The position numbers and the translations under genes are program-made. Below the pieces are notes generated by a model that saw only the letters and a program-made list of their open reading frames with translations, was not told where the DNA came from and made no database searches. A stretch of 64,000 nucleotides of DNA, taken from Heterotrichella gracilis (lineage: Eukaryota > Sar > Xanthophyceae > Tribonematales > Xanthonemataceae). The stretch is taken from assembly GCA_032358255.1 (NCBI GenBank), contig JAULBX010006331.1:1-64000 (forward strand), in the 5' to 3' direction. Below, piece by piece: positions 1 through 64,000 of this stretch; position 1 is the first letter of the stretch; each line of letters opens with the position of its first letter.

Positions 1-1413
1 GAGGTGTGTGGCCAGTCCAACTGGTCTGGGATGGGTGGCCAGTCCTGCGTGCTGGTCGAGGGCTGCGGCAACTGTGCAAAGTAAATTACGTTCCAGTTGC
101 AACCAATTATGCCCCACAAGGGTCAGCGTCCCACATGGCATGGTGCTGATCGGATCAGCTTCCAGGTGGACCACCAGGTGCCCGTTGCACTGACTGGCAA
201 CGCAATCCTTTAGCAATTGCATTGAATGTTTTGCCGCACCCTATGAAGGTCTTTTTGGCTTCGTGCGTGCTGTACATACCATGGGTGTAATGATGCAGGC
301 CAACTCTATTAATAAATGACAGTAGCTGATGGGATATGCCATGATGGTGGGCGCTAGTAGTACTTCCCCAAACAAGATTACCCTTGAAGAAAAACAAGCG
401 TCTGTGGGTTGTGTTAACAAACCATTGCAAGTCAACCAATAATTGCCTTATAATTGCCTACACTGTAAGGTACTGCCCAGAGATTGTGAGCCAAGCACAT
501 GGACATAAAGCCCTTTGGGGGGCTGCTTCCAGCAGCCGCGCTTAAAAACGCCCTCGCAGCCGATGAATCCAAAGTACACCCAGCGGGATGAAAACAGACT
601 GTACATGTGGCAGGCTGCGTGTTTTTCAGTGCACTGCTTGTTTCGTTGATAATAGAGCATACCCCATGAGCTTGTCACGTGAACGGCGCCGTGCCCTCAC
701 AACTAATGGCGCCTCGCCAGTCCCAAACCAAATCAGTGCTATGCTGCGCGGGAAAAAACAGAAAAAAGACACTGTGCCCAAAACCTGTGCACAAAACTGA
801 GTGGAATATTGTGCAGCACCCCAAGCACCCCGACCCAAACAACACCCTCCCCCCCACCCCTCCCCATTACCCATGTACAATGCACCCCCTGGTGCTCCCA
901 GTGCAAGCGCTGTGCCCCCCTGGTGTGCCTAGGCTGCACCAGCCGCTCACACGATAACCCTCCCCCATTATGCCAGAACCCCCAGCCTGGCTGCAGTACC
1001 CCGCATGGGTCACGTTGTGTCGGCAACCCCAGTACCCCCGCTCCCTGTCCCTAACGCGAAACCCCAGGCTGGCTGCAGTGCATGAATCACGTGAGCTCTG
1101 TAGGGGACCCCAGCAGCCCATTCTCCATCGCCGCTCCCTGCACAAGCAATCACGCATTCACAACCCTGATTCAGGCTTGCAGTGCGTCGTGCCACCCACC
1201 ACTCTGTGCACCACCTGCAACTCCAGTACCAGTCCTACCAGTCTGCGTGACACCCAATGCAGCCCGCTAATTTGCGGGACATTCTGTTCCGCACCGCACT
1301 GAACACAACACTGATGATCCAGCAGATGGTATTGAATCCATTTTGCAGTTGTCATTTTATAAGCATATCAGCATATGCATATCTTTGAAAAATTGAACGC
1401 TTATATAGAATCT
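1..1413. other. Intergenic, downstream of EPL1; no gene seen
   Basis: No reading frame here looks coding: all are short, and none shows a recognisable domain or a consistent splice chain. A C-rich low-complexity stretch lies at about 838-870. A diverged tandem duplication of about 83 bp is visible: the block around 968-1030, with CAGCCTGGCTGCAGT, recurs around 1050-1110 with CAGGCTGGCTGCAGT, and each copy is followed by a similar GGGTCACG or AATCACG stretch. The part next to 1413 should hold the EPL1 3' UTR. Confidence 0.5.
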
Positions 1414-4400
1414 TCACACTTCAGCTTCAACTTCATTCTGGTGTAGACGGTATATCATCAATTGTTTTACATATTTGAACCCCACCTTCTTGTTCGGCCG
1501 ACCGGGCCCCCGTTTCAATGCCAGCGCTGCGGCTGCTGCTGCGGCTGCTGCTGCTGCAGATACTGCCTTGGCATCCTGCGCCTTGGTGGCTACCCGCTTG
1601 CTGGGTGGCCCGCCTTTGGCGGGAGGTCCCGAGGGGCCCTGTGTGAGGGGTGCATGTGTGAGTGAGGGAGGCTGGGTGAGATGCCAAGAGTGAAGAGGCG
1701 TGCGCAGGGCAGGTGTGATGTCAACGGCGAAAGGGTTGCATGGGCTGGGACTGTTATCCTTGATGCGCAGGCATGCGCAAATAAGTAGTGGCCAGAGGGG
1801 GGTGTGGGGCAGGGCACAATACCAATGGAGAGAAGGGTGAGTGCAGGGCGTACATGGCAGGCCCGATGTGCCCGGCGCCTGTCATGCTGCAATGATCAAA
1901 TAGCAAGCATTCACATGTAAGGCCAGGCTCGCCGCTCACGGATTGCTTGAATCCCCTCTGACAGCACGGCTCCCATTATTATGCATTTATTTGTTCAGGG
2001 TGTTGAAACATAATCCATGCCCCTGCTGCCCAAGCAAGCCAGGTGCACAGATACATGCGCGCAACTGCCTGCGGCTCTTAAACCCTACAAAGCCCTACCG
2101 GTTGCGCCTCAGCAGCCGCACTCACTCCATCCCCCACTGGCGCCGCCACCGCCCCCGCCGCAGTCGCAGCCACCGGTGCCGCCGCCGCCGCTGCCGCCGC
2201 CATCGTCCCCGGCCCCGGCCCTGCACCCCCAGCTGTAGCAGCACCAGCCGCAGCGGCGCCGCCATTTGCAGTTGCCGCCCTCTCCCCCTCGGGCTTGGCC
2301 TCAAAGGGGTTTGGCAGCAGGTGCAGGGGCTTGATCTCCTCTTCCATCGGCCCATCCGGGCTGACGGGCTCGTAGCTGAAAGCCCACACACGGTCAAAGA
2401 GCAGCCGCCCACCCCGCCCCACGCGCGGCCGACACCGCCTGCGCCAGGTGGAGGTAATAAGGATGGGAGAGACTTTACAATGGCGCTGCACCAAAAGGAC
2501 CCCCCAGCTCCTCCCCCCGAGACCAAGGGGGTTGTTATGCAGCGCGTGGGGACAGCAGACAAGGTGCAGGATGAAAGCAATCAGTTTCGCCAGGGAAACA
2601 CCTAGCACGCTGTGGTGACTTGGTACTTAATGAAACAAAGCACCATCTGCTGCGCCCGCCGCATTGGGTCCCACCTATCACCAATATACCATGCCCCCCT
2701 CCCATGCCGGTGCACACCCACCGTAGGTCTGCTGCACTCGGGAACCCAAATTGCGCGTTGTCCAGCCGGATCTTGGACATGTCCGGTGTGCATGTGAACA
2801 GCATCTCCACAGGGAAGGATGGCGGGGGGGGCGGGAGCACAGCCAGGCTGATGGGCTTGTTGTTCTTGGCGTCCCGTTTCCTGGACGCAGGCATAAGGGT
2901 TTTTAGGGTTTAGGGTATATGATTTAGGGTTTTGGCGCCACATGTCATTGCGCAAGGAGGAGGTGTGCAGCCACAAAAGTGGCCCTCAAAGGGCCATGCA
3001 CATATGGCAGAGTTCCCATGCGGCACAAATGAGCTGGAACACAGATACACACAATTGCAGCCAACACCAACAATTGCTGAAGTGGGCACTGAAACAGCAC
3101 CCAGGAACTCCGTCCCCACATCCATCCTCCACCCTGCACGCACCTGCGCTTCATCTTGCGCTCATGCTCCCGTAGGGTTTCCGACTTGACCTCAAACCCT
3201 ACAGGTCGCCGGCTCTTTGCCTTGGCAGCGGTGGTGTACTCAGCTTCAATCGACTCGTGCAAGTGCCGGGGCTCATGCTTGAGCTTGATTTCCAGCTGTG
3301 CCACGTCAACCTCGGTGTACTGCGGGTGGCAGGGGACAGGTGTCAATTTCCCATGAGCACCCTTACGCACATGCCAAGTCCAATAAGTTGTCACGTATGA
3401 TCGGCCCTCGTGCACTGCCGAGATAAAGCAGGGCCTTCAACAGTTGCAGACCCTTACACACATGCCAAACCGTACACCACCCTGCAGCCCCATCCTGCAC
3501 GTAAGGCCACCCCATCCTGCACCACCATGCAACTCCCTTCCACCCGCACCAACCTCTGCCAGTCCTTGCAGCGCCCTAACTTGCAGACTAAACCCTGCAA
3601 CACCCACACACCATCTACCCAGACCCTTGCAACACCTGTGAACTACCCACAACCCCCCGTTCGCGCACCGCCAGGTCCCGCTTCTTGCGCTCCCGCCGGA
3701 TGAGCCACTCAAACAGGTCCTGGCTCTTGAGCAGGTTCTGGCGTATGGTGCGCAGCTTGTCCAGCGAGTCCTCGTTGTTCTCGCGCCGCCGCCGCGTCTG
3801 CGGCCGGTGTATCCGCTCCCGCGGCCTGGGTAGGTGGGGGACGACGCGTCGGGACAGGTGGCGGAATGGCGAATAGGGTTGGGGTGTGTAGACTTCCCCA
3901 TCAAACACACCATTGCTTAAATAATGCGTGAATTTGCTTGGCTCATACAAGGGCTTGCTGCAGCGATGTGAGTGTGCAAGGGGGCAGCTGGTCAATCAGA
4001 GCACCAGCCTGGCACATCACCCCTCATAAGCCATTGGCCCCACTGTGGTCGCCACGCACTCGCCCATCTTCCCCCTACCACCCCACGCACCTGAACACGT
4101 TGAAGGGGTTGGTGTCGCTGACCGAGGTGGGCGCCTGCAGGCGCCGCAGCAGCGGTCTGCCCCTGCGCCTGCGCTTGTCTATCCAGTAGCTGTACACCGC
4201 CACCCGCACATTGTCCCGCACGGGGCACGACTTAGCCAGCAGCGACATGGCGTCGTCACGGGGGAAGTGCTCGATGGAGGAGACCGCTGAGGGGCTAGTG
4301 CGCTCGGCCTGCGTGGCGCCTGTGGGGGGGAGGGGTGGGGGGTGGGCGCTGTGGCGGTTGGTGAGGTCCTGGTGGCCCGCGCAACACGAGGCGTTGGTGC

Positions 4401-5727
4401 AGTGCAGAGGTGCACACGCAAGTGGAGTAAGATAGTGAGTGGCTGCCCTCTTTGTACAGGCCTATACTTAGAATCTCATGGCGTTGCGACTGCTTTCCGC
4501 CCTGAACAGGGCCAGAGTGCGCACCCACCTGCGGCAAGCAGCGCATTGTCCGTCGCCTGCCAGTTGCTGACCTCCAGCTTCCACAGCATGAGCTCCAGGT
4601 TCTCGTACGACAGCCGATTTTGGCCCTTGTTGTAGCTCTCCAGCCACCGCTCGTCCTCGCTGTCAAGGTCATACTCCACCAGGGACTCGTCCTGGTACCC
4701 AACGCCCCCTATGCCAAGCAAAGCACAGTTGGCAGAGAGGGAATTGAGGTCCGATGCAGCTACGACTAATGATCCCAGTCGAGCTTGAGGAAGAGCGTGG
4801 CTGCTTGCCCAAAGGTAGACTTTTGGGCAACCTGCCCGGGAACGCATGCATGGCAGGCAGTGCAGTGCCGGGCGGGCGACATACGACACAAACAGCACGA
4901 AGATGGTGGACGGCAGCAACGTCGCGGGAGGCAACAAGGGTTCTAAAGACGAAGCTGCAACCGGTTGCACCGTGTTTTGCAGTAAGTATGCGCGAGAAAC
5001 GTGGGTGCCATCGGCGCGCCATGGGGACATTCCGAAGGGCATTGAAGTTGACGACACCACCTGCTCGGGATAACGCACCTTTCCCACGGATGTACGTGTT
5101 GGGCTCTCGGAAAGTCGGCAGGTAGTCTTTGTTGTATGACGGCACGGTTCCAACGTGCGGCGTTGGGATGACCTTTCCACCTTTGGCGTGGTCGCTTTTG
5201 ACCATGCGTGCCTGCAGTGCGGTGTGGCAGTGTGAGTTCGACTGCAGTCAATACAGCCGAAAATGGTATGCATCAATATGCAAAACCGGTCGAGAAGGAG
5301 CGTAGGAGAAGCAGGCAAGTTTCCCCAAGTCGAAACCCCGAGAGGGGTGCTCAGGAGTAACAAATCACATCTTGTAATGGTGTGGAATGGGACAATGCCA
5401 GCCACAGACGCTTCAAACACAGGCAATCGACACAAACGAGGCACTTAGTGGGTCGCAAGCCATATTCTTGCAGCAATAACGTGCCTGCGGCAAGTTGATC
5501 CCTGTGATGCGAGCAAAATTGCAGCCTTTTTTGCAATCCAAGTTTGAAAAGTAGCGCTGATCACCTACCTCCTCATTTTCCTTGTCAAGTTCTGCATGAT
5601 TGTGGGCAATATCCCGTGAGATGGCCCCTTCCGGCTTGTCGGTGTCAAGCTGGCTTTCATCTCGGACAATAGGGAGCTGCTTTGTGATGTCCACAGGTCT
5701 TGGGCGAAAACTAAGCCTTGTTGCCAT
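1414..5727 (-). CDS. EPL1: Enhancer of polycomb-like protein (EPL1), NuA4 subunit
   Basis: This is a predicted scaffold subunit of the NuA4/Piccolo histone H4/H2A acetyltransferase in the nucleus. Nine exons on the minus strand (5727-5569, 5211-5079, 4708-4529, 4319-4091, 3825-3669, 3319-3144, 2880-2722, 2438-2126, 1638-1414) join in frame to 576 residues. The N-terminus RLSFRPRPVDITKQLPIVR and the later PTPHVGTVPSYNKDYLPTF match the EPL1 domain. They are followed by the conserved block around YSYWIDKRRRRGRPLLRRL, then RPQTRRRRENNEDSLDKLR and LFEWLIRRERKKRDL. The plant-type block PRVGRGGRLLFDR comes next, followed by an Ala/Gly/Pro-rich linker. The last exon carries an AT-hook-like KRGPGRPNKK. 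Introns are GT-AG. The penultimate donor (GTGAGTGC at 2125) is chosen by phase and consensus. The gene is head-to-head with COQ10. Confidence 0.93.
2889..2935 (-). repeat. Telomere-like CCCTAAA tract before EPL1 exon 7
   Basis: On the plus strand this reads as degenerate TTTAGGG units. In the EPL1 transcript it becomes CCCTAAA units ending just upstream of the exon 7 acceptor at 2881, where it would serve as the pyrimidine-rich tract. It lies between coding exons, so it is interstitial and not a chromosome end. Confidence 0.75.
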
Positions 5728-6270
5728 TTTTTCTGGCGCTACAAAACCTTCTCAGTGGGGGGGATGGGGATGGGCTACATCACACTAAAACATATAGGGC
5801 ATCCTCATACCCGCACCAAACAGCCCACACCCGGGCATAAACCCATCTTTGCAACCTACAGCCTCGAACGGAACAAGCAAACCAGGGATGTTTGAGGATA
5901 ATCGAGGGTTTTGAGGCCTGTTTCCATCGCCCACATTCCTGACTGTGACAAGAGTTTTGTGGGCGGCTTCGAACCCCTCTGCAAAGCGCAGGCGGCCAGC
6001 TGGCGCGGCGGTCTCATAGGCGGCCTCCGTTCAGGCGGAGGTTACGCTCCCACGGTATAAATACAAGATGGGCACTTTGTTCTGGTGTATTGCAATAAGC
6101 AACGCCAGGGCCTGTGAAAGCTTGCAGCATTGTGCAGCTTGGTGCAAGTGGCGTGCCAATTTGTTGATCTTGTCTGCATGCATATATATGCAGGTCGAGT
6201 ACGCTGATCTAACTCGCGAGCTTGCACTACAGCATTACAACAGGCACTGGCGCTGTTCAGAGCTGGCAGC
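5728..6270. promoter_or_regulatory. Divergent promoter region EPL1 / COQ10
   Basis: This 543-bp gap separates two start codons pointing away from each other. A TATA-like TATAAATA lies at 6056-6063, oriented for COQ10 and about 210 bp before its ATG. Just upstream is a short hairpin, CCTCCG-TTCAGG-CGGAGG, near 6024-6041. A pyrimidine/purine-alternating GCATGCATATATATGC stretch lies near 6177-6192. No coding potential is seen. The promoter role is inferred from position. Confidence 0.5.
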
Positions 6271-7471
6271 ATGTCGACGAGTACTTTGCTTCGCTCGAGC
6301 TTAAGGCATCGCTCACGGTTGTGCAGAGGTGCATCTTCGTTACTGCCCTCGGTCAGCTGCTCCACAGAGCTCTTAAAAGAAGTGGGCAGCGCGCAACGAA
6401 CTGGGCAGCCGTCTTCCCCTTGGAACGAGCAGCGGTTTGCCTCTGGCAACTCTGCAAGTACTTCCGGGCACGATGCACGCTGTGGGTCGATGCCACGACA
6501 ACGGCATGCCCTACAACACTGCAGACACTTCCTGCCTCTGCCAGGCTTGTCTGCTGACGATACCACCAAGAAGCACAAAGAGAGGAAACTCATCGGGTAC
6601 GAAGTTTTGTGGTCGCACTGCCCCAGTGCTTGGCAACAGTTTTACAGGGCCAGCAAACGTGCATGGCTGCAGAACCACTCCTGGAAGTGCACAGGTGCAA
6701 ACAGCCGAGGACCACCCCTAAGTGAGGAGTAATCGGAGGTCCTTTGCAACCTGCAGGTACTCCACCAAGCAGCTGTACGATGTAGTTGCACAGGTGGAGC
6801 ACTACAAGGACTTTGTGCCCTGGTGTGTCAAGTCCAGTGTGCTCAAGTCTGGGCCTTACTACCTCGAGGCAGAGCTAGAGGTTGGGTTCAAGATCTTCGT
6901 GGAAAGGTAGCACTCGTTCCCCACCTGTCATTGTCCTCCAGTTGCCAGGTTATTTTGTTTTGCACCTACAGGCGTCCACGCCATCTTGTGGGTTTTGGGT
7001 TAAGGTCATCCAGCTCACGTGGGGTGCACACTGCAGGTACACCTCCAAGGTCACACTGCGCCCACCCTCCCTTGTCAAGTCGAGGGTTGCAGATAGTACC
7101 CTCTTCGAGTACCTGGACAATACGTGGGAATTCACACCGGGTCCAACGCCTAACACGTGCTGGCTCAATTTCAGCGTGGACTTTGCGTTCAAGTCGCCGC
7201 TGTATCGCCAAGCAGCCACGCTATTCTTTGAGGAGGTATTTGCCTTGCATGCACCGAGCTGTATATGCTCACAGTGGCAGCTGTCGTATGTTGGTTTTTG
7301 AAAGTGCACAGGACTGACCCACAAGCAAGAAGATGCCATGAACCGTTGTCTGGCTTTTTGCAGGTGGTGCAGCACATGATAGGCGCGTTTGAGAAGCGCT
7401 GTGCTGAGATGTATGGCCCTTCAGCCCTGCACCGCGGAAGGATGCAACGCAAAAACACTTTGCCGACATGA
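6271..7471 (+). CDS. COQ10: Coenzyme Q-binding protein COQ10, mitochondrial
   Basis: This is a START-fold lipid-binding protein expected in the mitochondrial inner membrane/matrix, where COQ10 binds ubiquinone and supports its synthesis and respiration. Four exons (6271-6596, 6757-6906, 7037-7235, 7364-7471) give 260 residues. The first about 90 residues are Arg/Ser-rich with few acidic residues, as in a mitochondrial presequence. The family signature follows: CRHFLPLPGLSADDTTKKHKE, then ERKLIG, YSTKQLYDVVAQVEHYKDFV and PWC. Later blocks include LNFSVDFAFKSPLYRQAATL and VVQHMIGAFEKRCAEMYG. The Met at 6271 was chosen because it starts the basic presequence. The gene is divergent from EPL1 and converges on the S1 gene. 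Confidence 0.93.
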
Positions 7472-7801
7472 CACACTGGGAAAGTTTACAAGGGTGACGT
7501 GTTGTGCTTGCAGCGTGCAGCAAAACACACCTGGGGTCGAAAGGCATTGGTAAAGGAAGAGCTGCAATTAAGCACTGCCGTGAACAGCTTGTGTCATCGG
7601 GTGCTGGCTGCACAATTCTTACTGATATTCTTCTACTAAGTTCCTGTACTGCGCTGAATCTATTGTCAATTGTCAGCAGGTTGCCTGATTTGAACCGCTG
7701 TAATTGTCAACCGTTGAAGTGGTTACTTGCACCACCAAAGGGGTACCCCATTTGCCAGGTATATGGCGTCATTGAATCATGCGGGCAGGCTGCCACTGGC
7801 G
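7472..7801. other. Convergent 3' intergenic gap COQ10 / mitochondrial S1
   Basis: This 330-bp gap holds only the two facing 3' ends. A green-algal style poly(A) motif TGTAA for COQ10 occurs near 7699-7703. No gene is seen. Confidence 0.4.
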
Positions 7802-8764
7802 TCAAGTACCACTGCCTGGCAGTGGTTTTTGTGGTCGGCTAGTGCGTTCCTGGCTCTTGCTCCCTTGGTACCCTTGCCGATTCTGCCCGGACATTTGAAG
7901 AGCTGCACAAGAAGTTGACCCTCTCAGCAATGTGCATTTGCAACAGCGAGTACAAGAGTGCTTCGCTGAGTTCACTACATATGTCACCCACCACACAAAA
8001 ATGCACTCCCCCAACAAAGGGGTCTGTGGTCATGCATTGCAATAATGTGCACGCTCACCTTCACGGCGACGTTGTATCTGCGGATCAACAACCACCACGT
8101 TCTTCTGCACGGGGTTCATGCTTTTCACAATGAAGGGCTGCAGCACGCCAACCCTCCTGGCTGTGACGGCTGACATCTGCGTGAGGGGGCAAAACGCCAC
8201 GAGGCCAGCAATGCCCACTGCATACCCGCCGTTCAACACGTTCAGCACGCGGCCCATGACAGGCTCCCCAGTCTTCAGAGCCAGCTGCAGCTCCTGCCAC
8301 ACCTTGTGGAAGCGCGTCTCTACCTGGGGTTTCACTGGGTCCAGCTGCATGTCCCCAAAGGGTGACTCCAACTCCTCAACAAGCAGTGACAGCTCGTCGC
8401 CAACTTCCACAGTCTCCTTCTTTGGCATGGCAGCTGTGGGCTTGTAGTTTGTGATCATGGAAGGCTGGAGCTCGTTCCTGAAGAACTTGGCATAGGTCTT
8501 GAAGCCCACGTCCACAGTGATGATGTTGCGCCCAACAGAGATCACCCTGCCCTTGACGAGATGCCCTTCAACGTAGGGGTAGGTGGAGTTGTGCGCCCTG
8601 AGCAGGTCCATCAGATTCTCGGCTGTCTCCAACGAAGGCAGTGTGGGCTTCACTGTGTAGTCATCTATCGTTGGTGTGTGGTAACTTCTGCACTGCACAG
8701 TTGTTTGTGCAACGGAGATGCGGCGCAGCAGGCCAAGTGAGCCTGCTGCCCGGCGGAGCAGCAT
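7802..8764 (-). CDS. S1-domain mitochondrial ribosomal protein (bS1m-like)
   Basis: A predicted small-subunit mitoribosomal protein with S1 (OB-fold) RNA-binding domains. Exon 1 (8764-8059) and exon 2 (7902-7802) join in phase 1 at a GTGAGCGT donor and a TTGTGCAG acceptor, giving 268 residues. The N-terminus MLLRRAAGSLGLLRRIS is Arg-rich and without acids, typical of a mitochondrial presequence, so I start here. An in-frame ATG at 8821 is an alternative. The first S1 fold is seen at GHLVKGRVISVGRNIITVDV followed by GFKTYAKFFRNEL. The second, weaker one is at GEPVMGRVLNVLNGGYAVGI followed by AFCPLTQMS. The C-terminal exon is short and polar (Gln/Ser/Arg-rich). A plastid S1 protein is less likely given the presequence and small size. 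Confidence 0.72.
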
Positions 8765-9281
8765 GGCGGTCAACGGAAAGGCTAACGTGCTGCAGGGAGG
8801 AGTAGGTGTGCCTGAGGGCACACGCCAACACAGGTTTGCCTAGCCAACAGCCAAGCAAAGCCTAACCAAGGAAGAGGAAGGTGGGTATTACAACAAGAAG
8901 TCACAAGCCACCAGCCAAAAAGTCCCTACAGAGCCTCTAGTATCAGTGATTATAGTCGTTTTTATAGAGTGTTCTATAGCCTTCATCCCACTGCAAGGCT
9001 TTATGCATGCATTGGGCGCGGGCCTGCCAGGGAGATATTATATTCAAGATTGTGACACAGTTTTGGACTTTGAAAACAGCACTTCACTCGTTGATAGCAC
9101 GAAGCCCACACCAACCTGTTTGCTATTGCAAGGCACGGTTTTGTAAAAGTTGAACCCTGTGAAAGGTTGAACGGAGGTATGGCGCTTTGTGGCGCATCAA
9201 TATAGCCCTGCAAAATGGCACCCAACGTCCATGGCCTAGGTTGGCACTGATTCAGGTTGCAGGGAGGTCCCTCTCTTTGCT
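8765..9281. promoter_or_regulatory. Divergent promoter region mitochondrial S1 / SETD2-like
   Basis: This 517-bp gap separates the two opposed start codons. No clear TATA box was recognised, and there is no coding signal. The promoter role is inferred from gene orientation only. Confidence 0.35.
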
Positions 9282-12200
9282 ATGAGGGCCATAACAGAAG
9301 ACGCAATGTCTGACGGGTCGTCAGATGGCTCTGCAAGCTCAGACGACGAGCTTCACGGCACCCTAAACTGGGTCCAGTGTGACAGCTGCAGCAAGTGGCG
9401 GAGGATCCCGTTTGCTTTGGCTGACAAACTGGATGACAACACCAAGTGGTACGGTTGGCAGGCAGAACGCGAGCTGGCAGTGCTGTATGACCAGCCACGT
9501 TTGCCAGTGGTTGAGGCTGGTCTCAGTTTATCGCCATACACTGTTTGTGAGCCCTGCTGTGTACTGCCACAGGTTCTGCAGCAATAATCCAAACGCTCAG
9601 TTTGCTTCTTGCGATGTCCCGCAAGAAAAGACCAACGAGGAGATCGACAGGGAAATGGACAACGAGGTGCGGGGACTGCAGAGTGGTGGCCGTGGCTTTC
9701 TGTTGCTGCGAGCATGGTTTGGCGTTGGTTGACTTGAGCCACTTTCTGCTTGCAGGAGGACGAGGACGACCGGGAAAAGCGGAAAAAGCGGCGTAGACCC
9801 GCTGTCTGGCAGCTGATGTCCAAGAACATATACACCCATCGGCCGCAGAAGAAGCAGGACGAGGATGACATTATGATATGTCAGTGCAGACGCCCTCCGT
9901 CCGATGGTGGGCCTGGGTGTGGGGCATCGTGCTTGAACAGGATCCTGAACATCGAATGTGTCGAGGTGAGGGCGGTTCTATAACTGGACGGTTGCACACT
10001 AACAGTCAAAGCAGTTTTTCGTGCCATATTTTGACGATCATGACATGCATGGATATAGCCCTGCTGACTGTTGTGCACAGCACCCTACCTGCTGCGCACT
10101 ATGTGGCTGTGTTTGACTGCATCCCTTGCTTTGTACATGTGCCATGATAGTCATGGCTCTCATATATATATTGCTATGCAGGCCTACTGCCCATGCGAGG
10201 AGCGGTGTAACAACCAAATGTTCACCAAGCAGCAGTACGCAAAACTGGACAAGGTATGGGTCTCCGCACAGACATACCCTAGTTTAAATTGCAAGCCTGT
10301 CAAGTCTCATATTGCTTGCATGGGACACACAGTGTGCATCCACGGCAATGGCAAGCAAAGTTTGGCACATTTCAATTAAAATATAATTTCGTGCCAGCGG
10401 GACCGACATTGTTGCTTGTGGTGTAGCGGCGTGCTGGAGCAAAGGGCTTTGGGCTGTTCACCCTCCAGCCGCTGGTGGCAGGCCAGTTCATCATCGAGTA
10501 TGTGGGAGAGGTAAGCTGCCATTCTCATACCCAACAGTGCTCATAATCAACGGTGCTCTGTTCCACTCGTGCATGCTGCATGGTTTGCGCACCCACACGT
10601 GGCAATTAATCCCATGAATTTCTTTTTGTAAGCATGGGATTGCCTGACTGTGCCTAGGTGCTGGAGGAGGAGGAGTACTCGCGGCGGAAGGAGTTCTACA
10701 TGTCGGTGGGCCAGCGGCATTACTACTTCATGAACGTCGGCAACGGGGAGGTCATTGACGCCTGCAGAAAGGTGTGGTCAAGTGTGCAACAATTGCAAGG
10801 CAGACTTCTGTAGCTGGGAATGGCTGGTCAAGGGACTGGAAGTGGGCTGCTCAGCGGGGCATATTGTTTGGCATTCAGCACCATATAAGTGCTGACTGTG
10901 TTTGCACTGCATTGCCATTGCAACTGCAACTGAGTATGCTAGCTCTGGTTGGGGCACTGGCGTTCAAGCAAGCCTGCAGTATCACCTCAAGTCTTATGCA
11001 TCTATATATCACCATTCTTAGTTAACAGCTTAGGGTTAGTAAAACCACGTAATTACGTTGCGTGCTGCAGGGTGGCTTGGGGCGCTTCATCAACCACTCG
11101 TGTGACCCCAACTGCGAGACACAAAAGTGGTTGTCACGGGGGGAGCTGGCCATTGGCCTCTTTGCGCTCAAGGACATTGCAGCGGGAGAGGAGCTCACCT
11201 TTGATTACAACTTTGAGCGATACGGTGACAAGGTGCGAGGGGGTTATTGGGCTGGCTCCTGGCTGTGGGCAGGGGCATGCAAGTACCACCGTGCACATAT
11301 CACTGTAATGGTGAGGGGCATGGCTATTGCTGTAAGCGTTGCACCTTCATCCCAACAGAACCCTGCGCCAGCCACTGCCTAGGCACTCGCTGGAGCACAA
11401 ATGCCGTCATTCAACAGCAATTGCCTCTAGACCGTGCGCACCACACCGCCCCATGTGCTCACACCACTGTCCTCCTTCTGCAGCCCATGCGCTGCCTCTG
11501 CGGGTCCCGCAACTGCCGAGGTTTTGTGGGGGGCACACAGGAGCAAATGCACAATTCAGAGTACGAGGAGGCGGAGGATGCATCCAATGACCCTGAGCCA
11601 ATCATGGTCACGGAGCGGGAGGTTGACCCGCTGCTGGCCGCCTTCTTGGACGATGAAGTGGGCTTGGGCTCAGATGTACAGGAGAGCAGGCTACGGCAAA
11701 AGTGCGTGCTGGGCTGGGACAGGCGATTGCATGCTTGCTCATGCTCGTGCCCCTGACGCATGCTGGATATGTGCATCTAGCAGCACATGCCGGTGGTACG
11801 CATGGGCATGACTCATGAGCATGGGCATGTGTGGGTAGAGGGACAGAGACATTGTGCAATGCTGGCATGCGCATGTTGCTCTGCACCAGACAAGGAGTTG
11901 GCGCCAGGTTTCCTGGCACTGCCTGGTTGCCGAAACTACGCCTTAACGGTGGCAACGTGGTCTGGTGTAGGCTGGAGAAGCTTGCCACGCAGCATGGCGT
12001 TGAGTTCACGTGGCCTGGCGACAGCGAGGACGAGGCTGCAGGGCCCAGCGAGCAGGATGAGCCGCTCAGCGACACATCAGCAGACACCTCCAAGGAGGAG
12101 TCGGTGCGTATGTGGTTGGGTGCTGGGGACAAGCGATGCACAGTGCACACGCATCCACCAAGGGACAAAGAAGGCACATGCATTTGCGCACATGCCTTGG

Positions 12201-15200
12201 GCAGTGCAATGGGTTCTCAGGAGATTTGTCATGGCATTTATTGATTGAGCTTCTCATTGCAGCCCTACCTGCCCCCTGTGTTGTATTTATTTTGAAATAT
12301 TTTACTTATGTGTCCATGTAACTCTAGTACTTTTGGTGGGTGTCGGGTGTATTCACAATTTTCACATGCATGCTGCAGAAGTCCCAGACCGACGTGGAGG
12401 CGGCGCCAGCCCCCCAACGGCGGCCGCCCACCGCCCAGCAGGTCCCTCCCCGCCCACGCAAGAAGGAGCCGCAACGGGTGCAGCAGGCGCAGGCTGAGGC
12501 GGCGGCCAGGGAGAAGGTGGAGGCGGAGCGCATCATGGCGCGCAAGGAGCGGATACTCAAATGTGCGTGCTGAAGTGGTGCTGTGGTGTGCACGTACAGG
12601 GGATTTTGGGACTGGCACTGGATTCCTGCAGTACTTCCTGATCATGATGCTATGGATGTTATCATAAGCAGAGCAATTTTGTGCTTTACAACAATACTGC
12701 GCCATGAGGCACTCACTTGCAAGCCTCTGGCCTGCGCATTGCATGGTGCACGCACTATGCGCGAGGGCAATGGCCCGCACACCCAATGCCCGCATTGAAC
12801 CACCTGTCCCTCCCGCTGCAGCCGCCCACAGCCTTGTTGCGCGCACCGCTGCCAGCAACGTACCCTTCCGCAAGCGCCTGAAGCAGATCAACCTGGAGCG
12901 CCTCAACGGCACCAGCTCCCCCCACTCGCCCATGGCGCGCAAATTAAGGCCCGAGCCTGCGGCCTCCATCGCCAGCAGCGCCCCCAGCACCACACCCGCG
13001 GTGCCCCGCCGATCCCAGCCAGCGACAGCGGCGCAGGTGAACAGGGATTGGGACAGGGACCGGCCCTCCAGTGCCCTGGCGGGCAAGCAGCAGCGGCGCA
13101 GTGAGGTGGATCGGCGGCTGGACTCGCTGGTGGGCCCCTCGGGCAGGCTACGGGACCCGTGCACCAACAACATCATCAAGGTAAGGGGCTCGCGATGGCG
13201 TACGCGGTCAATGCATGCTCAACTAACATATAAACATCAAGCGCACCTGTCAGTCAATCATCAGAATCTGCAATTGGGTGCAGATTTGATGCACATCTTC
13301 TAAGTAATGAATCACGAATCATGTGCCCCCGGTGCAGTTCCTCCGCCTGTTCAACCTGTGCGACATCGGCCCCACGCAAAGCGCCACCTCAGCAGCGCCC
13401 CACCCCGCACCCGATGCGCCCCAGCCCCCACCCGTCAGTGGCACCCTGCCGCACTCCAGCAGCAAGCCCCACCTGGCCGCTGCCAATGGCGATGCGGCTC
13501 GTGACGGCGGCGATGCGGGCGGGCGGGGTAAGGACGACGAGGTGCAGAGCGCCAGCAGGGACAGCGAGCGGGAGCAGGCGCGCAGCGAGCTGACTGGGCG
13601 GCAGCGGGCGCGCATGGCTGACCTGTCGCTGCTGCTGGATGTGGTGCTCAGCACCAGCTCCACTAGGTGCGCAGCAGCAGGGTGTGGCGCGTGGTGCTGG
13701 GCTGGACAGGGTTGGCGTTCACGTGTGAAAGTAATAACGCACATGGTTTGACAGCGCCCCACCCCGGCGCGGTTTCCCTTACTGCACTGACTAGCCGTGC
13801 AGCCTGCCAGCCCACCATTCCGCGTGTGCACATCACATTAGGGCACCACCCGCTCCCTACACTATGCATCATCCCCAAATCTCTGTGTTGCACCCTCTCC
13901 TGGCTGCCAATCACCTGACCGCCACCCGCTCTCTCCACCGTGCAGTACGCGCATGGAGGTGGTGCGCATGGGCATCCTGCGCCAGCTGCAGTCCACCGTT
14001 GGCCGCAACATCTCGCAGCAGTTCACCGTCATCCTCAAGAAGGTGCTGCGCGTGGTGGAGCACCTGCCGCTCACAGCGGACGACCTGCACCTCACGCGCA
14101 GCGCACATGGGTCGTTTGCAGACATGCTGAAGCAGCTGACGGGTTACCCCGATGCAGAGGTGGGTGCTGAGAACTGCCACCAGGGCTTTGCGCTGAAACC
14201 ATGCTGGCCTGCGCCACATACCGCTGGGATGATGCTGTCTGGGTTCTGCATACATTCTGCACCCGCCTCCATCCCCCTCCCAAATCCACCGCCTCACATC
14301 AATACGCCGCATCCCCAGGTGCGCAACAAGTCGTTCGCCCTGCTGAAGAAGCACCCCATGTCGGCCTGCACCCGCCCCGTGGTGCGCACCAGCTTCAGCG
14401 CGCCGCCACCTGGCGAGGCGTCGGTGGCCTCCCAGCGCAGCTCCCAGGTGTCGAGCTCAACCATGTTCAACCACATGCCCCCTCCGGGGCCTGGCGGGGC
14501 GCCCGTGCGCACCGTGGCGGTGGTGGTGCCGCTGCCCTCTGGGGGTTCCATGCAGGCGCAGGATGGCGTGCCGCCCCGTAAGGGGCCCAAGATTATGCGC
14601 CCGCTCATGTACCAGCCGCAGGCGCCGGCGGCGGGGGAGGGGCAGGCGACACCCCAGCCGGGGCAGGCGCCAACACAGGTGGGGCGCTGGTGCTGGTTGT
14701 GTGCGGTATATGTTCAAAATATATACGAGCCTGTCTCCATCATGGGTTGACCGCATGGCAGTGCCCACAACGCACATGTTTGCTTACCTGGATTAGGATT
14801 GTAATTGCATATGTGCCAGCGCTGCATAGTGCCGGGGCAGTAAAAAATACCAAGTACTGGTAAAAAATGCGCCGTCCATTTCCTCGGCACGGCAGCTTAT
14901 GTGATCATGTGGTCATGGGCTATCTCTCTCATGTTCTACTGCACATCTGGGCATGAGCGCGCCTGTCGCACTGGTTGCCAACCCACTCCTTGGCCTGTAG
15001 CCTGGTTCGCCCTGGCCCCCGCAGCCTCTCCTACCCGCTACTCCGCTGGCCGCGCCCTCTGCCTCCCTCCCTCCCACCTCAGCGCCCCAGCTGGATGTGG
15101 ATGCTGCCCCTGCCAGCGGCCAGCTGCCGCCTACCCTGCCCAAGCCCTCGGGCCGCATCATGCGCGCGTCCTACTCCACGCCTGCTGAGCTGGCGCGCAA

Positions 15201-16810
15201 GCGCAGCTTTGCGGATGTGATAGCTGGCGACCTGTCTCTACCGCCAGGTAGGCCACAGCTGAAGCACTCATTGTTATGACAGTGCTGACCCAGTGCTGCA
15301 TTCACTTGTGTGAATCTGCACAGGCAGGGCGCTTGTTCCATTATATCCCATTGTTGGCTGCACAGCCGTGGCATGGCGCATGCATGCCACATGGGCAGAT
15401 CCTGGTGGCCAGTGCAGGGCTGGATGATGTTCAGGAATTCTCTGGTGGTCCGCTAGGTGATGGAGCAGGGGCGTGGGCTGACCACCAACATGTGTCTCCT
15501 GCAGGCATAGGTGGCACCCCCGGTGTGACGCACTCCCGGCCGCCGCCACCCCCGCCACCGCTCATGTCCTCACGGTTTCAGCCCCCGCCTGGGTACCAGC
15601 AGCCCCACCTGGAGGATGGGGAGCGGCCGCCCTCCAGGGACTATGGGGCCTACGACCCCATGGAGGATTACATGGATGACCGCATGGATTATGACATGGC
15701 GCCATCCCGCAGCAGCGACGCAACTGAGTGGGACGTCGAGACCCAGTTTGCCGAGGGCACGTGCGGCGGCGCGTTTGGGGAGCCAGCGGCGTACGCCGGC
15801 GCCTACTCCCCCATCATCCACGACCCGCAGGAGAGCTACTCCCCCTTGATTGACGAGGATGAGGAGCCAACCCTAGCAGAGGGTATTTTTGAGGAGCCGC
15901 CGCATGCCCCGCCGCCGGAGCAGCCTGAGGATGCGTGGAACCCCGCCCCCAGCAACGGCTATGCTGAGAATGGTGATGACCTTCCGGAGTGGCATGATTT
16001 GAATGAGCCCCGGGAGGCGCCAGGTGGCGATCGCCCATTCGCCCAGCCCAGCAGCGAGCAGGCTGGCCCGGGTGGCGAGTACAATGGCGGCATGTATGGC
16101 CAGCTGTCGGATGGGGACCTGCAGAGCCTGGGCACGGTGCCCTCAGAGGCGCAGCTGTTTGCGCTCAAGTCGGAGGACAGCAGCGTGTTTGATGGTACGG
16201 TTCTGGGAAGAGGGGTTTTGTTTCCGAATGTGAACCACCTAGTGTCCATCTGCAGCAATTGCATGCCACGGTGTCCACAGGCACAAACCCATGCACTGCA
16301 TGTGCTGCTCCTCCCGCCCCCGTGGGTCATGCTCATGTACCTGCGACGCTGCTCCACAGATCACCCCTTCCTGCACCTGCATTATTGTGACTATTTAGGG
16401 TTTAGGGGTTTGTGATCCCTTGCCGTTGTGCACCTGGAGATACGTTAAGTTGCCTCCTGGCATCGCCATCTCGCTGATTCCTCCCTTTGTTTCCTGCTGC
16501 AGTGGCCGGTGTGATGCGCGACCAGCAGTGGGAGGAGCCCAACGAGCGCTTTGAGGCCTTTGTGAGCGAGGTGGTGAAGCACCGCATAGGCAAGTACACG
16601 CAGCCCGACCACCCGCACCGCGTCACGCCCCAGGAGGCAACCCAGCTGTGGCGCAAGTGCTGCGCGCAGATTGTGGGCAAGGAGCGCCAGGCCTTCCAGG
16701 AGCGGCGCGCAGGGGGGGTGCAGCGGCCGGTGGAGCGCAAGAAGCTGGAGGGGAAGATCAAGGAGTTTGTGCGGGAGCACGTCAAACGCATGCACACGGC
16801 CAAGGCCTGA
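9282..16810 (+). CDS. SETD2/Set2-type histone H3K36 methyltransferase (CW-AWS-SET-SRI)
   Basis: A predicted nuclear H3K36 methyltransferase coupled to elongating RNA polymerase II. Seventeen exons (9282-9448, 9573-9666, 9756-9965, 10182-10253, 10427-10510, 10658-10771, 11071-11232, 11484-11701, 11971-12103, 12379-12562, 12822-13180, 13338-13666, 13946-14159, 14319-14678, 15091-15247, 15505-16194, 16503-16810) give 1284 residues. In order the protein has a CW zinc finger ([17 protein letters not shown]), an AWS Cys cluster ([25 protein letters not shown]), a SET domain ([39 protein letters not shown]), a post-SET motif ([10 protein letters not shown]), a TFIIS-N-like helical segment (around [19 protein letters not shown]), Pro- and Asp-rich linkers, and a C-terminal SRI domain (around [16 protein letters not shown]) that should bind the Pol II CTD. 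An alternative start is the Met at 9306. The acceptor at 15090 is the least certain junction. Confidence 0.93.
16392..16412 (+). repeat. Short TTTAGGG telomere-like tract in SETD2-like intron 16
   Basis: About two TTTAGGG units lie about 95 bp before the last acceptor of the gene. Here the transcript carries the G-rich strand, unlike most other copies in the window. Confidence 0.6.
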
Positions 16811-18141
16811 TTGGCGCGGCGGCGGGGTGGGGTGGAGGGGAAGGGGGGCGCGCAAGCATTGCCTGTTGGCAGGTGATTTGTGTTTCGGGATTGAAAATCA
16901 GGTTGGGGGAAGTCGGGACTCCACTTTGAGGGGAATTTGCTAGGGGGGTGCATAGGGGTGGTGGCCACCTTGTCTTGTGGGGACTAGCAGCCAGTTCTTC
17001 GCTGCCTTTACCCTGGGGTTAGTATTTGTGTGATTAAAGCCTACCTTGCCTCTGTCTTTCAGTCGCGGTTGGCATCATCCTTTTGCCTGGGCCTCCGTAC
17101 ACGGCAGCATGCACCACTTGGTTGCAGTGCTTTCCACAAATACAGAGCCGGCCATTGCTTATGGAGCAGTTTTGTTTTTCAGCCATGTTAAGATATACAA
17201 GTTGGCAACTGTGGGTGTTGGGGACTTTCATATCAGCCAAGAAGGGTGACTTGGGTGACTTGCATGACCTTTTCTCATAGAAGGTCTCCGCCTTGGTGCA
17301 ATTTCCAAGCTGGCAGTGTTCCCCAATTCTAAACGCTTGTTGGTGCCTCTTTCAGGCCCTTCGACACTTTTACCTGTGCACAAACTTATTTGCCCGAGAC
17401 GTGTTTTCTATTCATTCCCTTGCAATATTACACATATTTGTGCTTCGCCCAAGCATGTCCAAAGCTCACCGTGTGCCACATGTGTCTGCAAACACTTTCT
17501 GAACATTTGGTAAACTGTTGATGACCATCAATACTGATTTTTTTATCATGGATTGGTGACTGTAAAGCAATCTTCTATCTTCAGCCACGGTGCCTGGCAC
17601 CAGTAACCCCCTGGGACTTAGGCACTTGAACGTCACATGGTGGCCAGTGGCAGATGGTCTACGAACCTATTCACACTGGCGATTAGGTGCACCAGTGGGT
17701 GTCACATAGTTTCAGACAGTGGTGAGTGCAAAAGAAGGTCGCAGTGACTGAGCCAGTTTGCCTTCCGGATGACGAGCGTTGCTGTCATCAACTGCCATGA
17801 CACCCGTGTGCTGGGGACCAATCCAAGGAAAGTGTACCACAGTAGCCAACCAAGTATAGTTTCTTGTCTCTCTGGGCAAAGTGCACTGTGTGCGCTTGGC
17901 CAGAATACACTACTGACATGCAAGGCCCACTTTTCAGCCCAAGGTGAAAAGGTCCTGTGGAGCTGCACGGTCACGTGGAGCTGAACATGCTTATATAGCA
18001 AGCTATTGCCAACCACGGCTGCAATTCCCATGTCATGTGGCGCGCTTTGCAAGGCGCAAGCTGGCAATTCCAATAAGGGTGTTCACATCTCGTTACAGAA
18101 CCAGCTGTACTAGCCAAGTATCACAAGGCGGACATTGCTGC
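16811..18141. other. Convergent intergenic region, no gene seen
   Basis: This 1.33-kb gap lies between two facing 3' ends. Frames are short and none carries recognisable protein motifs. A TGTAA motif near 17560 could serve the SETD2-like gene, but it is far from the stop. Confidence 0.45.
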
Positions 18142-19101
18142 TTAGTCGAAGAGGGAGAAGCCCATGTCCTGCACAACACACACTCAAGGTCAGTCAAACT
18201 GCAGGCCCAACTATTTTCAAAACAATGGCAAACGCTATGCCCTATGGTCTCGAAGCCAAGCCAAACACGTGCTAGAAGATGGCAGGATGCAGATAGCTAC
18301 CAAGACTGGCTGCTGAGGTGGCTTTGCTGCTGGGCATGCAAGGACTGCCAACGTTCAACATCAGGCGCGTGCCAGTGCGTGACTTACATCATCCTCAGAC
18401 TCCTCTGGCTCCTCCTCCTTCACCTCCTCAGCAGCGGCCTCAGCGGCACCACCACCGCCGCCGGCAGCAGCGGCACCACCCACAGCGGGGGCACCACCTG
18501 GAACGAAACACAGCCTCGCTCAGCGTTGGCTCTATAGGGAGATGACCGGGTGGGCATGCAAGTTCTGCCACACACTTGCAGACCAAGGTTTCTTTCAAAC
18601 CCATGTGTGTGTGTTGCAAACTTATCCCTCCTGCTATAGCCGTTGCAGGACCTGTTGCCCCCTGTCTTATGCGCCCCATTCGCATCTGCTGCTGCTGCTG
18701 TATGCATGTCATGTTAACAATGCATGTCCCAACACGGTGGGGCACGTACCAGCGCCGATGTTGGTGATGTAGTCGTCCAGGGACTTGTTGGCCAACAGCT
18801 TGGCGAACAGGCCGGGCCAGTATGGCTCCACCTCCACACCAGCTGCCTTCACCAAAGTGGTGATGTTGTCAGCCTGCAAATACACAGGCATGAGCGTCAC
18901 TATAACGTAGCGAACCGCCCACTGCCAGTGGACAAGCAACGCAACCATAACAGCTGAATGCATACACTGTTGGCTATGCGTGTGGATGCTTGTTTGCTTA
19001 TGCACGGCCGCAGCCACGCTGGGTGCACCCACCGTGATTTCGACGCCATCGTCGTGCAGGATGAGGGCTGCGTACACGCAGGCAAGTTCGGAGGTCGCCA
19101 T
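18142..19101 (-). CDS. RPLP1: 60S acidic ribosomal protein P1
   Basis: P1 forms, with P2 and P0, the lateral stalk of the large ribosomal subunit that recruits translation GTPases. Four exons (19101-19033, 18873-18750, 18497-18388, 18168-18142) encode 109 residues, the usual P1 length. The N-terminus MATSELACVYAALILHDDG is diagnostic. It is followed by the helical dimerisation part ending in LFAKLLANKSLDDYITNIG. A Gly/Ala hinge and acidic stretch (EEVKEEEPEEDD) follow. The last exon is only 27 nt and encodes the universal stalk tip DMGFSLFD plus stop. Phase and the conserved tip fix that micro-exon. The gene is head-to-head with RPS14. Confidence 0.95.
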
Positions 19102-19411
19102 CCTGAAAGATATTAAGCACTGGGGCACTAACAGGGACAAGGCGGCCGAAATGAGGCAGAGATTGGGGCGTTCCTCCGCTTATGAGCCAAAAAAGAGGAG
19201 CCTGCGGTCCGGCCGCCGCGGGCAGAGGAGGCAAGGAAAAAACGCCCCGTTTCACAGTGCATAAATATCACACCTTGACGGCTGGCAATAGTGGAAAAAG
19301 CACGCCGGCAGGTTTGGCTTCATAGCCTGGTTTGGGCGCCCTATCTCTTCCTTTTCCGGTGCATGGGCAGCTTGTAGCCTGCTTGTAGCATCTGCCTGCA
19401 ACCCAGCCAAG
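19102..19411. promoter_or_regulatory. Shared bidirectional promoter RPLP1 / RPS14
   Basis: Only 310 bp separates the start codons of two cytosolic ribosomal protein genes. An AT-rich ATAAATAT box is at about 19261-19268. A pyrimidine tract CTATCTCTTCCTTTTCC at 19341-19357 lies just before RPS14 and resembles a 5' TOP element. Co-regulation of the two genes is an inference. Confidence 0.55.
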
Positions 19412-19861
19412 ATGGCTCCCAAGAAGCGCGCTGAGAAGGATGAGAACGTGACCCTGGGCCCCGCCACCCGCGAGGGCGAGCTCATCTTTGGGGTGGCCCA
19501 CATCTTCGCCTCCTTCAACGACACCTTTGTGCACGTCACGGACCTGTCCGGCAAGGAAACCCTGGTGCGCGTCACCGGCGGGATGAAGGTCAAGGCTGAT
19601 CGCGACGAGTCCTCTCCCTACGCAGCCATGCTTGCAGCACAGGATGTGGCAGAGAAGTGCAAGGTCCTGGGTGTGAACGCCCTGCACATCAAGCTGAGGG
19701 CAACCGGTGGAAACAAGACCAAGACGCCAGGACCTGGAGCCCAATCCGCCCTGCGTGCCCTGGCCCGCGCAGGCCTCAAGATTGGACGCATCGAGGATGT
19801 GACACCCATCCCCACTGACTCCACAAGGAGAAAGGGTGGGCGCCGTGGGCGCCGTCTGTAG
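19412..19861 (+). CDS. RPS14: 40S ribosomal protein S14 (uS11)
   Basis: A component of the small-subunit platform near the mRNA exit. This is a single uninterrupted 149-codon frame, the only intronless gene in the window. It begins [17 protein letters not shown] and contains the uS11 core: [40 protein letters not shown], and [20 protein letters not shown]. It ends with the basic [11 protein letters not shown] tail that reaches into the decoding region. Length and ends match eukaryotic S14 exactly. A TGTAA motif at 20215-20219 is a plausible poly(A) signal. Confidence 0.98.
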
Positions 19862-21281
19862 GCTGCTGGGCAGCTTACTATTGCAGCAGCTTGCCTCCTA
19901 CAACAGCTTGCAGTGGGTACCAGCTGGCAGAGTGTTCTGGGCAGCTTACCTATCTGTGGATAGCCTATAGGTGCTGACACAGCTTTTCAGCAGGCGCAGC
20001 TTTGTCACCAGACGCTGCCTTGTTATTCCCAGCCAAATCCGACAGCTACCACAACACGCCTCTTTGTTACAGCCCAGTCATGTAGTTGAGCAACCGGGGT
20101 GTGCGTTGCGCGTGTGAACACGTTTGTTGGTGTGCTGGACTTTGTGCTTGATGTTTGAGACTCAGGTCTGTAGGACCAGCGGGACGGGGACGCAACTTTG
20201 TATTGGCCAGCTGCTGTAACACATCACCTTCACCGTCCTTTTGCCTGGGTTATGGGGGCCCTGATGCCGTGCACGGCCCTCCTATTGCATGGTTCATTAC
20301 ACTTTCTGGCGCACGGTCATCGTGTATGTTGTCTATGCATCTGAGTCCCTAGCAATTATGAAGTAGTGCCACTGCATACCAGCGCTTCATGTAGGTGAGG
20401 TTCAGCGGCTGAGTTGAGTGGGCAGAGCAATTGTCCTTCAGCTGCCAGTGGCCATTCCACAGCGGCAAAGCAGCGGCAAAGCATTCAAGGTGGTACCCAG
20501 GGAGGCTGTTTTTCAGTTCATGGGTTTGCAATTGCATTTACATGATTTGCAAAGCCTGTCGGGAAACCCTCCTGTGTGGAAAGATAAAGAAAAGCTTTCT
20601 TCAAATGGTGGGGATGCATCCATGGTTCAACCGTGTGGGTTGATGGAATATGAAACACGAACCAAACACCGCCAGTTGCCAGCAGAAAAAACAAAAGCGG
20701 GGGAGGTGCAAAATGGCGTGATGCCACAACTGCAAGGTAAAAGTTACCAGGCCTGGATAGTCATATTAGGTCATTGCAGAGCTTGGCATGGCCACGGTGG
20801 GTGACCTGCCTATGCCAGCAGGCAGTTTATGCATGTTATGAGGGGTCTTTGGCTGGTAGTACATCAAGATTGGCAACCAAATTGAAACCCGTACGACATA
20901 ATCAAGGCATGAGTGGCAGCGCTCATGCCGGAGGTGTTGCGCCATGCGGTGTCATTGAGTTGGGACTACTACCCCCTGTTATGGTCAATACAAGATGCTC
21001 ATTGCAAAAGCACTGCAACAGCACTTCCCACAGAGGTCACTGACTGCAATCCTTCAGTTGCCAGGTGCTATCTACTTGTAACCACCACCAGCTTGGGGAG
21101 TGATAAAAATTGAAGGGGAGGAGGTAAAGGAAGAAGCTGGGGGGTCACAGGCCTGCACGGGTGCAAGCCAAGAGCCCATGGCAACCTGGCTTGCAGCCTC
21201 ACCCAATATCCAATTTGCGACATAAAACAGGTACACACCAGCATCACGGTATTCCTCCCGTTTCATTCACAGGATTTGCAC
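19862..21281. other. Convergent intergenic region, no gene seen
   Basis: This 1.42-kb gap lies between the 3' ends of RPS14 and the GT49 gene. It contains the RPS14 3' UTR with TGTAA at 20215-20219. No coding frame with family features, RNA gene or mobile element was recognised. Confidence 0.45.
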
Positions 21282-24200
21282 TCAGCGGGTGGGTGGCGGC
21301 ACCCCGGTGGGCACATAGGGCGGCAGCTCCTCCATGGACCCCAGGCGCGGCCCCAGCAGGGGCACGCTGTGTGTGCATGTGGCAGAGACCATGGGCACCA
21401 CTTTGCTTGCGTTCACCACAGCAGCAGCCAGCTCGTTGTTCTGTGAGGGGGAGCGAATAAGCGGTGTGTCAGGGGCAGGTGCTATGGTCATGTTGCAGGC
21501 AAAGGAATGGGGTAGTGATGCTGAAATGCGTGTGGGCGCTCGCGAATATGTATTCTAAAGCCGATTTTAGGAAAATTGAAACCCTTCTAGGAAGTATATT
21601 TCGGGTGTATTGCATTAGAACGGTCATTTGATCATTCACAGGTTCGACAACCAAATCAACACAGGTAGGAGTAGCAGTCATCCACCACCCGCTTACCTTC
21701 CGCTTCATGCGCTGCATCATCCCTGGGTTCCTGCTCCCCATCAGCCGGGACTCGGTCTGGCCATGCGGCATGTGCAGCACGAATGCCGAGGGGTGCACAA
21801 AGAAGCGGAAACCGAATTTGAACAGCGTCCAGATGTGCAGCGACTTGTTGTACAGGCGGCCGCGGAAGCGCTCGTCATACCATGGCACGTGCTTGTGGGC
21901 CAACAGGACGTAGGGCTCAAACCGCTGCAGGAGGGAGCACGGGTCTAGGGTTACGGGTTTAGGGTCATAGGGTATAGGGTTTAGGGTTTCAGGCACAGGA
22001 TTGTGGGGCATGAACCGGCGCAGGGGGCCAGCAAAGGCTTTCTTCATTCACGAGTCCCTCCTATTAGTAATGACGATTCAGGGAGATAGAAAGGTTTTAG
22101 CTTGATGCTGTCTGCGCGCACGATGGAGAAAGATTATGTTTTGCTACATGCAAGATTATTAAACATGCACTGCACACCATTGCTGGTTTGGACCTGCATC
22201 TGACGATGATAGCCCATGATTTGAAGCTATCCGCCTCCTCCCCACCCTCCACAAACGCGCCACCCACCTTGCAGGACGGGCAGGCGCTGGCGTTGTTCAG
22301 GTCGCCCACCCATATCTCAAAGTCCTGCTCCGCCCCTAGCCAGTGGCTGAAGTTTGTGTAGCCGTGGCCGTACCACCAGAAGTCGCGCGTGGGGGAGGAG
22401 AGGTTGTGCAGGTGGAAGGGGCGGACAGTGCCCTGCTGGAACTGAGCGAGCAGCTCTGGCTTGCCACCTGGCAGCAAGGTGGCAGTTTCACAGGCATGAA
22501 CCACAGGGAATCAATTGATCCGCAGGAGGTAGGGGTCGCATTTGGAAATTTGCGGCCAGACCTTGATCAGGCACAAGCTGGCGCCCACTGGCATGCATGC
22601 CCGTCTTGAGTAGGGTATGGAGCACCTCATCAGCTAATTACGGCATCATGTGCATATGCATCCACAGTGCAATATGATGCCAGACACTGGTTTGTGTACA
22701 CTGCCCACTGTGCTACATGCCTGCCGCGATCTGCCCCATGATAGAATACCCCGCCCAACGGGATCAAATGCCTTACAGGGGTGTTCTTTGTGGCACCTGC
22801 CCCGCACCTGCCACCACCTGCTGCCCCACCGCCTGCGTGCGCGCCTTTCTGTAGTCCATCATCAGCTCCCATGCGGGGATGACCATGAGCTGACGGCTGG
22901 ACAGAAGGCGCTGCCGCAAGGCCTGACTGGCCTGCCCCCCCTGCATGAGCTGGTTGAGGGAGTGGCTGGGGAGGAAGTCCACATCCATGAGGAACACCAG
23001 CTGTGCAACGGCAGAGGGCGCTGTCAGTATGTGGGGCGCAGCATCAGTGATAGCTGGGGGGTGCGGTGCCCCAAAGGATGGGTGCGCCAGTTGGTGCCAT
23101 GCGTTTGGCTGACAGCTGGCATGTGGCTCCCACATCGTCGTCCCCAAAAGGGTGCAACAGGCGCTGTGCGTTTGCTGGAGCGGGAAAATTTGCCAAGCAC
23201 ATGCAAGGGAAGATTGGCACTGGCTGCTGTATAATTTCTATACCACCACACCCCACGCCACCCTCCCCTCCTCACCTCGGTGTCTACTACCTCCAGCGCC
23301 TTGTTCCTCAGCAGGTTGACTGGGTACCAGAAGGCGCTGCGGCTGGTGGGGAACAAGGACACGCCCTGCAGGGGGCCAATGTGGTGGGTGGGGTGGGGCA
23401 CTGTGTCATCATAGCAGCTGCTATGGGATACACATGGTCTTTCTAATTTTATGGCATTTTTTGCCAGTTTTTTCCTGGCTCAAAATGTGAATTTCTTTGC
23501 CTTCAGAGCGCGATTTGCTCTTTGCATGCCTCCCCAGGATCGGGAAATCGCCCCGCCCGGGAGTTGTCTATGACGCTTCGGCGTTGCGGCGGGCTTTCGT
23601 CATTATTCTGTTATTCTGTTATTCTGATACACATGGTCGCGGATCAGGACTTGCTGAACGTGGATGGCAGCTGAGGGCTGTCAAGAACAAGCTGCACGGT
23701 GCATCAGGCATGTGCGAGGATGCATTGCCATGCCGTGCAACACTGCTTACACATGTAAGGGAATTGGGGGTACGAGGATAAAAAATGGCAACCGCTCTCT
23801 GTATGCAACTTTGTAACGGTGGAATTCTGTATCAAGCCTGCCAAGAAAATTGGGTGTGTGCAACCTCTGCAAAGACGATTGCTAGATTCCACTCGTTTAA
23901 TCAATCAATCAATTAATCAAAGATGAAATTACCAGTAGCAGGTGCAGCTTGCAAGGTGAGGATGCCTGCGCATTAAAGAAGTCCTGCAGCTGCTCCTTAA
24001 AGTGATCCAGAGTCAGGTTGGATGTCCCAGGGCCAGTGTAGGCGTTGACAGGCGTTGTGTTTACAAAGGGCACGTACACGCTGGCCACCACCACGCCCTG
24101 CCAGATCTCGCAAATCTTGCCCAGGCGATCAAGCCTGCAGCAAATAAGGTTTAGGGTTTAGGGTTTAGGAACAAGTGGGCATAGTGGCCCGCCATGAGCA

Positions 24201-24731
24201 GCTCCATGCAGGGTATGAATGCATGCTGGGATCTGACACAACCCATGTGCTTTATTGGCTTACGCTAAGCTTAAACTTAAAAAAGCTGTGATGCTTTGTT
24301 GGCAGCAGCTCACCTCTTCAAGGACGTCTGTGTAACAATGCTGATGTCAGAGCCGGTTCTGGTTGGGTTGTGATGCTCTGCAACAATGTCTACTGCAGGG
24401 ATATCTGCGAGCTCTGGGTGGCAGACTTTGGTATTTTTGCTTTGTAGTCCTCGATGGTGGAGCCATCGGTTGGGTGGTGAAGCGTCAACTGATGGCTGTA
24501 GAAACCCCTCTGAGACCTGTGTGCGAGGCATATGTTGGTGTTGCTGTACTGTGATAGCTATTAAAGGAGGTTGGTTTGGGCTGCTTGTGGTGTGAACAAG
24601 ACTGCGTGCAGAGGACAGAAGTTCCCCATGTCAACATGCCAGTACTTAATTAAACTCCTTTGTTATTCAAGGCCTACCTGTATTTGATGAGCCAACGCCC
24701 CAAGCAGCAGAAGGCAAGTAGTCACTAACAT
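21282..24731 (-). CDS. LARGE/B4GAT1-like glycosyltransferase (GT49), secretory pathway
   Basis: A predicted Golgi or secreted glycosyltransferase of family GT49, which in animals adds glucuronic acid to matriglycan-type chains. Eight exons (24731-24678, 24516-24314, 24134-23933, 23365-23276, 23000-22808, 22467-22268, 21924-21697, 21440-21282) give 442 residues. Exon 1 encodes a signal peptide or anchor, MLVTTCLLLLGALAHQIQ. Family blocks in order are DISIVTQTSLKRLDRLGKIC, GVVVASVYVPFVNTT, SAFWYPVNLLRNKALEVVDT, the metal-binding DVD in LVFLMDVDFLP, LMVIPAWELMMDYRKA, and RFEPYVLLAHKHVPWYDERF. FFVHPSAFVLHMPHG is last. Only the GT49 half of animal LARGE is present, with no GT8 half. The exon 2 acceptor was chosen by phase and is the least certain. 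The acceptor substrate is unknown. Confidence 0.85.
21944..21990 (-). repeat. Telomere-like CCCTAAA tract before GT49 exon 7
   Basis: About six degenerate TTTAGGG units lie on the plus strand, which is CCCTAAA in the transcript. They end about 20 bp before the exon 7 acceptor at 21925. Confidence 0.8.
24146..24169 (-). repeat. Telomere-like CCCTAAA tract before GT49 exon 3
   Basis: Three near-perfect TTTAGGG units on the plus strand read as CCCTAAA in the transcript. They sit about 12 bp upstream of the exon 3 acceptor at 24135. Confidence 0.8.
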
Positions 24732-25467
24732 GGCCCAACGCTATCCTCAGACCAGCAGCTGCATGCCCCCGCAATGGTCATGCTACCGTATATTCAGGTG
24801 CTCTGATAATTTGGACCATCCGCCATAGCTTGTGTCACAACACGTTGACATGAGAGTGTGTGCCAACGGAACACAGTGTTTAGGGGACAGTACACCGCAC
24901 ACTCTTCAGGCTCTCAAGTGGAGTGAACATCAGCTGTTGACTTTGTGTTTTTGACTGTTATGACGTCCGCTGGCAGTCAATCTGCAGTGAACTACCAAGT
25001 GGGCGGTGGCTAGTTGGGTGCCCTAATACGATACCAATAGCACGCAAGCCTCTGCCGAAGCAGCAAGCTATCTCCCAGTGCAGAACGTGCGTGCTTAGCT
25101 ACGGCACTATATGCATGCATACGCTCAAGACAACAAGATGACGCCACGGTGCAAAGGGGAACTTCCAGTAACGTTCGAATGCTATCCTGGCAACGTTTCT
25201 AACTAGTCACGCGCACAGACACCGAGCAAAATACTAGAGGCAGTTGTCCCGAGCTTTTCCTTATTTTAAACCATTGTTAACAAGTGACTGCTCCCGCCAT
25301 TCTTGGTTGTAGAACTTATACAAACCGTATATAAGCGCACAACCCACAAACGTGGGTGCCAAACCTCGTTGTTGTGCGCGACGTTGGGTCATACGGCTGT
25401 TGATCCGTCTGTCTTTTGCTACTGCATTCAATTCAGTCGTGGTTGGTCGTGGTGCACCGTAGCACCC
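24732..25467. promoter_or_regulatory. Divergent promoter region GT49 / UCP
   Basis: This 736-bp gap separates opposed start codons. A TATA-like TATATAAG at 25328-25335 lies about 135 bp before the UCP ATG. No gene is seen. Confidence 0.45.
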
Positions 25468-28277
25468 ATGTCGCCTCCACCTTCCTCAGGGAAGCCGTTG
25501 CCTTTCTACGCCATCTTCGCAAGCAGTGCGATTGCTGCTTGCACTGGTGAGGTATGTATGTGTGTTGAAAGTGGTTTAGAGTATGCAGCAAGTGTGGGTT
25601 GGGTTCTACCCACACTGTGGTCTCGCTCTTGCAGGTGACCACCCTGCCCCTAGACACAGCAAAAGTACGGTTGCAACTACAAAAGTCTTCTGCACATCCC
25701 AAGTACAAGTAAGTAGCAATACTTGGGCTTGTCACCGAACTTTCGTAGTTGTTTGGCAACTGCCCAGCACTGAACTTTGAGTGCTCAGCCCTGATCTGCA
25801 AGTCTGCCCTGCATAACCCTACTAGCAAGCTCACTCACTCCTTGTTCCAGGGGCCTGTTCGGTACAGTTGTGACTGTTGCCAAAGAGGAAGGGGCTGCTT
25901 CCCTCTGGAAGGGCTTGGAACCAGGTGAGCCACCAACACTTAGTCACCACACTGTCCCTCCAACCCAGATACCATGTATGTCAGCCATTGCGGTACTACA
26001 CCAACTTGGCCAGCTTTTTCTCCTCGCTGCCTGCGCGCCTGACTGGAGGTTTGGGCTTGCGCGTAGGTCTGCACAGACAATGCCTCTTTGGCGGCCTGCG
26101 GATTGGCCTGTATGAGCCAGTCAAGAACCTGTATGTTGGCAAAGACTTCAAGGGGGAGGTGCCACTGCACCTCAAGATCGCCGCTGGGCTGACAACTGGG
26201 GCTGTGGGGATCATGGTCGCCAGTCCCACCGACCTGGTCAAGGTAACTGACACACCAAAACACTTCTGACTCAACTATGCCCAGGCACGCCACAGCATGT
26301 GCGCCAGATCAGTGCGCCGTGGCAGATGTTGCTTGACCGCCAAGCCGCCATTAATTTGGTCCTGTTTTTTTAGCCTATCTGTACCAACGCTTCCTGGCCC
26401 AAACACCCCAAGTTTCTGGAGCCGGACAAACCCTGGAGTGCCCACATCAAACCCAGTCCCAGGGGCTCAAACCTGGTTGCAGGTCCGGATGCAAACAGAG
26501 GGCAAGCTGCCGCCCGGCGTGCCCAAGAAGTACCCCAGTGCCTTTGCTGCATACGGCATCATCGCCAGGTAGGGGCACGTGTGGCATACAAGGGATGCGG
26601 GTGGGCCGCAAGTTGAATCTGCTACCTGTATCAATTGCTATTGCGTTGCTGGGTTCCATGAGTGTGGAAGCCTGGAGGCCATGTGGAATTGTGCATGTAA
26701 TGCAAAATGTTTTGGCAAAATGTGACGAGCTCAGAATGGCGTTTGGCATTGCAGGGAGGAGGGCATTGCGGGGCTGTGGAGGGGCGTTGGACCAAACATC
26801 GGCCGGAATGCTATAGTGAATGCAGCGGAGTTGGCCACATATGATCAGGTAATGGTTCACTGCAGCTACAGCGACTTTGCAACCTGAGGGGCTAATCAAC
26901 AGTTGTGCACAGCCAAGAATGCATGCGCAGACCTATTGATGCACTTTGAAATGTGCTCTCTAATGTACCTTGTGGTATGTACCTTGGCCGATCCATTGGC
27001 GGGTGCCACTGTCATTTATTTGACCATGGTGTGCCTAAGGGTCGAGGAGAATCAGAATGAAACCTGACAGAAAATAAAATAAATTCACTATACATTTATC
27101 CGCAAAAAGTTATTAAAAAGAGATTTGTCACCTTCAACCAAGATTTTAAATCCCTAAAACCGCACTCCCATGCCTGCAGATCAAGGAGTCTCTCCTTGCA
27201 ACTGGTTTCTTCAAGGACAACGTGGTCACGCACATTGTGGCTGGCCTGGGTGCAGGATTCTGTGCGGTGTGCGTGGGGTCACCCGTGGATGTGGTCAAGT
27301 CGCGCATGATGGGTACGCGGCAAATGGTGCATGTCATGTCCCGATAATTCTGCGCTGTGATGTTGTAGGAAAAATGCGCTGAGGTTTTCCAGTAGCAGTT
27401 TTGGTGCTCTGGGAGCACATCCACACTGCATATTTGGCAAGGAGTGTGTAAATGGACTTGTGAAGCTGAGTTGGATCCCTAAACGTGACTGGAAAAATTA
27501 TCAATTGTCACTGTCTTGTGTTGCTTGGCAAGGGACAATAGTTTGTTAAGCCAAGGTGGCCAGCTAAGCAATTAAATTATCAAAGACAATTTCATCATCG
27601 AGAATTTAGGGGTCCATTATTTAGGCACCAACCACCGTACTGTGTACCCCATAATCGTATCAATAAATCACACGGCAGCACATTTGTGTACCCCATAATC
27701 GTATCAATAAATCACACGGCAGCACATTTGTTGGCATGTGCACAGAAAGCAAGGCTTGTACAATGTACCAAATTTTTTGTGATGCAGCTGTTTTGTTCTC
27801 TGGCAGGTGATACAACTGGCCAATACCGTGGCATGTTGGATTGCTTCGTGAAGACCGGCAGCAAGGATGGCATCCTTGCTTTCTACAACGGCTTCATCCC
27901 CAACTTTGCCCGCTTGGGGTCATGGAATGTGGTGATGTTCCTGACCTTGGAACAGGTGGGTGATCCAGTCGTGCACTGTAGTATCATCCCTCTGTGCAGG
28001 ATGTGGTGCGGCATGCACCCAGGATCACACCATATGCAGGGCTGGGTGGAGCTTGTCTTGTCTTGAGACAATTATTCTGAAATGCTTTCCAGCACGAAGC
28101 ATTTCAGAATACCATGCATGTGGCATCTGTCACCTGCCAAATAGATTGAGCATGTGCTGAAAAATTTGTACCAAATGCACATGTTTGCACAATGGTGAAG
28201 TGAAGCAAAATTGACAATAAGTGCATAAGCCATGTTCTTACGTGCAGGCGAAGAAGCTGTTTACTCCAAAGGACTGA
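25468..28277 (+). CDS. UCP: Mitochondrial uncoupling protein (UCP/PUMP), SLC25 family
   Basis: An inner-membrane carrier of the SLC25 family. Plant UCP/PUMP proteins dissipate the proton gradient or exchange C4 metabolites. Nine exons (25468-25551, 25635-25708, 25851-25924, 26067-26242, 26483-26568, 26755-26848, 27180-27312, 27807-27955, 28248-28277) give 299 residues, the normal carrier length. The three repeats carry the signature PxDxx[24 protein letters not shown] and [11 protein letters not shown]. Plant-UCP-specific blocks include [39 protein letters not shown], and [18 protein letters not shown]. There is no presequence, as expected for carriers. The last exon has only ten codons including the stop. 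Confidence 0.96.
27641..27728. repeat. Perfect 44-bp tandem duplication in UCP intron 7
   Basis: Two identical 44-bp copies (27641-27684 and 27685-27728) lie head to tail, each starting TGTGTACCCCATAATCGTAT. Perfect identity in non-coding DNA implies a recent event. The repeat lies 79 bp before the exon 8 start. Confidence 0.95.
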
Positions 28278-29537
28278 TGCCGCCATGCAAGTTGCAACTT
28301 TGGAGTTGGTTTGGCATTTCCAAACTTGATTTGACACGTCTGTCTGACTCAGCAGTGTTCCATCACGCACCATTCATTCTAGCCGACGAGGCCCAGTGAT
28401 GTGGTAGCAAACATGGCGTGCCAGTATCTCCCTTCTTGACACCATGTTATTTGCCACATTTGGTCAAAGACAGGATATATGTTTCACGGCGACCGGTATC
28501 GCAATCTGTCCTGCCTTGATAAGTAAGGCAATAGGAGTTTGCTCTTGCATGCGCATGCGGGGCAGGGATAGATCTTGGCTGGGTTGGCCACAAGTAAGGC
28601 GCACTTTTTACTGAGACAGGAAGTTTTAAGTGAGACAGCTATGAACGCCGTTCATGCAATTGCTTAATTCTTTGAACCCAGGTTATATTTAGATAGGATA
28701 TATTATATTGCAGCCCATCAGGGGACGATCATCATTCATAGCTGCACCTGATGAGACATCGCAATTTGAAGGCGATGCAAACGCATCTGATGTAAAATCA
28801 ACTTGAAGTGCAATTGCCAGTCTTGAGACAACCAAGGGCTTTCAAATATTTGCCAGCTGCAACTGCTGGTCCAGGCGCAGCGCCTGCTGTACTGCCAGTT
28901 TACAACTGAGTTTACCAGTATATAAAGTTATGCAGCCTTGCCAACCATTGCCACAATGGCAGTCCAAGGTGGGCTATAGCTGGCGCAATCATTGGACGGA
29001 CCATGTAAGGTGACACCTGTAACAATCCATCTCTACACGGGTTGCAACCCCAGGTGCCGTACGGCATTTTGGCAACAGTTACATAGCGTAATTTGCTGCA
29101 AGGTTGCAGAGTAAATTTAAGATTGTGCAGCACTTAGGAGGAGATACATCTAGTATACTTCTAGAATAGTAACGAGGTGAATGAAACATTGCACATCAAA
29201 ATCAGGATTATATCAGCAGAATAATAAATGGACTTGCACAGCAAAGTGTTAGTTGTAACCCTCTTGAAATCAATACAGAAATGGGACACTCACACTGCAC
29301 CATAAGGGAATTTTGCCGGATATTGTTTGGTGGCAACCTGACCCGAGTAATGCGTCATAGCTGAGGTACGAACGATCCCCTACTAGGAACTTAATTAGCA
29401 AACATGGAAACAAATACATAGCAGCATTACTGAAAAGACCAGCATAATTATGACGGTCACCCTCCAAATGCCCCCTGAATCTCTCAAATGAACACCCCTT
29501 CCCCTGCCCTTTCAAAAACCCCAATCCCATGCGGCAT
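28278..29537. other. Convergent intergenic region UCP / amylase, no gene seen
   Basis: This 1.26-kb gap lies between facing 3' ends. It is AT-richer than the genes and has no coding frame of note. TGTAA-like motifs are present, but none could be assigned securely. Confidence 0.45.
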
Positions 29538-32500
29538 CTAGCTTGACTTCTCCCATATTGCCCAGTCCGTCCCGCTCAATGCCCTGACCCAGCCCTCGTC
29601 CTTGTTTGGCTTGTAGTTGCCCATGTCGTAGCGAGGGCCCAGCTTGATGGTCAGACTGCAGGCACAGCACAACGTTCAGACCACCTGCCAATGGCAGCAA
29701 ACAGGCAACAGACAGCACTGTACACAGTCACCCACAGTCATGCGGCAGCATGCCATACTCTGTGCAAAGGTTGAATGCCATTGCAGCTCTGGTGTCGTAG
29801 AAGAAATCCTAACAGCTTACTTTACTTTGATAAGTTCCATACGTTTAGAATTTTTTTATGAATGACACTATTTTACATTAAAAACTAAGATTAAAATATA
29901 TACATTAATCATATTTCAGCAGCCTCACCTGTCGTTGATGCGTGCCACATACATGTCCCCCTCAGCCACCAGGATCTCCATCTTGCTGTCAGCCTTGATG
30001 CCATGCTTGCGGCGCAGGGCAAGCAGCGCCTGGAGGTGGTCGGCCAGCTTCCAGTCAAACACATGCTCCCACAGGATGGATGGCACACCCGGGTGCGTCA
30101 GGATGTAGGCGTAGCCCAGGCCCACGTGCTCGTTGGGGAATGGCCAGTGCCCTTGGGAAGAGCCTGAAGGAAACACACAGAGGTTGAGGGAGGGTGACAC
30201 ACAGGACAACACGGTACGCCATACACATGCCTGCTAGCTCCCTATGCGCTACACAGACCATCGTTCGTCCTCCCAGCATGTATGCTTCGAGTGTCCAGGC
30301 TTTGCCGTAAACCCTACTCCCTGCACCCACCTGTGTCGTGGTTGTCCACGAAGGTGACTGCCCGCGAGGGCATCTTGCCCAGCAGCCCCGGCGCCTTGCC
30401 ACCCACGCTCAGTCGGTCATACTGGCAGTTCTTGACCGCCTCCTGCAGGATGCCCTTGGTGGGGAAGTCAAAGGCAAAGGCATGGCCTCCGGCGCCCTGC
30501 ACCCACTCGTTCAGGGTGTGCTGCGGGTGGCCCTGGTCGTAGCCAAGCTGCTCGCCCTCCCAGCTGCAGAACAAAGGGCGAGGTTTTGTAAGCAGGGTGC
30601 ATGGATTGACGGGGGCACAGGTAGGCTCTGGCGTTTCATCAGTCAGCCGGTGCATGTCGTCATCCACTCATGCAACAGCCATTGCAGACTATCCAAGGGT
30701 TTCAAAACGTCCCAAAACTCACTTGAGATCCGTCCAGTACTCTCCCACGTGGAACACCCCTGGGCCGATGGAGTTCTCGATGTACAGCTTGACAAACTCG
30801 GGTGCATAGCCCTTGACGTAGTCAAAGCGCCAGCCCTGGAAGCCAATCTCGGTGTGCAGCCAGGTGAGCCAGTCAGACAGGCCGCGCTGCACAGCCTCGT
30901 TGGTGTGGTCAAGGTCTGTGGCCACATGATAGGAGCAAGTCAGTGGGGCCTTCAAGGAGGGGCCTTTCAAGTTGGAAATTTCATGATGGGTGGCATAGCC
31001 AAGGGGTGACACCAGCATCCCCAGTGCGAAACTCTCCAGGCTGCTTTCCCGACCACGAATCACACCCCTAATGAGAGCCAGTACAGAGCACATGCACTTG
31101 AAACACGCAAACGCACCCAACATGCACCACGTGTGAGAAAGCCTCCCCACAGAGATATGCTTTCCAAAGGCAGGCTGCAGCAAGACGTCGGTGCAATAAA
31201 TCACTATCTGCCCTTTAGCCTGGATGCAAGAATTCAATGCCCATGGGGTTACTCAGGTGCCCACCTGGTGCAGGGCCATAATCTTCACCGGTGTCGTGCT
31301 CCCCCTGACCACCGAATTCGTGGTCCCCCTTTGTGATTGCCCAGGGACCCCAGTCAATGCGCTCCCCAGGATGATCCTCATTGTCACTGTAGGGCAGGAA
31401 AAATCTGGTGTGAGAACGAGAATTGTGCCCATTATTGCAACTCCACTATACAGCCGCATATTCGCAAAGTCACTTGGTAGTGACCCACTGTCCACAGCCA
31501 ATGGCCAATGATGTTAATATTTCATTCATTTTGGTTATTGGCACTCAGACCTTCACCCAGCAACATGTCGCAGCAGTTGTTGCATTTGGGGAGCAAATAT
31601 TTCTTGTCATTCCAGGGTTCAATGCGCATGAGCCACTCAGTGATTGATATGCATGGCAAGCGCATCACACATACTGCAATGCATTCTGCAGGAGTGGGGG
31701 ACTCACGTGTAGTTGTTCCACTTGCCGTCGCTGCTCTTCTCGCCTGCCGAGCGGTGGTTGATCACAATGTCCCCCACGGGCAGGATGCCGGCCTCCAGGA
31801 GGGACTTGTTGAGCTCGATCAGCTCCTCCTTGCTGCCGTAGAAGGTGTCCAGGGCGTAGAGCTCGCTGGGCAGGTAGCCCTCCTGGGACACTGACTGGCT
31901 GGGGGGGGGCAGCCAGATGTGGGTCGCGCCCAGTGCCTGGAACAAAAGGCGGGATATTTTAGAGGGAGGCATATGCAAGTTTGTAAATTGCACCACATGA
32001 ATGCGCACTTGGAGGGCTTGTGGCAGATGTGAAGCTTGAGCCATCAAGGTTGTGCAGCCAAGGTGGGTGCAAGGTGCAAGTGCGCACCTTGATGTCGGGG
32101 ACCTTTTCCTTGATGGTGTTGTACCAGCCTCCTGCCTTGGCACTGGACCAGCCAAACCCTGCGTAGCATGGTATGGGTGAGTGACAGGGTCGCCAAGAGT
32201 GGGCATGCCGTTGGAGGGTGACTAAACAACGGGTAATGTGAGTGCATGCCAACGGAGGTCTTCAACTATCGATGTGACCCACCACAACAGCAGTGACCGC
32301 CGTGGCTTGTGGGTTGAATCGTACAGCGCCCACATACCCTACTATGGACGAGGTTTCAGTGGTCGTCGAGTGCACGCAAGTGTCCCCAGGTCCTTATCAC
32401 CCGGTGGCTATTCACCTCTTGAGGTGAAAATGGGCAGGGCTATGAACAGCAGGTTTCAAACTACGCCTCCTCACTTGGAATACTTATGCTATATGCGCGT

Positions 32501-32954
32501 GCCCCGGTCTTGCAACCCACTTTTGGACAGATCTCGACGTGGGTGCCACAGAAGCCAGCCTGGCAACTTACTACATAATCTAAATGTGCACCCCTGCCCA
32601 CCACCCCATGTGGTTATGAACACCACTTCCAACTCGTCAAAGAGATCAGACCCAACCCAAGCCCGAGTTACCTTGCAGCAAGACGGTGTCTTCCACGTCG
32701 GGGTTGGGGATGGGGATCCCCTTCCAAGTGGACTCGCTCTCAGACTGCTTCATGGAGTCGACCTCGGTGTCCGGGGGTGCCTCCACAGCGGCAACCACCT
32801 TGCGAGAGGAGAGGGCACGTACCGAGGCTGGGGACCGGGCGGACGGCCTGGTCACGCGCCCACCAGTATGCCTGGAGGGGGTTGCGGGGTTGCGAGACCC
32901 CAGGTGGCAGGGTTGCAGTGCCAGGGTCAGGGGACGGGACATACGGGTCTGCAT
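29538..32954 (-). CDS. Plastid-type alpha-amylase (GH13, AMY3-like catalytic domain)
   Basis: An endo-alpha-1,4-glucanase for starch breakdown, predicted plastidic. Eight exons (32954-32672, 32158-32088, 31936-31707, 31386-31265, 30915-30723, 30563-30331, 30163-29929, 29655-29538) give 494 residues. The N-terminal about 50 residues are Arg/Ser/Thr-rich, like a transit peptide. The GH13 conserved regions are present: GDIVINHR (region I), GWRFDYVKGYAPEF with the nucleophile Asp, VGEYW with the acid/base Glu, and FVDNHDTG with the third catalytic Asp. TKGILQEAVKNCQYDRLS and QGHWPFPNEHVGLGYAYILT match plant amylases. The C-terminal sheet domain ends SGTDWAIWEKSS. Arabidopsis AMY3 carries N-terminal CBM45 domains; they are absent here. 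An in-frame Met at 32942 is an alternative start. Confidence 0.94.
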
Positions 32955-33573
32955 TGGAGCAAACTAGTTGGCGTAGTGGCCCTACTGGAGACGTTTTTGG
33001 GGTTGAACGGGCAAGTGCACGGTTTGGTGTGCAAGAGTTGCTGTAGGGTGGGGTGGGGTGATTTATGGAGGTGGGTGTACGTGCAGTCGTATAAAAGGAC
33101 CCGATTGAAAGCACAGATCGCGTGGAACCATAGTAGGTGTGAAGGTCGCAGCTTTAAACCCTTGAAAGTCTCAGCTTCTGGTTGGAGCCTTTACTTTTGT
33201 GTTCCAAATCTGCGGCAGCGAGCATGCACCTGCGCACAAAAGATATAGTACTACAGTAAAAGCGGGGAGTAAATTTTTATATGCATGCATTGTGCTGCCT
33301 TTCGTTTGGGTATGCAAGCCTTTGCCCCGAGGCATGTTCAAGCAACCCAGGATTAGAACGTGACCCACCTCCCCATACTCTCTGACATGGCCTTTGCAGA
33401 TAGGCGTGTGCATTCCCCACTTGCGATTGCGCCACTGGAGGTGGCCACTGCACAAGAACTCCTTGCGATTATTTTCGCTGCAACCTAACCATGGCCACAC
33501 CAGTATGCACTTTTAGCTGACCAGTAATCACAGGAACCAGGTGCTATCCACGGTTGGCTTGGCTGTGGGCAGC
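32955..33573. promoter_or_regulatory. Divergent promoter region amylase / RING membrane protein
   Basis: This 619-bp gap separates opposed starts. A TATAAAAG at 33090-33097 is oriented toward the RING gene but lies about 480 bp from its ATG, so either a long 5' UTR or a missed 5' exon is possible. No coding signal is seen. Confidence 0.4.
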
Positions 33574-36500
33574 ATGACAAATATAGGCCTGGTGCTTGGC
33601 GCGCTGCTCTATGTGTCCAGCGCGTGTGCAAACCTCCACCCAGTCACGGTAGCCCACCAAAACCCAGAAACAGAAACCTGTATCGCGCTGGAATTGCGGC
33701 GCAGCCTGCAGCAGCGGGATGGTGGCGTGCCTGTGGTCATGGCGGTGCGGGTGTCGCAGCATGCATGCCCAGACCACGTCCCGCTGTGGTAAGTCTTAAG
33801 ACAAGGCCTAGGCTGGGCCTGCTGTTGATCAAACAGACCTAGTTCCGTGGTGTGTGGTTCTGATAAAACCCTCTGTATGTGAGCCTCCAGCACTCACAAG
33901 CTTGACAGCAGGGTCTTGTTTGGCCACGAGGGACCCTCATGCACACCCCATGCTTACTGGCTCACCCTGCAGGGTGACAAACGAGGAGGGTTGGCCTGTA
34001 CCAACCTCGTCAGTAGAGGTACAGCAAGCAAGCAACTGCAGCGTTGTGCTTGGGGCCGGCAGCAGGAGTGGGGGGCAACCTCTGCTGCTGCACCTGCAAG
34101 GCCAGTGCCTGGACGGGGCAGAGGTTCTGGTAAGGACAGAGGATGAATTGCAGGGAATCGGATTGCCGGGAGACTCAGTAGAGCACTTTGCCATTCTCAG
34201 CCTTGGGTGCACTGAAGCATTGCTGTATTTGATACCCCTTAGGGCGGGAGCTATGCGGACACGGTCCTGCACCTCTATAAAAATATGGATAGCACCAGCG
34301 CTTGACAGACAGACAATTTTTCACAATCACAAGCGCTACAAGCCAGCACCAAAAACAGCCCTGTCCCTGCAACCCAAGACCACCTCCTCTCAATTTCACA
34401 GGTCGACTACGCCACGCCCCCTAGCAAGGCCCCCCGCAGGCTGACGCTTGATGGCGCGCCTGCCCCCTTGTACCAACCCCCTGCACCCGCACCAAGCCCC
34501 TCTGGCTCCAACTCCTCCAACAACTACACCTGCTGCTGCCTCAGCTCGTCACAGGTGGGGCAGCAGGCTACCGTATAAACCCTACTAGGGTTGAGGTTTC
34601 AATCCTTGGACCGTAGGGCTAGGGTTGAAGTTCCAGCGTGAATGTATACCCCAGCCTTTGCCTCCCCCTGGTCCCTCCGCTCAGCCTGCCCCTCCACCAC
34701 CACCCCGCGCCATGCCAGCCCAGCCTATCAGTTCCCGCCGCACTCGCCCCCGCATTACCACCGCCAGCTCGTTCTTTGCTCCCCGCGATTCTTACACTGA
34801 CAGACATTAATCGGGGCTATGCTTCGGGGCTATGCCCTTGTTTTGCACTCCATGTTCCACTGGTTGCTGCCCGGCTTGTCTGTGTTTTTCAACATTGCTG
34901 GCTGTGGTGTGCTGCCGTGTGTGGAGGCGTATTGTTTCTTCCTTTCTTACGTTTGCTGCATGTCCTCCTATTGCCGACAAGCGCATAGCATTGTTTGCAC
35001 AATATGGCTCAAGCTAGTGTACCCAGCAGAATCATTCACTTGCAAAGCAGCGCTTGTTGCTTCCCGTCGTCACACTGCACCATGTACGCCATCCCATGGC
35101 GCACACCCATGGCGCACGGGGACAACCCTCCGCAACCACCCGCCACATCCACCTACCACTCCACCAACTTTTGTGCCCTTTCCAGGACTCGTGCCGCTGC
35201 TGCGAAGCCAGTGGCGGCTGCTGCGCTGTGGGGTGCGGCGGCCTGACCTGCAACGCAGCCACCTTTGCCTTTGTCATGCTGGCGGTGCTGGCACTGGCGG
35301 CCATATTCAGCATCGCAGCAATTTGTGCCCTCAGGCAAGTCCAGAGTTTACCCATAGGGGTTGAAAGGTGTACCTGGCGCTGGCTTTCGAGTTTTTTCAT
35401 CCCCCATTATTTTTTTTAACTGGGTGATGAAAAAACAATTGTCGTTAATTGATGCGCCATTGCGATGGTCACTTGGCATCTATCCATTGCATTGAATTCC
35501 GTCGAGGCGCAGGGTGCTGAGCCCCTGTTACGCGCCTGTGCAGGTGTTTGCTGGTTGGCAACACGCGCACCCGGATCATCAGGGTGCCCGTCCTGTCGCA
35601 ATCCATCGGTAAGTGAGCGTCTTGTTCCGCCGTGGTCCTGCATAGGCACAGCCAATGACAATGCACATCGGGCTTGCCCAGTGACGGGGCCTGGCCCATG
35701 CATACACAGCCCGCAACAGTGCACAGCTTTGCAGTGGTCATTCAGCATGTCATTGCCTCAAAGTATCAATGCGTATCAGTCACATGACCAACAGGAGCCC
35801 TGTGCCCTCATATCAACCCAACCGGGCCAGTGCCCAGAAATCTGCAGCCAAGATGTTACTGGTCTGAACCACAATGCAAGGCCAAGGTGCTCGTATGGGC
35901 CAGTATGGGTAACATAGTGGCGCAAATTGAACTGTAAGCTTTCAAATTAGAGCTGGTCTTGGGCTGCAGATTTTGACCGGCGCTACGAGCTGCTGATGGA
36001 GCGCGTGCAGAAGCCAGACCCTAGCGAACCCTACGTGGCGCTGGAGTGCCCCATCTGCATGGAGACCATTGAGCAGGCATCGGAGTGGCTGACCTTTGGC
36101 TGCAAGCACGGCACATGCGCAGCATGCTTCCACACGCTGGCGTACCGCGCGCAGGCCATGACCTGCCCGCTGTGCCGCATGCGCCTACTCCCCCCTACCG
36201 AGGTGAGTCAGGCGGTGGGTGGAATATGGGATGTGAAAATGCATGCGGTGGGCCATGCACATGCAGCACTTCATTGCATGCGATGTGCATCCTGCTGCAC
36301 AGCTGGTTTGCCACAGCCGAGTGGAGTGTGCTCCACGGCTGTTGATCAGCACACTGCTGATCAGCGCACTGCTGCACGCCTGCCCCCTTCTAACAACCTC
36401 CCACAGCTGTGCACGCATGGTACACCTCACCTCCCTCCCTATTTTGTCAACCGCCTACCACCCCAACCCACCCTCCCCAACCCCCATAAACGCCACCCAT

Positions 36501-36969
36501 CCCCCACGCAACCCAGGACCCTGCGCCGGAGGACCTCGAGCCAGCGCCGGAACCCGCCTCCGCCGGCGGCACCGCCCTCAGCAGCCGCAACGGCGACGTG
36601 GAGCTCACCGCCCCCTATCCCGGCCCAACCCCCTCCAGCCCCAGCGCACCCGGCATGGAATCCCTCGGCACCTCCATGCTGGCCGCAGGCACAGACCGCT
36701 CCTACTCCACCTCCGCACAAAGCAACACCTCCAGCACACCCGAGGTCCCGGCGGCGTTGTCGGCGGCTGCGGCGGAGCCCCCGCGGGGGAATGCGCCGCC
36801 CCGTCAGACTGTGGACGCGCACGGCAACCCGCTGACCATGGTGGTGACCATGCGGGAGCTGTACCTCACCGAGACGCCCATGCTGGACTATGCGCGGGTG
36901 ACGGCGGAGGCGCCCGCGCCCTGGATGAGCGGCAGGCGGCCGAGTGGCAGCCAGGCGAGGAGGCAGTGA
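33574..36969 (+). CDS. Secretory-pathway transmembrane RING-HC protein (putative E3 ligase)
   Basis: Not assigned to a named family. Seven exons (33574-33788, 33973-34129, 34402-34554, 35186-35334, 35544-35608, 35970-36202, 36517-36969) give 474 residues. There is an N-terminal signal peptide (MTNIGLVLGALLYVSSACA) and a luminal/extracellular part of about 140 residues. A Ser/Pro linker follows, then a Cys-rich stretch (CCC, CRCC, CC, C). One transmembrane helix follows (FAFVMLAVLALAAIFSIAAI). The cytosolic part has a RING-HC: CPIC, CKHGTCAAC, CPLC. The tail is Pro/Ala/Ser-rich. The topology suggests a type I membrane E3 ubiquitin ligase with a luminal sensor. That function is inference. The exon 4 donor is GCAAGT, a GC-AG intron, required by phase. 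Confidence 0.8.
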
Positions 36970-39366
36970 TGTGATGGGATGGAGGGGTGGGCAGCGGCAC
37001 AATCTATATACCGTATCATGGTACAGGTGGGATGTTCATAGGGAGGTGGGCAGGCCTATGTATTTTCCTCTCCAAATGGTCAAGAATGCAGAAGTCTAGA
37101 TAAATGGTTTCAGATGATGTACACTAATGTGGGGGTATGACTATTATGGCATTTGACGTTTTACGAGGATTTTCTAGACCCGTGGCTGGGTGCTATAGCT
37201 AGCAGTTGATGCGCATTTCCTTTTGCTTTTATACTGAACAACCTGTTTGTTTTGTTTTCTGGTAGTTAATGTATTCAAGCCCAGAATGGATCCTTCCTGC
37301 CAAAATGAGTTGTAGGTTTGTAGTTTCCTGCAGTAAAATACCACCTAGCTGCAAGTTGTCACAAGTGAGTCATGAACAAATTTGACCAGCTGTTCTGGAT
37401 GGTTGTGGTGCCCTGGTGCCCCTTTGTGCGTTCCCTTCCTTTCAAAGGCTTCAAGTTTCTCCTACAGTTATCGTGATCTGAAGAATAATACCCAAAAATA
37501 GTATAATATCATTCAGTGACACGCAGCCCGTCTGTGGGGTGTTGGGTTTGTTTTGGGAAACTTTCAGGAAATCCCTGTTTTTGGAACCCAATCTTATTGA
37601 TGCAATCAGTAAAGATGATGCCTGCAGGCCTGGTCTAGATCTAGACGATCGTAGTAAACTAGAAGCTTCGAAGGTTTCACAAGCGATGCACTCCATTGGA
37701 AGTTGGCAACTTCAAGTTGGAAGTGACATAAGAAAGTATCACAGTCGACAATGACTTCATCGATCAAAGCTGCCAAGCTAACACAAGGGCCCCCTGACTC
37801 CGCCTCTGTGCGTTCCCTCGGGCAACTTGCAGAAAGCTTAGTTGCGTGCTTGCAGAAAGCTGTCACACGTGTATCACTTTGGCAAGTCTTGCCAAAATGA
37901 TTCTTGGAATCACTCAAGGTTTGGCAAGAATCATTGCCTAGTGACTAGTCCCGGCACTACTAGCAAAATGGCATATTGAATAGTGGGTACTTATTTCACC
38001 GTGAGGATCTAGCTGGCCCAAGCAGTACAAACTCTGCACATAACCTGTTGGCATGAGATGCAAACTTCTCACGTATACGACACAGGTATTACCAAATGCA
38101 AGAGCGGCAAGTTTCTCTGGCCACATCAGTATGATGGTCAGGAGGCCCTGGCCCCTAGCAAGCACAGGAAATTCCTAGCAGTTGTCTACTGTCATAGTCT
38201 GGGACCTCTCGTGGGGTAACCACCGCTGTACTTGTGCATGCCATTTGGCATTGTACACAGCGACACAAAAGGACACGCGGCATGCAAGACTCAGGTCTCT
38301 ACTCTCATGATTCACCACCCCACGCACTCTGGAAAATGTTATCCCAAGACCACACCATGGTGCGGTGCACACCAAGGCTGGCACGGCCCCATCCTGCCAC
38401 ATACACATTCCATGTAACATGCGCACGATGTGGCACCCTCTTCCTTCATCAAAGTCCTCCTGATCACTCAGTCCTCCTGATCGCCTAGCCTCCTGCCAGT
38501 CCCAATAGCTGTTCCAGCCCTGTCGCCCACTGGCCACTAGAACAAGAATGGAGCCCATGGAGTGAGCCTGCGCATGCCTCATGCCACTCCCCGATAGCTG
38601 ATCCCGCCCTGCCACCTCCTGTTCATCAGAACATGAATGGAGCACCTAGAGTGGGCCTACGTCTCTGGGCTGAGACCCATCCTGCACGTGCCCACCACGC
38701 AGCCTTCTCCCTAAGAGCCGCGCGGTCCAGCAGACCGCCTTGATGCGTGTGCTAGTAGGGTGCGTGCCCCCCTAGCAGACCATCTTGCAGCTAGTAGGGT
38801 GCGTAGCCCCGTTTATGCTGCTGCTTGTGGCTCGCCTGTTTGCCGTAGTAGGGCGACGGCACTGCCAGTGTGGCAGTGGGGTAGGTGGACCCAATCCCAG
38901 GTGGCAGCAGGCTGCGGTCTCCTGCAACAGGGGTCCAGGATTTAGGTGGCAGCAGGTAGGAATTGAGGGTTAGGGTTGTAGAATTAAATTATTCTGCTAA
39001 GTTGAATAACCCTAGTCCTAAATGTTCGGGTTGTAATAAATGCAAATCTATCACATTGTGGCTAAACTGCGCCGTTTGCACCCGCGCCATGTGCATGTAC
39101 TCGAGTGTGATCATGACACTGTGCGAATTGTATTCCATGCTGCCCAGGCACACACCACCGCGACAAGTGCAGCATGGCCCCCACATGCCACTCCGCGCGC
39201 CCCACACAAGCTCACAAGCAGGAACCCCAAACTAAACCCCTACACAAGCTCACATGCAGGAACCCTAAACTAAAACCCTACACAAGCTCACAAACAGGAA
39301 CCCTACAACCCAACACATGTAGGAATCCTAAACTCTACACAAGAAGGAGCCCTGAACCGCTCACAG
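36970..39366. other. Convergent intergenic region with decayed duplications; no gene seen
   Basis: This is the longest gene-free stretch (2.4 kb). The frames are short. A diverged tandem duplication of about 90 bp is visible: the block around 38496-38570 (CAATAGCTGTTCCAGCCCTG, then ATGGAGCCCATGGAGTG) recurs around 38589-38660 (CGATAGCTGATCCCGCCCTG, then ATGGAGCACCTAGAGTG). CTAGTAGGGTGCGTG is repeated near 38752 and 38792. No transposase or RNA gene was recognised. Confidence 0.45.
39204..39345. repeat. 38-bp minisatellite after the UIEF-like stop codon
   Basis: Units starting ACACAAGCTCACA at 39204, 39242 and 39280 give an exact 38-bp period. Each contains GCAGGAACC followed by CTAAAC-like telomeric sequence. 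Further units decay up to about 39345. The array lies within or just beyond the 3' UTR of the minus-strand gene. Confidence 0.85.
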
Positions 39367-40932
39367 CTAGAAACCCAAACCCTGTATCAGCTCACCTGCT
39401 GCCTCCTCAGCGCCTCGCTCCCTGAACTTCTTGAGGACCGTGCTGCCGCGCGCCTTGGTGGCGTCGCCCTTGGAGGGAAGCACCTGCATGCAAGCATAAA
39501 GCTGGGGTGAGCAAAAATTTGCAAACCTTTTGGAGCCGCTGTTGCTTTCCATGCGTTCCCCAGTAACCAGCACATGGCAGCATTGCAACTGTGCAAAGTG
39601 GTAAATTTACTGATGTGGGTCGGGTCCAATGCCATGCATCGCCATGCACCGAGTGTGGATGGATGTTTGAGCTGGAGTGCCGAGAGATGCGCATGTATTG
39701 CCCAGGAACCCTTCACAATGCGGGAAAATATGCGCCATTGGGTGTGACAGCATTCCAGTGTGGTTATTACAGTTTAATTGATTCAGTGCACCGCTGGCGA
39801 GGATATGGTGTGGCCATCGGGGGCACACTAGTGACCAATGGCAAGCAAAACAGGATAAAACAGAACAATGCAGATTCTGCAGAATGGCAGTGCTCACCAG
39901 TCCATCTGCAAAGCGCGTCAGAGATTTGCCATCACTGATCATCCAGTCGTCCCTGAATGGGTCTCCACTCGGGGACGTGACGCGGATGTTGATGCAGTTG
40001 AGGGCTTCATTGAAGCTCTTGATGGTCATCTCCTGTTTTGACAAGCAATAGGGTGACCGCAGAATTTTGTAATGTCTTTCAAAACCGGCGGCTGCGGTGT
40101 GTAACACCTTAGGCACACAGAGCCCATGGCAAGTGCTTTCGGATCGGAAGCATTGCATGACGATGTTGCATGATGATGATGGCACTGCGTGCAATGGACT
40201 TACATTGCGATTGCCGTTGCTGTCCAGAGTGATTTTCCCAGAAGGCATGATCTGCAAGGAAGGTGATAGGTTACAGTACTGTTGTGGAGGTGCAACCAGC
40301 CTCGAATAATCCAGCCACTAACATCAAACAATGCAAGGCTTACCCGGACAATCTCACTGCGCTTGAAAGTGAACACCACGTCACCACTTCCCTCCTCCAG
40401 ATAGCAGTCTTGATCCTGGAATAAAAGCGCAGTGGGTATTTGGCACAGCAGTGTGGACAGCAGTGTAACATGCATGCATATGCAAAACCTGCACCTGTCT
40501 GATGTCTCTCTGCTGGAAGCGTTTCTGGGGCTGCGGGTGTTGCCTGGGTGGGTATTCTTGGTACGCTCGTTTGCCACCAGTGTACCCTTGCTGTGGGGCT
40601 GCTGGCTGCACTGCAACAAAGCGAGGTCCCTGCTCGTGTCCCTGCTCATAGCTCGTGTCATGAAACTGCCCACCACGGCCACCCGACCCCCTTCCCCTTC
40701 CCCTGAAACCAGCCTCTTTCGGGTGAGGTTGGTAGTCTTCTGCAGGTGCAAACCTGCCTCCTCTGCCCCTTGCGCCACCCCTGCCCCGTCCGAACCCTCG
40801 ACCTCCCTGGAAATTCTGCTTTGCATGCTGCACTTGGGGTTTGGGGTTGGACGCCTTGTGCTGTTCCTTGCTTTTCTTAATCCTATCATCTAGGCTCATG
40901 TTGAGCCCAAAGGGCACACCTTCGTCCGCCAT
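39367..40932 (-). CDS. UIEF-like UAP56-binding mRNA export factor
   Basis: A predicted nuclear RNA-binding adaptor handing mRNA to the export machinery. Five exons (40932-40495, 40415-40344, 40251-40204, 40032-39898, 39483-39367) give 269 residues. Near the N-terminus MSLDDRIKKS fits the UAP56-binding motif of ALY and UIF proteins. An RGG/RG-rich region follows (GGRGFGRGRGGARGRGGRF and FRGRGRGSGGRGG). The C-terminal half (CYLEEGSGDVVFTFKRSEIV, SGKITLDSNGNRN, NALN-type CINIRVTSPSG, WMISDGKSLTRFADG) resembles the conserved plant domain of UIEF1/UIEF2. That match is from memory and only moderately sure. The frame after exon 5 runs through a possible donor (GTGAGCTG at 39395) to a stop at 39367, so a further spliced exon is possible. 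Confidence 0.7.
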
Positions 40933-42146
40933 TGCTGCCAGTAGTGGGTGCACGGGACTCGGTTTTCGAATGGCAATCAAAACACGGTGCTAGCCAAAGT
41001 GCCCCATCACATACAGCGTTGCGCGCAACCAGTGTCCTGCAAGTGGGTTCTCTGGAGCTAAGGAAAAGCGTTCCATATAAAACGTATCTCAGAACATTTC
41101 GACGTGCAGTGCGTCATTCTTCAGCGTATATGATGAATGCACAGTTTCTCATCAAGAACATATTACATCCCCAAATCCCCGACCATACCAATTGCATCCT
41201 TAATGTTTGCCCCTTCATAGAAAGGTAGCTCCATCGTATATGTGCTTATAGCACCACCGGTGAGACAGTTCTCTTTGCAAGTATTACCTGGGAGGTGCGT
41301 ACGCTCAAACTGCAGCGGCTATTTACGAGGTGGGTTTAATAGCCCACATTCATTGCACATCATCAAGCTCTCAACTCCGCTACGAAGTGCCTCGCCGTCC
41401 GCTAAACACGCTTCTCCACTGCATAACACCACTGCAGTGGCCCTTGATCGAGGCGGGTTCTTACTCAGCCAGCTAGGTAAAACGCATGCATGAGCAACTT
41501 TGAGGCATGCATGCATACACGCACGGCCGATACCACCCGTACCAGACCCCTGTGCCCCGCCACCTGGTCACCACCAACCACTGGGTTTATCACTCGTTAA
41601 AGCCTTACATTAACCCGCCTTCTGTCCAGGTTTCCAGCTCGCGCTGTTTCCCAGCTTGCCTCACCTAGCTATCACAGACTCTTGTGCCCGCCTGCAACCC
41701 TGTCAGCTCAAGGTTGTTTGGCCACCACGCCATTCTTCCTAATTGGTAGACAGACAGAAGGAGCCAGCGGGACGCACACAGCAGCGCGGGGGTGGGTTGG
41801 CGCCAGGGTGTTGAGGGACACGGGGGTTAGCGGAGCCTGCGGGGGCACAAATAGAAAAGCCTGGAAAGCTCGATTCCACCCATCACCTACCCCTTCCTTG
41901 GCACATCAAACGGGCTGCCGCACTCAGCCTGGCAGAGGCCAATCCCCCCCTCAGCCTGAATCAGTCCCAGCAGGCAGACGAGTTTAGGGCTTCAGGGTAC
42001 CACCACCCGCCCCGCCATGGGGCAAGGGTGGGCAGCCATGGCTAGGACCTGAACCCACCACCAAGGCAAGGGCACACACCGTAAGCCCTGAGGCACACCC
42101 TACCGGGCTTGCCAGCCCCCGCTGCGTCGGGACCAAAGGTGGGTGC
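40933..42146. promoter_or_regulatory. Divergent promoter region UIEF-like / CPSF100
   Basis: This 1.2-kb gap lies between opposed start codons. No recognisable coding frame or RNA gene is seen. Its length leaves room for 5' UTR exons on either side. Confidence 0.35.
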
Positions 42147-45100
42147 ATGGGGATCCCCATCACGCTCACCCCCATCTCGGGGGCCAGGGACGCCGGCCCG
42201 CTGTGCTACCACCTGCAAATCAAGGGCTTCAACTTCCTCCTGGACTGCGGCTGGAACGACTTCTTCGACCTCGAGTCCCTTGCCCCCTTGATAGCCCTAG
42301 CCCCCAAGATCGACGCCGTCCTCCTCTCCCACCCTGATATTAACCACCTGGGCGCCCTCCCGCTTCTGGTGGCAAAGTATGACCTCACCGCGCCCATCTA
42401 CGCCACCAGCCCTGTGCAGAAGATGGGGCTGATGCACGTGTACGACCAGTACCTTGCCTTCCACCAGGCGCAGGAGTTTGATGTGTTTTCGCTGGATGAC
42501 GTGGACGAGGCCTTTGGGCGCATCAAGCAGCTGCGGTACTTGCAGAACGTCACTGTCAGCGGTGCGTACTTGGGAGGGGGTCATGGGAGGGTGCATGCAA
42601 GAGTTCATGCAAGGGCACAATCAAGGGCACATTGGGCCCCAATGATTGGGGTGCATCAGGATTGCATGTGAGGGTACTCCATGCGCGGGTTCATGGTAAG
42701 GTGCATGTGGGGATACATGCAAGGGTACAAGCGAGGCCATGTACTAGGGTACATGCAAGTGCACATGTGAGGCGATGTGCTAGGATGCATGCGAGGGTGC
42801 ACGGGATTGAACTCCATGTGCTGTGCAGCAGGACAGGCATCTATGTTGGGGTATTCAAATGCCTGCAACATGCATCATCATCACAAGTGCGCACTCCAAC
42901 CCGTCCATCCACTGTTAAACTCCTTTTAACACCCACCCCCTTGCCGCCCAGGCAAGGGCCTAGATTTCCTGCTAGTGCCCATCGCCGCCGGCCACCTCAT
43001 AGGGGGGACTGCATGGCGGATCATCCACGACGGGGAGGAAATCGTGTACGCCATTGACTACAACCACCGCAAGGAGCGCCACCTGGTGGGGACTGCGCTG
43101 GAGGCAGCCGTCAGCAGGCCTGCGCTGCTGATCACTGACGCCTGGAATGCGCTCAAGGGGGCAAAAAAGGAGGGGAGGCAGGGGGAGGCGGACAGGTGAG
43201 TGGGTGCTGCGGGCGCCTGGTTGGACATATCTGGTGCATGCAGACATGGTTGGGCGAGAAATGCGGTCACGCAAGTAACGCAGGCTAGTGCCAAGATTTG
43301 TTTGCCCACAGCAAGAAAAAACAACCTCCCTGCATTTCTCAGGGCCCCCACTCGCACTCCTCTTTGCAGCAAGCTCCCTTTTGTCTTAAAAGAATTTCCC
43401 TGAAAACCCCTCATTCTTTGCAGCGAGCTCCTGTCCCTCATCATGCGCACCCTGCGGAGCAACGGCAGCGTGCTCCTGCCCGTGGACGCAGCGGGCAGGG
43501 TCCTTGAGCTCATCATGATCCTGGAGGCGCACTGGTCGCGAGACAACCTGAGCTACCCCATGGCGCTGCTCAGTAGTGTGGCCTACCGCACCCTGGAGTT
43601 TGCCAAGAGCCAGCTGGAGTGGATGAACGAAGAGATACTGGCCACCTTTGGACACAGGCGGAACAACCCCTTCAGCTGCAGGTGAGTGCACATGGGCTAC
43701 TCTAATTACTCAGGACCTTGCAAAATCTGCGCATACTTGGCTTTCCATGCTTACTTTGAAGGTGCTGTCAGCACTGACAAGGTGGCCCTGCTTGTGCTAA
43801 AGGGACTGCTCGTCTTACAAGTTAATGTACTGCGTGCGGCTGACCAACCCAATGCACGCCTGCAGGTACCTCTCAAGCTTTGCCGCAATGTGCGCAATTC
43901 CCATTGCATGCTGCTGACCAACTAAAGCATCGATGCAGGTACCTGAAGCTGTGCCACAACCTGCACGACTTCCAGTCCTTACCTGCTGGCCCCAAGGTGG
44001 TGCTGGCCACACTGTCCAGCCTGGAGTCAGGCATGGCCCGCCAGCTGGCAGTGGAGTGGGCACAGGACCCGCGCAACCTCATCCTGTTCACATCAGCAGC
44101 ACAGGTACAGTCACAGGAGCCGTTGCAGTTACGTGCGTGCCCTGTGTGGGGATGCATTGGCTGATTGCTGTCGTGAGCCATGCCATGCACTTTTGCCAGC
44201 ACAAGCCATGAACCTTGCCTTTCACCCTTGCACGTATGCTGCGTCCTGAGAAAAGGACTTTTTTCTACGGTAAATTTTCAACCGTGATCGTATGTACAGG
44301 AGGTTATTTTTTATAAGTGTACTTCTCTCATAATTACCTCAAAAATTACTATGCAATTACTGACAATTATGATTGTTATTATGGTCTGTCTACATGCATG
44401 TATCATTGACAAAACCATCGCATTTGGCTCAACCCCGCATTTAAGCCACGGCACTCTGCTGGGCCCTCGCAGGAGGGCACATTAGGTCACTGCCTTCAGG
44501 AGTACGCCACCGCCCCGGGGGTGCTGCAATTAAATGTGGCCCTCTCCCGCCGGGTACCCCTGGAGGGGGCGGAATTGGAGGCATTTCTGGAGGCCCGGCG
44601 GGCCCAGCAGGAGGCAGAGGCAGTGGTGGAGGCGCAGCCCGCCATGGAGCAGCCGCTGAGGTAAGAAAACCCTTTCAAACACTAAATAGGCAGCCATGGA
44701 CCAGCGGCTGAGGCAGGGAAGGAGCGGGCTGCACTCTTGGGTTGCTGAGTACCCAACGCACCCAATGGCAATAATGGGGCAAAAGGAGAACATTAATGGC
44801 AGGGAAGGAAGCGCTGATGAGGGACAATTTAGGTGGAGCACCCAGGGTGCGTTGCAGCTGGCTAGGCAAGTGTATTTGTCAATCTGAACGTCTACTCAAA
44901 CGCGTCCAAAACCCTAAATAGTCAGCCATGGAGCAGCGGCGGATGTAGGAAAGGAGAGGGCTGCACTCCTGTGTACTCAGCAACCCTTTTTCAAACTCTG
45001 TGTTATTGAGTATCCAAACGCACTCAATGGCAGGGATCGGAAAATGAGAAAATTAATGGCTGGGAATGAAATGCATACAAGGGACAATCAGGTGGAACAC

Positions 45101-47444
45101 CCAGGGTGTGGTTTGGATGGCTAGGCATTACAAAGCAGGTTGCCTTGCGTGACGCTGTGTGTGCATGTGTGTGTTGCAGGAGCAGCTCGCTGAGGATTGG
45201 GCGGGTGGTGCATGGAGCTGTGGGGATCCCTGAAATCATTGGTGTGGATGGGAAATTGGCTGCTGACGCTGGCGCGGATGTCCCAGACGTGCTCATCGAT
45301 GGTTTTGTGGTGCCCGAGGTAGGGATCAAGGAATTTGCGATGTAACGCACGCCTTATCTATACTTATCTATCCTGGGATTAACATGGTGGCCGCTGCTGT
45401 AGTCTGGAGTAGGGGCTGAGAATTATGCGTAAAGTCTATCGTCCAATATCTAATTGTGCTTTTACCTAATCATGTGGCACGCAGATGGTCTGCTGCAACA
45501 TGTTAGACTCCATAACCATGGGCGACATGATCTTCTAAATACTTGTCAACCACCTGACTGAAGTTTGGCTAGAGCGCTGCAGTTGCCCCCGTCCCCTACA
45601 CCCCGATGCCCATCTGACTGTGCGTGTTTCCTCCCCTGTGCAGGGTGCTGCTGGTCCTATGTTCCCCTTTGAGAGTGAGTGGGAGGAGGCGGTGTGGACC
45701 GACTATGGAATGGCACTCGAGCCGGATGAGTTCAAACCAAAGGAGCTGCTGGATGCAGGTATGGGGGAAGAGTGGTGTGTCTCCATGCGCATTTGCGATT
45801 TGAAAGAGTGGTGTGGACACTATCATGCTGCAGTGATCTTCACATTGCAGGAACATATCATGCTCATGGGCTCAGATATGGTCATACCATGCACTTCTGC
45901 TGGTGCACCTTTTGGGGTGTGGAAGGTTGACACTAAGATCCTCCACATCAGACACGCAGCACCATATTTGAACCCAGCTCTGATCTGAAGACATGAATTG
46001 CTCTTCAATCGTTTTTTTGGTCTGTGCAGCTGTCCGGGCTGTGGAGGAGGTGGACATGGAAGAAAACGAGGGAGGGGAGGAAGAGCTGCCGACGAAGATT
46101 GTGAGCAATGACGTGCGGGTGGTGGTGCGGGCGCGGGTGCAGCTCCTGGATGACTATGAGGGCCGATCAGATGGCCGCTCTATGCGCAACATCATCACGC
46201 ACGTGTGCCCCAGGCAGTGTGTGCTGGTGCATGGGACGGAGCAGGTGGGGCTGCATGCCAACTTGTTTCCATTAGAGGGGGTTTGCACTTGAGCCTTTAC
46301 AAGGGGCTTGGCACCTTGAAATACCTTACCAAGGGTTGTACTCACAGGATATTGGTTGTATGATTGCACCCAGTGGGCAATGGCTAGGCCTGGTGGTTTC
46401 ATCATGCAGCGTACACATGCCGTTTGACAAACTTTTTAATGCCACGCGTACAGTTTTCTCTGCATAAGTCATGTTACATCATGGCTCATGTATCCCCCAG
46501 CATGTGGCCACACCCACCCGCTACCTCCGTGCGCACATGCTTCCAAAACCCTAAGCCCTAAACCCTGCCCTGCAGGCCACCGCATCCCTGCAGTCCGCCA
46601 TCAGCGCTGAGCTGGCGCCTGACCGCTGCCACGTGGTGGCGCCAGCTGTCAACGAGCCAGTGGACGTCAGCATCACCACCAACTCCTACCAGGTGGTGCT
46701 GTCAGATGGCATCCTGGCCACGCTCAAGAGCCGGCCCATGCAGAAGTATGACATCGCGTGGATCGATGGGGTGATGGGTGCTGCGGAGGGGGAGGTGAGG
46801 GATGAATGGGAGGGGGGAGGGGGGCGATGACAGCATGTCATGGTGGCAATTGGCGATTGCAAGAGGGTCAATCCAAAATGTGGGAAGGTCCTGAGTTGGC
46901 ATAACAAATTGCCTGCTACATGCCGTTGACCGCTTTCTCTACTGGCACCACAATTAAGGCCAAAAATCCCATGTATTGTCCTGCTTGGCCTTTCACCTTG
47001 TGTTCGTCTTGGGTGTTTCAGCATTGGCTGTCATTCCATCATCATCTCCTTGCCTCTGCCAGAGCATTGCACTACCCACACAACAAGCAGACCACCACAA
47101 GCCCTTGGATACCTGCATGCGCCGCTCCCCCTTAACCCTTCACAAACCCTTGCCGCCCCCTCGCCGCCCAGGACCCGCTCCCTCAGCTGCTCCCCGCCCC
47201 CGCCGTGGACGTGTTTGGCAGCAGCGGGGGGGTGTTTGTGGGCCAAGTCAAGCTCTCCCAGCTGCTTCCCGCGCTGCGCAAGGCAGGCGTCCCCGCTCAG
47301 ATGGCGGGTGGGCAATTGTCGTGTGCCGGCAACGTGACTGTGCGAGCTCTGGGTGAGGAGGGCCAGCTGGTGGTGGAGGGGGCGCTGTCTGAGATGTTCT
47401 ACCGGGTGCGCGACGTGGTGTACGCGCAGTACCACATCTGCTGA
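42147..47444 (+). CDS. CPSF100: Cleavage and polyadenylation specificity factor 100 kDa (CPSF2)
   Basis: The non-catalytic metallo-beta-lactamase/beta-CASP partner of CPSF73 in the pre-mRNA 3'-end cleavage complex. Ten exons (42147-42561, 42952-43195, 43424-43681, 43939-44104, 44473-44660, 45180-45318, 45644-45758, 46030-46244, 46576-46794, 47172-47444) give 743 residues, normal for the family. The N-terminus [32 protein letters not shown] and [20 protein letters not shown] are typical. The zinc-binding HxHxDH of CPSF73 is replaced by HPDINH, as expected for the inactive paralogue. Beta-CASP blocks include [26 protein letters not shown], and [27 protein letters not shown] is the C-terminus. 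Introns 3 and 5 contain duplicated exon-edge sequence. Confidence 0.97.
43839..43985 (+). repeat. 73-bp tandem duplication spanning the CPSF100 exon 4 acceptor
   Basis: GCTGACCAAC..TGCAGGTACCT..AAGCT.TGCC.CAA recurs with an offset of 73-74 bp (43839 onward and 43913 onward). The downstream copy is the real acceptor and start of exon 4. The upstream copy is a diverged pseudo-exon edge inside intron 3 with its own CAG acceptor at 43863-43865. Confidence 0.75.
44643..45135 (+). repeat. Duplications of the CPSF100 exon 5 end inside intron 5
   Basis: The exon 5 end CCATGGAGCAGCCGCTGAG recurs as CCATGGACCAGCGGCTGAG (near 44693) and CCATGGAGCAGCGGCGGAT (near 44926). The two intronic copies head a diverged direct repeat of about 230 bp (about 44681-44912 and 44913-45135) that shares GGGCTGCACTC, CAATGGCA, ATTAATGGC, GGGACAAT and CACCCAGGGTG. 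Confidence 0.75.
46546..46571 (+). repeat. Telomere-like CCCTAAA tract before CPSF100 exon 9
   Basis: AAACCCTAAGCCCTAAACCC lies directly upstream of the CCTGCAG acceptor at 46575 and forms its pyrimidine tract. Confidence 0.75.
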
Positions 47445-48604
47445 CCCTCGCGCACCTGCATGCACCCGTTGGGTGGGTGCGAGCCTGCGGAAGGGAAGGC
47501 GCTGGGAGGGCTGCAGCGCGTGTCGATGGTGGATGGGGCTACCATTATTGTGGCATGTCTGCCTGGCCAGCGGGAGTGAGGTTGTGGATTTCAAAGGCGC
47601 ACTGATGGCACATCTCTGCCATGGCCCTGAATCCAGGCACTGAGTTTTGGCAATGCCTGCCCCTGTGAGTGTTGAACAATTTTTTTTGGCATTGTTTCGT
47701 TGGTGGACAGCCATTGGAGTTGAAGGCCCAATATGGGCCTGTTTGACTGGAGTGGTAACCGGTGGCTACAAGCGCACTGGTGCGTTTGCCATTGAGGCCC
47801 CCTGCAGGCTAGCCATCTCTCTTGACGATGTCTGTGCCAGTGTGCCTTCACAGTGACATGGTTCTCCAGGGACTGCTGGCGGTAGGACAGTCCTGCAAGG
47901 GCCTGCAGCCTGTGTATTACCAAGGACCTGCAGCCTGTGTAACCTCGTTTAGGGTTTAGCCTGGCCAAGTTGTCAGTGACACACAGAACCTTGGGTGATT
48001 GATTCTCCAGGATATAGTGGTTTGGGGTATCGTTTAATTCTACTACTTGCTGCGTGCAGCACTTGACTTTGCTTTACCGTCAAAGCAGCGAGTGTCATTT
48101 CAATTTAACACCCTCACCTATAGGTGGCCAGTAGGTATTACTAAGCATGAGTATGCGAGTATGCACTCTCTGTCAGACATGGGTCCCGACCTTGCAAGGC
48201 GCTGGACCAATATATCCAACCTCGGAGGCAATACAAGTAAACAGTGGTCCTGTTTTTGGGAGGTGTCAGTGTAGACAACTCCGGCGCGTAGCTACTAGGG
48301 TAGTTCTTATGGACAGAAACAGTGCAAGTATGATAACCCTAGTGGGATGGTAAAACCTTGCACGCGATACAAACACAAGAGACATACTTGCGTATGAACA
48401 TGCACCTGAACGATTAAGACGAGTTCCTACAACTCTCCGTACGTTTGTGTGTCGGTTGTAACCCGCGCTGTACACTACTCCTCAGTCGTTGTCTCGGCCT
48501 CGCGCCTTTTCCATGCCTTCAGGCCTCTAAGAGGCATCCCTTCACACCAGCAAGAGCATGTACTTTCCCTCGCACTCAATCACCTTTTTACCCGTATTTA
48601 TGAG
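47445..48604. other. Tandem intergenic region CPSF100 to CAP gene, no gene seen
   Basis: This 1.16-kb gap holds the CPSF100 3' UTR and the presumed CAP promoter. GACCTGCAGCCTGTGTA and TTACCAAGGACCTGCAGCCT form a small direct repeat near 47896-47945, and TGTAA at about 47938 is a possible poly(A) signal. No coding frame is convincing. Confidence 0.4.
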
Positions 48605-50180
48605 ATGTTCTATGTGCTTCTGGTGTGCGCCACTGTGATGAGTCACGCCAAGACTCCTGATGGTGGGCTGGAACGCATGAACCCATCGGGGATAGAAGTA
48701 CGTCCTGCGAGGGGCAACCGGAGACTTCATATGGTGACTACCGAGAATCTGAATACTGATATCAATAGTGTATCGCCCCTGTCAGGTACATGGAGCTTGC
48801 AAGCAGATACTAGTACTGCACCATCCATCAGCCAACCTTGGGCAGTTGTACAAGGTTCAACTTGTCACTTATCGTCCCTTGTTCAACCCATTGCAAAAGA
48901 GGTCACAAGGGTGCAAATAATCCCATGCCTTCACTAATGTACGGACAGGAACATACAGAGATGTCTCTCAGTCAAGGTGCATCAGTTTGTTGGGATGTCA
49001 CTCTGCCTACTCCCCCAAGTGCCACCCTTGTAAGGGCAGCAACCACCGTGACGGTTGGCTGTGTGAGTGAGCTGTGCACATGCCATACCACACACAGCTT
49101 GATAGCCTTCATTGAAAGTACCTCCAGTTCATTGGTGCAATATGTTTTGTTGCAGAATGTGACCAAGCCACACCGGACGCTCACAACAAATACAGGGCTG
49201 TGCACAGGTGATGATACGCATTGTCAATAACAGTGGAGCCTCTCCCAGGCTGTTGCACGATCAGTACCACCATAGTGCACCTGTGGCACGCACCTCACTC
49301 GATGTATACCAACTGCTTGCATGCTGTAAACTCACTTCACCTGAGAAGAAAGTGTGCAGATGCCTGCCTGGCCCCTGAATTCCTGATACATATTCATCAC
49401 TGCTCATTCATCAGTGTAAGCGCCTGAGTCATGACTGAGTGATCACTTAGGCTAACAGATACCAATAACAATCAATTACAACTTGCATGCACCATCATGG
49501 TGAATATACTCATCCAATTACACATCCGGGCATGTTTTCCCTACATGAAACTGTCACATTGTGTCAGACGAGTCATGCATGCCACATGTGTCAGAGTTCT
49601 CATTCTCCTGAAAACTTTTCGTTGGGAAAACTTTTCGTTAGGGCCTCTCTGAGATCACTATGACTGCCATCCTAGTAGCTAGGTACAACAACGTAACGCT
49701 AGTACTGGGGTTGGCCACCGGCTTAATATAATCATATCACAGTCATGCCATCAATCATGTGCCGGAGACCCCGCAAGTATAAATGAATGGAACACCTTGT
49801 CGACTGTGCAGGGCCTCCCCCCTTACCTGGTCAACTTACCTGGCCTCCTTTGCACACAGCTTTGCAGCGTCCTGCCCAAGATCAAATGGCGCCGACGGCA
49901 GCTACGGGGAGAACCTGTACTTTGGCAGAACCTGTGCAACGGCAGTGGATGACTGGTATGCTGAGGTGGCACAATACAGTGAGTCTCAGACTGGACCACT
50001 GAAGGCTTCCTTTAGCACTTCAACAGGGCATTTCACTCCGGTGGTGTGGGGTGCCACCACGCAGCGTCGCTGGTTGGGTGCGCAACGGGGCCCCCATCGT
50101 GCAACGGAGTGTTTGTGTGCGAATACTACCCGCCAGGAAACACAATTGGGGAGTTTGAAGAAAATGTGGCCATGCCTTGA
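48605..50180 (+). CDS. Secreted CAP/SCP (PR-1-like) protein with one frameshift
   Basis: A CAP-superfamily extracellular protein. Three exons (48605-48785, 49156-49207, 49812-50180) join by phase. Exon 1 has a signal peptide (MFYVLLVCATVMSHA) and a polar pro-region. Exon 2 encodes the first CAP helix motif, DAHNKYRAVH. Exon 3 begins ASPLTWSTYLASFAHSFA. It continues with GSYGENLYFG, AVDDWYAEVAQY and the signature STGHFTPVVWGATTQ. After ACGCAGCG (about 50057-50064) the frame breaks by one base. In the shifted frame VGCATGPPSCNGVFVCEYYP and PGNTIGEFEENVAMP complete the family fold and end at 50180. The cause may be a one-base deletion, an assembly error or early pseudogenisation. The unshifted frame also ends near 50184 but loses the conserved cysteines. 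Confidence 0.8.
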
Positions 50181-50568
50181 ATGATCAGAGTTGAAACATG
50201 ATGCCGCAGCAGCCACAGTGTGGACAGTGCCAGCAATAACAATACATTGGATCACAAAGTTTATTCCTGACACTGTCAGGAGGTATTTGATAATTGACAG
50301 TATAACATGGGTGATGCATTCAACTCTTTCCGTTATCCGTACACAATTATATTATATGCTGACAAATTGTACCACAATGTCAAAAAAATTTAAAACAATT
50401 GGCGCGCCATAGCCGCACACAGGTGTTACTGTAAGAGTGGACGTTGCAACCTGATTGTTTTTGCTTGCAGTCAAACTGGTTGTTTTTGAAGATTAGAAAC
50501 ATTCACTGACAATGTGACATGAATTTGTCCTAACAGTGTCTCAGAGGCAAGCATGTACATATGTCACA

Positions 50569-50650
50569 TTCAATCATTGATGATCATCTGCAAACCCAGT
50601 GGGGCACATATGTGCCCCACTGGGTTTGCAGATGATCATCAATGATTGAA
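50569..50650. repeat. Perfect 82-bp palindrome (two 41-bp arms, no loop)
   Basis: The left arm 50569-50609 (starting TTCAATCATTGATGATCATC) is the exact reverse complement of 50610-50650. The centre lies in CACAT|ATGTG. After one mismatch each arm matches four more bases. It could extrude as a cruciform or be transcribed as a long hairpin. It has no terminal target-site duplication that I can identify and no coding content. Confidence 0.97.
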
Positions 50651-50834
50651 AGTGATGTACATCTGGACGTCCTGCAGGATCTTGCATGCACATGTGATTC
50701 AGCATGCCATCGGCGGGGAATATATTTTCTTATCATTACAGTGTACAGTAACAAGATTCTTAGGTTCTGAATTTCAAACCTAAGTCACAGAATAGGTGCT
50801 CATAAGTGACACACTGTGCTCAACAGCCTGATCA

Positions 50835-50902
50835 GCTATATGTAAATGCATATATATATATATAGCACATATAGCATATAACATATAGCATGTATAGCAT
50901 AA
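50835..50902. repeat. AT-rich TA / TAGCATA microsatellite
   Basis: A (TA)n run is followed by irregular ATATAGCA units between the palindrome and the 3' end of the cell-wall protein gene. Confidence 0.8.
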
Positions 50903-51317
50903 ATTCAGCCTTGCAAATAACGTGGGTAATTCCATTGCCGCAATATATAATCATTATGATAGGCTAAAACTGGCTGCCAGCACACAAAGTGTGACTACAA
51001 CATTACTCTCTAACTGGACGACTCTAAGTATTTTACCTATATTGGACATGTGTCTTGACCATCCCAAATGTGAGTGGCCATGGTTCAAGCTGACTAGTCA
51101 GCTGAAACCATCATTGTGACAAGGACTCTCTTATCAGAAACACACGCAAAATATCATGGATATTGTAGCAACAGTGGGATATCCCACATTGGCTGTCAAT
51201 CATACATCCCAATGATACAATAACTGATTTAATTTAAGTGTCCGCAAAACCTTTCCACTTCTACAAGACGTGTATAGACTCAACTAGCAAGAAATGTGGC
51301 TTCATTGGAAGATGACT

Positions 51318-54300
51318 TCAAACAGCCAACATCCTCCTGCCAGTGCGCTTTGGAGGTGGCGACCTGCGCTTTGGAGGTGGCGACCTGCGCTTTGGAGGTG
51401 GCGACCTGCGCTTGGGTGGGGGGCGCTTGAGGCTGGGCTTAACGGGCGGCGGCCTCTTGGCTGTTGGGGGAGGTGGGCGATGCACTGAGGTTGTGGAGAC
51501 CTTTGGTGGCGGTGAGCGCTTGGTAGGTGGTGGGGACCGCTTAATAGGTGGTGGGGACCGTTTGGTAGGTGGTGGGGACCGCTTGGTAGGTGGTGGGGAC
51601 CGTTTGGTAGGTGGTGGAGATCGCTTGGTGGGTGGTGGGGATCGCTTGGTAGGTGGTGGGGAACGCTTGGTAGGTGGCGGGGAACGCTTGCTTGGCGGTG
51701 GCTTTTTGACGGGACTGGGTGGTGGCCGCTGTGGTGGCGAGGGTGGAGAAGGTGGCAATGGTGGCTGTGGAGGTGGTGATGGTGGCTTGGGTGGGGTTGG
51801 TGGCTTTGGTGGCGGTGGTCGCGGACTTGGTGGAGATGGTGGCTTGGGAGGGGATGGTGGCTTGGGGGGTGGGTGTGGTGGGCTGGGTGGCTTCGGTGGG
51901 CTAGGAGGTGGCGATGGGAACTTGACTGCAGAGGCAAATGTGCGTTGGTACGTGGCTATGCAAATGAGAGCCTTTCACCAAGAGTGTGCACCAACCATCA
52001 CCTTATTATTTTAATTAATAAAAAATAGTTTAGGGTTTAGGGTCTAGGGTCACATTTCAGTGAATGTGGAGTTACAGGAAACTCATTGTGATACACAAGG
52101 GCAATACTGAATGCAAGCAATGCCTCAGGCAAACTGCATTCACCTCAAAAATCCAAAACTACTTATAGGAAACGAGCTCAAGATGAATAATGCCCTATCT
52201 ACCACATTACCTTTGACAGTGACGTTCTTATTGACGTTCTGGACATTGTTGATATCAAGATTACCACTGCGCGACAGATTGAGCAAAGCCCCAGTTTCCA
52301 CATTAGCACCAGGTGCCACCTGAAGGTTGAGGGTGTCAATGATCTTGCCAATGGTTTGCGTCTGTGATGTGCCTTCAACTTGCGCTCCATCACCACCGCC
52401 TGCAGGACAAATGTGTTTCAATGACAGCACGCCTTCAAATATTTGTATACGGCAGTTGTGTGTGTGACAGCCGACATAGATCACTGTGAAGTACATGCCA
52501 AACATCGCTTGGAGTAGATTAGTCAGATAAAATCTGACACAGCAACAACAGCAAACCTGTTCACAAAACTGCTTGGATTCATTATTCTAGCTATTTTGTT
52601 TGAATATTTTCCCCTTCAATGCCAATGCTACGTGTTCATCTTCAACCAAAATGCTTTGTATGCCAGGCTATGTCAAACAAACTCAACCTACCCCAGGTGG
52701 AGTTCTTGGTCAAAGGGAACGAAGTGGTAGTCTGGTTGAATGCCACTTTGTTTCCTTGGTTGATGTTGCTGTTGATGGTCGTCAGCAGCGTAACATTCTC
52801 CCCCGTGGTTGCTCCAACATTGATGAACTGTTGCATGGCCTGATTCCCAGTTGCATCTACCTTGCTGCCTTGCGGCACCGTCAGCGAGTTGAGAGTAGAC
52901 CCTAGGACACAAGTTGGTCCTGGTCAGAAAGGTTGCTAACAAGGAGGAAAATTGCAAAATTGTCCATGGATGCATCCACCATTGTCACATACATTAAAAC
53001 AGGAGGTGCAGTAATGGAAAGCCACACAGCAAGTAGCAGCCATACCTGGGTTGCCATAGACGGAACTGCCACCTCCACTTGCTGAAGACACTTGGTTAAT
53101 GTTGGATTGTGCATCTTGTTTGACGACATTGTTGAAGCTGTTCAAGAAGGTGTGGTTTCCAGTGAATTGAGTTTGATCATATGAAACTATTTTTGAAAAT
53201 GCCTGGTTGGACGAGTCTGCTGATGTCCATGCCAGATTATTGGTAGCATTTGCTGCACAAACATACAACTGGGTGAGTATACAGTGCAAATCATGATTCC
53301 ACCAAGCATGGTTGAATAAAAGTTGCAAAAACCCCATGAACTGCTGGTGACTTGTACCTGTAGCATTGGGCCCGATGCTCCCATTTGCCTGAGAATGCTG
53401 GTTGAAAACATGGTTCTGTGTATCTGTGATGGTGTTGTACCGTCCAAAGTCCACAGTTCCATTGTTCTTGTCCCCTTGTTGCAAGAACTGATCAACCTCT
53501 CCACTCAACCCACTGTTACTGGCTTGCTGCAGGCTTCCAGTATTTGTAGCAGAAGCTGCACATCATGCCAAGGCAAGGTTAGTTGTAACATAAGCTGGAA
53601 CATAACGGACCCAACCCAGCCTGTGAAATCCAAGCGCTTGCAGTTTTCTCTGTGATGCAAGGAACATTCAATAATGCCGGATGGTAATGCTCACCTGACG
53701 TGTTTGTGCCCGTCCCAGCAACAGCAGTGGCATTTTGGTTGAAATGACCATTGACATCTGACGCAAATGTTGCATTGCCACCAGTGATGTACTTGTTGAC
53801 ATTGTTTACACCCTGGTTGACATTGAGGTAGGTCAAGGCAGTTTGGGAGCTGCTGTGGCTGGCATCCTGGCTGGTGGTCACGTTGTTGCTGGCAGGTGCT
53901 GCAGGAACCACACGATATCCATTAAAAAGCATATTTTGTTGTCTGTTTGAATTTACAGCAGAGGGAGAGCAGTACAGCCCGTCACATCAAATTTTGCAAG
54001 GCAGACAGTATTTACCTTTGGTAGATTTCACAACGCCACCAGTGCTGGCAGCCAGCTGCGCATCTGTCTGTGACCCAGTCTGGCTGACAGACTTAGAGTT
54101 ATCTCCTTCCAGGGTAAGATTGCCACCACCCGACAGGATAAGCAAGGTGACAGCCGGGTCGCTTGAGCTGGCTGACTTGGTGGCATTGTGCGTAGCTGTA
54201 TTGCTGGCCGTTGCTGCAATGAGTGACACACTGTCAGCAACAACTGGGACAGGCGCACCCATGTGAGATACACAATACCATGCAGTTATTATGGACACAG

Positions 54301-57300
54301 GTGTCAACCAAATGCAAATCAATATGGGCAATGGTTGTGTGCCGGGCCAAGTATGCAGGATGACAGTAAGTTGTGTGCCGACCTGTGTTGTTGGACTTGG
54401 AGGTAGCGTTGCTGGTCTGGTTCCCAACATAGTCCCCCTGCTGGTTGAGGGAGTGGTTCCGCATGATGTTCACCGTCGCTGACACAGATCCTTGAACTTC
54501 AATGTACGGGGTGTAATCGGCACCACCATAGCTGACTTTGTTGTCCAGGGTGTTGGTTCCGTGGTTTGCCAGGTTGACCGAGTTAGTGTTGTTGGCTGCA
54601 GGGAAACCACAGGGTAATTCAGATGCAGCACACTCTAAAGCTGTGACCAGCACCAACACTAGTGTGTGTATGCTCCACTGCTGCATATCAATGCACTTTT
54701 ATGCCAAATGAAAACATGTAATGCAAGCCATGCCATGAACATTCCCATGCCATGCACAGCTACATGCATGCCCCAGGACACATCCACCAGCAATGGCCAC
54801 CATGCAACTTCAATCTTTGTGGTGCTGACCTGTAGCATTGGCACCACCAGCACTGCTTGAAGCCGACTGCACGATAGTGTAGTTTGTCCCTTGCTTGACA
54901 CCATCAGCGGTGCCGCCATTGATGGCCACCTGCCCACTGGACCCAGTGACATTGTACAGCACTTCATCTCGGACTCCAGACCCATTGAAGGTGTTGCTTG
55001 CTGACTTGGTGACAGAGTTGTTGCTGGTAGCTGCACAAACAGGACCCGCTCACCGCACGCATTGTTATCCATACCCAACATGCACAGAGGTAGATAAGCC
55101 ACATGGGTTGGCCACCATCTAGAAACAGTGTCAGGCAAGCCATGGTTTGTGGACTGGGGTGAGGTATACCCAGGCATGCCAATCTGGAATGCAGATTCTT
55201 GCTTACTTGCATGGGTTGACTGGACGAACAGCACCTCAAATCACCCAAGATCAACATATGGTATAAACAATGGCAGGACCAGACTGGCACAGCATGCAAG
55301 GTTGACCAGAAATTTAGCTGCATCTTTGGAATGCATGGAAGTACCAGCGACACACCCACTGCAGGCAGGGCATCCTATCATTTCTGCTACCCATGCAGAC
55401 ATACGCTTACCGTTGTTACTGCTTCCACTTGCTGTTGATTGCTGGCCAACTGAAGCAGCGTTACCCTGGCTGTTGCTGGTGTTGTGACCCCCCACAATGG
55501 TAGCTGAACCACCAGTCTGTCCATTGGTGACGCTGATGTTGTCCACCCAAGTCTGCTCGTTGTTGTAGGCATTGTTACCAGAAAGGGTGGCGTTGTTGCT
55601 TGCACTGCTGCCTGCAGTAATGTCACGCCCTATTAGCTGCCAAGCGCTGCAGGGAATCTGTATGTGTTTGCAACCTACATGCGATGCATTCAGCCATCAT
55701 TATAAACCCTAACCCTAAACCCTATACAGTTTCACAATGCTGCGCAGCTGTACACTCACCATCGGTCTTGGCTGCAGCAGATTGCGTCAGGTTGTGGTCA
55801 TTGCTCTGGCTCCCACTGGATGTGCCAGCAAGTTGCACATCAGTTGTGTAACCTGATGAGGCTGTGTTCCCAATCTGGACATCTTGTGTCAAGTTGGTTT
55901 TGATGTCCCCACTGTTGGCAGACGTGATGGCACCTGTGCTCTTCCCAGACCCTGCAGGAAACAGATAGAGCTTGGATACACGTGACTCATGACTCACGTG
56001 GCATGAGACATGATGGACAGGATACCAACTTCTGGCAATTGCAATTCGAGATTGCAAATCATTCTCACCTGACCCCGCAGCACTGCCGGTCTGAGTGATG
56101 TTGTCATTGTTGGTCTGTAAGCTATCGTGGCTGATGGTTCCAAGGTTCACAGTGGACGATCCAGCGTCATTCAAGACAGCGGTCAAATTGTGCGATGTTG
56201 AACTCTTTGCCGAGTTGGATTGCGTGATGTTAGCAACCTTTACCAGAGTACCTGTAATGCCAAAAGCACGCTCAGTGACGATCCACATGAATGGATATAA
56301 AAAAAGCGAAATGAGCTGCAGCAACTTTACCCTTGGCTCCGACAGAGCTTGCAGGTTGCGTTGTTACCCCTTTGTTGGATTGGCCAAGGGAAGCGTTGTC
56401 AGACAACGACACATTTTTCGTTCCCGTTCCACCAATTACCAGCACGGTACCAGTGGCAGAACTGTTCCCAGAGTTGGTGTTCCACTGAGTGAGCTTTGTG
56501 GTGGTTTTGGAACCTGGATCAGAACAAGAATCACCCTTAATAAGCGATATATGATAGGGCTGCGAGCAGTAAAATAAAGATGGTGATCAGCTTTAGGCAA
56601 GCAGACCGCATATAGGTACCATGCTGGAGCTACACTGGCCATACCTGTAGCGTTGCTCGGGGTGTTTGAAGCCTGGTTGTTCACGCCAGTGTTCCTCTGT
56701 GAAACGCCCTTGGTGCTGTTGAATGTTGCAGTGGTGGACGATGTCGTTGCAGTGGTATCAACCGTAAAGTTGGTCCGGATTGCACCAGAATTGCTGTTGG
56801 ACTGGTATCCAGTGTTTGATAGAGAGGCATTGGTGCCTGTGGATGGTTGAGTCGGCATCAGGAAGAGTCACAGCTGCGTAGGAAGGCCCTCAGACTGACC
56901 TTGGAAAGAATCATATGCTGTGACATTGCAAAGCATGAGTATGCAAACCTTACTTGATTGGGTGTTGGTGTAGTTGTTCTTTTGTGATACTGTCGCAACG
57001 GAGGTGTAGTTCACAGATGATGGCCCTCCCAAAGACACATTCACAGTGTCATCCTTGTTGAGATTGTTGGTGTTGGTCTGATTCACGCTGTGATTGTTGG
57101 AAGAACCTGCAATAACATCAACCTCTCAGGATGGCACATTGGTTACATGATCCAATCATGCTTTAATGCAAACAATGCCTGCATATAACCTGATGGATTT
57201 TGGGTAGAGACACAATTGTGCACACAAAGGATAGCCCATACCTTGTGTGCCAGTGTTGTTTTGTTTGTTTGAAGCCACATTCAGCAAGCTGCTGTCTATG

Positions 57301-59368
57301 CCAAAGTTGAGGTTTACTGACTGTGACGGATCTAGGCCAGGGTTGGTCAGGTCAACAGTGGCACTGACGGTGTTGTTGATATTCTGGTTGGCTGCCTGCC
57401 TGACCGACCCAATGTTGCCTGCAAGAGAGCACACACTTTAGACAGAGTTGGGATGTACCAGCACCCATCCGGAATCCATTGTACCAATGAGGTCCAACTC
57501 AGCAAGTATCGATCCAGTAATCAATAGACGATCTGGACTGCACCTTTCTTCATGTGCACCCTTTCTGATGATACATTAGCATGTCCCTAACTGATCTACT
57601 GGTCCTCCTGCATTGCATGCAACTGCCTGACTATGTACCTGTCACCACTGGTAGAGCTGGAGCAGCAGGCGGTTGGTTGAGGATCAGGGGAGGGACCTCG
57701 TTGGGGGGTGCTGGAGGGGGAGGTGAAAGTTTTGCACCCACATAGATCACACTGCTGCCAGTGGTAGATCCGACGATGGTCTGGTTGATCGACACAGCAT
57801 TCTGGTTTCCATCTGCGCGCAACAATCCAGCATGAATGGCATAGCTGTGCCCAGAACGTGCAGCAGTGGTATGCAATCTTGCCCAGGCCAGTAGGTCACT
57901 GATCAATACGCGGCATGCAGCGGAGGACCAAAGCCAAGCATATATCCACCTCAAGTGCACACAATCCCATGGTAAAACAATGTACCATAGCATGATGGCT
58001 CAATACGGTCATTTGTTCAACCACCGTCTCCACAAGCACATTCTATGCAGCTGCATGGAAAGATCGACATGTTCCTAATAGCCATCATACCTGTTGCACT
58101 CTGATCGGTGCTGAACCTGTTGATGTTGGTCTGATCGGTGGCATCCGAGATTTTCACGCCAATGTTGCTGGACACGCTTGGGACAAAGACAGACACCCCA
58201 GTATTGGAATGGATGGTGTCGTTGATTGACTGGTTGGCTGTATACGTGTTGCCAGTTCCACTGGAAGGTGGAGTCTTTGCTGTCTGCGAGTTGCTTGCAA
58301 CGTTGGTGATGTTGGACTTGGTGGACAGGTTGATGTTCACATTGGCACCTGCGTTGGGGTCACTTGCAGTAAAATTTCTCTGTACTGAGACCACAGTGCA
58401 TGCAGGTTAGCAAGGATAGCGCCCCTTCCAAGCAGAATGCATGTGACGTTCACAGCTAGAGCAGCTGTGCCTTCCAGTGCAATGCATGAAGCACGCATAG
58501 GCAAGGGATTTAGATCCAGGACCAGGTGCGACAGCGAATTTGTTTTCGTATTGGCCAAAAATCATGGAAGTCCCAAATTCATAGCCGATAACCATGTCAG
58601 GGCATTTTTTTATTAATATTATTCCATAACTTACTTGTGACACCAGATATCCCAGTATTCGCTGATGGTCCCGGGGGTGGGAAAGGTGGCGACTGCCTAG
58701 TGACAGGTGGTGGCGCTGCCCCGTTCTGGCTCAGGTTGTCAATTATATTCTTCTGATTTGCAGTGTAGGATGAGCTGATGTCAACATTGCCGATTGTTGC
58801 CCCCGCCCCGATGGTGATGCTGGTGGATTTGGTGTTGCTGGTATTGCTGCTTTGACTGATCAAAGCCAAGCCACCTGGATCGGGAATGCAGGTCAGTCGC
58901 CAATCGTATTGGCTTGCGCAAAGCATGCAATCCAGGGCTTTCAAACTGTTTTAGGGTTGGTTTAGGGTTTAATCCTAAAACAGTTGGGAGCCCACCGCTA
59001 GCTAGCTAGCTTGCGGTGCACGCAGGTCAAACATGCCTGTCAAGTCAAGCAACGCCGTGCACGCGTGGCGCCTGTACACATACATATCTCATTTTTTGCT
59101 TTAATGCCTTGCCAGGAATTTGTATATGTATGCACTTGTTTCCATTGGAAATTCCAGTCACCCGGAAGGAAAATTAATAATAAATGAAAATGAAGATGAA
59201 AAATAAAATATCAAGTATGTCAGACAGTGCGCTACAACTTTCTGCGATTCAGTGCCATCCAAAACAGTCCCCATGAATACCTTCTGCCTGCCCTAGGTGC
59301 CCAATGACGGTCAGCACCAGCAGCAGTAGTGGTGCCTGCAATCCCCGTGCTCCTACTGGGAGCCACAT
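51318..59368 (-). CDS. Modular secreted cell-wall glycoprotein: 18 Asn/Thr/Ser-rich modules plus SPPPTKR tail
   Basis: No known family recognised. Twenty exons (59368-59281, 58874-58635, 58384-58091, 57812-57639, 57418-57242, 57106-56954, 56836-56645, 56513-56331, 56251-56069, 55951-55760, 55611-55411, 55030-54830, 54595-54383, 54213-54016, 53898-53695, 53555-53358, 53252-53046, 52901-52692, 52399-52211, 51925-51318) join without a break to 1434 residues. Exon 1 is a signal peptide (APLLLLVLTVIGHLGQAEG). Exons 2-19 are each phase 1-1 and encode 51-98 residues rich in N, T, S, G and Q. They alternate polar Asn stretches with short beta-like strands (TVNVSL, ATVDL, DVQLAG) and many NxT/S sequons. 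Modules 1 and 3 carry Pro-rich inserts. The last exon is extensin-like: PPSPPKPP, then about nine KRSPPPT units and RRSPPPK units. It is predicted to be an extracellular matrix or cell-wall protein, N-glycosylated and hydroxyproline-O-glycosylated. Confidence 0.85.
51345..51407 (-). repeat. Three identical 21-bp coding repeats (RRSPPPK)
   Basis: GCGCTTTGGAGGTGGCGACC plus T occurs three times without change (51345, 51366, 51387) within the last exon of the cell-wall gene. This is a recently expanded coding microsatellite. Confidence 0.95.
51513..51701 (-). repeat. Nine 21-bp coding repeats (KRSPPPT)
   Basis: Units of the form GACCGCTTGGTAGGTGGTGG plus G, with scattered third-position changes, encode the SPPPTKR hydroxyproline-rich repeat in the last exon of the cell-wall gene. 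Confidence 0.92.
52028..52052 (-). repeat. Telomere-like tract in the last intron of the cell-wall gene
   Basis: Three units (TTTAGGG, TTTAGGG, TCTAGGG) on the plus strand read as CCCTAAA in the transcript. They lie about 105 bp before the exon 20 acceptor. Confidence 0.75.
55701..55723 (+). repeat. Telomere-like tract in intron 10 of the cell-wall gene
   Basis: AAACCCTAACCCTAAACCCT on the plus strand reads as AGGGTTTAGGG in the transcript, the minority orientation. Confidence 0.7.
58949..58978 (-). repeat. Telomere-like tract in intron 1 of the cell-wall gene
   Basis: TTTTAGGGTTGGTTTAGGGT reads as CCCTAAA-like units in the transcript, about 80 bp before the exon 2 acceptor. The tract is also flanked by a short inverted repeat (AAACTGTTTTAGG / CCTAAAACAGTT). 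Confidence 0.65.
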
Positions 59369-60944
59369 TGCTCCCCTGGGCTATTAATCAGCCAGCGCTT
59401 GTACTGCCACAAATCACAGGCCACAGTGGGCCAAAGCTGACTCCCAAACCTGGTCAAGACTCTCGCTGGACGCTGCTTGTAGACCTGCCAGTCACGTGCA
59501 ACTTGTCAGGTTTCACAAAGCCACTGTGTGCAGGCTGTACTGTACTGCATAAATAACCACTTAGCCAATCTTTCACCAAAGGATGACCAGCCTCCTATAG
59601 ACACAGCTGACACCGCACTTACAGGCTTATTTGAACTGCCTGACACAGTGAAGCAGCTCAATCGAACAGAGATTGCTACTACAGACCTAGACCTAGTGAA
59701 TATCGCTTGCGCCGCAGAGTGCTTGGGTGCCTGCTCGTATTCGTCGTGTTGCCGACAATGAGTAAGGGATACAGCAAGTGACATTGGCCCGGAAGCTGGT
59801 CGCCATGCCATGGCTTGGTTCAAACTCTAGGCAAGAACGCCAACTGAGCAAATCCTAGGCAAGCTGCGGATACCAAAAAGCTGCTTACGGCATGGTGACC
59901 GTGACCTATCGCCTGTTTGGCCACACGTGTACTACAGGTGTGTGTACCCTTTGTCATGATCGCCTATGACGCACTGGTGGTGCCAACTGGCAGATGCGTG
60001 CATGCGGTGTATCTCTGACTCACACGAAACCATGCACACCTGCCCCGTCCAAGCCAGAGGCAACACCACAAGTCTGTCAAAATATGCACTACAGGACGGC
60101 TTCGAGTGCGCATGCGTGTCGCTGTTGTGGTATGGAACTCCGGCACACACACGTTGTCCTAGATACACCTTCGTCCTATGAGAGCCAACCCTAGTCAAGA
60201 CTGAGTCAAGATAGCACTGAAAAACGAATGCAAAGCACTGGTGCCTAGCAGAATCGCAACGCACGCAACGGGGTAGCGGTTGCCAGCTGTCCAGCATTAG
60301 TTGGAGGAATGCATGCATGCAGTACATACCGATCGGCGTGTTAGCGCCTGCAGACACTCAAGCTCCAGCAATGCGTGGCCTCTACGTGTCCCAGGCACCC
60401 TCGACGCACAAGCGGAGGTAACTGCTGAGGAATGCTGCCGTGTACTGCACGGTTTATACACTTCAGAGATCAAACCACAACGCCACCTGGCGGCGGGGGT
60501 GAACGGCGTTAAGGCGGCAGGCGGCACCACTTGCAGTGCCTTGCCTTGCCTTGCCTCGAAGGCTGACAGCGCATATATACACAAACGCTTGCGCCTAATA
60601 GGCGTAATTCGTGGTTTACAAGTTGACAAATAGACTGCTACCCACGGAATACATCCCCTGCATGCATCTGCGCCATTGCATGCATGCATGTGTGAGCCAA
60701 ATTTCCTTGGGTAACTGGGTCACGAGCGGTCGTCACCTGTGCAGTTTCAAACTACGGTTCAATACGGCGTGGTGTACACTTGCAAACCCACCAGATTGCT
60801 GTGTCTGGGCACAACTGGATGCATATGAAGTATCACAAACTGACTTGATGCCAAGCTTAATGCCCTAGCTTCATGCCCTAGCTCAGTGACCCAGCTCAAT
60901 GCCCTAGCTGTATGCCCAAATTCTGTGCCCTAACACTTGTTTCC
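59369..60944. promoter_or_regulatory. Divergent intergenic region cell-wall gene / AIRIM-like
   Basis: This 1.58-kb gap lies between opposed starts. Plus-strand frames near 59528-59761 and 60301-60633 are open, but show no domain and no supporting splice chain, so I do not call them. A (CCTTG)n microsatellite lies at about 60539-60558. A degenerate minisatellite with a period of about 13 bp (ATGCCCTAGCTC-like) covers 60847-60934, right before the AIRIM-like ATG. Confidence 0.4.
60847..60934. repeat. 13-bp ATGCCCTAGCTC minisatellite before the AIRIM-like start
   Basis: Six to seven degenerate units of about 13 bp (ATGCCAAGCTTA, ATGCCCTAGCTTC, ATGCCCTAGCTC, GTGACCCAGCTC and so on) end about 10 bp upstream of the start codon. 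They should fall in the 5' UTR or core promoter. Confidence 0.8.
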
Positions 60945-62967
60945 ATGGATCCCAAACATTTATTGGAAATCCGAAACTGGAAAAGAGAAGCCCAGGTGAG
61001 TAGCTCATAGCCACCTTTCGCATGCCCACCAGACTGTCCGCACAGTTTAGCATTGTTGCTGCTGCCTGGTTCCAGTGGTTCGGGCAACTGCAGCAGTTGA
61101 CACCAATTGCCGTGGTCTTGCAGAGAGCAGTGCGATTGAGCTACAACGCTTCCCAACGAGCGCAGGACTCTTTCAAGGTACCAGCTGTAGCAGCCATATA
61201 GGGCGCTGTAGGGTCTGTATTCGCTGTTGCACCATCACCAGTGTCCTATGTTCTCAAATCTTTGTGTGCATTGTAATTTCCAGGCTGCCTCAAAGCAAGG
61301 GCGGGAGGCAATTGCACAGTTCTGCAACTCGCTGACAACAGCCAGGTACGCACTGCCCACCCCTTGGACGCTGAGCAACAGCAACAGCACGGGACCATGT
61401 ATTCAGTTGCTCTGCTTGTCACCTGCTGAATATGCATTGGGTCAGGGAGACGTCCCACTGGGTGGCACGACACCTCGATTAAGTTCTGGTCCCCCGCAGG
61501 TCCGTGCACCTGCTTGACGTTGGCCCCCTTGCACAACTGCCAGGCCTTGTAATGGCAGCAGAGCGCAAGTTGCTATGCAGGCGCACCATGGCACTGGACA
61601 CCCTTGCCACAGTGCTGCAGCAATTAGTGGACAGCGTGCAGCAGATGAGGTGGGGCTTAGGGATGGGGGGGTGCGGTGGGGGGCTTTACCCATGGATACT
61701 TAACCCCGGTTGAGGATTGGATCAAAGCCAGAAATCTGCATAGACGTAAATTTGCATAGACGTATGAATGCACTTCATTTTCCCATGGTACCGTGTACAT
61801 GTACCGTCTGTGTTTGCATCTATGTACATGGCACGTGGGTTGTTCATATGGGCATTTGTTTCTTGCGGCGGAACCACATGATGCCGCAAACGGCGGTGCC
61901 ATGAGGCTGGTGGTCGTGCGTCATTGCAGGGATGCTGCCGCATCGATTGGCGACGTCTCCACTCCAGCTGCTGCAGATGCTTGTGCCATTGACAAGATGC
62001 CAGTGTTTGCATCGCTGCCGCTGCCACTGATTGGTGAGTGTCTACCTGCCACAGTGGCACAGCAACCAACATTGCCACCAACGAACATGCATGCATAACC
62101 CATGCATGCCCAGTCCATGGCGCACTGCGTGCGTCTTGCTCAAGCAACAGACCGGGCATCCTACCCTTGTCACACATGTGCATCATTGTCGGTGCATTGG
62201 CACTGCTGCGCCAATCCTCCCCGGTTCATTGGCTGCAGGCTCTTTGCTGAAGGACGTTGCTGACATGCACAGTCGGGAGCTGACAGTGAGGCAGGCAGTG
62301 GTAATGGCCCTGCAGGAGCTGCAGGGTGCGTGCGCCCATCAAGGGGTACCTAGTGTCACATGGGGTTCATTGCGCATTCCTGCACATGCTTTTGCATGGG
62401 TGTCTTATGCATGCCCATTCTACATTGTGTGCATGCCAATGCGCAGCATGCATGGGTCACGTGGCGTCAGTCAGCGCTCAGGTGCATAGCCTTCTTGTCA
62501 CTGTGACTACCATTTTGATTGTGCAAGGTCGTCACACACCTGTGCCATGTCCAGGGGTGCAACATGACGGCTCAAGTGTGGCCAATAGGGTTGGCACACA
62601 TGCCAAGCGCGCTGAGCAACAACAGGAGGAGCTGCAGGTAGGTCAGCATGCAGCCTGCGGGCTTTGCCTCTGGTTACATAGCTAAAGCTGTTGGATTGTG
62701 GAGGCACCTGCTGCTTACTTCAATCCGCAAATACGAGCACATACATATCAGGTGCATACAGAGTTCATTTGATTAAAGCGCGTGCTACACGGACGTTTTG
62801 GGCAAAGTGACCCATACTTGAAGACATTCCAATTTGTGTGTGTGTGATAACGATACGAATATCCCCTGCAGATGCTTTTGGTCACATGGGTTGCCTGCCC
62901 TGAGCTCGACGAGGACAGGCTGGAACACAATATGGAGGTCATTAGGGAGGACATGCGCGGCTTCTGA
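60945..62967 (+). CDS. AIRIM/C1orf109-like ribosome-biogenesis protein
   Basis: Eight exons (60945-60995, 61046-61177, 61284-61345, 61500-61649, 61930-62033, 62239-62325, 62555-62637, 62872-62967) give 254 residues of mostly alpha-helical protein. The order of features fits human C1orf109 (AIRIM, 203 aa). An N-terminal helix pair comes first (WFQWFGQLQQLTPIAVVLQR). The block SVHLLDVGPLAQLPGLVMAA with the following RKLLCRRTMALDTLATVLQQ parallels the AIRIM LRFEDVPALRAFPDL and KLGERLAILLKVRDM regions. MHSRELTVRQAVVMALQ parallels the Arg/Lys-rich third helix, and the end PELDEDRLEHNMEVI closes it. AIRIM acts in the SPATA5/55LCC AAA-ATPase complex that matures pre-60S particles. The similarity is recalled, not computed. 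The exon 7 acceptor has a possible alternative at 62527. Confidence 0.6.
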
Positions 62968-64000
62968 CACATTGTCAAGTCCTCACCCATCGTGCCCCGC
63001 GCTGGGAATGTGAATCGGCACGGTCTGCCAGCATGGCATGGCGCCTGCATTGACACAGCTGGCACCTGAAAGGCGTCATCAGCCATGGCGAGGAGCTCAG
63101 AACCAGCATGGATGATGAGGAGAAGAATACAGGCCCAAGACCTGAAGCCATGTGCAGGCTAGCGGCCTGGTTCACCTGCTGGAGTGCAAACGCCTACAAA
63201 ATAGCAGGTATGTGGCCAATTGTGTATGGCAGTTAAGGGTCCCCAGCGTGTAGATCTAGTCTCTAGAGCCGTTGGGGATCCCCGCAACGTGCTTGGCTAT
63301 AATACAGATGACCACTGTGTGGCAATGCACATAGTTCGAGTCCTTGTATCTCTAGTCCAAATGGCTTCAGAAGCTGGATTTACCCTGCACACTGTTTATG
63401 TGTGTGTTCTGTTGCCTGAATCCTACATCCACTGTGCATGCAAGGCATGGCATGCATTGCAACGCATTCGCAGGTCATGTATTGTAAATTGTGATCAGCT
63501 TTTGTGGTTGCAGGTTGAAGAGGGCGCTTTTGAGGATGCTGATGAATGGTCCAGCGCCATTGGATGTGCGGCACTGTAGACTGCTGTCAGCAATTCAATG
63601 GCAATGGGATAAATAGGAACTATGACACAGCAAATTGGCTGCACGTGCGATCAGTGCACTGGGGGTTACTACAGTATCCTTTGTAAGACTCGATGGCACA
63701 AAAGTTGTTTCCGTAATTACAGCTTCTTCCATTGTGCACCCAGATCCAGTCAAAATATCAGACTATGACCATGGTATAGCGCTGTGTTATGCTACCACTA
63801 CGCATAAATTATTGAGTCGTCCACACGCCACCAGACTGAGAACGGTACGCCTGTAATAATGTGGGGCACTGCAGCGCCACTGGGGGACAGAAGCACGTGA
63901 AATTGGAAAAATTAGGGCAGATGACTCTTCACAACGACCCACGTAGCTACAACGCAATCAGCTGTCAAAGCATTAGTCCAGTATTAATGGCGCCATGTAT
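62968..64000. other. Intergenic to window end; no gene seen
   Basis: Open frames here (for example plus 63220-63579 and minus 62975-63175) are short and have no domain or splice support. The AIRIM-like 3' UTR should occupy the first part. A next gene may begin beyond 64000. Confidence 0.4.

Follow-up and report, generated by a model that had tools for sequence, protein, structure and literature searches.

The minus strand of the window, the 64,000-nucleotide stretch of DNA analysed here, carries a predicted gene (59368-51318) that probably encodes a structural wall glycoprotein, with a tail of the hydroxyproline-rich type and a body made of an undescribed module family. Together with a second copy elsewhere in the genome, which changes faster, it gives the impression of a wall protein grown by exon duplication, a mode usually described for animals.

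Gene structure and intron phase

The gene search, in which phase was unconstrained, gave 20 exons and 19 GT-AG introns. All 19 introns were in phase 1 under dynamic programming with all phases permitted and a minimum exon length of 45 nt, which reproduces the claim of the sequence-only reading without a phase constraint. The same reading had stated that exons 2-19 are each a multiple of three, and their lengths (153-258 nt) are divisible by three in 18/18 cases. Each of these 18 internal exons has phase-1 introns on both sides, as class 1-1 exons do, and skipping of internal exons is possible as far as the predicted frame is concerned. The model score was 555.6 with all phases, 194.8 with phase 0 alone and -10.1 with phase 2 alone, the codon and splice scores having been trained on the same window gene. 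When half of the exons were used for training and the rest held out, 34 of the 44 held-out exon instances were recovered exactly at a penalty of -9. Exon 20 was missed in 4/4 runs, where the training was done without the Pro-rich exon, and exons 2, 3, 4, 14 or 19 were missed in some of the runs. Phase 1 was assigned to 19/19, 18/20, 18/19 and 19/19 introns in the individual runs. With all exons as training, a smoother model introduced two extra introns, both in phase 0, under two of the three penalties. When no lower limit was set on exon length, spurious mini-exons, exons of zero length and a mixture of phases resulted, and that model was discarded. The GC content of the window DNA is above 50% over most of its length; for Trebouxia sp. 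A48, the nuclear contigs retained had 48-50% GC (PMC12712428). A uS11/RPS14 match indicates a eukaryote, with plant entries ranking first.

The predicted protein of 1,422 amino acids comprises a signal peptide, a 1,191-residue body and a basic Pro-rich tail, and the exon borders were inspected by hand. All exons lie on the minus strand. Exon 1 (59281..59368) contains the start codon and the signal-peptide-like MWLPVGARGLQAPLLLLVLTVIGHLGQAE, judged by eye, and ends in phase 1. Exon 2 (58635..58874) encodes a module that ends in a PPP linker and is homologous to the module of paralog exon C1. The 258-nt exon 3 (58091..58348) has two paralog exons (C2 and C3) as its counterpart, and an alternative acceptor, likewise in phase 1, lies 36 nt upstream of the one used. 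Exon 4 (57639..57812) encodes a short module with a PPP linker and exon 5 (57242..57418) a further module; their counterparts are fused in one exon of the paralog. According to the gene model, single modules are also encoded by exons 6 (56954..57106), 7 (56645..56836), 9 (56069..56251), 10 (55760..55951), 11 (55411..55611), 12 (54830..55030), 13 (54383..54595), 15 (53695..53898), 16 (53358..53555), 17 (53046..53252) and 18 (52692..52901). The remaining modules are those of exon 8 (56331..56513), exon 14 (54016..54213), whose acceptor is uncertain (an alternative at 54243, 30 nt upstream, is in phase 1 as well), and exon 19 (52211..52399), with hand-checked borders. Exon 20 (51318..51925) encodes the tail with its SPPPxKR repeats, the C-terminal TGRRMLAV and the stop codon TGA, which ends at 51318.

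Relatedness of the modules

In a leave-one-out profile comparison, the modules proved to be related, with a mean z of 3.6 as compared to 0.04-0.48 in shuffled controls. Of the 18 modules, 15 scored higher than 95% or more of the shuffled versions of themselves (the exceptions being those of exons 3, 5 and 14), while only 1, 3 and 3 of 18 passed in the all-shuffled controls. Similarity also falls with distance along the array, from a mean z of 1.27 between immediate neighbours to 0.47 at distance 5. By these profile scores, the modules are homologous beyond shared composition. A Gln is almost invariant across them, and the motif Q-x-N-x(4,5)-Q occurs 7 times in the window gene, where 1.2 are expected, and 9 times in the paralog (3.3 expected). 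Taken together, the Gln, the motif and the homology show an order-dependent constraint on the predicted modules. The motifs previously described for the module ends were not borne out in that form: the opening [A/G]-S-x-N is present in 1/18 modules (exon 6), although 15/18 begin with A or G, and the closing NAT or NNT in 4/18.

The body is rich in Asn, Ser, Thr, Gly, Ala and Gln, and contains no Cys in 1,191 residues; the same is true for the 1,612 body residues of the paralog. N-glycosylation sequons number 56 in the window protein against 45.8 expected (SD 5.5, about 1.9 SD) and 46 against 50.4 in the paralog, so that any excess over what composition predicts is at most marginal, and the N-glycosylation proposed earlier is putative.

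No known family was matched by the window protein in Pfam, NCBIfam or PDB sequences, in agreement with the earlier statement that no described family is known to have this architecture. The best Pfam match up to E 1 (E 0.028) was to an unrelated phage family and below its cut-off. Protein database searches found no relatives outside the genome among just under 8,000 candidates scored per search, which is weak evidence in collections poor in algal gene models. A viral scan and a scan of prokaryote genomes also found none, again weak evidence of absence. In the titles and abstract openings of the openly licensed papers returned by literature searches, we did not find an architecture of 18 class 1-1 exons with a Pro-rich tail.

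Paralog and conserved C-terminal ending

Protein searches of the organism's own genome gave convincing matches only on C65 and C471, two others having E values of 0.35 and 0.37. The match on C471, another contig, is a full-length paralog, 32% identical over the N-terminal 350 residues (E 2.8e-20). Both proteins have the same order of signal peptide, modules, SPPPK/R tail and the ending TGRRMLA[V/L], which is TGRRMLAL in the paralog. Neither the paralog nor this conserved ending was part of the sequence-only reading. The paralog body beats 100/100 shuffles with the window-module profile, no single paralog module being significant. Its model was chosen by hand among dynamic-programming runs, some exons of which (e.g. 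27555-27499 and 20861-20802) were left out, and the individual borders are uncertain. A phase-1-only model of the paralog was discarded (score 396 vs 543 unconstrained). The paralog introns are 17 in phase 1, 6 in phase 0 and 1 in phase 2, and of the 7 window junctions that could be compared, 4 are kept. The correspondence of one module to one phase-1 exon, which applies to 18/18 modules of the window gene, is thus only partial in the paralog, where modules are fused or split relative to the exons.

A genome-wide search for the TGRRMLA[V/L]-type ending used a pattern whose stop part also permits TGG. Among the 27 plus three loci checked, Pro-rich sequence precedes the ending only in the window gene and its paralog; the motif was rejected as a wall-protein signature, since no wider tail family appeared among these loci. 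When the genome was queried with the tail, further stretches rich in Pro came up in 26 rows, 20 of which had E values no higher than about 0.1, as expected for low-complexity sequence.

Origin of the exon array

The data support tandem exon duplication with strong divergence afterwards as the probable origin of the array, because the modules are homologous, neighbours are more alike and fresh local duplications are abundant in the paralog as assembled, many of them being exon ends copied into introns. The duplication proposed by the sequence-only reading is therefore upheld. An exon with phase-1 introns at both borders would have been duplicated repeatedly to form the body, and module-border introns may have been lost or gained since. 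Comparison of the introns of the window gene with each other gave matches of 15-16 nt only, so no intron copies have survived. The introns could instead have been inserted independently at sites of the AG|G type, in a protein rich in Gly, Ala and Ser, with no exon duplication. Such insertion at proto-splice sites predicts the G that is the last exon base at 16/19 junctions, and the phase-0 introns of the paralog, which sit after CAG (Gln) codons, resemble it. However, phase 1 accounts for only 35%, 36% and 24% of the AG|G, MAG|G and MAG|R sites in the coding sequence of the body, and the MAG|G sites favour phase 0 (16/10/2 in phases 0/1/2), so the probability of 19/19 phase-1 introns would be 2.5e-9, 3.2e-9 and 1.5e-12, respectively. 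Independent insertion, which also leaves the homology of the intron-bordered modules aside, is therefore very improbable.

According to a further proposal, the alga independently built an animal-style class 1-1 extracellular protein, whose exons are symmetric because they are skipped, and the birth of modules is visible in the paralog. We consider it a speculative reading with a low probability. If true, wall proteins of several lengths would come from a single gene, and the paralog would display exon ends copied into introns and becoming new exons. As described in one study (PMC8001218), the skipped exons of plants and other eukaryotes have no excess of frame-keeping ones.

Proposed function and alternative explanations

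We propose that the signal peptide exports a structural protein to the extracellular matrix or cell wall of the alga, which is most likely a green one. The approximately 18 Cys-free modules would constitute an extended, hydrated and probably glycosylated body. The (SPPPxKR)n tail contains 97 Pro and 48 Lys or Arg in 202 residues and repeats Ser followed by three or more Pro, as in hydroxyproline-rich glycoproteins, to which a signal peptide (here judged by eye) also belongs. It is expected to bear hydroxyproline and short glycans, as in algae and plants, and could act as a stiff, positively charged rod that fastens the protein to the acidic polysaccharide of the wall. The hydroxyproline-rich nature that had been ascribed to the tail is thus consistent with its composition, but its role as an anchor, like that of the body as a shaft, is putative. 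Because Tyr is absent from the tail, cross-links through Tyr of the extensin type would not be expected. The TGRRMLA[V/L] ending may act in sorting, processing or attachment.

The protein could also be a surface adhesin or recognition protein, active in mating, flocculation or partner contact, with fast-changing module number and sequence and no structural task. Algal sexual agglutinins have a comparable plan of a head and a Pro-rich shaft, the paralog has many fresh local duplications, and the bodies are strongly diverged (27% identity over aligned rows) while both ends stay similar. A low-complexity structural protein would diverge likewise, though, and no lectin or adhesion domain was found in Pfam, so we regard an adhesin as unlikely. 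There is hardly any probability that the gene is a prediction artefact or is decaying. It is a predicted gene, some borders are ambiguous and no relative was found outside the genome, but the reading frame is open across 20 exons with consistent GT-AG sites, the smoother model scores 505 for the gene as compared to at most 15 for 30 ATG starts picked at random from the rest of the window, and a full-length paralog has the same kind of ends.

With respect to shape alone, and in a manner compatible with a wall protein, the body may be an intrinsically disordered, glycosylated bristle, in which the modules are duplicated low-complexity exons and not folded beta units; we give this almost an even chance. 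About 61% of the body consists of Asn, Ser, Thr, Gly and Ala, the module lengths and inner spacing are variable, and hydrophobic alternation has a z of 1.8 for the window gene, as compared to -0.9 for its paralog. AlphaFold models of the single modules of exons 8 and 14 were low-confidence hairpins (pLDDT 68.9 and 59.3, pTM 0.28 and 0.22), that of exon 8 being long. On the other hand, a hairpin appears in both models, and the near-invariant Gln, the Q-x-N-x(4,5)-Q motif and the homology beyond composition indicate a constraint on residue order. Comparison of the lone hairpin model with pLDDT 68.9 to PDB folds gave 136 matches with E up to 10 and none at or below 0.001. The pore-forming-protein hairpins at the top of these matches were given no weight, being generic for such a model. 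The earlier suggestion of a beta-solenoid is unsupported by the single-module hairpin models, the alternation and the fold comparison.

Comparison with known systems

The structural wall glycoprotein that we favour is comparable with the chimeric extensin-type hydroxyproline-rich glycoproteins of algae and plants, which are likewise secreted, have Ser-Pro-Pro-Pro repeats with basic residues and join a non-Pro body to a Pro-rich stretch. In contrast to these, the body of the window protein consists of about 18 exon modules without a Pfam match, the tail lacks Tyr and its hydroxylation is putative. Green algal coverings rich in hydroxyproline are described in PMC10762512. Pherophorins of volvocine algae are extracellular green algal proteins with a Pro-rich rod, which is flanked by two globular domains, as stated in PMC9818292, whereas the Pro-rich part of the window protein is C-terminal, with short PPP linkers near the N-terminus. 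A pherophorin domain was absent among the Pfam matches up to E 1.

Curli-type amyloid repeats are extracellular and have Gln, Asn and Ser at regular places. The modules share regularly placed Gln, Asn and Ser, but their spacing differs from the curlin pattern, and neither the whole protein nor the 18 separate modules matched the curlin repeat in Pfam up to E 1.

Symmetric exons also occur in tandem arrays in other proteins, e.g. in plant leucine-rich repeat receptors, which, together with the predicted status of function and expression, tempers the significance of the array. As in animal class 1-1 modules, phase-1 introns flank the exons of a predicted secreted multi-module protein and the signal-peptide exon ends in phase 1. 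According to PMC8001218, exon shuffling is confined to Metazoa and derives entirely from class 1-1 modules. In contrast to animal modules, the module of the window protein was found by protein searches in no other gene of its own genome except the paralog, which points to tandem duplication and not to shuffling between genes. With this gene, the wall proteins of algae would gain a module family that is as yet undescribed. In the paralog pair, of which one member is tidy and the other is full of fresh duplications, array growth and intron loss can be viewed directly. The presence of 18 class 1-1 exons in an algal protein predicted to be secreted would test secretion and linker composition against animal biology as the source of the phase-1 bias.

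Exon phase and its origin

The gene predicted on the minus strand of the window (59368-51318) encodes 1,422 residues in 20 exons, and all of its 19 introns are in phase 1 on the best path found by dynamic programming. Every intron phase was permitted in this search (minimum exon 45 nt), so the uniform phase described in the sequence-only reading was reproduced (19/19) by a search open to all phases. The hand-built gene model has the same number of introns, with GT-AG borders. The score was 555.6 when unrestricted, compared to 194.8 for phase 0 only and -10.1 for phase 2 only. Because these scores had been trained on the gene itself, half of the exons were used for training and the rest for testing. 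The exact recovery of held-out exon instances was 34 of 44 (9, 7, 9, and 9 of 11 in four cross-validation runs), the exon of the Pro-rich tail (E20) was missed in every run, and phase-1 introns amounted to 19/19, 18/20, 18/19, and 19/19. With a smoother model fitted to every exon, two of the three penalties yielded two additional phase-0 introns. Furthermore, the gene scored 505 and 30 other starts within the window at most 15. In the region 52936-53562 of the window, the intron separating exons 16 and 17 (105 nt) contains no in-frame stop; if retained, it would lengthen the protein by 35 residues with the frame intact. Short telomere-like runs of TTTAGGG/CCCTAAA occur in introns at about 52024-52048, 55702-55725, and 58950-58985.

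Independent landing of introns on splice-like sites is disfavoured as the origin of this pattern. The MAG|G sites in the Cys-free body are distributed as 16 in phase 0, 10 in phase 1, and 2 in phase 2, so this process would make phase 0 dominant and produce 19/19 phase-1 introns with a probability of ~3e-9. Copying of an exon bordered by phase-1 introns accounts directly for the uniform phase.

A paralog in the same genome

In the search of the organism's own genome (68.5 Mb, 903 contigs), contig C471 was the sole further match (E 3.1e-9). It carries a full predicted gene of about 1,700 residues with a signal-peptide-like start, no Cys in the 1,612 residues of its body, and PPP linkers at positions corresponding to those of the window gene. 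The tail ends with KKTGRRMLAL, compared to KRTGRRMLAV in the window protein, and BLASTP showed 32% identity over about 350 N-terminal residues (E 2.8e-20). No third copy was found in own-genome searches with the N-terminal third and the paralog C-terminal half. The hand-picked paralog model has 17 phase-1, 6 phase-0, and 1 phase-2 introns (18, 7, and 1 in the unconstrained run). In the aligned part, 4 of 7 window junctions (E2/E3, E3/E4, E5/E6, and E7/E8) have a paralog junction at most five residues away. Since E1/E2, E4/E5, and E6/E7 have no counterpart and an additional paralog junction falls within E3, the one-module-per-exon arrangement is partly lost in the paralog. Its phase-0 introns follow exons C9, C11, C15, C17, C18, and C21 and resemble insertions of later date at CAG|G-type sites; five of the six lie directly 3' of a Gln codon.

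Local duplications (at least 55 bp, copies at most 700 bp apart) numbered 22 in the paralog region (C471, 16753-31203; loci L021 and L022) compared to 2 in the 64-kb window, both direct (38488-38661, 77% identical; 44677-45127, 69%). A separate repeat search also detected one repeat within the Pro-rich exon of the window gene. Elsewhere in the window, a ribosomal protein uS11/RPS14 reading frame lies at 19409-19861. In 10 of the 25 modelled paralog exons (C2, C5, C6, C7, C12, C13, C14, C16, C22, and C24), the 3' exon end with its donor site (48-101 bp) is recopied 99-360 bp downstream. The copy from C7 is the modelled exon C8, and the other nine are intronic. These copies could supply the sequence from which new modules arise, or they could reflect an assembly problem of contig C471.

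Module kinship and shape

In Pfam scans of the whole protein, of the 18 separate modules, and of both genes, no family passed its cut-off; the best values short of it were E 0.028 (whole protein) and 0.0046 (module), to single unrelated families. NCBIfam gave no match, nor did PDB sequences with the module profile (E up to 10), in agreement with the earlier view that no described family has this architecture. Viral and prokaryote contig scans contained no relative, and neither did the candidate lists of the protein-database searches, which were capped near 8,000 and from which low-complexity words may displace true relatives. The best exon-to-exon BLAST E within the window gene was 0.003. The proposed kinship of the modules was borne out by leave-one-out profiles, with a mean z of 3.58 compared to 0.04, 0.48, and 0.24 in three fully shuffled control sets. 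All modules except E3, E5, and E14 (15/18) outscored no fewer than 95% of the shuffled versions of the same module. The all-pairs mean z is 0.55, and similarity falls with module distance (1.27, 0.99, 0.99, 0.48, and 0.47 at distances 1 to 5). One Gln is nearly invariant across modules. The window protein contains 7 instances of Q-x-N-x(4,5)-Q (1.2 expected), and the paralog 9 (3.3 expected). The suggested opening A/G-S-x-N fits 1 of 18 modules (15 do start with A or G), and the closing NAT/NNT fits 4.

For E8, AlphaFold with the module alignment predicted a long hairpin (strands 3-24 and 31-52, pLDDT 68.9, pTM 0.28), and for E14 a looser one (pLDDT 59.3, pTM 0.22). The window gene shows weak alternation of hydrophobic residues (z 1.8), and the paralog shows none (z -0.9). 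The beta-solenoid of the sequence-only reading is therefore not supported, and the body may be either a hairpin ribbon or a disordered bristle.

Possible function

The window gene product is most likely a secreted wall or matrix glycoprotein, in which the modules would form an extended body and the stiff, basic, Pro-rich tail may bind acidic polysaccharide. The strongest lead to a possible sorting or attachment step is the C-terminal TGRRMLA[V/L], which both proteins share. The type of tail, together with the suggestion of the sequence-only reading, points tentatively to a green algal origin. Sequons number 56 in the window protein compared to 45.8 expected (SD 5.5), and 46 in the paralog compared to 50.4 expected. 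The putative secretion, hydroxylation, glycosylation, and binding are read from the sequence together with known algal hydroxyproline-rich coverings (PMC10762512).
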